A DNA stretch of 36,134 nt from a virus. Location of the stretch: positions 1-36,134 of IMG/VR virus record IMGVR_UViG_3300009181_000182, one strand, 5' to 3'. Below the pieces are notes generated by a model. It had not been told where the DNA came from, made no database searches, and saw only the letters and a list, made by a program, of their open reading frames with translations. Position numbers and translations under genes: made by a program. Every line of letters begins with the position of its first letter. Position 1 is the first letter of the stretch. Shown in pieces: positions 1 through 36,134 of this stretch.

Positions 1-66
1 ACCAGTCTTTAGGTCAACCCATCTAGCTTGGTAATACTTGCCGTTTTTGTTTAGTGCGACAATCAT
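1..66 (-). CDS. Partial small protein, cut by the window edge
   Basis: An ATG at 64-66 opens a frame of 22 codons that runs off the left edge (MIVALNKNGKYYQARW...). Its ATG overlaps an in-frame TGA of another frame in an ATGA arrangement, which is the usual gene junction in this genome. The upstream AGAGAAG is a modest ribosome binding site. The NGKYYQARW stretch looks like a short basic beta-hairpin but is too short to assign. The function is unknown, and whether the frame continues beyond the window cannot be seen. Confidence 0.4.
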   Translation of the reverse strand, partial: MIVALNKNGKYYQARWVDLKTG

Positions 67-280
67 TTTTTAACTTCTCTACGGCGAATAGATTCTTCAA
101 GCGAGTGCAGAATCGCCGCGTAAGGCCAAATCTTGACATCTTTAATTGCATCTCCGCTTGCAACATGGTGGTGTATGTGGACAAAAGAGTTTCAATATCG
201 GAATCGACTGGAAACCATATTGCGATTCTTCCGCTGCGTGGACTGGTGTGTGGACTTGTACTTGACTTATTTTTTGCCAT
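23..280 (-). CDS. Hypothetical small protein, possibly frameshifted
   Basis: The frame encodes 85 residues. It starts at an ATG preceded by GAAGGA with five bases of spacing, a good ribosome binding site. The N-terminal part (residues 1-40) contains TSPHTSP, which is encoded by two copies of the AGTCCAC repeat. The C-terminal part is very basic and looks unlike a normal protein. A second frame, open from about 193 to 63, reads KDVKIWPYAAILHSLEESI and ends in a TGA that overlaps the next ATG. That frame has no start codon of its own. The real product may therefore switch frame near 170-195, through a sequence error or a true frameshift. No family is recognised. Confidence 0.45.
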   Translation of the reverse strand: MAKNKSSTSPHTSPRSGRIAIWFPVDSDIETLLSTYTTMLQAEMQLKMSRFGLTRRFCTRLKNLFAVEKLKNDCRTKQKRQVLPS

Positions 281-313
281 TGTGTTCCTTCGTGTGTGGA
301 CTAATGTGTGGAC
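176..313 (-). repeat. AGTCCACA iteron-like repeat cluster 1
   Basis: Five copies of the motif GTCCACA or a close variant (TGTGGAC on the plus strand) lie at 176-182, 237-244 (one mismatch), 249-256, 295-302 and 307-313. Two pairs have exactly 12-base spacing (237/249 and 295/307), close to one helical turn. The 295/307 pair sits just upstream of the ribosome binding site of the gene starting at 280. The others lie inside that gene. Confidence 0.7.
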
Positions 314-350
314 GAGATATGTAGCGAGTCTATCCGCTTTGTTTCATGCG

Positions 351-884
351 TCAAGTGCCGCTAGTTTCACGGATATCCCAACACGCGCTCCAAAGTATGC
401 GTTCGCGGTTTGCTTGGTCATCCGCTAGTTCCTCGGCGTTCCATGCGCCGTACTCGGACAATTCAGCGCGGATTTTGTCGGGTGTCATATCCCATTCAAT
501 GTCGGGAGATTTTACCCAGTGAGCTACTGCAAAGTCATTGGAGCCTTCCGTGTAGCAAGCTTGCACGGCTTCTATTGGAATTGTGATAGTTCCACGGTTT
601 CCCTGCCAAGTAATTTTCTTTGATTTTATATTCCGTTTCCATACTCGGAAATAAAAATCTGAATGGTTATAAATTACAATTTCGTGCTTATTTTTAATTG
701 GCGCGTCGATTTCAACTCCATTTATAACCATACCCATAAGCTTTGTAATGTGATTGTCTAGCTTGCGTATGTAATCGCTGTCTGCTAATTCTGCGAGTAT
801 TTCTTTTCGCATAAGTGCTTGCGTCACAGCCATTGAAGCAATAACTTTATTGCAATTTTTCCTGGATAATTTTTGAAGTGTCAT
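351..884 (-). CDS. Hypothetical protein, 177 aa
   Basis: The protein has 177 residues. It starts at an ATG that overlaps the stop of the 55-residue gene upstream (ATGA), so translation is probably coupled. The first 50 residues look helical (VTQALMRKEILAEL). A beta-rich middle follows (IVIYNHSDFYFRVWKRN, TITIPIEAVQACY), then a Trp-rich, acidic C-terminus (HWVKSPDIEWDM, ILWSACWDI). No catalytic motif, signal peptide or membrane segment is visible. It lies in the accessory region of small genes. I do not recognise a family. Confidence 0.75.
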   Translation of the reverse strand: MTLQKLSRKNCNKVIASMAVTQALMRKEILAELADSDYIRKLDNHITKLMGMVINGVEIDAPIKNKHEIVIYNHSDFYFRVWKRNIKSKKITWQGNRGTITIPIEAVQACYTEGSNDFAVAHWVKSPDIEWDMTPDKIRAELSEYGAWNAEELADDQANRERILWSACWDIRETSGT

Positions 885-1048
885 TTGATCGCCTCTGATA
901 ATTTAATGTACTTCCATTGGTGGTTATCGATTACATCAACAAAGCAAGCTTCCTGCACTGCTTGTTCCGTAGCGTAAGCCGAATGTGGCGACCACTCGCC
1001 CCAAGTGCGGCCCTCTCCATTTAATCTGCGAACTAATAATAAAAACAT
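881..1048 (-). CDS. Small hypothetical protein, 55 aa
   Basis: The frame has 55 codons, starting MFLLLVRRLNGEG. Its ATG is preceded by AAGGA with good spacing, and two AGTCCACA repeats lie immediately upstream of that site. It ends in ATGA overlapping the start of the 177-residue gene. The sequence is compact and soluble (WGEWSPHSAYATEQAVQEA, NHQWKYIKLSEAIK). It fills what would otherwise be a gap, which supports it being real. No function can be assigned. Confidence 0.65.
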   Translation of the reverse strand: MFLLLVRRLNGEGRTWGEWSPHSAYATEQAVQEACFVDVIDNHQWKYIKLSEAIK

Positions 1049-1063
1049 TTTTGTTTCCTTGTG

Positions 1064-1083
1064 TGTGGACTGGTGTGTGGACT
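1064..1083 (-). repeat. AGTCCACA iteron-like repeat pair 2
   Basis: Two perfect AGTCCACA copies (plus-strand TGTGGACT at 1064-1071 and 1076-1083) are spaced by 12 bases. They lie directly upstream of the AAGGA ribosome binding site of the 55-residue gene. Together with 1049-1144 they form the only notable content of this short intergenic segment. Confidence 0.75.
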
Positions 1084-1144
1084 AAAGCTAGAAACGATCT
1101 AGCAATCTTTCCGTTTTGTAAACTGCGCGCCTGGGTAGATTTTT

Positions 1145-1339
1145 TTAGTCATGCGGTAACTTCTTTATGAGCGCGACGATCTTGGCTAGGCTTTCCCTTT
1201 GTTGATCTTTGTAGCCGTACTCTCCCTTGGAAATATCGGGATTTTCTTTTGGTTGCCAATCGCCACTATGTAGTGGTTCGTTTCGATATTCGTCGATTAA
1301 AACCGCGATCTTTTCTAGGTCCTGTTCAAGCTTTGTCAT
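1145..1339 (-). CDS. Small hypothetical protein, 64 aa
   Basis: A 64-residue soluble protein with an acidic, helical N-terminus (KLEQDLEKIAVLIDEYRNE) and a helical C-terminus (QRESLAKIVALIKKLPHD). The start overlaps the stop of the upstream 79-residue gene as ATGA, and that gene ends in an AAGGGAGAAAAA stretch that serves as the ribosome binding site. No recognised domain. Confidence 0.65.
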   Translation of the reverse strand: MTKLEQDLEKIAVLIDEYRNEPLHSGDWQPKENPDISKGEYGYKDQQRESLAKIVALIKKLPHD

Positions 1340-1575
1340 TTTTTCTCCCTTGTTTGTCTATGTGAGGGCAGTTTATGCCTGTTCAGATATGCCCTAGCAA
1401 TGACTTCAAAGTCAACGCCGTAGTTGCTACACAATTCTTCGAATAGTTCCCAATCCAGGTCTGATTCGCCTTTGAGTACAGATAGGAAAACTTCGACGCA
1501 ATCGTCAGCACTCATATCTTGGTTAATTTTGTCCCACTTGTGGCGGAACGCATTCATAAATTTATCTCGTGTCAT
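1336..1575 (-). CDS. Small hypothetical protein, 79 aa
   Basis: A 79-residue protein, probably all-helical (NAFRHKWDKINQDMSADDCVEVFLSVL, WELFEELCSNYGVDFEVIARAYL). The ATG follows AAAGGA with good spacing. It overlaps the end of the 38-residue membrane peptide upstream by 14 bases and the start of the next gene by ATGA. The pattern resembles small phage early proteins, but no family is recognised. Confidence 0.7.
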   Translation of the reverse strand: MTRDKFMNAFRHKWDKINQDMSADDCVEVFLSVLKGESDLDWELFEELCSNYGVDFEVIARAYLNRHKLPSHRQTREKK

Positions 1576-1678
1576 TGTGTGATTCCTTTGTGTTTGTGAT
1601 ATTTAATAGTGTCAATACAATCGCGCTACATACGATGTAGGCGATTTCGATTTGTGCGAATACTGGTAGCTCGTTCAT
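1562..1678 (-). CDS. Small single-span membrane peptide, 38 aa
   Basis: A 38-codon frame starts MNELPVFAQIEIAYIV. Its start overlaps the stop of the upstream gene as ATGA, with GGAG in the end of that gene as ribosome binding site. Residues 5-28 form one hydrophobic segment (QIEIAYIVCSAIVLTLL), consistent with a single transmembrane helix. A short polar tail follows. It fills the otherwise unexplained gap 1576-1674. The function is unknown. Confidence 0.6.
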   Translation of the reverse strand: MNELPVFAQIEIAYIVCSAIVLTLLNITNTKESHNDTR

Positions 1679-1911
1679 GGTTTCTCCGCGTAGAAGTCTT
1701 CAGTATTCGACGGATTATCTTTTGCGAAGTCTATGAAAAAACTTTCTTCAGTACCTTGATGATGCCAAAATGTGTCTTCACATTCTTCGTCATCGTCATA
1801 TAGGGCGATTAGGACTTCCGTTCCGTTTTCTTCATCGGGTTCGTCTTTCCAAAATATGAGTGCTTCAAATACGCTGCGTTCGGGCTGTGGACTTGTGGAC
1901 TGATCTTTCAT
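1675..1911 (-). CDS. Acidic hypothetical protein, 78 aa
   Basis: A 78-residue, strongly acidic protein (DEPDEENGTE, YDDDEECED). Residues 4-8 (QSTSP) are encoded by two abutting AGTCCACA repeats. The start overlaps the upstream stop as ATGA, with AAGG upstream in the end of that gene. Very acidic small early proteins are often DNA mimics or inhibitors of host enzymes in phages, but nothing here proves that. A promoter-like site lies inside the gene at 1796-1814. Confidence 0.65.
   Translation of the reverse strand: MKDQSTSPQPERSVFEALIFWKDEPDEENGTEVLIALYDDDEECEDTFWHHQGTEESFFIDFAKDNPSNTEDFYAEKP
1796..1814 (-). promoter_or_regulatory. Promoter-like site C, candidate phage polymerase promoter
   Basis: The minus strand reads TCCTAATCGCCCTATATGA. 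This is the motif found behind the RNA polymerase gene (30658-30682) with one base missing after TAATC. It lies inside the 78-residue acidic gene, where it encodes VLIALYD, so a promoter role would be intragenic. Near identity over 19 bases to an intergenic copy is unlikely by chance. Confidence 0.45.
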
Positions 1912-1931
1912 AGTTGAACCTTCGTGTGGAC
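1886..1931 (-). repeat. AGTCCACA iteron-like repeat cluster 3
   Basis: Plus-strand TGTGGACT occurs at 1886-1893 and again immediately at 1894-1901. TGTGGACA follows at 1925-1931. The three copies straddle the junction between two genes and lie partly inside coding sequence. Confidence 0.7.
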
Positions 1932-2126
1932 AGATTCGACGGATACCTTGCCAGTTTTTTTATCGACTAGGTATGTAGTGCATTCGTAGCTAATTCCGAG
2001 CGCGTCAAGCTCCGCGTCGAGCGCGTCCCATGAATCGGCTAGTGGGCGCGTGGGTTTGTGGGCGCGTTGGCTAGTGTGTGGACTAGGCGCGCTTGCGTGT
2101 GGACGTGGTTTACGATTTTTAGGCAT
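1908..2126 (-). CDS. Hypothetical protein, 72 aa, basic proline-rich N-terminus
   Basis: The start is taken at the ATG at 2124-2126 (MPKNRKPRPHAS...), preceded by GGAG at about ten bases. The frame stays open upstream to an ATG at 2237, but that would overlap the zinc-binding gene and adds a poorly protein-like stretch. The N-terminus is basic and Pro/His-rich, partly encoded by AGTCCACAC repeats. The C-terminus (SWDALDAELDALGISYE, then VDKKTGKVSVESV) looks like a small folded alpha/beta unit. It ends in ATGA with the next gene. Function unknown. Confidence 0.6.
   Translation of the reverse strand: MPKNRKPRPHASAPSPHTSQRAHKPTRPLADSWDALDAELDALGISYECTTYLVDKKTGKVSVESVHTKVQL
2077..2104 (-). repeat. 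AGTCCACA iteron-like repeat pair 4
   Basis: Plus-strand TGTGGACT at 2077-2084 and TGTGGACG at 2098-2104 are spaced by 21 bases, about two helical turns. Both lie inside the 72-residue gene, where they encode parts of SPHTS and RPHAS. Confidence 0.6.
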
Positions 2127-2212
2127 TTTTATTTTTCTCCAGTGGCTAGGGTTTGAAGTAAGGATCAACGCCCATGCCACGCGCTCGCGAGCGTGGCTAG
2201 GGCGCGTTCCTT

Positions 2213-2425
2213 TTATCCGTGATAACTCGCGGCGCATGAACGGCTACAGAATGTCCCTTTTACTTCGTATTTGTTGTTTCGTGTTCCGTCCTGCTCTACG
2301 GTGATTTTGTACTGCTTTCCGTTTGTGGGTTGGCATCCGCACCATGTACAAGCTTCCGTAGTTGGCGTTGGCTTGTACGTCGTCGTGGTCCTTGCGAATG
2401 AATCGCGGTGGGTTGTGGTTCTCAT
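2213..2425 (-). CDS. Small zinc-binding-like protein, 70 aa
   Basis: The start is the ATG at 2423-2425, which overlaps the stop of the 39-residue peptide upstream (ATGA) and follows GAGGCG. The frame is open further upstream, but that part overlaps two other genes. Residues 26-31 (CTWCGC) and 60-64 (CSRSC) form two cysteine pairs flanking a short beta-like stretch (KQYKITVEQDGT). This is the layout of a treble-clef or zinc-ribbon knuckle. The N-terminus is Thr/Arg-rich. It could bind DNA or protein; no family is named. Confidence 0.65.
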   Translation of the reverse strand: MRTTTHRDSFARTTTTYKPTPTTEACTWCGCQPTNGKQYKITVEQDGTRNNKYEVKGTFCSRSCAASYHG

Positions 2426-2541
2426 TTTTCGCCTCGCGTGATTGTGAAGGTATGGAATACTGCAAGGGCAACGGTTCCTACGGCTAGGAACCAGAATATG
2501 ACGAGCGCGGGCGCGTCTAGTAGTGGTTCGGGGTTTATCAT
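2422..2541 (-). CDS. Small single-span membrane peptide, 39 aa
   Basis: A 39-codon frame starts MINPEPLLDAPALVIF. It is joined on both sides by ATGA overlaps, to the 172-residue gene upstream and the zinc-binding-like gene downstream. Residues 11-30 (PALVIFWFLAVGTVALAVF) form one clear hydrophobic helix, followed by a short basic tail. This is the second short membrane peptide hidden between accessory genes here. Function unknown. Confidence 0.65.
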   Translation of the reverse strand: MINPEPLLDAPALVIFWFLAVGTVALAVFHTFTITRGEK

Positions 2542-3056
2542 TCGCGCGCCCCTTCCCAACAAAACTGTGAAGCGTATTCAAGCGCGCGCGCGCGTGATAG
2601 TTCGCCTACGTCCGTCCAAGGGGTTCCCCAACACTGAACTTGTAAGCGCGCGGTGCATGGCATGGAATGGTCGTCTAGGTCGCCGATGATCCGCGCCGCG
2701 GGTCCACCCGTCGATAATTCGATCATGTATTCCATGTCCACTACTTCACTGCCTAGCTCATGCCAACATGAGCGAACGTTCAAGCTAAGCGGGTCCTCGC
2801 GGATAGCTTCCTCGGCATCCTCTACTCGGTCATTCCATGCGCGCGAGTTCTTGCTCGTGTTCTCGTTTAGATATGTAAGGGCAAGTTCAACGCGCTCTTG
2901 TTGCGTAGTGGCTGATTCTCCGCAAGCTTCTAGAGCTTCCGCGATTTCGTCCGCGTCCGTATTCTCTTGCGTGAACGGCGCGGTGAGCGCGTCTAGTAAT
3001 GCTTCTATGCTTTGTGCTTGCGCGCGTCCTTCGTCCTGTAGGCTTTGATCGTTCAT
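2538..3056 (-). CDS. Acidic hypothetical protein, 172 aa
   Basis: The start is taken at the ATG at 3054-3056, which overlaps the upstream stop as ATGA and follows AAGGGC. An ATG ten codons earlier would overlap the upstream gene. The protein is acidic and helical: a Gln/Asp-rich N-terminus, then AFTQENTDADEIAEALEACGES, ERVELALTYLNENTSK and VEDAEEAIREDPLSLNVRSCWHELG. It ends in a short domain with a Trp (LQVQCWGTPWTDVGELSRARAL). No motif identifies a function. The gene is GC-rich with many GCGC tetramers, unlike the structural genes. Confidence 0.7.
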   Translation of the reverse strand: MNDQSLQDEGRAQAQSIEALLDALTAPFTQENTDADEIAEALEACGESATTQQERVELALTYLNENTSKNSRAWNDRVEDAEEAIREDPLSLNVRSCWHELGSEVVDMEYMIELSTGGPAARIIGDLDDHSMPCTARLQVQCWGTPWTDVGELSRARALEYASQFCWEGARE

Positions 3057-3304
3057 CGCTTGCCCTTCTTGTCTACTACTAGGCATAAGCAGCTCGGTTG
3101 ATTCTTGCCGTTGGCTAGTTCATAGCCGAACGTGTTTTGGAATAGGTAGCGGAGTTGTAGATAGTCTTGCGCCGATTCGGGCGGCGCGATAGGCGAGGGC
3201 GTGAATTTTGTACGCGCGATCATGTTAATTTCGTCAACTAGAAACTTCTTGTTGATCTTTGTGAATTCTCTATGAAACGCGCGCTCTGCTTGTGCTTCCG
3301 TCAT
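3053..3304 (-). CDS. Small hypothetical protein, 83 aa
   Basis: An 83-residue protein starting MTEAQAERAFHREF. The ATG is preceded by CAAGGA with suitable spacing. The N-terminal half is helical and charged, the C-terminal half contains YLQLRYLFQNTFGYEL and ends in KKGKR. It is the first gene after the tandem hairpins that follow the clamp gene. ATGA joins it to the next gene. No family recognised. Confidence 0.7.
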   Translation of the reverse strand: MTEAQAERAFHREFTKINKKFLVDEINMIARTKFTPSPIAPPESAQDYLQLRYLFQNTFGYELANGKNQPSCLCLVVDKKGKR

Positions 3305-3339
3305 TGTGTGGTTCCTTGTGATAGTTGTGATAGTTAAGT

Positions 3340-3356
3340 CTTAGCAACGTGCTAAG
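3340..3356. promoter_or_regulatory. Perfect inverted repeat, operator-like or hairpin
   Basis: CTTAGCA at 3340-3346 and TGCTAAG at 3350-3356 form a perfect 7-base inverted repeat separated by three bases. It lies between the clamp terminator-like hairpin and the ribosome binding site of the 83-residue gene. The position fits either an operator or an RNA hairpin in the leader. Confidence 0.5.
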
Positions 3357-3359
3357 GAA

Positions 3360-3388
3360 GTGCGCCGCCATACTTCACGGCGGCGCGC
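3360..3388 (-). terminator. Strong GC hairpin after the clamp gene
   Basis: GCGCCGCC at 3362-3369 pairs with GGCGGCGC at 3379-3386, an eight-pair GC stem with a nine-base loop, extended by a wobble and a further G-C pair. It begins 20 bases after the clamp stop codon. No U-run follows on the minus strand, so it may be an RNA-stabilising or processing hairpin rather than a true rho-independent terminator. Confidence 0.5.
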
Positions 3389-3407
3389 GTTCCTAGGCGC
3401 GTTTGGT

Positions 3408-4235
3408 TTACTTGCTCAACAATGCTTCTATCCGCACTGGGGAAAAATTCGCTCCAGGGGCGACGTGTTCCGCGCTTGTTGGATCGTTTGAATCATCCTT
3501 TGAATCGTCGCGCGCGTCGCGCTTGGCGAGCATTTCCGCGCGTTGTTCGTCAAGCTTCATGCGTAGCGCGGTTTTGTAATCGTCGAGCTTGTCAGTTTTG
3601 CAAGGCATGAGTACCACCGTGTAGATAGTTCCGAATTCACCAACGCAAGTTGCAAGTGTCGCGCTCGATCCGTTGGTTTGAATTCGCATAGTGGCGCGTT
3701 CACCCTTGGCGCGGTTCTTGTTTACTACCTTGCAGAATGCGCCGAGTTCACCGAGCATTTCAAGCGCGATTGAAGTTACTTCCAACGTGCTTTTATTGTT
3801 TAGCATGATTGCATCCGTCATCTTGGGGATCACGTCCGCATATGGTGGAAATGTGCCGTCGATATACAAGCGCGTTTTGCCGTCGCTTCCGTTTGTCTTG
3901 TAGCACGTCGTATCGTTTTTTTCTATGGTTGTTTGGAATATGCCCTCTTTTTGAAGTGACAATCGCGAGTCGAGCGGTGATAGTTTGGTAATCCATTCGC
4001 AAGTATGCGCGCTCAAAATAAAGCTTTCCGTTCCGTGTTGAATTTCTGCAATTTCGGCTACGGCTAGTTTGCGTCCATCTGTCGCGACTACTTTTAATGA
4101 GTCCGCGTGTGCTACAATCTGAACGCCTTCAATCGCGTATCGGTTGGAACCCTTGCCATAAATATGTTCATCCGCGCGGAACGGTGCTAGTGCTTTCAAT
4201 GCTATTTGTAGTGCTTTGATATTCGTGACGATCAT
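3408..4235 (-). CDS. Shortened DnaN-like sliding clamp, 275 aa
   Basis: Several stretches match bacterial DNA polymerase III beta subunit. VVATDGRKLAV (residues 49-59) corresponds to TVATDGHRLAV of E. coli DnaN domain 2. GTFPPYADVIP (127-137) corresponds to GRFPDYRRVLP at the domain 2/3 boundary, and VVLMP (207-211) to the C-terminal VVMPM. The N-terminus begins about where DnaN domain 2 begins. About 212 residues thus cover two of the three DnaN domains, followed by a charged extension of about 60 residues (EQRAEMLAKRDARDDSKDD). DnaN is usually about 366 residues. A two-domain clamp would need three subunits to close a six-domain ring, as PCNA does; that is inference. The gene has its own sigma70-like promoter and a CAAGGA ribosome binding site. 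Confidence 0.7.
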   Translation of the reverse strand: MIVTNIKALQIALKALAPFRADEHIYGKGSNRYAIEGVQIVAHADSLKVVATDGRKLAVAEIAEIQHGTESFILSAHTCEWITKLSPLDSRLSLQKEGIFQTTIEKNDTTCYKTNGSDGKTRLYIDGTFPPYADVIPKMTDAIMLNNKSTLEVTSIALEMLGELGAFCKVVNKNRAKGERATMRIQTNGSSATLATCVGEFGTIYTVVLMPCKTDKLDDYKTALRMKLDEQRAEMLAKRDARDDSKDDSNDPTSAEHVAPGANFSPVRIEALLSK

Positions 4236-4267
4236 TGTCTTAGTGTCCTTGTGTAAGAGAATTTGAA

Positions 4268-4284
4268 GCTTGAACGTTTCAAGC
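4268..4284. promoter_or_regulatory. Inverted repeat in the clamp leader, operator-like
   Basis: GCTTGAA (4268-4274) and TTCAAGC (4278-4284) form a perfect 7-base inverted repeat around a three-base centre. It lies 10 bases downstream of the -10 element of the clamp promoter, where a repressor would block transcription start or early elongation. Confidence 0.45.
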
Positions 4285-4293
4285 CATACACTA

Positions 4294-4321
4294 AAGATAG
4301 TCTATATATAGAGCGCGTCAA
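4294..4321 (-). promoter_or_regulatory. Sigma70-type host promoter for the clamp gene
   Basis: On the minus strand, TTGACG (4321-4316) and TATCTT (4299-4294) form -35 and -10 elements with a 16-base spacer. The spacer contains the 12-base palindrome TCTATATATAGA (4301-4312), a possible operator. It points toward the clamp gene, whose ATG is about 60 bases away, so the clamp could be read by host polymerase early in infection. Confidence 0.6.
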
Positions 4322-4716
4322 GTCTGGTGCAAAAGAATCTACGATTTTGCGGGTGTGGATATGGCTAGTGAGGGCGTGATAGTTTTGGTTGTGGGTGGGT
4401 GCGTCTATGCGGACCTACGCGCCGACGCGGTCCGGCGCGCGAATTGCCGGCACGGCGAGCTTGCACCGGCGCGCCGGACCGTTCGCGTCCCTAGTGGTCT
4501 TGAACTATGGCAGTTCCTGCGCGTGGCGGGCGTTCGGCGCGCGATTGTGGCGCGCGCGCCCTTCGCGTGGCGTGAATCGCGATTCCAAGCGCGGGGGAAC
4601 GCGCGGCGCATGGGGGGGGCTGGGGGACTGGGCGGCCTGTGTGAATGTCAACCTGCCCTTCACAAGTTTTCTTCCATTTTTCAGAAGGTAAAGTTCTATG
4701 TGCTTCTCTAGGATGC
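4322..4716. other. GC-rich structured non-coding island
   Basis: No convincing gene lies here. Open frames on both strands are Arg/Ala-rich by-products of composition. The segment 4400-4640 is far richer in G+C than the rest of the window (48 of 60 bases at 4421-4480). It holds a 13-base inverted repeat (4428-4481), the palindrome GAATCGCGATTC (4574-4585), runs of alternating GC, and on the plus strand four G-tracts: 4593-4597, 4612-4619, 4622-4626 and 4630-4632. The G-tracts could form a G-quadruplex. Between the clamp promoter and the next gene upstream, it could be a replication origin or a structured RNA; neither is shown. Confidence 0.65.
4428..4481. repeat. 13-base GC inverted repeat
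   Basis: CGGTCCGGCGCGC (4428-4440) is perfectly complementary to GCGCGCCGGACCG (4469-4481), with 28 bases between. A competing inner stem GCCGG/CCGGC (4446-4450 with 4466-4470) lies inside. The structure would be very stable as RNA or as single-stranded DNA. Confidence 0.8.
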
Positions 4717-4742
4717 GTATAGGTTTCTCCCCTTTCCTATAC
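4717..4742. other. Inverted repeat downstream of the HExxE gene
   Basis: GTATAGG (4717-4723) and CCTATAC (4736-4742) form a 7-base inverted repeat around a purine-rich 12-base loop (AAAGGGGAGAAA on the minus strand). It begins 30 bases after the stop codon at 4772. No U-tract follows, so a terminator role is uncertain. Confidence 0.45.
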
Positions 4743-4771
4743 AGACCCCATAGAATCGCTTCTGCCGCGTT

Positions 4772-5137
4772 CTAGCGATCAGGACAGTCCTTGGTATTAC
4801 TTTGCTCTAAGAATCGATTGGGTAGCGCAGTGCTGCCTCGAAGCGCAGAAAGCCAGTCGTTAGAGGCTAGGGTGTTGTTAATGACCACTGCGCTTAGGGT
4901 TTGTTCCAGGATACGGATTTGGCACTCGGAGAGCTTGAGTCCGTAGGCTTCGCTTATGACCTCTAGGACTTCGTGTAGCAGGGTCATGGCAATGTGTTGG
5001 GGGTCGGTGACGGTTTCGTTTACGCGGATGGCGTAGTACGGATGGAGTTGGGACTCCCCCCAGTCGTTCTTGGCCAACTTGCAACTGGTGATGGGAATTG
5101 TGAGAGAGCCGATTTGAATTTCAAGGAAACGATCCAT
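4772..5137 (-). CDS. HExxE metallopeptidase-like phage protein, 121 aa
   Basis: The protein begins with a beta-rich segment (FLEIQIGSLTIPITSCKLAKNDWGE) and then has TLLHEVLEVISEAYGL at about residues 53-68. The order WGE, a short beta stretch, then TLLHE followed by a helix matches a common family of small phage proteins with an HExxH or HExxE motif, related in layout to ImmA/IrrE-type metallopeptidases. Here the second histidine is Glu, as in many members, so catalysis is uncertain. The ATG follows AAAGGGA with good spacing. It is the first gene after promoter-like site B, with a leader of about 180 bases. Confidence 0.6.
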   Translation of the reverse strand: MDRFLEIQIGSLTIPITSCKLAKNDWGESQLHPYYAIRVNETVTDPQHIAMTLLHEVLEVISEAYGLKLSECQIRILEQTLSAVVINNTLASNDWLSALRGSTALPNRFLEQSNTKDCPDR

Positions 5138-5315
5138 AGGCTTTCCCTTTTTATTAAATTTTATTTTTATTTTTTCTAAACAGAAGTGAGTACCCCTCTA
5201 TCTAGAATATTACATTTTCTTATTTTCTACTTCTCTTGTTTCTGCTTTGTTAGAATTCTTGGCGAGTTCCGAGTACCTAGTACCCTAGGAGAGATTTTTT
5301 TCTGTATCTACAACC

Positions 5316-5340
5316 CAGTCAGATAGAGCAGATTAGGAAA
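5316..5340 (-). promoter_or_regulatory. Promoter-like site B, candidate phage polymerase promoter
   Basis: The minus strand reads TTTCCTAATCTGC, then TCTATCTGACTG. It matches the site behind the RNA polymerase gene (30658-30682) at 22 of 25 positions. It lies after the terminator at 5405-5430 and before the left-hand gene block, the expected place for a promoter of a new transcription unit. From here to 5138 there is no gene; I see an A-rich leader and a small inverted repeat (CCTAG/CTAGG, 5276-5289). Confidence 0.6.
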
Positions 5341-5404
5341 TGCACTCTTTTTGTGTCTAAAAGTGGCGTTATTGAATCAGAATGGCATTTATTATCTTTA
5401 TGGC

Positions 5405-5430
5405 AAAACTGGAAGCGTGCTTCCACTTTT
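5405..5430. terminator. Bidirectional rho-independent terminator
   Basis: TGGAAG (5410-5415) pairs with CTTCCA (5420-5425) around a four-base loop. AAAA (5405-5408) and TTTT (5427-5430) flank the stem, giving a U-run on either strand. It lies downstream of the terminase gene and both tRNA-like elements and upstream of promoter-like site B, so it probably ends the late transcript. Confidence 0.65.
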
Positions 5431-5567
5431 ATTCGGACGTTGATTCCTAGAGAAACCTTGTTTTTAATCTGCAATCGCCACTACTCTAGAGTTTACTATG
5501 GGTTGATTTCTGTATTATGTTAAATCGTAAATCGCTGATTTCGACAAAACGGACTCTGCGAATTTAG

Positions 5568-5641
5568 TGGATCAACTTGGATTCAAACCAAGGTATTCCC
5601 GATTATGAGTCGGGTGCATTGGGTCGCTATGCTATTGATCC
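5568..5641 (-). tRNA. tRNA with CAT anticodon (Met or Ile2), non-canonical elbow
   Basis: A 74-nt cloverleaf with every stem fully paired: acceptor GGATCAA/TTGATCC, D stem GCAT/ATGC, anticodon stem CCCGA/TCGGG, T stem CTTGG/CCAAG. The anticodon loop CTCATAA gives CAT. U8, A14, G15 with C48, A21, U33 and discriminator A73 are present. G1-C72 argues against initiator tRNA, leaving elongator Met or the lysidine-modified Ile tRNA. CCA is not encoded. The D loop AGCGACCCA lacks the G18G19 pair, and the T loop TTTGAAT has U in place of C56, so the usual D-loop/T-loop contact cannot form in the standard way. Confidence 0.8.
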
Positions 5642-5698
5642 TTGTGTTCAATACTTGCTGTTTATGAAAGTATAGTCAATATTTTTACATAGTACCGC

Positions 5699-5763
5699 AG
5701 ACTGTAGGGGGATTTTAACCCCCATATCCGCATTGCGGAATGCTAGGTTTGCATCATACAGTC
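5699..5763 (-). ncRNA. tRNA-like cloverleaf lacking an anticodon loop
   Basis: It begins 10 bases after the terminase stop codon. The acceptor stem GACTGTA/TACAGTC has seven perfect pairs, followed by TG at positions 8-9. The D stem ATGC/GCAT encloses a seven-base loop AAACCTA, and the T stem GGGGG/CCCCC encloses a seven-base loop TTAAAAT. Between them CCGCA and TGCGG could form a five-pair anticodon stem with only one base between them, so six of the seven loop bases are missing and no anticodon exists. An alternative hairpin (GCATT/AATGC) competes. G18G19 and C56 are absent, as in the neighbouring tRNA. It may be a decayed tRNA, a processing signal or a tRNA mimic. Confidence 0.55.
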
Positions 5764-5773
5764 GCGGCCATTC

Positions 5774-7435
5774 CTAGGAGTGTTTGAACCAACGGTTGTC
5801 TTTGTTTGTGCTGCCGTTCATTTCCTTGATCTTGGCGAGAATCCACTTCTCGCGGCTCTTTTGGGCGGCGATGTCGGGATCGTGCGCCATGTCGGTCTTC
5901 CACATTTTGCAAGCCATTGCCAGGGCTTCTATCCTGTCGTCGTGGTCAAGGCAACCGCGTAGTCTTGTTATGCGGGTTAATTGGCGTTGCAGGGTCTTAT
6001 CTGCGGCCACTGTGGGGTGCATAATGAGCCGATGCTGGTTTAGGATCGGTTCTAGGGTTTCGATGATTCTGATCTCTTTTTGACCAGATACGCGAACGGT
6101 TTCAATGCTGCATCCCCATATTTCCTCTCCTGCGTTGTCCGTATCGTTTGCGAGCCTGTTTACGGCTGGCTGGAGCAATTCGACCATCATGCCCTGCCCG
6201 AAGTTGTCTTCGACATACATGGTGTCAACATGGTGTTCTTTGGCTAGTAAAGCGATGGTTTCAATGACCTGGGAGCTGTATCCCCCCGCCATTCCGTCGA
6301 TATGCAGTACCCATAGGTAACCGTTAAGATGGGCGACTACGGCGATGGCTGTTTCGTCCGTTCCCTTGCCCGATGGATCGACCCACATTCGGATGCCTGT
6401 GTAGGGTTGCCACTCCTTATCAAACATTATAGGTGCGTGGTAGCAATCGTCAACAAAGCCTAGTGAAATGATGTCCTCGCAGCGGGTAGTTTGCCCTGCT
6501 GAATTGGTCTTTCCCCAGGCTATTGAAGCGGGTGCTTTGGTCGGCTGCATAGCAAAGACTATGACATCTGATAGCCTTAGTGGAGTCTTTGTATCTTCTC
6601 CGAGTTTCCAGCGCAGAAGGTATTGCATTGAATACTTTGATCGACCCTCGGCTGATTCACGCGCCGCCATTTCCTCTTTGTTGAATCGCTCTGGCCATGC
6701 GAGTTCGCCTTCTTCCATGTCGGCGTACATATCTCCGAGCGGGCAAGATACGCCTTCTGATCCTGGGTGACTCACTGGCCATGCTTTCATGGCGTAGCCG
6801 CCGTTCATAAGGGCTTCGTATACCGTTTCTTCGTGATGGGGCGTTCCCAGATATATAATGTCCCCGCCAGGGATCAATATATTCTCAAATTCGGCCACCT
6901 GATCTTTCAAGCGGCGACGCATATCCATAGTGAGTGTGTTCTCTGAAGTTTCAATATCGTCGCCGATGACGCAAGTTGAGCGCGAGCCTGTGATCTGACC
7001 AGTGATGCCGTAGGCGCAGAATGACGGCGTTCGATCTGGCTCTGTTCCTGCAACGTCAAACATGAGTGCTGAATCGCGCGCTCCAGTTGCTCGATCTGGA
7101 ACTAGGTGCTGCAAGAATCGTGCTTGCCCTAGCCACTTACGCGCTAGGTATAACGACTCCTTTGCTGCTCGCTCTGACTTTGATACATAGGTAATGCGTT
7201 CTGTTGCTGCGTTGGTGAACAACCGCCAAAGGCAATAGGCAATGGTGATCCATGTCTTTGCCGCGCCACGCCACGCCAGCACTCCGCGTCGCCTTGCACC
7301 AGTTTGTAGGTACTTGGCTATTTCGATGTGATGGCGTGGGATGGATGGCATTCCGATTTCAATCCAGAGTTGTTCTAGAAAGAATGGGAAGTCAGTCGCT
7401 AGTTTTTTTAGATACTCCTGCGTCTTATCATTCAT
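5774..7435 (-). CDS. Terminase large subunit (T7 gp19-like)
   Basis: The ATPase-nuclease motor that packages DNA into the prohead, 553 residues against 586 for T7 gp19. An atypical Walker A WRGAAKT lies at residues 55-61, and the Walker B CVIGDD ends at residue 160. The nuclease domain follows with WVDPSGKGTDETAIAVV, then MYVEDNFGQGM and LDHDDRIEALAMA near the C-terminus, the acidic positions expected of the RNase H-like fold. The start overlaps the stop of the upstream gene as TAATG. It is the last protein gene of the late block; the tRNA-like elements follow directly. Confidence 0.93.
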   Translation of the reverse strand: MNDKTQEYLKKLATDFPFFLEQLWIEIGMPSIPRHHIEIAKYLQTGARRRGVLAWRGAAKTWITIAYCLWRLFTNAATERITYVSKSERAAKESLYLARKWLGQARFLQHLVPDRATGARDSALMFDVAGTEPDRTPSFCAYGITGQITGSRSTCVIGDDIETSENTLTMDMRRRLKDQVAEFENILIPGGDIIYLGTPHHEETVYEALMNGGYAMKAWPVSHPGSEGVSCPLGDMYADMEEGELAWPERFNKEEMAARESAEGRSKYSMQYLLRWKLGEDTKTPLRLSDVIVFAMQPTKAPASIAWGKTNSAGQTTRCEDIISLGFVDDCYHAPIMFDKEWQPYTGIRMWVDPSGKGTDETAIAVVAHLNGYLWVLHIDGMAGGYSSQVIETIALLAKEHHVDTMYVEDNFGQGMMVELLQPAVNRLANDTDNAGEEIWGCSIETVRVSGQKEIRIIETLEPILNQHRLIMHPTVAADKTLQRQLTRITRLRGCLDHDDRIEALAMACKMWKTDMAHDPDIAAQKSREKWILAKIKEMNGSTNKDNRWFKHS

Positions 7436-7761
7436 TAGTGACCTATTGGGTCTTCTGGAAGAAACTGCGGTTGTTCCGCTTGTTGACCAAAATTAAATGG
7501 CGTGGCACTGTTGCCAGCCCTTGCATTTCCTGTCAAGTTGTAAACGCCGCCGCCGCTGCCACTGCCACCGCGATTTCCATCATTTCCACCTGTGCTTACG
7601 CCACCGTTTACTGGGCCACTTGTTGCAAGCGTGCCGCCATCTGTTGTTGTGTTGTTGTTCGACCTGCCTTCTTTGGTGCGTGAGCCGCTGTATTTTTGAC
7701 CTTTAACATTTTTGGTTTTTGGGGGTGGTAAATACGCTGGTTTTTTATTGCTCTTTGCCAT
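7435..7761 (-). CDS. Low-complexity Gly/Asn-rich protein, 108 aa
   Basis: A basic N-terminus (KSNKKPAYLPPPKTKNVKGQKY) leads into a Gly/Ser/Asn/Thr-rich middle (GGVSTGGNDGNRGGSGSGGG) and a short C-terminus rich in Gln and Pro. The protein is predicted to be disordered. The ATG follows AAAAAGGA. Its place between the HNH gene and the large terminase suggests a packaging or head-completion accessory, but no family is recognised. Confidence 0.7.
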   Translation of the reverse strand: MAKSNKKPAYLPPPKTKNVKGQKYSGSRTKEGRSNNNTTTDGGTLATSGPVNGGVSTGGNDGNRGGSGSGGGVYNLTGNARAGNSATPFNFGQQAEQPQFLPEDPIGH

Positions 7762-7820
7762 GATGTTTCCTTTTTAATCTGAAGTGATTAACTGCATTTT
7801 TAAAACTTTTATGCTAAGTC

Positions 7821-8048
7821 TTATGTACTTTTCGATCCCTTAGTTCTATTTGTATGACGGCTTACTGCGCGAAGGTTGGATCGAGCGTTGGAGCCACCAT
7901 CCTTGATTGATTTCTTATGATCCACTTCTCGCGGATCACCTACCTTTAATCCCATCTCTCGTCGAGCCTGATTACGCTCGCTGCGGTTGCGTATTTGGAT
8001 ACCAGTACCTTGGTAGTCCCGATATTCCTTAGCATAATCTCTAGCCAT
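7821..8048 (-). CDS. Small HNH endonuclease-like protein, 75 aa
   Basis: The C-terminal half reads REVDHKKSIKDGGSNARSNL followed by AVSRHTNRTKG. This is the DH...GG.N..SNL...N..KG signature of small HNH proteins often found beside terminase genes in phages. The N-terminal half is basic and helical (DYAKEYRDYQGT, RNRSERNQARREM). HNH proteins next to terminase are known in some phages to assist cleavage at genome ends; that role is inferred here from position. The start overlaps the upstream stop as TAATG. Confidence 0.75.
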   Translation of the reverse strand: MARDYAKEYRDYQGTGIQIRNRSERNQARREMGLKVGDPREVDHKKSIKDGGSNARSNLRAVSRHTNRTKGSKST

Positions 8049-8815
8049 TATTCATTCTCCATTGTTAAAAGTTGTGCTTCCCATTGTCGCCCGCGCTTAC
8101 GGTGTGAAGGATCGCGAATTAAATCTATAATTATCATTGCTGCTCCCCATTGCGAAGTGTCGCGCCGACTCATCCACTTTGGTTGTTTCGGGCCGCAAGT
8201 TCCAACATTGGAATACCAATATGGTAATGGAATACTCTTGGTGCGCCGACATTGTGTTGGTGGCTGCGGTCTATGGGTGTGACCGCGCACGAATAATCTG
8301 TGAGCTTCGCCACCTGTGAAGTTAAAGAACTGTAGTGCTTCTAGCTCATCGGAGTTCTGCCCTGTATCAAAGCCATGTGTTAGCACTACTGGGCCAATTT
8401 CAACGCAACCTAGTTTGTCTTTGCGGTACGGAGTCCAGTGCCACTTCTTTGATTCGCTGGCGAACGGCTCTGTGTGCAAGAAGTCCGTAACGTCGCGCAA
8501 TGCCCTGGGTATTCGGCGCGGGTCTTGCGATATAAGGTTGTCGTCATGGTTGCCCATGATGATTGCATTGTGAGTTTTAGTTGGGAGTACCTTACGAATT
8601 GATGCTAGGAACGCTGCGGCGTGTCTGTACTCGTCTAGAAGCGTGTGATCCGATTCGTTTGGATGAACGGATGCCGCCGCTGCCTCGAAAATGTCCCCCA
8701 GGTGAACAAAATGCGTGATCCCTTTGGTTTTAGTGAGTGTTTCGAGTAGCCATTTGTGCGTTGGCGGTGGGGTAAATGGAGAATGTGTGCAACTTATAGC
8801 TGCTATTCGCGTCAT
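8048..8815 (-). CDS. Calcineurin-like metallophosphoesterase, 255 aa
   Basis: The metal-binding blocks appear in order: SCTH (residues 8-11), HLGDIF (D41), GNHDD (89-92 with N89 and H90), THGF (H147) and GHTH (178-181). These match the two-metal phosphoesterase family, which includes phage phosphatases and nucleases. The first block is normally DxH; here the Asp is Cys9, so metal binding or substrate may differ. The gene lies between small terminase and the HNH protein, suggesting a late role in DNA processing, but the substrate cannot be read from the sequence. Confidence 0.82.
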   Translation of the reverse strand: MTRIAAISCTHSPFTPPPTHKWLLETLTKTKGITHFVHLGDIFEAAAASVHPNESDHTLLDEYRHAAAFLASIRKVLPTKTHNAIIMGNHDDNLISQDPRRIPRALRDVTDFLHTEPFASESKKWHWTPYRKDKLGCVEIGPVVLTHGFDTGQNSDELEALQFFNFTGGEAHRLFVRGHTHRPQPPTQCRRTKSIPLPYWYSNVGTCGPKQPKWMSRRDTSQWGAAMIIIDLIRDPSHRKRGRQWEAQLLTMENE

Positions 8816-8827
8816 TAAGTCCCCTTG

Positions 8828-9100
8828 TTAGATTGCCTCTTTAATATCCTGCTTCGGTCTGAATTTTAGTCCGCGCATACTCATTTCGCTTACCAAATCG
8901 TTGAGCGGTGAATCAACTGTCTTAATTGCGTTGATGCCGTTATCCTTTAAAAAGTTACGAACGGCGTTAAAGTCTGCTGCTGTCGCCATAATCATCTTAG
9001 TTGAGCCGTCGGGTGCTATTGTTTCGCGACCATCTCGCAATACTTGGAGCATTCGCTCTGCCAATAGCCTGTGAAGTACATCACCTTCATTATTATTCAA
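8828..9100 (-). CDS. Terminase small subunit (T7 gp18-like), TTG start
   Basis: A 90-residue protein, matching the 89 residues of T7 gp18. It has the family pattern of a helical HRLLAERMLQVLRDG segment followed by TAADFNAVRNFLKDNGI. In the family it recognises concatemeric DNA and hands it to the large subunit. The start is a TTG preceded by TAGGA with seven bases of spacing; no in-frame ATG is better placed. The gene follows the last internal virion protein and precedes the metallophosphoesterase, the usual place for gp18. Confidence 0.8.
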   Translation of the reverse strand: MNNNEGDVLHRLLAERMLQVLRDGRETIAPDGSTKMIMATAADFNAVRNFLKDNGINAIKTVDSPLNDLVSEMSMRGLKFRPKQDIKEAI

Positions 9101-9108
9101 TTTAATTC

Positions 9109-12100
9109 CTATTTGTATGCTTTGTTATTATTTTGTCTACGCTGATAATCTGCTCCCCACGGAATAAGACCGCCGGGAGAAGATGGCACTAATTTTCCGT
9201 AAGTCCAATTAAGTAATCGCATCTGCAATAAATTCTGAAATGGCAAACTGCGTGAAAGCATCATCTTTTCAGATTTAGACTGTCCATTTACAAGCGAGTT
9301 GTAGCCGCCCTCAATCAAGTCGCGCGCCATACCGCCGGCTGGGCCGAGAGAAGCTCCGATTACATTTAGAACCTTGGCGTTGCCGGCATCAGCACGATCA
9401 CGCATGGCCGCGCTGCTTGCTCCACCGTTATATTGCACCCCAAGCATCTGTGCTGGCCCAATGCCACCGGCCTCTAACAGGCCGAGGCCTCTATGTATAA
9501 CACCAAGTGATCCCGCCGTAGACATACCATTATAAATGGCTCCCATTGGATTTGTTTTAAGTTGCTCAACGCTGTCTGAAAAACTTTGCTGACCAGATAG
9601 ATCGCGCACCGCTGCACCAATCATCCATCCACCGATTACATGGGATGCAAACCATCCGCTGCTTAAATGAGCCGGCATTTGTGCCATAGGGCGCAAGCGT
9701 TGCGATGAATACGCAGAAAGAAATGCCTGGAATTGATTTAAGATACGAAGCGCGGGGTATTTGTCCTCATAGAGAGGTCTGTTCATAACTCCAGGCGCAA
9801 TATTATAATAATGGCGAGCCGCACTTTGTACTCCAACATTGATTCTCTGAAACACGCCTGGATTTGTAATTGCACCATCAAAGAAGTCCATATAAATAGG
9901 ACGGAGATCGGAAACAAATGTACTAATTGGTGATGCTGATGCCGCCTCGTTCCCACTGAAATAAGTTCCCCGCTGGTGCATTTCGTTCACTACATAATCA
10001 ACATTTGAAGCATTGATTCCTAACTTGGATAGACGACCTATTGAATAAGTATCAAGACCAAGCTTCGCAGCTTCAATTCGTATCGCAGATTCAGTAGCTC
10101 CAGTTCCAGCTGCCGCAACTGCTTGATATAGTTTCCTGGCTCCATTGGCCGCTTCGTGCCACGCCATTAAAGACGATGCGTTTCTAGTAAAAGCATTTAG
10201 GTGGTCTAGTCCTGTATAGCGTAAGAGTCTGCTAGTTGTTCCGTCTAGCACCCAATCAATTACTTCTGTTGCATTCTTAACTGCTCCCTGTCCAAATCCG
10301 CGCCCAACATCCCTAAGGGGTCGCTTTGATTTAAGAGTCAACATATCACCAAACATGGCCATGCCTTCAAGTGCCGCTCTGCGCTGAATTTTTGGAAGCG
10401 TATCTATAAACGGAACAAACGAAAGAAGGGAATATCCCAATCGAGAAACATTCCCAGGCCGCATTGATTCAAACGCCAAACTGTTTGCGTCCAGTAGGTT
10501 TGGGATAGCCATAGAACCACCCTTTACAACCATTGCAATGCGCTGAACATTTCGTGAAATCCACGGCTGTATTTCGCCACGCTCAATATTGTCTACAAAG
10601 TGTGTCTGCCCAATGAGCGACTTAATCTTTGCTTCAATAGGAACCAGCTGCTTTCTAATTATTTCTTTATTAAATCCGGCAACTACCTTTGGCTTATCTG
10701 CAAGTCTTGATCCAAGAGAATCCCATGCGCTTCTAAAATCAGATATCCCCTGCAACAACTCCTGTGAGTTTGTAGGTTTTCTTAATGCGCCTGTTTCCGG
10801 ATCGCGGAAAAATAGTCCTACGCTCTTGTTGTTTTGTAACGATTGCGAAACGGAAATTTCGCCGTCAATTTGTGCGGAATATCTACGCAAAACCGACTCC
10901 ATGTTTTGTTCCGTAAATGGAAGAAGTTCATCAACAAGCCCACCGAAAAATACGCGACGCTTTAAATTATCCGGAGTAGAAACGGCAGTGCTAATAGCAT
11001 TGCGTTCATTTTTTCCTACCCCCAAATTCTCGCCAAGCATTCCATCTATTGTTCTATCTGCGGCCTCATTCCAAATCACCCTTTGTGCTTGCTGATATTC
11101 GGCGTGAAGTTCCGGACTTGATTTAAGTAGCCCCTTGGGGTCTGGCAGGAAATCTAACTCTTGTGCTTCTAGTGCCGCCTTAAATTCTGCGGCAGTCATA
11201 TTGACTTTCATTTTGGAAGTATCAAATTTAGATTCAGTAGTAAGCCAATTTATGATGCGTGATCTACTTTCGTTTGTGCGCGCGCCGCTAACTGGGTCTT
11301 TGGCAAAAAGTTTCTTTTGATCTTTCCATAGCTTTGTCATCGCTTCTATGGTTGTTTGATTTTGATGAGTGAGAGAATTTTGATATTCAAATTGCTTAAC
11401 GAACGCTTCGCGCGCCGCTATTCGGTCAAGGCCGACACGCTCCTTGTTAAACATATGTGGTACAAAATAATCTCCAGTAAAAGCATCATCGGGAATCATT
11501 TTTAGTTTTTTAAGAGTAACGCCATAGTCTTTCCACCAGCCTTCTAAATTTGTAACTATGCTGTTTACGCCTGGGCTAAGAGCGGGATCGCCTACTACCG
11601 CTTGTCCAGTTAAATTCTTATGGAGCCGTTCGCGCCTGTACATTTCAAAAATTGCTGAAGTAAGTTCTGCTTGGGTTGGCGCGCGTTTTTCGGCTTTTAA
11701 GAAATCTCCAATAATGCTGTTGCGTAACTGTCGTGCTGAATTATCACGATAATTGCTTATGTCTTCAGCATTGTGTGAAATTTCACCACTAAGTTTTGCG
11801 TCTTTGTTCGTTAGTTCTGAAGTGGTGAATAGAGAATCAATTAGTTCGTTAAACACTCCACCAGCCGCTCGTCGCGCCGCGCCGTCTGGGCCTGTCCACA
11901 TAGACAACTTTGCGTTTACACCGTCTAGTAGGTTAAACAAGTTGAGTACGGAAGGCTGGAATCCTGGCTCTAAGGCTCTGTCGCGTCCCAGCTCAAGAAG
12001 CTTATTAACAGTTTCCCAGTGGTCATAATGACTTTGATTTGGGTGATCGACAATCTCAAATTGCTTTCCTTCGCCCCTATATATTTCTCGCATCTCTGCG

Positions 12101-13260
12101 ATTTGCTTTTTCATTGCCTTGCGAACGTGCTTGAAAACTGGTAGATATAGAGTTTCGTTGCCATGACCAGTATCGTGAACAATTCCATTTTGTGCATCAT
12201 CTATGAAGCCTTGAAGTGATGCTTCGTTGGCTTGAGCATCATCGCCAATTCCTCGCGTACCCTTGGATGTTTCAGCCAATGATTGGGTTGCGCCTTCTTC
12301 ATATACGCCAACCTTTGCAGACTTCAAATGTGCTATTTGAGTATCTAGAAAGGCCGTTCTTCCTTTAATTGCAAGGCCGCGAAGTGTTGGAGAGCGCATT
12401 GCAGCTGCGTCTAGGTAGCCAATCGAATGTGCTATTCCCGAAACAGTGCCAAACATCGCCATTCCCATTCCCGCGCCTTCTAGTATTTTCTTTGCGTCAT
12501 CTTGAAAGCCAGGAAGATTGTCAATATTGTTTGTTGCATAATTAAATAAAGCGTTGTTAGCAGCGGTATATGAGCCACCTATAAGTGCGCCCTTGGCCAT
12601 AGATATTGCCGTACCAGCCAGCGCGCCGCGCACGCCGCCAAACACGGTCTTGGCTGCAAGAACCCCCGCTATGCTGCGTGATGCAAGTGCTGTTTGTCTT
12701 ATGGCATTTACTGCACCGCCAACAGGAATATAGTTAAGCGGATCAGCTACCATTACTGGAAGCGATGCAATAAGGTGATGAGCTGTTCCCCAATTCTCTG
12801 TGTAGGCAGCAAGTTCTTCCTGGCGTGTTCGTATCTCGCTGGTCGTATCCAAAAGATCATTAAGTTCTGATTTCGGCATATTCCATCTTAAATATCCGTT
12901 TTCAGCAAGAGAAGTTAAATCGTTTCTAAGCTGCGGCGTGGCGCGCTCGAACTGATATTGAAAACTTTCTTTAGTTACCAGCTCTTTATCATCAGATACT
13001 AAAGTATTATCGCCGCCAAATAAATTTGATATGTAGCTATATGCGCCAGTGATAAGTGGATCGGTAACAGAACGAATTGCTTGAACACTGCCAAGTGTTT
13101 GATAAGTGTTACCTAGATACCCCCAGTAAGTTCCATCTGGATGTTTGGGAGCTTCATTATCCATATCCGATTGAGATTTCACAAAGTCGGCGGCTGAACG
13201 ATCAGCAACACCCAGGACACGCATTTGAGAATACTTATCAGAAAAGTTTACTTCTGGCAT
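9109..13260 (-). CDS. Internal virion protein, gp16-like DNA ejection protein
   Basis: At 1383 residues it compares with 1318 for T7 gp16 and holds the same position after the gp14- and gp15-like genes. Hydrophobic, Ala/Gly-rich stretches occur near residues 165-280 (IASLPVMVADPLNYIPVGGA, GMGMAMFGTVSGIAHSIGYL), a long helical middle follows, and the C-terminal part has an amphipathic region (LRILNQFQAFLSAYSSQRL, GGWMIGAAVRDLSG). In T7 the protein leaves the capsid and forms part of the channel into the host. The N-terminus shows no lytic transglycosylase domain, unlike T7 gp16. The start overlaps the upstream stop as TAATG. Confidence 0.8.
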   Translation of the reverse strand: MPEVNFSDKYSQMRVLGVADRSAADFVKSQSDMDNEAPKHPDGTYWGYLGNTYQTLGSVQAIRSVTDPLITGAYSYISNLFGGDNTLVSDDKELVTKESFQYQFERATPQLRNDLTSLAENGYLRWNMPKSELNDLLDTTSEIRTRQEELAAYTENWGTAHHLIASLPVMVADPLNYIPVGGAVNAIRQTALASRSIAGVLAAKTVFGGVRGALAGTAISMAKGALIGGSYTAANNALFNYATNNIDNLPGFQDDAKKILEGAGMGMAMFGTVSGIAHSIGYLDAAAMRSPTLRGLAIKGRTAFLDTQIAHLKSAKVGVYEEGATQSLAETSKGTRGIGDDAQANEASLQGFIDDAQNGIVHDTGHGNETLYLPVFKHVRKAMKKQIAEMREIYRGEGKQFEIVDHPNQSHYDHWETVNKLLELGRDRALEPGFQPSVLNLFNLLDGVNAKLSMWTGPDGAARRAAGGVFNELIDSLFTTSELTNKDAKLSGEISHNAEDISNYRDNSARQLRNSIIGDFLKAEKRAPTQAELTSAIFEMYRRERLHKNLTGQAVVGDPALSPGVNSIVTNLEGWWKDYGVTLKKLKMIPDDAFTGDYFVPHMFNKERVGLDRIAAREAFVKQFEYQNSLTHQNQTTIEAMTKLWKDQKKLFAKDPVSGARTNESRSRIINWLTTESKFDTSKMKVNMTAAEFKAALEAQELDFLPDPKGLLKSSPELHAEYQQAQRVIWNEAADRTIDGMLGENLGVGKNERNAISTAVSTPDNLKRRVFFGGLVDELLPFTEQNMESVLRRYSAQIDGEISVSQSLQNNKSVGLFFRDPETGALRKPTNSQELLQGISDFRSAWDSLGSRLADKPKVVAGFNKEIIRKQLVPIEAKIKSLIGQTHFVDNIERGEIQPWISRNVQRIAMVVKGGSMAIPNLLDANSLAFESMRPGNVSRLGYSLLSFVPFIDTLPKIQRRAALEGMAMFGDMLTLKSKRPLRDVGRGFGQGAVKNATEVIDWVLDGTTSRLLRYTGLDHLNAFTRNASSLMAWHEAANGARKLYQAVAAAGTGATESAIRIEAAKLGLDTYSIGRLSKLGINASNVDYVVNEMHQRGTYFSGNEAASASPISTFVSDLRPIYMDFFDGAITNPGVFQRINVGVQSAARHYYNIAPGVMNRPLYEDKYPALRILNQFQAFLSAYSSQRLRPMAQMPAHLSSGWFASHVIGGWMIGAAVRDLSGQQSFSDSVEQLKTNPMGAIYNGMSTAGSLGVIHRGLGLLEAGGIGPAQMLGVQYNGGASSAAMRDRADAGNAKVLNVIGASLGPAGGMARDLIEGGYNSLVNGQSKSEKMMLSRSLPFQNLLQMRLLNWTYGKLVPSSPGGLIPWGADYQRRQNNNKAYK

Positions 13261-15905
13261 TAAATTTTACTCTTTCCGAAATTACGATTTGACGTTTCTT
13301 CGTGTCGAGTTTTTTTCGCATTACTAATTGAGTTTTCAATCTTTTGTTCAAATACTGAAAGCTCGCTTGGCTTTGATTTCGTGTCTTCTTCGGGAAGTTC
13401 AAATAAGTGATAGGTGTTTTTACCTTGCTTATCTTTTTGTATAACACTTACCAGCAAATTTCCACTTACTTTGTCTGCGCCTACTGGAAGAATTTCTACA
13501 ACATTAGTTGGGTCAACTTTTGCTTTTGATAATTCAAGCTCTATTCGATGGTTCAATGTATTAGAATCAACTCCGCTGGCCGTCAGAAATGATTCTTTCA
13601 TTAACCCATACGCATTTCCGTTGTATTTAACTGCGTAGTATTCTCCAGCTACCTTTTGAGCGGCTTTCTCAACAATCGCACCATATTCTGAAGAAGCGAC
13701 CTCGTTCGTGCTACTGGCAACCATAGATACCGCCTCTGCCATTACCTCGTCCATCAGTTGAGGGGAAAGGCTTTCAAAATTATTTCCAGCTTTATCTGTG
13801 AGGCTTCCAGAAAACCAATGTGATTTCATAGACTCCATTGCCGCCGGCAAATTGGAATCCAAGCCTTTCATAAATAATGATCTATCTGCCAACGGAATTC
13901 TATTTATTGCAAGTGCTTCCATTTGCGAACTAACCGGCGTGTAATTTTTTGCGCTATTTGCATTGCCCATCAAAGTAAGCGAAACCATTTTCATGCTTTC
14001 GGGACTTAGTGTTCCATCTGGCTTGAACTTAAGTTGGTCTTTTAAATTCAAAAAAGTTTGATATGCAGCAACCTTGTTTGGCGAATCAGCAAGAGTAGAA
14101 TCAAAATCTACCTTAACATTGTGTGCAACAATGGTAGCCATAGCGTTGATCGCTGTTTCGTTATTTGGCCCTGGAGCTGAAAGTATGTCGGAAGTTAAAG
14201 AAGTAATTGTTTCTTTGGGAACCATAGCGTTGGTTTGTAACGCTATGGGAATAACTTGCATATAGTTTTCTGGTTCGATTCCAGCCTTGTTTAAATTTGC
14301 AGAATTTAGACTAACCCTTCCGTGCATTAAATCATATTGAACATCCTGTGATTTAATTGCAGAAAATGATCCCTTTAATGCAGCCATACCTTTTTCGTAA
14401 GCATCTATTGATAACGCGCCAGTTTTTTGATTCCATATAGGAGCCGCATCATTAAAAATAGAATGCCTGTAAACAAGATTTTCCGCTGCAAGCTGTGGAG
14501 AAATTGTTCCCTTAATTGTGGCAGAAATGACTTGATCTATTTCTTGAACTTCTGATTTTTGAACAATGTTTTTTGAAATACTGTCAAATTCGTTTCGCTG
14601 TTGTTCGTTCATCGAAGCAACGTATGGAATCATTTCCGACATGGTTTGTCTTGTTGATCCAGGGCCAGCAAGATATTGATTTCCAGCATCAATCATCCGA
14701 TTACCTGGAACGCCTACTCCACCCATACCATCCATGTAATCCGAAAGCGAACTAGATTTTTTTAGTTGATCCTGTACGTTAGCTGTAATAGTATTTTCTC
14801 TGGTATTGCGCGCCGATGCCGATGCCGTTTGATATTCTAAAGTCAGCGAATTTTCGTAAGTGGCCCTGTCTTCTGGGGACATAGAGCTTAATACTTTTGA
14901 TAATATTTCTGGCTTATTATTTACCGCAGCATTTTGAACTATGGCTGGAAGAACACGACTAAGAATATATTCATGTGGTTTATTTGTATATTTAGACATT
15001 TCATCTACTGATAAGTCTGTTGTTTCAAATGAAGAAACTACGGCTTGTAGACTTTCGTTTTCTGATTCTGTCTTGCGAGCTTTTACTGCTGGCTCTATTG
15101 AAGAAGATAAGTTAGTTACAACTAAATTTTTTGCGTCCTCTATTGCATTTGGATTTGTAACACCCTGGGTTTTGAGTGAACTTAAAAATGCTGTAGTTCT
15201 TGATTCTATGAATGCCTGGGGACTTTCAGAAGCCGATTTTAAAGTATCGTTCCAGCCTTTTGAATTTTGTTCTAAAGTAAATTCTGATTGAAACCGCTTG
15301 GTAAGTAGATTTGTCTTCCTATTATCTTCAACAATTTTCTCGTTTGCTAACTGTCTAGCATCAACTTTTGCACTAGCAAATTGACGTGCCAATCCCATTT
15401 GCACTTCAGCTCGTAAATTTTGCCGTACTAATGGATCAGTGATTCCTTCAAGATACGGAGCCGTTTTGTTTGCTGCCCAGGCTCCAGGATTCTTGTTTGC
15501 TTCTGTTGCATCGAATCCAACAAGAATGTCATTTGCTTGATCTTCCTTGAATTTATTTAGCGCGTTTGCTGCAATTTGTGCTTGTTGTTGCCTCTCTTGC
15601 GCTTGTTGTTGAAGTTCAACACGAACTTTGTAATCCTGGTCGTTTTTAACACCAGCAAAAAATGAACCTTGTTGTTGAGAAAAAGCACCAAATGTATTTA
15701 TAGCTTCTAGGGCTTGCTTGAGCGTATTTGCACTTTCGTAGTCTGGGACTGGCATTACCAAGGGTGCAAGTGCGCCTACGGCTGGTGCGCTGATCTGCTG
15801 TATCTGCTGCATCTGCGTGTTGTCGCTGACAGTTCCTACTTGGTTCTTGCCTCTGGACATTTGCGCTTGCATTGCCATTGCTGCCGCTGCTTGGAAATTA
15901 CTCAT
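13260..15905 (-). CDS. Internal virion protein, gp15-like
   Basis: At 881 residues it compares with 747 for T7 gp15 and sits between the gp14- and gp16-like genes. The N-terminus is Gln/Ala-rich (AAAAMAMQAQMSRGKNQVG, then QQQAQERQQQAQIAANALN). The rest is long, helical and polar with regular Ser/Asn/Lys content, and no enzyme motif is visible. The family forms the ejected channel complex with gp14 and gp16. The start overlaps the upstream stop as ATGA. Assignment rests on size, composition and position. Confidence 0.75.
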   Translation of the reverse strand: MSNFQAAAAMAMQAQMSRGKNQVGTVSDNTQMQQIQQISAPAVGALAPLVMPVPDYESANTLKQALEAINTFGAFSQQQGSFFAGVKNDQDYKVRVELQQQAQERQQQAQIAANALNKFKEDQANDILVGFDATEANKNPGAWAANKTAPYLEGITDPLVRQNLRAEVQMGLARQFASAKVDARQLANEKIVEDNRKTNLLTKRFQSEFTLEQNSKGWNDTLKSASESPQAFIESRTTAFLSSLKTQGVTNPNAIEDAKNLVVTNLSSSIEPAVKARKTESENESLQAVVSSFETTDLSVDEMSKYTNKPHEYILSRVLPAIVQNAAVNNKPEILSKVLSSMSPEDRATYENSLTLEYQTASASARNTRENTITANVQDQLKKSSSLSDYMDGMGGVGVPGNRMIDAGNQYLAGPGSTRQTMSEMIPYVASMNEQQRNEFDSISKNIVQKSEVQEIDQVISATIKGTISPQLAAENLVYRHSIFNDAAPIWNQKTGALSIDAYEKGMAALKGSFSAIKSQDVQYDLMHGRVSLNSANLNKAGIEPENYMQVIPIALQTNAMVPKETITSLTSDILSAPGPNNETAINAMATIVAHNVKVDFDSTLADSPNKVAAYQTFLNLKDQLKFKPDGTLSPESMKMVSLTLMGNANSAKNYTPVSSQMEALAINRIPLADRSLFMKGLDSNLPAAMESMKSHWFSGSLTDKAGNNFESLSPQLMDEVMAEAVSMVASSTNEVASSEYGAIVEKAAQKVAGEYYAVKYNGNAYGLMKESFLTASGVDSNTLNHRIELELSKAKVDPTNVVEILPVGADKVSGNLLVSVIQKDKQGKNTYHLFELPEEDTKSKPSELSVFEQKIENSISNAKKTRHEETSNRNFGKSKI

Positions 15906-16621
15906 TGTCCGTTACTCCATGTTGAAAGGCCTCTTATGCCCTGTGCGATGCTGATGCCTGTCCCCATTCCGCTTATGCCGCCTTGCAGTGATGCAAGCGG
16001 AACATTACCCATACGGTTGTTGTATTCGTTGATTTGGTTCTTGTATTGATTGATTGCAGTTGTGTAATTCTGGTTTTGGTTGAATATGGATTCTTGATAC
16101 TGCATCGTTGATTGCATATATGACCTTGCTATGTTTACATTGAGGTTCTTTGCACTCTTTAGATTGTCGTTTTCAATTTGATCCATGAGGTCTTGCTTTG
16201 ACCCACTCATTGCTGCGCCGCTGTCGGCTTGCATTGCGCGATAGGTTCCCATTACCCTGGCTCCGCGCCGTCCCTCGGCTTGCTCTGCTTGCATTGCCTG
16301 TTCTGACATTGAGTTTCGGTTGAACTCAAACGCACTCTTGTTTAACGCCAGGCGGCCAATGTTCTGATGCGTGTATTGAGCCATCTGCTGATACGCGATT
16401 GTTTGCGCGTTGATGTTCGCCACATTGATGTCGGATTGCATCTTTCCAGCAATGAATGAATTAAGCATTCCAAACGCGCTAGATATTCCGAATCCAGCAC
16501 CTAGCATTCCCGCCGATGCTCCGCTCATCCCTGCCGATGCCGCGCTGATTCCTGTTGCCGCTGATCCCTCGGCCATGCTTGAACCAACAAATGTGCCTGG
16601 ATAATTAAAGTCGCTGCTCAT
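15902..16621 (-). CDS. Internal virion protein, gp14-like
   Basis: 239 residues against 196 for T7 gp14. The N-terminus has an Ala/Gly/Ser/Met-rich hydrophobic stretch (GISAASAGMSGASAGMLGAG, then FGISSAFGMLNSFIAG), followed by a Gln/Asn-rich coiled region (AQTIAYQQMAQYTHQNIGRL, QNQNYTTAINQYKNQINEY). T7 gp14 is thought to form the outer-membrane part of the ejection channel. The start overlaps the stop of the gp12-like gene as ATGA. Confidence 0.75.
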   Translation of the reverse strand: MSSDFNYPGTFVGSSMAEGSAATGISAASAGMSGASAGMLGAGFGISSAFGMLNSFIAGKMQSDINVANINAQTIAYQQMAQYTHQNIGRLALNKSAFEFNRNSMSEQAMQAEQAEGRRGARVMGTYRAMQADSGAAMSGSKQDLMDQIENDNLKSAKNLNVNIARSYMQSTMQYQESIFNQNQNYTTAINQYKNQINEYNNRMGNVPLASLQGGISGMGTGISIAQGIRGLSTWSNGQ

Positions 16622-19449
16622 TCGATACCCCCAGTTGTTACTTTTCCGTGATATTCGATGCTTGTAATTGTTACTGGCTTTGTGCTATTTGTTGAAATTG
16701 AGATAACTAGGTCTTCTGTTTTGCCTGTTGTATATGCCTTTAACTTGCCAGACTTATTTACGATTTCGTCTTGGCTTGTTGCAAAGCTTGTGACTCGCGG
16801 AATTGCATTTTTATTTTCTGCTTTAATCGAATAATTTCCGCTGTCTTTATGATCTATTACTGTGTTTGATATTTCGATTATTGGCGAAATTTTAGAATTG
16901 CCCTGTTGATCTTTTTCGTAAACTCTACTTAGAACGATATTAAAATCAATTTTTCGTCCTAGCACTACTGTTACATACGAATTTGGATCGGCTCCGTATT
17001 GTTGTCCTGCCCAGACCGCTCCAAAATCTACTGTTACGCTAGTTCCATTATTGTTTGTAACTGGTACTTCAGTGTAAGCCAGACTACTAGGATTTGTAAT
17101 TATTACTGCTGTGTCTATTGTTTTATCTTCATAAGGCAATGCAAATGTAATGATTGAATCATATTGACCTGACACTGTTCCATATTTAGTATTGAATACA
17201 TGGCGGTGATCCATACGCGGCTGAATTTCCCAATACTTAGGTGGTTCTGGCTTTTGCGTAAGTGGCATTGACTCAATTACTATTGATATTGCGTTGCTTG
17301 CTTTTTGATGATTTCTGGCAATAAAAACAGTGTCATCTACTACTTTTATATCTTGAATTATGTCAGTTTTGAAATCATATATTGACCATGCTGATTGCAG
17401 CAATTCATCATTTTTTGTAAACTGCTTGTAAACATATACTGGTGCTGATTTTCCGTATTCATCGAATGTAATTGTGTCGTTATCTAATATGTCTATATCC
17501 ATATCCGCACCTGGTGCTGTTTGCAGATTCCATGTGCTTGGACTACTCCAGTTGCCGCCGCCTCTATTTGCAGAACTGATTGTTTCACCATAATATTGGA
17601 GTAATGGATTTTTTGGCAGGATCATAACTGTCGAGTTATTATCGCTCGATGTCATGCTCTTAACATTTTTTGGTATTAAATCATAAACATGATTCGTAAT
17701 TTCAGTTGCCTTATTTGTTAATGCAAACTCATCGTAGTTATATTCCCAAACTGGAGTGAGTGTTTCTCTTGATCCGCAGAAGTAAGACTTGAATCCAACC
17801 GAAGTTGGCCTTACTGCACTTGTTGCTATTGCTGTTGCTGGCGTGAATGTTGCTGTTTCAGCCGAGAATAGTTCGCCGCCACCCATATCGAATTGTCTTC
17901 CACCTTGCGTTAGTAACAGTAATCCTTTACGAAATGGAACTACAAAATCTATTTTGCTTACGGTTTCTGCTCCGATTTGAAGACTGATTGCGTCTGCTGG
18001 GTCAATTTGATCTGCTCTAGTTCGATAGAAATTCCATAGATCGTCTGGCTGGCTAAAGACCATCCATTCTTCCATTGCTAGACCAATTCGGCCACGGTGA
18101 TAAACCATGTCGCTAATTCTGTATCCCTTGATAAAAGGCTCTGGTGCTAGTGGCTGTTGATCTCTTGTTTTAATTAGTGCTTGTGCGCTGTTTGTTGCAT
18201 ACATTGTGTACAAGTTATTTCCATACAGCAAAAATATTGTATATTTATTATCTACTTTTATTACTTGAACGGCTCCAGGCAAGGCCATAGAAGTTTGTAG
18301 TGATGTTTGAAGTGCTGCTGCTGTTATGTCCCACGCAAGCCCACTTACTGTTATAAGAGAAGTGGACTTACTTTTTTTATAAGAATATCCCCATGTACCT
18401 GTCGTTATAGTTACTGTAATTTCCATTACATTGTGTGTATTTAAATTTAATGGAATTTCTGGGCGCGATAATGTAAATATTGGTGGAACTACTGAAGTTC
18501 TTTTTAACTCGCATGGCATTGATGTTGCTGTTATTTGTGTATACGGCACATCAGTTGGGTCACTACTGTAATTTATTGGGTCCATAACATAAGTATGCTT
18601 TTTTTTGTTGCATATATATGTCGTATCTGTAATCGTTAAGAAACATAAATCATCTGCTTCTGTATATGTTTCTACTGGATATCCGATTTTATCTGGACTA
18701 TTTTGTTCGTATTCTCCCTTAGTGTATTTCAAGTAGTCTTTTGCATTATTTACCGCATATCCAGTAGTTGTATCTAATTTTGCAACTGTTCCTATTACTT
18801 CCAAGGTAGTTGCTGATGCTTCACTACTTACAAAAGTTGCAGTCATTACTGACTGAACTGGGTATTCATCGTTTATATCAATTATTAGTACGCCTGGAGT
18901 TATTAGATCGTTGTATACGGTTGCTACTCCTGCTCCTAATGCCGCATCGAGTGCTGTTTGAGCATACGCCGCGCTTCCCCCGCCCCCTAAATATGGTTGG
19001 TTTCCGGAAGCACCAGGCACGGAATAGTTGATTGTTGCAGTTGTTATTGATCCAAAAGTAAGCTTGTATTGTGTAAATTTTGGATATGGATTAGCTGCTG
19101 TAAGTAATGGTAAAGTTTGATTTATACAGACATATTGTCTTCGGTTTCTTGGGTTATTGACTTGAACAACGTTTAATTTCATAAACCCATCGGAACCTTT
19201 GCCGTACACAATTACATATTCTTCATTGTCGTCGCGCTCAATTTTGTGCATTCGGATATTGCTGGCCAGCGTTCCATTTGGAATTTCAATGTGGTGGCGT
19301 GATCCAGGTCGCGTAGTTGCTCCGTCGATGATGCTGAATAGAACATTTTCTGCATCGGCTACCTGATTTGGAAACCTTACGCTGGGTGCTTGCCTTGATA
19401 TCCCATTGTGCAGCGACGAAATATGCTGCTCAAAGCGTTTTGTTGCCAT
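16618..19449 (-). CDS. Tail tubular protein B (T7 gp12-like nozzle)
   Basis: At 943 residues it compares with 794 for T7 gp12. The N-terminus (HISSLHNGISRQAPSVRFPN followed by QVADAENVLFSIIDGATTRPG) has the family pattern of gp12 proteins: a polyproline-free NG.SRQ..., a QV.DA.N, then G...RPG. The rest is beta-rich. Family members form the hexameric nozzle at the tail tip. It follows two gp11-like genes. The ORF starts at an ATG four bases after the upstream stop. Confidence 0.88.
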   Translation of the reverse strand: MATKRFEQHISSLHNGISRQAPSVRFPNQVADAENVLFSIIDGATTRPGSRHHIEIPNGTLASNIRMHKIERDDNEEYVIVYGKGSDGFMKLNVVQVNNPRNRRQYVCINQTLPLLTAANPYPKFTQYKLTFGSITTATINYSVPGASGNQPYLGGGGSAAYAQTALDAALGAGVATVYNDLITPGVLIIDINDEYPVQSVMTATFVSSEASATTLEVIGTVAKLDTTTGYAVNNAKDYLKYTKGEYEQNSPDKIGYPVETYTEADDLCFLTITDTTYICNKKKHTYVMDPINYSSDPTDVPYTQITATSMPCELKRTSVVPPIFTLSRPEIPLNLNTHNVMEITVTITTGTWGYSYKKSKSTSLITVSGLAWDITAAALQTSLQTSMALPGAVQVIKVDNKYTIFLLYGNNLYTMYATNSAQALIKTRDQQPLAPEPFIKGYRISDMVYHRGRIGLAMEEWMVFSQPDDLWNFYRTRADQIDPADAISLQIGAETVSKIDFVVPFRKGLLLLTQGGRQFDMGGGELFSAETATFTPATAIATSAVRPTSVGFKSYFCGSRETLTPVWEYNYDEFALTNKATEITNHVYDLIPKNVKSMTSSDNNSTVMILPKNPLLQYYGETISSANRGGGNWSSPSTWNLQTAPGADMDIDILDNDTITFDEYGKSAPVYVYKQFTKNDELLQSAWSIYDFKTDIIQDIKVVDDTVFIARNHQKASNAISIVIESMPLTQKPEPPKYWEIQPRMDHRHVFNTKYGTVSGQYDSIITFALPYEDKTIDTAVIITNPSSLAYTEVPVTNNNGTSVTVDFGAVWAGQQYGADPNSYVTVVLGRKIDFNIVLSRVYEKDQQGNSKISPIIEISNTVIDHKDSGNYSIKAENKNAIPRVTSFATSQDEIVNKSGKLKAYTTGKTEDLVISISTNSTKPVTITSIEYHGKVTTGGIE

Positions 19450-19452
19450 ATT

Positions 19453-20037
19453 TTATTGTTGTTGTTGCTGACCTGGTGGAGCGAACAGTTGCTTCGATGG
19501 GAATAGTCCCCCTCGTGGCTGTAGAGAATCTGTTGTTGCTATTTCCTGGCTCAAGTAAGCGTCTGTAATTTGACCGCCAACCATTCTGCGAGCAAAGCGT
19601 TGTGCCGCGTGTTGCACAATTTCTTCTTGCAAGATGTGTTCAAGCGTTTCAAACGCTAAAAGTTCTGCAATATCTAAAAATACTTGATTGGTACTTCCAA
19701 AGTTTACTGTTCCATTATCTGCATCGTATGCCTGGGTTCCTCTTAACACAATACTTCGGTGTGAATCTGGGCCAGTGCCTTTAATTCTTATTGTTGTTGA
19801 TGGAAGTGCTTGCCCAATGGAAATGATATATTCTGTTCCACTCCATACTGGAGTAATTTTTGCTGCCTTGCGTGTGTTACATGGCCATCCCATTGCACAA
19901 AAATACCGTGTTGATTCATTTACATATCGTTCAGCATCCGCTGCCATACTTATGCCGTTGGTATCGGTAGCGACAACTCTGAATTCGTTTATTGCACTCA
20001 AGCATGAATTTACTGCTTCTAACATTGTTATAGCCAT
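19453..20037 (-). CDS. Tail tubular protein A (T7 gp11-like), copy 2
   Basis: 194 residues, matching 196 for T7 gp11. MLEAVNSCLSAINEFRV near the N-terminus and RYVNESTRYFCAMGWPCN follow the gp11 pattern (AVNDILASIGE..., then I..I.SRGW.FN). The C-terminal helices LLAFETLEHILQEEIVQHAAQRFARR also fit. It ends in a Gln run (QQQQQ). The start overlaps the stop of the other gp11-like gene as TAATG. In T7 the gatekeeper ring of gp11 joins connector and nozzle. Confidence 0.78.
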   Translation of the reverse strand: MAITMLEAVNSCLSAINEFRVVATDTNGISMAADAERYVNESTRYFCAMGWPCNTRKAAKITPVWSGTEYIISIGQALPSTTIRIKGTGPDSHRSIVLRGTQAYDADNGTVNFGSTNQVFLDIAELLAFETLEHILQEEIVQHAAQRFARRMVGGQITDAYLSQEIATTDSLQPRGGLFPSKQLFAPPGQQQQQ

Positions 20038-20627
20038 TACGATGTACTCCTATCAATCATTTTTGGTCTTCCTCTAAGTTGATTCATTTCGCTTGTGTCA
20101 AGCAAATTTATATCTGCCTGGTCATTGTCTTCACGCTTGCATTCAACCCAACGCTTTGCAATTTCTTCTTTGAGCATTGAATCTAATGCTTGATCTTTTT
20201 TCCAGTATCGGTTGAATGCGAACGCTGCTTCAGAAACAATGTATGCCGCAAATGTTTCTGGAAGGTCTGTCCATCCCACTCTTATATAATAATCAACATA
20301 TATATCTGTGGTAAATGTCGCTGTATTGTCATCCGAATTAAACAAGTTTCCACCTTGAACAGTTATGTTTATATTTGAGCTTTCTCCGCTGGTATCTATT
20401 CGGAAACAATCTGGTTTTGCTATTACCCCCCCGATTGGCGAGAGTTTTACATTGCTGCGCTTATTAAAATTCCATCCTCTACTTTGACACGCAATATCTG
20501 CGTCATCTAGGAACCGTGAAGCCCATGTTTCTGGATTGTTTGATGAAGCAATAGCGGAGTTGTTTATTTGCATATGCAAATGCCCTATCCGTCGTAATAC
20601 ATTGTTTATTGCATCGGCTCTTATCAT
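20037..20627 (-). CDS. Tail tubular protein A (T7 gp11-like), copy 1
   Basis: 196 residues, the same length as T7 gp11. The N-terminus (DAINNVLRRIGHLHM, then RFLDDADIACQSRGWNFN) matches the gp11 pattern more closely than copy 2, including SRGWNFN. FAAYIVSEAAFAFNRYWKKD matches the YWIV..ASRQFN segment of T7 gp11. The start overlaps the S74 fibre gene stop as ATGA. This copy is the likely gatekeeper; copy 2 may form a second ring or a hetero-oligomer. Confidence 0.82.
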   Translation of the reverse strand: MIRADAINNVLRRIGHLHMQINNSAIASSNNPETWASRFLDDADIACQSRGWNFNKRSNVKLSPIGGVIAKPDCFRIDTSGESSNINITVQGGNLFNSDDNTATFTTDIYVDYYIRVGWTDLPETFAAYIVSEAAFAFNRYWKKDQALDSMLKEEIAKRWVECKREDNDQADINLLDTSEMNQLRGRPKMIDRSTS

Positions 20628-21553
20628 GCTGCACCAAGCGTTGATATTTGAGCGGCTTGTTGGTCTACGATTTGTTTTAGTTCTTGAATTGCTTTAACTA
20701 GAATTGGGATCATTGAATCGCTGTTGTATCGCAACTTATTTTCATCCGTGTTATCAATGATTACTGGCTCTTGGCCTTCTAGTGCCAATATCTCTTGTGC
20801 CTTGAATCCGTATCGGACTCGTCCAGTTGCAATTTCTGTTTCGCGCGATTCTTTGAATTGATATTGAAGTGGATTTAATTGATTTACGAAACTTAATCCG
20901 TGTGGGACACTTTGAAAGTTTATTTTGTCGCGCTGGTCTGATGCCGTTGTCCAAGGAACTTGTATATAAGCTTGACTTGTTGATGTACTTCCAATTGAAA
21001 TATAATTAGGTGTAGCTGTGCTTAATTGTGGTATGTCAAATGCTGGTGACCATACCGATGCTGCCGTATATCCACCAATTTGGACATTTCCCCCGCCAGT
21101 AAGTAGTCCATTTAGCGTGTTGCTTCCAATTCCAACATTTCCCTTGCCTGTCGTGATAGTGGCTCCACTCATGCTTCCAATGCAAGTGTTGTGCTGGCCA
21201 CTCGTATTTGCTGCTAGGGCTGAACTGCCTACTGCTGTCGATGATGCCCCTGTATTTACGTTGAGAGCCTGGTAGCCAACTGCCGTTGTTGTTGCTTGTC
21301 CACCCGCTCCAGGGCCAACTGTAATTCCATTTACAGTTATCTTTGTTGCTACTACTAAATTGCTATTAACTGTTGCCGTTCCGCTTACTAATAGCGTTGA
21401 GGATAAAGTTGTTGCTCCAGTTACCGCCAGCGTTGTTCCAATTACTCCAGCCGCCGATGTTGTAATTGAACCATTTGTCGTAATTGGGCTTGCAAAAATA
21501 ACTGGTGCGCCAGCTGTTCGCGCTGTAATGTTTGTAACTTTTAGCGTACTCAT
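20624..21553 (-). CDS. Tail fibre or spike with S74 chaperone
   Basis: 309 residues. The N-terminal two thirds are repetitive beta sequence (TTLAVTGATTLSSTLLVSGT, TVNSNLVVATKITVNG) followed by YadA-head-like left-handed repeats (AVGYQALNVNTGASSTAVGS, NTCIGSMSG, NVGIGSNTL). The C-terminus is an intramolecular chaperone peptidase S74 domain: SDQRDK at 205-210 carries the Ser-Asp cleavage site, then RYGFKAQEI, MIPILVKAIQELKQ. In the family this domain helps trimerisation and cuts itself off at the Ser. Its position before the gp11-like genes is unusual; no separate gp17-like gene lies after gp16. Confidence 0.82.
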   Translation of the reverse strand: MSTLKVTNITARTAGAPVIFASPITTNGSITTSAAGVIGTTLAVTGATTLSSTLLVSGTATVNSNLVVATKITVNGITVGPGAGGQATTTAVGYQALNVNTGASSTAVGSSALAANTSGQHNTCIGSMSGATITTGKGNVGIGSNTLNGLLTGGGNVQIGGYTAASVWSPAFDIPQLSTATPNYISIGSTSTSQAYIQVPWTTASDQRDKINFQSVPHGLSFVNQLNPLQYQFKESRETEIATGRVRYGFKAQEILALEGQEPVIIDNTDENKLRYNSDSMIPILVKAIQELKQIVDQQAAQISTLGAA

Positions 21554-21771
21554 TTATTTTCCTTTGCTACATAAGATGGCGGTACGCAGTACCAGCCTTC
21601 TTTGATTTGAACTTTGTTGTCAGATAGTCGCCATTCTCCATCTTGGAGCGTGTAGACCTGTGTTTCACAATTCGGGCCAACTCTAATTGGGCTTGCTTCG
21701 CTTACTAGCACTGTCCTGTTGCATCCGCTCATATTCAGCGATGCGATTAGCAGCGCGTTGTAGATCGTCAT
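21550..21771 (-). CDS. Outer-membrane spanin-like lipoprotein (Rz1-like), nested
   Basis: The start is the ATG at 21769-21771, preceded by AGAAAAG. This gives a 73-residue protein with a short hydrophobic leader and lipobox LNMSGC, with Cys17 as the lipidation site. The mature part (SEASPIRVGPNCETQVYTLQ, DGEWRLSDNKVQIKEGWYCV, PPSYV) follows a pattern common in phage lysis lipoproteins. The gene overlaps the i-spanin gene by 89 bases in another frame, as Rz and Rz1 often do. The frame is open further upstream, but that part lies inside the i-spanin gene. Confidence 0.75.
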   Translation of the reverse strand: MTIYNALLIASLNMSGCNRTVLVSEASPIRVGPNCETQVYTLQDGEWRLSDNKVQIKEGWYCVPPSYVAKENK

Positions 21772-21871
21772 GCTTTTCTTGTGCGTCAATAGCAAGTTTG
21801 CCTTTCGCTCCGTTGGCGTTGAGCCACGCGAACAAAGAGTTAAAAAACCCTGTGATGATTTCACGGATCAC
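21683..21871 (-). CDS. Inner-membrane spanin-like protein (Rz-like), 62 aa
   Basis: 62 residues: a hydrophobic N-terminus (IITGFFNSLFAWL) followed by a helical, charged stretch (AIDAQEKHDDLQRAANRIAE, YERMQQDS) and a basic tail. The layout (N-terminal anchor plus coiled coil) and the nested lipoprotein gene suggest an i-spanin. The start overlaps the stop of the holin-like gene as ATGA. The hydrophobic stretch is short for a transmembrane helix, so the assignment depends mainly on context. Confidence 0.55.
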   Translation of the reverse strand: MIREIITGFFNSLFAWLNANGAKGKLAIDAQEKHDDLQRAANRIAEYERMQQDSASKRSKPN

Positions 21872-22077
21872 TTTGCTGCAATGTCTTTGCTGGACTTGTC
21901 GTTGTCGCGAGCGCAGAGCAAGCCTACGCCAGCGATTACTGCGGCCACCAACGCGCCAATGTCAATGTTGGTTGCATCGTCACCGTCCGTAAGTGCTTTG
22001 ATTGCTGCGCCTACTGCTACCAAAATTGCTGCGATACCCGCACCAGTTGTTTTCCATGATTTGTTATTAAGATTCAT
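21868..22077 (-). CDS. Holin-like protein, 69 aa
   Basis: Two hydrophobic segments (residues 12-28, GAGIAAILVAVGAAIKAL, and 39-56, IDIGALVAAVIAGVGLLCA) flank an acidic turn (TDGDDATN). A charged tail (RDNDKSSKDIAAK) follows. The KSWKTTGAGI...ALTDGD...GLLCARDND pattern resembles small class II-type holin candidates in phages. It opens the spanin cassette. It would form the inner-membrane lesion; this is inferred from membrane topology and neighbours. Confidence 0.65.
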   Translation of the reverse strand: MNLNNKSWKTTGAGIAAILVAVGAAIKALTDGDDATNIDIGALVAAVIAGVGLLCARDNDKSSKDIAAK

Positions 22078-22086
22078 TTTTTTCCT

Positions 22087-22557
22087 TTATGACCATACGG
22101 TTGTTGCGATTAAAGTTACTGCTGTACCTATTGTCCACGCATTATTTCCATTTCGATATACGACAATCCAGATTGATGTTGTTTTACTTGAGATTGGAAG
22201 TGAAATAGCTGCTTGTGTGTAGGTCGTCATGGTTGCAGCGTGTTTTCTTGGGTTAGGAAGATTGATTACTCCTATTAATTTTGGTAAATCCGCTCCTGAT
22301 ATAATTATTTGGTTGCCTGGGGTTACGGTGCTGTTTGTTGGGTCTTCGGAAAATACCATCGCGCACAGCTGATCGTCGGCTACCCCTGTTCCGTTAATAT
22401 GGACGGTTAAACTCGATAGAATTCCAGAACTATTGGCTACTCTTACTGCATTTGTTACTTCATGTCTTGATATTGTATATAAATCGTTAGTAGATATATT
22501 GATGGATTGTGTCGGAGATACAAACTTATTTATAATTGTTGGGTCATTTGATGCCAT
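22087..22557 (-). CDS. Beta-rich hypothetical virion-type protein, 156 aa
   Basis: A 156-residue, Thr/Ser/Ile-rich protein with alternating beta strands (RVANSSGILSSLTVHINGTG, NQIIISGADL, TSIWIVVYRNGNNAWTIG, TAVTLIATTVWS) and no charge clusters. This resembles a beta-sandwich or appendage protein. It lies between a membrane-anchored protein and the holin-like gene, after the capsid, where decoration or head-fibre proteins are often found. No family recognised; the gene has its own ATG about ten bases after the upstream stop. Confidence 0.65.
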   Translation of the reverse strand: MASNDPTIINKFVSPTQSINISTNDLYTISRHEVTNAVRVANSSGILSSLTVHINGTGVADDQLCAMVFSEDPTNSTVTPGNQIIISGADLPKLIGVINLPNPRKHAATMTTYTQAAISLPISSKTTSIWIVVYRNGNNAWTIGTAVTLIATTVWS

Positions 22558-22565
22558 TTAATTCC

Positions 22566-22763
22566 TTATTTGTGATCCAGTTGCCCTTCGATACGCTGAA
22601 TGCGCTGCGAGTGCGCTTCGATTGTTGCGTCCATTCGTTCTAACATTCGTAGTGATTGAACCCAGCAACTCACCATTATGCCTGTGACTGTAAGTACCAG
22701 GGTGATGAGTCCTAGCCAATCCTTAAAACTAAGCGAAACGGTTTTTCCATTATCCATTGTCAT
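22566..22763 (-). CDS. Small membrane-anchored coiled-coil protein, 65 aa
   Basis: The start is taken at the ATG at 22761-22763; the frame extends five codons to a TTG at 22778, right after the capsid terminator. Residues 14-34 (WLGLITLVLTVTGIMVSCWV) form one transmembrane helix, followed by a heptad-like helix (SLRMLERMDATIEAHSQRIQ, RIEGQLDHK). The topology resembles XhlA-like lysis accessory proteins. No strong ribosome binding site is seen. It leads the lysis block but is not proved to act in lysis. Confidence 0.6.
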   Translation of the reverse strand: MTMDNGKTVSLSFKDWLGLITLVLTVTGIMVSCWVQSLRMLERMDATIEAHSQRIQRIEGQLDHK

Positions 22764-22782
22764 GTTGTTTATTTTCAAATAG

Positions 22783-22817
22783 AAAGGGAGTGGCGACGCA
22801 AATACGCCACTCCCTTT
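22783..22817 (-). terminator. Strong capsid terminator (Tphi-like position)
   Basis: AAAGGGAGTGGCG (22783-22795) and CGCCACTCCCTTT (22805-22817) form a perfect 13-pair stem with a nine-base loop, 22 bases after the capsid stop. On the minus strand the stem ends in CCCTTT and is followed by CTATTT. The T7 terminator Tphi also sits directly after the capsid gene. It would raise capsid mRNA over downstream tail genes if readthrough is partial. Confidence 0.8.
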
Positions 22818-22838
22818 AATTCAATTTGACTTCTAAAC

Positions 22839-24002
22839 TCAAGACTCTGAAATAGTGATAGAGCCAGCCGACCACGGACAGAGGAAATCCATGCCGCACA
22901 TGATTTGTGCCTTCATAAACTTCGTGTTGCGTCGCTGATCGTCTTCCATGTGTGTCTGGAGTCCGCTCGCTTGCACCATACCGATTGCTGGCGAACCAGT
23001 GTCGGCACTGCACAACGCTATTGCTACTGGCTTCTTGTTAGTAGTACCCCCAGTAAATACGCCTTGATATTTACCGCCTGTACCAGCCGCTCCGCTGTAT
23101 GCCGTAATTGCATTTTGGCCTGTCAATGAAGCTCCTGACAAGTCTGCGCTTGGCATATTGTTGGTTACAACAATCTTAAAGCCTTCCAAATTACCAATGA
23201 CGCGAGTAGCAACGTCTGATGCGTCGCTGCTGCTTTCATTGTTGTATGCCGATGGCATAACTGGACTTGCTGTTACTGTGCTACCTGTTGAACTCCAGCT
23301 TGTTTCAAATCGCAATGCGGTTTTGATTGCTGGTGTAATGAACAAGTAACGGCTACCGTCTGGCACACTTTCTTCGTCGAACTTTTGGCAAAGAGCCGCA
23401 AGATCGGCACGGAACTTATATGCACCTTCTGGACTTGCTGGGTACACAGTTGAGATACTACCATTACTGCTTGCTACTGCTCGATTTACATTGAATCCAG
23501 CCGAGTAAACATCACCAGAAGTTACTTGTTGCGCTGCAAGAGAAGCTTTTGTTGCAAGAATTGCCATTTTTGCATCAAGAGTTTTTGCCAAATTACGACC
23601 AAGTTTGGTAGCGAACGGTGCAAGAACATCAAAATGAGCGATATTCAAGTCGGTGAACGGAACATCCAAACCGTTTACCAGGTACTCGTCAGCGGTGATG
23701 GTCTTGTAGAACATTTGAATGCGCTTAACGTTTGTGCCTTGAGAGGCTTGTTCGTTAATGAATGTGCCTGGAACATGGTATGTACCCACTGGGTCTTTTC
23801 CAATGATTGGCCATTGTGCGCTTGCTGCACCTGTAAGTTGTTTAACAGACATAAAAGAATTAGAGCGATCATAAAACACTGCCGCCGTATTGAAGGACTC
23901 CAAGACCATGCCACTGAAAATTGTCAGTGCCATATCGTTGGTATTGGTGCTTGCGTTTGTTGAAAGTAATGTACGTTCAAAATTTCCACTCATCGTTGCC
24001 AT
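22839..24002 (-). CDS. Major capsid protein (T7 gp10-like, HK97 fold)
   Basis: 387 residues against 344 for T7 gp10A. Family-like stretches include FSGMVLESFNTAAVFYDRSN, QWPIIGKDPVGTYHVPGTFI, VKRIQMFYKTITADEYLVNG, VPFTDLNIAHFDVLAPFATK and LGRNLAKTLDAKMAILATKA. In T7-type capsids these form the N-arm, E-loop and spine helix. The gene has its own leader with two hairpins upstream and a strong terminator downstream. AAAGGAG with seven bases of spacing is one of the best ribosome binding sites in the window, as expected for the most abundant protein. Confidence 0.93.
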   Translation of the reverse strand: MATMSGNFERTLLSTNASTNTNDMALTIFSGMVLESFNTAAVFYDRSNSFMSVKQLTGAASAQWPIIGKDPVGTYHVPGTFINEQASQGTNVKRIQMFYKTITADEYLVNGLDVPFTDLNIAHFDVLAPFATKLGRNLAKTLDAKMAILATKASLAAQQVTSGDVYSAGFNVNRAVASSNGSISTVYPASPEGAYKFRADLAALCQKFDEESVPDGSRYLFITPAIKTALRFETSWSSTGSTVTASPVMPSAYNNESSSDASDVATRVIGNLEGFKIVVTNNMPSADLSGASLTGQNAITAYSGAAGTGGKYQGVFTGGTTNKKPVAIALCSADTGSPAIGMVQASGLQTHMEDDQRRNTKFMKAQIMCGMDFLCPWSAGSITISES

Positions 24003-24136
24003 AGTGATTTCTCCTTTAGAGAATTGTTTGTTTAGTGAGATATTTATTAGACACGGTGACTTGAGGTATCTATGTTTTTTATGGGTCGCTTTCGCGGGTA
24101 TCCATTATTTACATAGGCTGTAGTCGAAAAGACACA

Positions 24137-24154
24137 CTTCGCTGTTAAGCGAAG
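24137..24154 (-). terminator. Hairpin with U-run upstream of the capsid gene
   Basis: CTTCGCT (24137-24143) and AGCGAAG (24148-24154) form a perfect seven-pair stem with a four-base loop, followed on the minus strand by TGTGTCTTTTC. It lies between the scaffold-proximal gene and the capsid leader and may stop or attenuate upstream transcripts. A single AGTCCACA motif in the opposite orientation overlaps it at 24156-24163. Confidence 0.5.
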
Positions 24155-24178
24155 CAGTCCACACAAGGAATAGCCCTA

Positions 24179-24196
24179 CCAGTGCGCGAACACTGG
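24179..24196 (-). other. Hairpin in the scaffold-capsid intergenic region
   Basis: CCAGTG (24179-24184) and CACTGG (24191-24196) form a six-pair stem with loop CGCGAA, 16 bases after the stop codon at 24212. Together with the 24137-24154 hairpin it suggests a processed or attenuated leader upstream of capsid mRNA. It has no U-run of its own. Confidence 0.5.
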
Positions 24197-24211
24197 CAAG
24201 GCCGCAGGAGC

Positions 24212-24556
24212 TTATTGGCTCGTTTCAATCTTCAATGATGGTGTCCCCGACTTGGGGCTGACCGATTTTGAGGTGGTTGAGAGTTGAGCGATTTGTTCCC
24301 GTAGTTTTTTATTTTCAGTTTCCAGACTTGCGATTTCAGCATCTTCTGCTGCTGTCTTTGGCTGATTTGTATTTTTAATTGCTTCACAAGCTTTATCAAA
24401 TGCTTCTTGCATATTGCTGCCGCTCATTCTGATCCATGTCTTACCTGTTTTGGAATCTACTATTCCTACCGTGTCTACTCCGTTTTCTAAACTTACGGCG
24501 ACTAGGCTTCCAACACTATTTATCAATCGTTCTTGTTCTATGCTTGCTACGATCAT
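24212..24556 (-). CDS. Hypothetical protein with coiled coil, 114 aa
   Basis: The N-terminal half is beta/alpha (MIVASIEQERLINSVGSLVA, VSLENGVDTVGIVDSKTGKT, WIRMSG). The C-terminal half has a coiled coil (DAEIASLETENKKLREQIAQ, LS) and a Ser/Lys-rich tail. It starts in an ATGA overlap with the scaffold gene, so it is probably translated with it. A head-assembly accessory role is plausible from position. No family recognised. Confidence 0.65.
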   Translation of the reverse strand: MIVASIEQERLINSVGSLVAVSLENGVDTVGIVDSKTGKTWIRMSGSNMQEAFDKACEAIKNTNQPKTAAEDAEIASLETENKKLREQIAQLSTTSKSVSPKSGTPSLKIETSQ

Positions 24557-25341
24557 TGATTCATTCCCTGCATGAAATTTTTAGGTGTGCTTGCCAACCT
24601 ACGACGAGTAGATTCATCCACATACCCCTGCTTCCGAACCATACTCATTGCTCGAACTACTTCGTTGACGCTTCCGTAGCCCTGTGCTTCGCTTGGTGGG
24701 GTCATGCCCTGGACGAGTGGCCGCGTATTACCGCTACCTACTGCTTGCGTATGAAGGAATGATAGTTCTCGCATTGCGCTAACCGCTGTCTGCGGGTTAT
24801 TCAACTTCTGGTTGAACGCTTCGATTTCTGCCTTGACCATTGTCCCTGCCGCCCAGTTCAACACTGCATCCTGTTGTGTTTTGCCACCAACAACGGCTGC
24901 TACTTCTGTCTTTACCTTTTCGACCTCATGCTGCATTACTTTGATTTTGCTTGCTTCACCTTCAATCAATCGTGCGGCTAAGTCTTTGCTGATTCCTGCT
25001 TTTTCAAAGGCTTCTACTTGTGCAATATTGAGTTTGCCGTCGGTGAGATATGTCACCGTCATTTCATCAATACTCATTCCGATTCGTTGACTTAAATCGT
25101 CGAATGAAGTCAAGCCACGCTGCGAGATCATCTTCTGGGCTTCCGCGTATCCAGCTTCCAGGGCTTCTGGAGAGTCGTATTTGCCCGCCCATTTCTTTGC
25201 TTGCACCTTTTCCATTGACGCTTCGCCAGACATCTTTGTTGGCTTTGCTTCTGCTGCTGGTGGTGGTGTTACTGGCGTTTCTGGTATTGCTGCAACTAGC
25301 GGTTCTGACTTTGTTTCTTGAACGATTTCTGATTCAGACAT
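24553..25341 (-). CDS. Capsid scaffold/assembly protein (T7 gp9-like)
   Basis: 262 residues against 307 for T7 gp9. The N-terminus is acidic and Pro/Ala-rich and disordered (IPETPVTPPPAAEAKPTKMS), then KKWAGKYDSPEALEAGYAEA, a typical T7-type scaffold element. The middle is helical and charged (EGEASKIKVMQHEVEKVKTE). The C-terminus has GYGSVNEVVRAMSMVRKQGY, VDESTRRRLAST, the Met-pair helix that contacts coat protein in this family. Its position between connector and capsid is the standard one. The protein would direct prohead assembly and leave before DNA packaging. Confidence 0.85.
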   Translation of the reverse strand: MSESEIVQETKSEPLVAAIPETPVTPPPAAEAKPTKMSGEASMEKVQAKKWAGKYDSPEALEAGYAEAQKMISQRGLTSFDDLSQRIGMSIDEMTVTYLTDGKLNIAQVEAFEKAGISKDLAARLIEGEASKIKVMQHEVEKVKTEVAAVVGGKTQQDAVLNWAAGTMVKAEIEAFNQKLNNPQTAVSAMRELSFLHTQAVGSGNTRPLVQGMTPPSEAQGYGSVNEVVRAMSMVRKQGYVDESTRRRLASTPKNFMQGMNQ

Positions 25342-25359
25342 ATTTTTCTCCTGTTATGT

Positions 25360-27084
25360 TTATCCTGCCAAAATTGCTCTAACAATATTTCCTGCAACAA
25401 ATGTATAACCATCTGTAAAGTGTCTTTTGCGTATGTTATATGCTGTAGTTGTTCCTGTAGCTGGTTGCACTGCACTCCAACTATTTATGGTCGCTACTTT
25501 TGTTGTGCCGTTATAACCTGTAATTGTAATGTAGGGTTGGTATTCTGCTGTAGGAGTAGATGGAGATGTGGTAATTCCTAGTTGAGAACCAACCCAGTAA
25601 TGATCTATATTAACTGCGGCTGCGCCTGTAAACGTAATGCTTGTTGCTGTTGTCGTGGTTGCTACTGCCGCTATGGATGTAGTTGATATTAAACCACCAG
25701 ACAAGTGTGCAGTAAATGTAGAAGACGTAGGTATGTTGTTGTATTGTTGGTAGTAGGAAACCCCACTTGAGTTGCCATTAACCATTTGTGAATATGGAAT
25801 CAAATTTTTAACATCAACAACACACATATCAGGATTTTGTACTGCCATAGCGTTAGCAGCAATTCTTGTGTTAATTAAATCTGCATCGTAAACTCCACCA
25901 GGATTTCCAATAGTGTCGGCTGAATCTTTTTGTACTCCCACAAAAGAAACAATAGCTAAATCAGATGCAGGATAACCTAATCCACTCCATGATGTTTTGT
26001 AATGATTCCAAATAGTTTTGTGTGCGTCAGTCCATCTAGTTCCTGTTTCAGAACCATTGATTCCAGAATGTACAAATAACATTACTCGGCCTGTACCACC
26101 CGCTGCAATTTGACGTTCTCTAATTTCTTTTAAATAGAAATTAGTAGCACTTGGAGTAAGAGCATTGTATGTAGAAGCAATTTCAGTGCTGGTTGCACCT
26201 GATTGATAGCCTCGACTATGTACTGACCATCCTTTAATAGGTCTATAGATTGATTGAAAAAATAACGACACGGGGCCATTACTAAATTGTGTTCCGCTTG
26301 CATTATAACCGAAGCCTGTAGCATTGTGACCATATCCATTGGCTACAAATGTTGTTTCAGAAATGTTTCCATTTACATCTGGTTCTGCGGCATAGCCGTC
26401 AGCAGCAGTACCTATTACAAGTCTTGAAGAAGCGTTTGCGCCCTTTGCTTCAAAAACATTAGGCCAAAATTGTTGTGAGTTGTTTACTGCACTTTTGCCA
26501 TACTTAACTCTTAGTATTTGACTTGTTCCGTTTACTGCAAATGGATGATCTTTTTCAATATTGCATCCAGAAGTTTTGTAAAGAAAATCTGCATTTGTAC
26601 TTGAAGATATAAACAACCAATCGTTGTAGTCGTAATCTGTTGCTCCATAATTACCATAGTTGCAGAGCGTACTATTTTCATTCCAGGTATTAAAAAATGT
26701 AGCAGATGCGTCTGGAGTTCCTAACAAATCTGAAGCAGCTAAACCAGAACGATACTTTCCTGTTTTAGCAATAGTTGACATGGTTCCGCGCCATGTTGAA
26801 TAAAATCTTGAAACTCCTGTCGTGCTTTGATCTACAAATGGATACAAAGGTGTGGCGTAGATAGGAAAGTTATAGCTGTTTAACGCTTCACTTAATCCTG
26901 CAAGATAACCCCAACCACCTGATATAGCTGCGCCTGTATTTGAGTCACCAATAATAATAATGTCTACCGAGTTGGTTCCTGCTTGTAAGTCTTTAAGAAA
27001 AGTGTATGGCTGTCTGCTGCCGTATACATTTGTTTGCGTTGTTGCGTTTGTTGATTGATTCAGTCGATTCAATATGTTTCGCAT
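25360..27084 (-). CDS. SGNH/GDSL-type hydrolase-like virion protein, 574 aa
   Basis: The start is the ATG at 27082-27084, which overlaps the upstream stop as TAATG. DIIIIGDSNTGAA (residues 41-53) is a clear block I, with Ser48 as nucleophile. VMLFVHSGINGSE (334-346) fits block III with Asn343. The C-terminus RHFTDGYTFVAGNIVRAI (554-571) resembles the final block with His555. A Thr/Ser-rich beta insertion of about 90 residues lies before it. The Asp expected three residues before the His is not seen. In phages such esterases remove acetyl groups from surface polysaccharides, but a gene between connector and scaffold is unusual for a tail enzyme. It could be a head fibre. Confidence 0.65.
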   Translation of the reverse strand: MRNILNRLNQSTNATTQTNVYGSRQPYTFLKDLQAGTNSVDIIIIGDSNTGAAISGGWGYLAGLSEALNSYNFPIYATPLYPFVDQSTTGVSRFYSTWRGTMSTIAKTGKYRSGLAASDLLGTPDASATFFNTWNENSTLCNYGNYGATDYDYNDWLFISSSTNADFLYKTSGCNIEKDHPFAVNGTSQILRVKYGKSAVNNSQQFWPNVFEAKGANASSRLVIGTAADGYAAEPDVNGNISETTFVANGYGHNATGFGYNASGTQFSNGPVSLFFQSIYRPIKGWSVHSRGYQSGATSTEIASTYNALTPSATNFYLKEIRERQIAAGGTGRVMLFVHSGINGSETGTRWTDAHKTIWNHYKTSWSGLGYPASDLAIVSFVGVQKDSADTIGNPGGVYDADLINTRIAANAMAVQNPDMCVVDVKNLIPYSQMVNGNSSGVSYYQQYNNIPTSSTFTAHLSGGLISTTSIAAVATTTTATSITFTGAAAVNIDHYWVGSQLGITTSPSTPTAEYQPYITITGYNGTTKVATINSWSAVQPATGTTTAYNIRKRHFTDGYTFVAGNIVRAILAG

Positions 27085-27596
27085 TAGATAGCGCACCAAT
27101 ATGCGCCGAATGTTGCGGCGTTAGTTGAATCTTTAAATTGGACTTGAACTAATTGTGCGCCGATCATGTCAATAAGCGCGCTGCATGGGCTTATAGATGT
27201 TGGGTCTTGTGTTGCTGGGCTGTATAGATTTGCGGATGATGTACCAGCAAGTTGAGCAATACTTGATAGATAATAGTTTGATGCTACTGCTGTTAAAGTT
27301 GCAGATGTATACCCCAGTGTAAATTCACCAAGTATTGTTGGAATCCAAAGTGTTCCATTATATGAATTCCATCCTACTACTCTCATGCCAACGCCAGTAA
27401 GTTTGGTACTGCTGGCTTGGATTGGAATTACCTTTACTAGACTTGGAAAACTGGGGAGCGTATCTAAAATAATACCCGATGTTGGTTTTGTAACCGTTGC
27501 ACTGATTGCACTAAACGCTGCTGATGCTCCACCCAGATTTGCTGCCAGCAAACTTAAATTAGTCTGGCTTGTTCCTACTAAAGATGTAATTATCAT
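27084..27596 (-). CDS. Beta-rich hypothetical virion-type protein, 170 aa
   Basis: 170 residues, rich in Ser, Thr, Ala and Leu with few charges (SLLAANLGGASAAFSAISAT, SFPSLVKVIPIQASSTKLTG, LGEFTLGYTSATLTAVASNY). It lies eight bases after the connector gene and overlaps the SGNH-like gene by TAATG, so the two are probably coupled and may act together on the virion surface. No family recognised. Confidence 0.65.
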   Translation of the reverse strand: MIITSLVGTSQTNLSLLAANLGGASAAFSAISATVTKPTSGIILDTLPSFPSLVKVIPIQASSTKLTGVGMRVVGWNSYNGTLWIPTILGEFTLGYTSATLTAVASNYYLSSIAQLAGTSSANLYSPATQDPTSISPCSALIDMIGAQLVQVQFKDSTNAATFGAYWCAI

Positions 27597-27604
27597 TTGC
27601 CCCT

Positions 27605-29215
27605 TTATTGATTTGCCGCTTGTTGCGGCTGTTGCTGATTAGGATTTGAAAGCGTGTTTTCCATAACATTTCCGCTTGTCTTAATCATTTGTTGTTGTGC
27701 TAGTGCTTCGGTTTGCTGTTGCGCGGCTGCGCTGGCTTCAGCGGATAATTGTTCGTCTGTCTTGATGAGTCCTGCTTCGTAGATTCCTGATTGACGCAGA
27801 AGCGTGTCGAACAGAACTCCGATGTTGATTCGGTTGATTCCTTGTGGGCCGAACTGTCCCATCGTCGCTACCAACTGAAGTAGCTTCTGCTTGTCGTTTT
27901 CACGGCTAAGTGCAGCAAGACCTGTAAGTGCTTCGATCTCTACTGATCCTGGCGGCATAGGTGGCAATAGACGATCTTTTGTCATCTGCCACATAAGTCG
28001 CTCTACCAGTGGAACCTGTTGTGCGTCTGCTATGGGGGCGTACACGCCGCCCAATGCGCCTTCCAGTTCACTAGCGATACGCTGAACCTGGAACGCTGTA
28101 ACTCGATCTCCGCGTGGCGTTGATTCACCTTCCATGAGCATTGCAGTTGCCAAGTCCTGCCGCTTCTGGGCGGCGGTCTGGAGAACTACATTGAAGTCCC
28201 CCGCCTTGTTTACAGATAGGAATGCAATGTCCTGGACTTGACCAGCCATTACGCGAGCTTCGATTACTTGGCCGCTTGGCTTGGCGAGGTCGCTTGCGCG
28301 TACCTGTGAGTTGTAATCAATGCAGGGAACAAACTTGCTTGCTAGTCCTGCGAAGTCCAGGAGTCGTTCGTGCAGTTCATTGAGTGATCGAATGTCGCCT
28401 AGATTGGTTTCTACGAAGCCACGGCCATAGTTCTCGCCGGGGGCAAGTTCATACGGCGTTGCGAAGAATGGCGATACTGGTTCTTCGGATGTAACGATGA
28501 TTTTCTTATTGATCTCTTGCTCAATAACCCATGTCTTTGTCAGTGGTTGCCATTGACACCTCGTATACATTTCGATCATCCGCTTGGAAATGTTCTTTTC
28601 GAGGTCTTCTTCTTTGATCTCACTATCCATAATCACATTTTGAGGAAGACTTAGTGGGTCAATCTTCTCTTTGATAATGTGGCTGACTACTTCTTGCGAA
28701 GAATCGCGCATGGTTACATATTGATCTCTGCGGAACACTCGGATTCGATAATCGTTTGTGAGTTGCTCCAGGCAGTCGCCAGTGATTAGAATTTGCGTTA
28801 GTGCCTGTCGCTTGCGTGAACGGAACCCGCTTCTGCGTCGATTCTCTGCGCTACCCATATCCGCGCTTTCGAGCTTTGCCATCGCGAGTAACTCATAGAG
28901 TGATAGTGCTGAAGCAAATGCTTGAATCTGTGCTGGGTCTACATTCCTGCTATAGCGCATAGTTGCGGCTGGCTTGAGTTGGAAGAATGGCGTTCCCACT
29001 GGGTAGAGTGCCATGAGCAATCGGCCTTCAAGATTTGCAATGCCTCGCCCTGGAAGCGAAGTGAATGTTTCGGGCATTTTGTTAGTTTCAGTTTGCCCGA
29101 TTGGTGGAAGAATCCACGGTCTTGTGAGTGCCGCGCAAGTTCGCGCTCTGTTTAGAATTGTTTGTCGTGCTGCGTCTTGTTCATTCCAATCTTTACCTAT
29201 TGTGGATTCGTTCAT
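27605..29215 (-). CDS. Head-tail connector/portal protein (T7 gp8-like)
   Basis: 536 residues, the same length as T7 gp8. Characteristic stretches include LTRPWILPP, FTSLPGRGIANLEGRLLMAL, YPVGTPFFQLKP, the clip/wing region ALTQILITGDCLEQL, and the stem-like region ENYGRGFVETNLGDIRSLNE, LHERLLDFAGLASK. TPRGDRVTAFQVQRIASELE, GALGGVYAPIADAQQVPLVE and RLM match the crown-proximal helices. The C-terminus is a Gln/Ala-rich tail. The dodecameric portal is the DNA gate of the capsid. The start overlaps the upstream stop as ATGA. Confidence 0.93.
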   Translation of the reverse strand: MNESTIGKDWNEQDAARQTILNRARTCAALTRPWILPPIGQTETNKMPETFTSLPGRGIANLEGRLLMALYPVGTPFFQLKPAATMRYSRNVDPAQIQAFASALSLYELLAMAKLESADMGSAENRRRSGFRSRKRQALTQILITGDCLEQLTNDYRIRVFRRDQYVTMRDSSQEVVSHIIKEKIDPLSLPQNVIMDSEIKEEDLEKNISKRMIEMYTRCQWQPLTKTWVIEQEINKKIIVTSEEPVSPFFATPYELAPGENYGRGFVETNLGDIRSLNELHERLLDFAGLASKFVPCIDYNSQVRASDLAKPSGQVIEARVMAGQVQDIAFLSVNKAGDFNVVLQTAAQKRQDLATAMLMEGESTPRGDRVTAFQVQRIASELEGALGGVYAPIADAQQVPLVERLMWQMTKDRLLPPMPPGSVEIEALTGLAALSRENDKQKLLQLVATMGQFGPQGINRINIGVLFDTLLRQSGIYEAGLIKTDEQLSAEASAAAQQQTEALAQQQMIKTSGNVMENTLSNPNQQQPQQAANQ

Positions 29216-29520
29216 GTTCCTGTAGAGATTTGAACCCCTGTACCGCCGATATATCCGCTACCGCTTGTTTTATTTCCTCGGCTTCTTTGAGTGCGTTTAG
29301 CGTCAATAAGTGATTGTAATTGCGCTTTTTCTGTTGAAGCAAGTGACATTCGCGCATTGTTATTTTGACGGTCTACTTCTGCAACTTTATTTGCCGCAAT
29401 AAGTTGTTCGTCAAGAACTTTTTGTCGTGCTTCTGCATCTTTTTGAGCTTGCGTTTGTGCTGGTGCGCCGCTACCGCCGCCGCCGCCGCCAAACCGTCGA
29501 ATATTGTTTTCAAAACTCAT
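29212..29520 (-). CDS. Gly-rich coiled-coil protein, 102 aa
   Basis: Residues 10-18 are a Gly run (GGGGGGSG), then a long charged helix (AQKDAEARQKVLDEQLIAAN, KVAEVDRQNNNARMSLASTE) and a basic, Gly/Ser-rich tail (SRGNKTSGSGYIGGTG). Overlaps ATGA on both sides, with the papain-like candidate upstream and the portal downstream, so it is probably a virion or assembly protein. No family recognised. Confidence 0.65.
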   Translation of the reverse strand: MSFENNIRRFGGGGGGSGAPAQTQAQKDAEARQKVLDEQLIAANKVAEVDRQNNNARMSLASTEKAQLQSLIDAKRTQRSRGNKTSGSGYIGGTGVQISTGT

Positions 29521-30038
29521 TGCTTGTTCCTTTTAATTAGATAATTATGTAGTTGCGTTGGGCTGTATATCCGTCTCGGAATTACAACCCCACCAGTTTT
29601 CAATGCTTTTTTAATTACATCAACACATGATTCTTTGGGGCATACATATCCATAACTGAATACTCGTACCCAACAATAAATCCATATTTGTAACCAAACC
29701 AAATTGTAACTTCCAGGAAGTTTTTTTCTTTGAATTGATTTAATTTCAATTTGATTTGGCGTTTCAATTTCAAGGACAGTTACTATATCTGTTGTTTTAT
29801 TAAAATCATTTATGTCGTGTATTTTAATAGAATTGAATAGCGTTTCTAAAACAACTGATTCATTACCTATGGCGCAATGCGATATATGTCCACTTATTAT
29901 TCTAATTACATACGATATGAATATGTATCCCACTACTTTGTAATGGCGAGTAAGCATTTCATATTGCCACGCCAGATCGTGCTTGAAGAAGTTTTTCTTG
30001 AGTTTAATTCCTGATAGAAAATAAACTTTAGTAATCAT
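29517..30038 (-). CDS. Candidate papain-like (permuted NlpC/P60) peptidase, 173 aa
   Basis: Two conserved-looking segments stand out: GHISHCAIGNESVVLETLFN (residues 50-69) and YGYVCPKESCVDVIKKALKT (about 129-148). In permuted NlpC/P60-like proteins a catalytic His opens the first and a catalytic Cys the second. Phage relatives typically read H.E...F..GV, then Y.CSE...L. The spacing and order fit that circularly permuted layout, but which Cys is catalytic is unclear. The gene is AT-richer than its neighbours and may be acquired. As no other endolysin candidate is visible in the window, it might cut peptidoglycan; that is inference. Confidence 0.5.
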   Translation of the reverse strand: MITKVYFLSGIKLKKNFFKHDLAWQYEMLTRHYKVVGYIFISYVIRIISGHISHCAIGNESVVLETLFNSIKIHDINDFNKTTDIVTVLEIETPNQIEIKSIQRKKLPGSYNLVWLQIWIYCWVRVFSYGYVCPKESCVDVIKKALKTGGVVIPRRIYSPTQLHNYLIKRNKQ

Positions 30039-30439
30039 AGGTTTGGGATGCTTATATCTGTCCCGCTATAATCTTGGCTAATACCGCTAAATGGGTCTAC
30101 AATCGTAGAATTGCGTGTTGTTTTTGTTTTTAACTGTCGTCGCAATTTCTCAATATCTGCATTACTTGCATCTGATTGTTGCAACTGAAGATAGGCATTA
30201 TCTTTGTTCAGCTGGTTTGTTGTGTTTACCGCTTCTTGTTTCTGAATACGGCTTTGTTCTTCTGCTGCGGCTGCTGCTTGTGCTGCGGCTGCTGCCTGTC
30301 TTGATTGCGCTCCCTTGGCTGCTTGGGCTGCTTGATTCGATGAGATTGCTCCAGCACCAGCGGTTGCCGCTGCGCTTGCCGCCATCATAATTCCGATCAT
30401 AAGTACGTCATCTATTCCAAAGATTGCTAGAAAGTGCAT
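30035..30439 (-). CDS. Ala/Gln-rich membrane-associated virion-type protein, 134 aa
   Basis: The start is taken at the ATG at 30437-30439, preceded by AAGGGGG with good spacing; a GTG one codon earlier is possible. The N-terminus is hydrophobic (MHFLAIFGIDDVLMIGIMMA, ASAAATAGAGAISS). An Ala/Gln-rich helix follows (NQAAQAAKGAQSRQAAAAAQ), then a polar coiled region (KDNAYLQLQQSDASNADIEK). It resembles the composition of gp14-like internal proteins but is much shorter. It overlaps both neighbours. No certain function. Confidence 0.65.
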   Translation of the reverse strand: MHFLAIFGIDDVLMIGIMMAASAAATAGAGAISSNQAAQAAKGAQSRQAAAAAQAAAAAEEQSRIQKQEAVNTTNQLNKDNAYLQLQQSDASNADIEKLRRQLKTKTTRNSTIVDPFSGISQDYSGTDISIPNL

Positions 30440-30660
30440 CACATTGCCCCCTTGGACTTGGCCAGATAGATAAGTTCCTCAACTACTGAACGGCGAGCGC
30501 ATTGCCAATTCACCATATCTCGCGCTGATTCTGAAATCGGGCCATTTATTTCGATTGGCAAAATGGCTCGATCTAGTGCGCGAATGAGTTCGACTACGGT
30601 TCCTGGCAGCACCTCTGGATATTGAGTTTCCCTACTTGCCACCTCGTTTTCGGATTTCAT
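30439..30660 (-). CDS. Small hypothetical protein, 73 aa
   Basis: 73 residues, soluble, with a helical segment (GTVVELIRALDRAILPIEIN) and RDMVNWQCARRSVVEELIYL. It is the first gene after the RNA polymerase and before the late genes. Its ATG forms the last three bases of promoter-like site A and has no ribosome binding site, so the mRNA might be leaderless or a later start (GTG) might be used. No family recognised. Confidence 0.6.
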   Translation of the reverse strand: MKSENEVASRETQYPEVLPGTVVELIRALDRAILPIEINGPISESARDMVNWQCARRSVVEELIYLAKSKGAM

Positions 30661-30682
30661 TCATATAGGGCAGATTAGGAAA
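30658..30682 (-). promoter_or_regulatory. Promoter-like site A, candidate phage polymerase promoter
   Basis: The minus strand reads TTTCCTAATCTGC, then CCTATATGAATG. It overlaps the polymerase stop codon and leads into the structural genes. It matches site B (5316-5340) at 22 of 25 positions and site C (1796-1814) with one gap over 20. The conserved CTAT(A/C)TGA resembles the CTATA end of T7/SP6-family promoters. Phage polymerase promoters just behind the polymerase gene are known in phiKMV-like phages. Confidence 0.6.
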
Positions 30683-33152
30683 AGAAGTATTCTGAATTGT
30701 ATACTCCTTCTAAATCTAGGTCGCCTGTTTCGGGGAGCGGTGGCAAAACCACTGAATACTTGGTTTGCCAGTATTCCCGCATTTGCTCTAGGTGTGGCGT
30801 GGAGTGCAGTTTCACGAACTCGTCCCTAAGAATAAATGATAGTTGTGGCACGGTGGCGGCGTGAGTCCAGTATGAATCATGGACTGCTGCGTATTCAATA
30901 CCCTGTTTCTGGCACTCAATAGCCGTGTGGATCATGTGGCTGGCATCGGCCGCGTGAACGACATTAGGACTGATTCCGTTTCGGTTGCGCCCAATATGTT
31001 GCCGTCCCGCCTCGTTGGGAATCTGCAAGTGGATGGTGTTTAGGTGGGTCTTTACTGTGATTTTCTTGAGCGACCAATACGGCTGCACTACTGGAAAGCC
31101 CATAGGCGATACCCATTCGATTACTCGGTTTGGGTCTTCGTTGAGAATCTGCTTAGTGGCTTCTCGTAACCATTTCATAATGCCACTTCCCGCTCTGCAT
31201 TGAACTCCGATGGCTTCCATTACTATTCCAGCGAGCCAATGTGCTGCTTTTGCTGCTTCTTCCTTTGGCATACCGTTCTCTATTAGTCGTGGCTGCATCT
31301 GATCTCGTGCGCCGGTGCGTGTGCATCCATATACAGAAGTCATTACTGGCTGCTTAACTACCTTTCGTGCCTTGTTCACGCCACAAGTGACGCAATAAGG
31401 CATTAGTTGTTTGGCGATTGGGTCACCTAGACAAGCCAGGTCTTCAATCATGCGCTGAACGACGATTGCAACATCTGTATATATGTCTTTTGGTGCATCG
31501 CTTTTCCCTAGGTTTACGGATTCGCCGCCAATGCGGTCTAAGCCCATTGCTGATAGGTGCTGAAGTCCGTTTGCCGTGCCGTCGAGCTTAATCGGGAGCC
31601 GACTCCCGATTTTGCTATCGCACAATCCCATGCAAGCTTGTAAGAACTGGAACGGATCATCCGCTTTCATCCAACCATCGTGTTTGAATGGGTCGCTGGC
31701 AAACTTTTCTATTGAGAATGTATTTGCTTTTGCCCACCCTACTCGTAGAGCGTGGTCGTATTTGTCTACGCCATTGCCCCAACAGTTTGCGGCGTGAATT
31801 TGTAAATACTTTTCGTCGTATCCTGGCTTGGCTTCCGCGAATAGCAACATTGCTCTACGGCTATCGCTGCTCATGTGGTTTAGGTGCAACGGAACTGGGT
31901 ACGCTCGGCCACGAAAATCGTATTGGTGCGGAAACCAGATTGCATCATATTTGCTCATTCGATCCGCAATGCCTAGTGCCATGATGAGGTCGCTTCGTGC
32001 GCTGCCGTCTTGCTCATTCTGTTCGTATGCGTTCCGTGCTTCACGCGCCCACGCCTTATGTGTTTCTGGGTCTTCAAGCTTTGGTGTCTTGGGTCGGTCT
32101 GGAATCTTGATTGGATTTAGCCGTGGCAGTCCTGCCGTGTTGCCACCTTGATCCATTAACTTTGACACTATTTCTTTGATTTTCGTATCAATTTTCCACG
32201 GTGTCTTGCTAATGGCGTTTAGCCCCTCAAAGACTTTAGTTAAGTCTGTCTTAGCTAGTCGCGCTCGTAGCGAATTTGTTGGCTTGACCACAAATGGCGT
32301 TCTTAGGCGATAGTGACCGCCTTCTTCAATGTCACCATTCTTATCTCGTCCCCAGGGGAGCGGCGGCGCAACCATTGGTTGAAAGCGTGGGCGCAGCGTT
32401 CGGCGCAGGAATTGAGCGTCCTCTAGGGTTTTGAGTGCGTATTCAGATAGCACAAGCATATTTGTACCTTTGCCATCACGGAATCTACGCTTGCATACCA
32501 ACGCTCTTTCCATTGTTATTGTTGGTTCTTTGTTTACGCCTTTCTGCACTCGCTTGAGCATGGACACGCCGACCAACTTCCAGATCAAACACAATCCCAA
32601 GTGACTGCACATTCTGCGATCCCACTGGTGGTCTTCCATAGTTTTTTTGGCAAACTTGTTGACATGGCGGCTTTTGTTCTTTCCGCTCTCGGCAAGAATC
32701 TCCACCAATTCCTTTGGCGTTACTTTGCGTCCTTTCATTACATGAAGGTGCATTTCCGCTATTACTGCGCTGCCTACTGCGTAGGAAACTTGTCGCATTG
32801 GTGCGCCCATTGGTTCGATCAAACACGCCGATATGATTTCGTGCAGTGCCACACAAGCCGTTGCCTTTGCGTCGCAAGCACTTAGGGCTGGGCCATAGAT
32901 CATTCGCCCTACCCCGGCAACGCCTAACCGACACGCTTTTCGTTCTTGGGTTATTTCGCGAACGAAGTCCGGCCACCAACCGACAATCATTTGTTCTACT
33001 GGCTTTAACTTTGCTCCATCGCGCCGGGATATGGCACTCTCGCATAGCCGATCATATTTTGCTGCGCCTTCCCTGTTCGCCTGTGTTTCAAGGTCGATTT
33101 CAATAGCCATCAAACTGCCGTCCAACATTGGGGCATTAAGGCTTGTCTTCAT
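30675..33152 (-). CDS. Single-subunit T7-type RNA polymerase
   Basis: The start is taken at the ATG at 33150-33152, just after the upstream stop, giving 825 residues (T7: 883). An ATG 11 codons upstream would overlap the neighbour. Counting from 33152, motif A is LDGTANGLQH (523-532) with catalytic Asp524; motif B contains RKVVKQPVMTSVYG with Lys600 and Tyr608, the same spacing as Lys631 and Tyr639 of T7; motif C is HDSY with Asp759. DFRGRAYPV at about 412-420 matches the T7 DWRGRVYAV element. It transcribes the late genes from phage promoters. Confidence 0.96.
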   Translation of the reverse strand: MKTSLNAPMLDGSLMAIEIDLETQANREGAAKYDRLCESAISRRDGAKLKPVEQMIVGWWPDFVREITQERKACRLGVAGVGRMIYGPALSACDAKATACVALHEIISACLIEPMGAPMRQVSYAVGSAVIAEMHLHVMKGRKVTPKELVEILAESGKNKSRHVNKFAKKTMEDHQWDRRMCSHLGLCLIWKLVGVSMLKRVQKGVNKEPTITMERALVCKRRFRDGKGTNMLVLSEYALKTLEDAQFLRRTLRPRFQPMVAPPLPWGRDKNGDIEEGGHYRLRTPFVVKPTNSLRARLAKTDLTKVFEGLNAISKTPWKIDTKIKEIVSKLMDQGGNTAGLPRLNPIKIPDRPKTPKLEDPETHKAWAREARNAYEQNEQDGSARSDLIMALGIADRMSKYDAIWFPHQYDFRGRAYPVPLHLNHMSSDSRRAMLLFAEAKPGYDEKYLQIHAANCWGNGVDKYDHALRVGWAKANTFSIEKFASDPFKHDGWMKADDPFQFLQACMGLCDSKIGSRLPIKLDGTANGLQHLSAMGLDRIGGESVNLGKSDAPKDIYTDVAIVVQRMIEDLACLGDPIAKQLMPYCVTCGVNKARKVVKQPVMTSVYGCTRTGARDQMQPRLIENGMPKEEAAKAAHWLAGIVMEAIGVQCRAGSGIMKWLREATKQILNEDPNRVIEWVSPMGFPVVQPYWSLKKITVKTHLNTIHLQIPNEAGRQHIGRNRNGISPNVVHAADASHMIHTAIECQKQGIEYAAVHDSYWTHAATVPQLSFILRDEFVKLHSTPHLEQMREYWQTKYSVVLPPLPETGDLDLEGVYNSEYFFS

Positions 33153-33153
33153 A

Positions 33154-33963
33154 TTATTCTGTGCAGTCGCACGGCCTCGAATCATCTAGTTGGTCTTGGA
33201 ACAATTTGCCTTGTGTAGTGACTTGAACTAATAAGTCTTTGTACATTGCACGGTCTTTTCTGAATTTCCCGCCAACTAATTCTTCTTGCTTTGCCCACCA
33301 GTCTGCTGTTGCTGGTGAGTGTTCAATTACTCGTTCTGTTCTACTTTGGCTTTTTAAAAAACATAAATCACAATTACCGAAAGCTTTGTCATTGTTGGGA
33401 AGCATTAAATCAAATTCACTTTGATTCCAATATGACATGATCGTTTCTTCCGTTGCATCAGCATCGGCAAGTGGCAAAGCAATATCTCTTGTTGTATCTC
33501 CGCGAATCTTTGCAACTCGTCTTGGTTCGTCTGCTCGCAAGCCAAGAGCTGTTGTATATTTATCTAGGCCTATAGATTCCATATATTTTTTAATTGGGAT
33601 TACTTTAAGATCGCTTGTGCAAAATCTCGCTACTGGATTTGGCAAAAACTTACGTTTCCTAATTAGTTCTGCAAAATAGAATCCATCCCTATTTGCCGTT
33701 TCAAAGGTAACGGCTTCAAACCTATTACCATCGGGCCTGTATTCAATCCAGGTAATTGGACACCATCGTTGTTCTATTTCGTGGACAAAATTCAGAGTTG
33801 ATTCATGCTCTTTGCCAGTGTTTGCGAAACAAACCACTCCCCCAGTTGGCAATTTGCCTTCGTAGGCATCTAAGATTTGTCGCAACATATACCCACTTGT
33901 GCGTCCACCGCTGAACGAAACTACGAATGGCGGCTCAATTTTGTATGGGTTCATTTTTTTCAT
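33154..33963 (-). CDS. PAPS-reductase-like (PP-loop) protein, 269 aa
   Basis: SGGRTS at residues 18-23 is the PP-loop that binds ATP or PAPS. CFANTGKEHESTLNFV, NPVARFCTSDLKVIPIKKYM, LGLRADEPRRVAKIRG and NCDLCFLK follow in the order of a phage PAPS-reductase-like family. The last Cys pair, with CDC near the C-terminus, may hold a metal or Fe-S centre. Relatives include DndC of the phosphorothioate DNA modification pathway and sulfate-assimilation enzymes. A role in thiolating DNA or tRNA, or in sulfur supply, is inference. The gene precedes the RNA polymerase by one base. Confidence 0.78.
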   Translation of the reverse strand: MKKMNPYKIEPPFVVSFSGGRTSGYMLRQILDAYEGKLPTGGVVCFANTGKEHESTLNFVHEIEQRWCPITWIEYRPDGNRFEAVTFETANRDGFYFAELIRKRKFLPNPVARFCTSDLKVIPIKKYMESIGLDKYTTALGLRADEPRRVAKIRGDTTRDIALPLADADATEETIMSYWNQSEFDLMLPNNDKAFGNCDLCFLKSQSRTERVIEHSPATADWWAKQEELVGGKFRKDRAMYKDLLVQVTTQGKLFQDQLDDSRPCDCTE

Positions 33964-34201
33964 CTTTATCTAACAGTTTACAGCGTTCATATTCTGCCAT
34001 AAGTTGATCGTCCATTGCAGCAAATGCAATTTTTTGATTTATGATTTCTACTCTTGCCGCGCTGTTGGCAATCATTTTTAGCGTTTGCTCATTTGGCTTT
34101 GCCATTTCGATGCAGTTGCAAGCGTTATATATTGCTTGTCGTGCTGCTTCAAATATCTTTACCTTATCGTACATATTCCATTCTGATATTGGCTCTTTCA
34201 T
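33935..34201 (-). CDS. Small helical hypothetical protein, 88 aa
   Basis: 88 residues, all-helical in appearance (KVKIFEAARQAIYNACNCIE, LKMIANSAARVEIINQKIAF, DQLMAEYERCKLLDKDEKNE). It starts in an ATGA overlap with the nuclease gene and overlaps the PAPS-reductase-like gene by 29 bases. No family recognised; position suggests a DNA-metabolism accessory role. Confidence 0.65.
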   Translation of the reverse strand: MKEPISEWNMYDKVKIFEAARQAIYNACNCIEMAKPNEQTLKMIANSAARVEIINQKIAFAAMDDQLMAEYERCKLLDKDEKNEPIQN

Positions 34202-34572
34202 TGCTTACCTTCCAGGACTTCGCGCTTCCACGCTTTGCCATTCTTTTTCACAATGTCTAGTGGACATGGGCCATAAGCTTTCCATAGTTTTTTGTTCTTC
34301 TTGAACGCCGGCGTTTCAACGCCTTTTACATCTATATACTTATATTTGGGTGTTCCATCCATATCCACGACAAAAAAGTCTGGTATATAGATATTCTCTG
34401 GGCAACCCAGTTGAACTTTGGGTTGTTCAATCAAAATCTGTATCAAACCCGCTTCGTATAGGAAATGCAACTGCATTGCGTATTCCATTTCCGCCTTGCT
34501 CGCGTATGTCTTTCCTCGGAATTGCCTTTGTTCTGGCGGTGATACTTTGTATTTGTTTTTGTAACTGCTCAA
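34198..34572 (-). CDS. DUF1064-type endonuclease, TTG start
   Basis: 124 residues. GKTYASKAEMEYAMQLHFLY, LIEQPKVQL, IYIPDFFVVDMDGTPKYKYI and DVKGVETPAFKKNKKLWKAY form the DUF1064 pattern, a small PD-(D/E)xK-like nuclease: Glu on the N-terminal helix, then PDF and DVKG with Asp and Lys. Family members are often annotated as Holliday-junction or recombination nucleases. The start is TTG, preceded by a perfect AAGGAG with six bases of spacing; this matches the full-length family N-terminus and forces a 146-base overlap with the upstream gene. Confidence 0.8.
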   Translation of the reverse strand: MSSYKNKYKVSPPEQRQFRGKTYASKAEMEYAMQLHFLYEAGLIQILIEQPKVQLGCPENIYIPDFFVVDMDGTPKYKYIDVKGVETPAFKKNKKLWKAYGPCPLDIVKKNGKAWKREVLEGKQ

Positions 34573-34768
34573 TCTGTTCTCCTTGTATTTCGACTAACTC
34601 TTTTGCTCTCATCAACGCTAGAAACGCCTGTCCTGTTATGTCGCCCTGGTTATCTCCCAGTTCATTCAGAATGCTTCTTATATCCATTTGTAGATACTTT
34701 TTTCGGCATTCTTTGAACTCATCAATTTCAATTTGGTTATCAATGATTTGCTGTTCTTCGCTAATCAT
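34427..34768 (-). CDS. Helical hypothetical protein, 113 aa, overlaps nuclease gene
   Basis: 113 residues with a coiled-coil character (EEQQIIDNQIEIDEFKECRK, KYLQMDIRSILNELGDNQGD, LVEIQGEQIEQLQKQIQSIT). The last 48 codons overlap the nuclease gene in another frame, and that part (RTKAIPRKDIREQGGNGIRN...) looks less constrained. ATGA overlaps link it to the 30-residue membrane peptide. No family recognised. Confidence 0.6.
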   Translation of the reverse strand: MISEEQQIIDNQIEIDEFKECRKKYLQMDIRSILNELGDNQGDITGQAFLALMRAKELVEIQGEQIEQLQKQIQSITARTKAIPRKDIREQGGNGIRNAVAFPIRSGFDTDFD

Positions 34769-34857
34769 CTTGAATGTTTCCCCATGAAATAACCAATTAA
34801 CATTATTTCAAGAATGATTATTAAGATCAAAGCGATTGGCATGAGTATGTCAATCAT
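34765..34857 (-). CDS. Tiny single-span membrane peptide, 30 aa
   Basis: A 30-codon frame (MIDILMPIALILIIILEIML, IGYFMGKHSR) is almost entirely hydrophobic, with a basic C-terminus. It overlaps the previous gene by eight bases, is preceded by GGGAG, and ends in an ATGA overlap with the next gene. Membrane peptides of this size appear three times in this window. Function unknown. Confidence 0.6.
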   Translation of the reverse strand: MIDILMPIALILIIILEIMLIGYFMGKHSR

Positions 34858-35098
34858 TGAGCTGCTCCCTGATTGATTTTGCATTTCCCCTAAACATTAT
34901 TCCTGGCGTTCCTTCGCCAAGCCATGCGCCAAGAATGTTAAAATCAACCCATTCTTGCGCCTCGTCTTGCGCCATTCCCTTTTTAATAAAATGGGACACA
35001 AGCTTTTCGTGTTCATAAATTACGATTGGAACTTGTCCACATCGCTCTACGATTCCGCAAATGGCTTTATCAGCACCATCAATAAATAGTGTTTTCAT
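34850..35098 (-). CDS. Small conserved-type phage protein, 82 aa
   Basis: 82 residues. The C-terminal segment (LVSHFIKKGMAQDEAQEWVD, FNILGAWLGEGTPGIMF) fits a small family frequent in phages, with the pattern HF...G....A.E..DFN..GA..GEGTP. Its function is not known. ATGA overlap with the helicase gene suggests coupled translation. Confidence 0.65.
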   Translation of the reverse strand: MKTLFIDGADKAICGIVERCGQVPIVIYEHEKLVSHFIKKGMAQDEAQEWVDFNILGAWLGEGTPGIMFRGNAKSIREQLND

Positions 35099-36134
35099 TG
35101 TTTCCCCCAGCGAAGCGAAAGCACCCTGCTTGCTTCGTCCCTGCTTACATTTGAATCGAGTCCATACTTGCGTAACCAGGATGCTTGCTTAAAGGTGCAT
35201 AGCCCACGCTCACGGCGCGAGTTGATTTCATGTATTACTTTGCCGGCGGCTGCGAATGATAGTTCGTCGGGATTCATGCCATTATTTACAAGTACCGCCC
35301 TCATCTTTTCGCTTACTGGGCGATCACCGGCAAAAGGACGATCTCGTTGTGGCCTGTCCACGCCTAGCGCGAATGGGTCGATTGCACTCGTGCGCCACTC
35401 CGCTTTCGCAACGATAAGACTGCGGCGACTCTCCTGCGTTCGCCGCAATCTCTCGTTACGAATAGTTTCTTTTTGATTTTCTGCTTCTTCGGCTTCTTCA
35501 ACCAACTGTTCTGTTCTGCCACCTTTTCGAGCGTATTTCTTTGCTCTTGCGATAGCCCTCTCGCTTGCGTTTCCGGCTAGTAGGTCAATGCTGCATACCA
35601 GTTTGTGCTTTGTGGAATTTCCTGCAAAGTCTAGAATTAAGATTTCAGACTTCTCTGATTGTGCGATTGCCTTTTTTCGTTCCTCTGCTGTGTAGTCCGG
35701 CTCGTCTACTACGCCTGGGAGCGTTCGTGTGCCTCTACCTAACATCTGGGCATACAACGCTCTGCTCTTGGTTGGCCGCGCTACGACAATCGCCTCTAGT
35801 CCAGGGCAGTCCCATCCCTCTATTAAGACCATGCAGCTTGTTAATACTTGGAAGTCGCCGCGCGCAAATGCTTTTAGTAGTTGCTTGCGTTCTTCCTTTG
35901 GCATCTTTCCGCTAATGCTCTTTGCTGCGCCGGGGCAATGGCGATTCCAAATCTCTGCTATTCGTTCTGAATGCTCTACGCTTGCGGCGAATACAACCGT
36001 TTTTTTACCTTTGCATATTTCAACGCTTGGTGAAACTACTCCGTGCAATGTCTTTTCGTATGTCATTACCCGCGCTATGTCGGAATCGACATAATCACCG
36101 CCACGGCTTTTGCAGTCGTCAAAACTTAGTGACT
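35095..36134 (-). CDS. SF2 (DEAD/DEAH) helicase, C-terminal part
   Basis: The frame is open to the right edge of the window, so the N-terminal domain with the Walker motifs lies outside. The C-terminal RecA domain is complete: KKTVVFAASVEHSERIAEIW (motif IV), AFARGDFQVLTSCMVLIEGW, DCPGLEAIVVARPTKSRALY and AQMLGRGTR (motif VI, with the arginine finger region). A basic, helical C-terminal extension follows. It is a DNA- or RNA-dependent ATPase, probably for phage DNA replication or recombination. An internal ATG at 36064-36066 is not taken as the start, because upstream in-frame codons read like helicase sequence (DYVDSDIARV). Confidence 0.85.
   Translation of the reverse strand, partial: SLSFDDCKSRGGDYVDSDIARVMTYEKTLHGVVSPSVEICKGKKTVVFAASVEHSERIAEIWNRHCPGAAKSISGKMPKEERKQLLKAFARGDFQVLTSCMVLIEGWDCPGLEAIVVARPTKSRALYAQMLGRGTRTLPGVVDEPDYTAEERKKAIAQSEKSEILILDFAGNSTKHKLVCSIDLLAGNASERAIARAKKYARKGGRTEQLVEEAEEAENQKETIRNERLRRTQESRRSLIVAKAEWRTSAIDPFALGVDRPQRDRPFAGDRPVSEKMRAVLVNNGMNPDELSFAAAGKVIHEINSRRERGLCTFKQASWLRKYGLDSNVSRDEASRVLSLRWGKQ

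Follow-up and report, generated by a model that had tools for sequence, protein, structure and literature searches.

Why does a 25-base sequence directly behind a phage RNA polymerase gene recur beyond the far end of the late genes of the same genome, and could it be the promoter that this polymerase reads? When copies are few in a genome, the promoters of divergent T7-type polymerases are difficult to predict. The window analysed here, a stretch of 36,134 nucleotides, belongs to a T7-like phage, an uncultured bacterial virus from a lake, and does not cover it in full; PHROGs mark in it genes for RNA polymerase, head-tail adaptor (portal), scaffold/assembly, major capsid and terminase. One relative (G002/L005) joins both window ends by about 4.9 kb absent from the window. 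Read in the order of transcription, the left block comes first, then the missing part, the replication genes and the polymerase; site A follows, then the structural genes, terL, a terminator-like hairpin and site B, near the expected genome end, after which the left block comes again (Table 1). A phosphoadenosine phosphosulfate reductase-like gene (33154-33963, minus) lies directly upstream of the polymerase, and a tRNA-Met (CAT) gene (5567-5641, minus), which was all that a search for RNA families found, lies in the interval that separates terL from site B. Aligning the terminase to genomes gave three differently named metagenome-bin contigs and one distant match, with no consistent host among them.

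Table 1. Positions of the sites and neighbouring features in the window
Feature	Positions	Strand	Remarks
Site A	30661..30680	minus	Candidate phage RNA polymerase promoter core TCCTAATCTGCCCTATATGA; 25-mer 30658-30682
Site B	5319..5338	minus	Candidate phage RNA polymerase promoter core TCCTAATCTGCTCTATCTGA; 25-mer 5316-5340
Site C	1796..1814	minus	TCCTAATCGCCCTATATGA, site A with one T deleted; 19-base match
Single-subunit RNA polymerase, 836 aa	30675..33185	minus	PHROG 414, E 1.5e-166; solved T7 and mitochondrial RNA polymerases (PDB)
73-aa gene of unknown function, starts at site A	30439..30660	minus	Kept across the clade
Terminase large subunit (terL), last of the late genes ahead of site B	5774..7435	minus	PHROG 38, E 3.9e-100
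Hairpin TGGAAGCGTGCTTCCA, upstream of B	5410..5425		A/T runs on both flanks
First left-block gene downstream of B, 121 aa	4772..5137	minus	Small conserved protein
78-aa coding sequence holding site C	1675..1911	minus	

Two matching sites in the window

All three sites lie on the strand of the genes, as both direct reading and scanning of the sequence indicate, and the sequence-only reading, which had reported three near-identical sites in one orientation, holds in its positions, in the 22 of 25 bases shared by the 25-mers of A and B, and in the one-gap match of C. It had further called two of the sites intergenic; this is true of B, between terL and the left block, and not strictly of A, since A shares bases with the stop codon of the polymerase gene (TAA, 30675-30677) and its 25-mer takes in the ATG of the next gene (30658-30660), directly before which the core ends. 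A and B are the sole same-strand pair of 25-mers in the whole window with at least 22 identical bases, and beyond A, B and C the next-best core matches in a scan of the window carry at least five mismatches. Because such a pair also turns up in 6 of 132 windows shuffled by dinucleotide (about 5%), the likeness of A and B is modest evidence when taken alone. With shuffling restricted to the two stretches concerned, namely 40 nt at the polymerase stop and the 636-nt gap after terL, the match was reached in none of 2000 shuffles. Exact and relaxed searches for motifs like A and B in all viral contigs returned only the same phage.

The same two positions in relatives

With terminase and portal as queries, some thirty related contigs were found, most of them 63-74% identical to the window's proteins. 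A polymerase is present in 8 of the 19 relative records searched, and a query with the small gene behind A gave more; the polymerases of these uncultured relatives are 45-49% identical to that of the window. No relative with more than 80% DNA identity spans A or B, and G002 ends some 140 bases before B is reached. Immediately after the polymerase gene, the relatives carry a short spacer with (C/T)ATRTG and then the ATG of the same small gene. The core at this end is CATGTGATA in G006 and G016 (read as CCATGTG-ATA-ATG), CATGTGATATG in G015 (CCATGTG-AT-ATG), GGTATGTGATA in G008 (GGTATGTG-AT-ATG), TATGTGATG in G014 and G017 (GTATGTG-ATG), CCCTATGTGAG in L071 (CCCTATGTG-AG-ATG) and, 11 bases ahead of the ATG, TTATATG in L037. 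Neither the spacing to the ATG nor the reading register is constant, so what is conserved here is DNA or RNA and not protein.

At the other end, terL in the relatives is followed by a matching ACGTCCGAATAAAA-hairpin and then, at the position of site B, by motifs whose versions include CCCTATGTGG and CTATAGGGG. The core reads CCCTATGTGG in G010 and G011, CCCTATAGGGG in G009, GGTATGGGGTA in G008, GGTATAGGGAGA in L093 and ACTATAGGGGGG in G005-G007, with TATAGGG present in several of these sites. Exactly one coding-strand copy of CTATAGGG or CTATGTGG occurs in each of G005, G007, G009, G010 and G011, every time at this place. Related motifs thus stand at both orthologous positions, with G006, whose two sites are unlike, as the exception. 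In a ranking of 72,242 positions by a matrix built from the relatives alone, A comes 70th and B 208th, so the short core is weakly specific by itself, and the matrix was dropped as a genome-wide detector because the core is too short. The first gene behind B was also seen to contain an HExxH-like motif in the versions of several relatives (L019-L022, L093), and many phage contigs without this terminase carry a similar protein.

The two positions also change together by lineage. In a second lineage (L071/G010) another motif, AAACTRTCCCTATGTGRG, is common to both, which none of 3000 shuffles matched; the L071 polymerase-end site agrees with the terL-end site of G010 in 19 of 22 bases and with that of G011 in 21 of 27 (0 of 3000 shuffles each). 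As these sites lie on separate contigs, they make a pair from one clade and not from one proven genome. In G008 the pattern GGTATGKGRTA, written after both sites had been seen, matches exactly twice in 42 kb, at these two positions (21 of 2000 shuffles). The polymerase-end and terL-end sites of G006 are no more alike than chance allows (1700 of 2000 shuffles). Across lineages, the cores align with one inserted base (window AATCTG-CCCTATATGA, L071 AAACTGTCCCTATGTGA). Such paired change would be expected if the polymerase and its few promoters drift together.

Probable phage promoters and the alternatives

The genome encodes a T7-type single-subunit RNA polymerase and carries a recurrent coding-strand motif, one copy of which stands between the polymerase gene and the ORF that follows. 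We consider it very probable that A and B are promoters read by this polymerase. The sequence-only reading had proposed as much for all three sites; the positions and the lineage-specific versions in relatives favor it for A and B, and the coding location and synonymous changes of C speak against it there. Neither of the two outcomes that it had named as damaging, many random hits and a lack of conservation upstream of orthologous genes, was found for A and B. Site A, directly behind the polymerase gene, would start the late (structural) operon, and site B, behind terL and the terminator-like hairpin, would start transcription where the late block finishes, leading into the left block, at roughly the place of the end promoters in T7. 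The likely anatomy is TAAT as an A/T-rich element upstream, CTGCYC as the specificity element, TATMT as the melting element and a start at the next purine; the window sites hold TAAT and TATMT-GA, and the start base is a prediction.

How does this compare with characterized systems? Among short-tailed phages, the representative ones carry one or more promoters in the interval from the polymerase gene to the following ORF, and promoters are few in Syn5 and KP34 (PMC9624206). The promoter of VSW-3, a phage from a plateau lake, is TTAATTGGGCCACCTATA with start GTA, mapped by 5'-RACE (PMC9624206); it shares with the window sites a TAAT element, a C-rich middle and CTATA before the start, as well as few copies per genome, intergenic DNA and discovery through its location behind the polymerase gene (PMC9624206), and differs in middle sequence and spacing (TAATTGGGCCACCTATA vs TAATCTGCYCTATMT) and in being mapped rather than predicted. 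In T7, 26 bases separate the polymerase gene from phi1.1A downstream of it, and gene order (polymerase, A, structural genes) makes site A correspond to that promoter in place. T7 promoters such as phi1.1A (TAATACGACTCACTATAG) likewise stand behind the polymerase gene and have an A/T-rich upstream element and TATA, but their middle is CGACTCA where the window has CTGCYC, their copies are many against two, and the gene after phi1.1A has an ordinary leader, unlike what is predicted for the window. The window sites accordingly do not match the T7 consensus TAATACGACTCACTATAG (as quoted in PMC10134795), the middle element being different. In LUZ100, a divergent T7-like polymerase also has its own 17-bp motif at positions conserved relative to T7, with eight promoters mapped by transcript starts (PMC10134795) against two predicted here. 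The putative promoter of the KP34 group, AGCCTATAGC...GCTATGTGAA, likewise occurs in two copies per genome and has CTATAG and CTATGTGAA (PMC4411677); it is longer and lies near early-middle genes, and its role there is unproven (PMC4411677). Judged by sequence, then, the candidate sites are of a known type of promoter with a different middle sequence, and the earlier suggestion of a new specificity is a fair one, the core being neither that of T7 nor that of the mapped VSW-3 promoter, though of the same kind.

Could A and B be something other than promoters? Just two copies, one of which (B) follows terL close to where the genome is expected to end, might also suit binding or processing sites of another phage factor (concatemer-cutting, nicking or replication-origin), and for a conserved motif present twice, single-strand nick sites have been offered as an alternative function (PMC4411677). 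Yet one copy always stands directly behind the polymerase gene, the position of a T7-type promoter, and the TATAGGG of several terL-end sites is the initiation signature of such promoters, which leaves this account improbable. That the motif adjoins the start codon in most lineages would fit a reading of (C/T)ATRTG at A as an element for starting translation of the 73-aa gene, or as a -10 of a host promoter for that gene, the match at B being a separate matter. This is decidedly improbable, as the B match spans 25 bases, including sequence well upstream, and lies in non-coding DNA, the second lineage repeats it, the spacing to the ATG varies (0, 1, 2, 3 or 11 nt), and no -35 element is evident by eye. 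Even the frequency of equally similar pairs in shuffled windows does little for chance or neutral duplication as the source of the A/B likeness, which we regard as extremely improbable, because both copies stand at positions where relatives keep related motifs.

Site C poses a different question, namely whether it is a third, internal promoter that arose by synonymous changes in this lineage, which would be compatible with A and B being polymerase promoters. Its match to A (19 bases with one gap) is expected by chance at about 5e-6 by our own estimate, and it ranks first on its strand with the matrix from relatives alone; on these two grounds a recent internal promoter is conceivable. Its location inside a gene and its history nonetheless make it doubtful as a promoter. 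The one relative covering it (L005/G002) reads TTTTAATCGCCTTGTATGA and encodes the same VLIALYDDD through four differences, all synonymous, and the stretch has diverged like its surroundings (79% vs 84%). In addition, C is one base shorter than A and B, and G008 has no third copy of its motif. We therefore do not count C as an equal third site, a status that is unproven, and think an internal promoter there rather unlikely.

With A and B read as polymerase promoters, position and lineage-by-lineage comparison yield an explicit consensus for at least two polymerase lineages, TCCTAATCTGCYCTATMTGA for the window and AAACTRTCCCTATGTGRG for L071/G010, which makes the predicted enzyme-promoter pairs directly testable.

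Polymerase kinship and the leaders of two late genes

In a PDB search, the window polymerase scores higher against the mitochondrial enzymes of yeast (323 bits) and human (281) than against T7 (213), and the G008 polymerase shows the same preference; the polymerase of RHEph01, among the best known phage matches, prefers T7 (488 vs 260). Trees of the catalytic part group the six clade members with the two mitochondrial enzymes at 100/100, first with nine other phage polymerases for comparison and then with twelve, the ones closest to that of yeast among them; the trees are unrooted and of small sample, and yeast and human are represented in them by the segments printed in alignments. By BLAST score, the lead of the clade over Caulobacter phage S2B is slight for yeast. 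In an alignment, the specificity loop of the clade polymerase, including those of the window, L043 and L071, equals the yeast loop in length. Clade and mitochondrial RNA polymerases thus appear as one group in these trees, with support of 100/100, which makes the clade useful for studying the origin of organelle polymerases and their promoters.

Where would the late message begin? At A, the first transcribed base would lie 0-2 nt before the ATG, so that the mRNA of the 73-aa gene would be nearly leaderless. The sequence-only reading had noted that this gene has no ribosome binding site, and indeed it lacks a Shine-Dalgarno sequence, whereas an AAGGA-like one is usual in the window's genes and 27 of the 45 listed window ORFs have one with at least four matching bases. 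The leaderless mRNA that it had raised as a possibility gains support, because the ATG lies within 0-3 nt of the core in the window and also at six of the seven distinct sites of relatives, L037 having 11 nt. Given a start at the purine after TATRT, we infer a leader of 1-4 nt at every site but that of L037. In known phages with T7-type polymerases, the spacers behind the polymerase gene are ordinary and longer. Given this spacing and the lack of a Shine-Dalgarno sequence, a nearly leaderless late mRNA is the likely, though predicted, product of site A, and its translation would be leaderless too. Literature searches for leaderless transcripts in phages, or for these phages themselves, turned up nothing specific. 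A promoter fused to a start codon, if true, would offer a simple way for leaderless mRNA to arise naturally. The full picture, in which an uncultured clade whose polymerase is the nearest sampled phage kin of the mitochondrial ones uses only two promoters of new specificity, the late one fused to a start codon and giving a late mRNA that is leaderless or nearly so, is one that we put forward tentatively, as less than an even bet.

A separate conserved leader lies upstream of the major capsid gene. This region was considered as a further promoter and set aside, as no promoter motif was seen and conserved RNA structure was found instead. The leader, of about 200 nt (24003-24211, minus), is kept in eight clade members and consists of hairpins followed by a GGAYACCC...GGCC structure. 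It has no Rfam match, and with two-sided changes at 10 of its 18 predicted pairs, it is possibly a new structured RNA.
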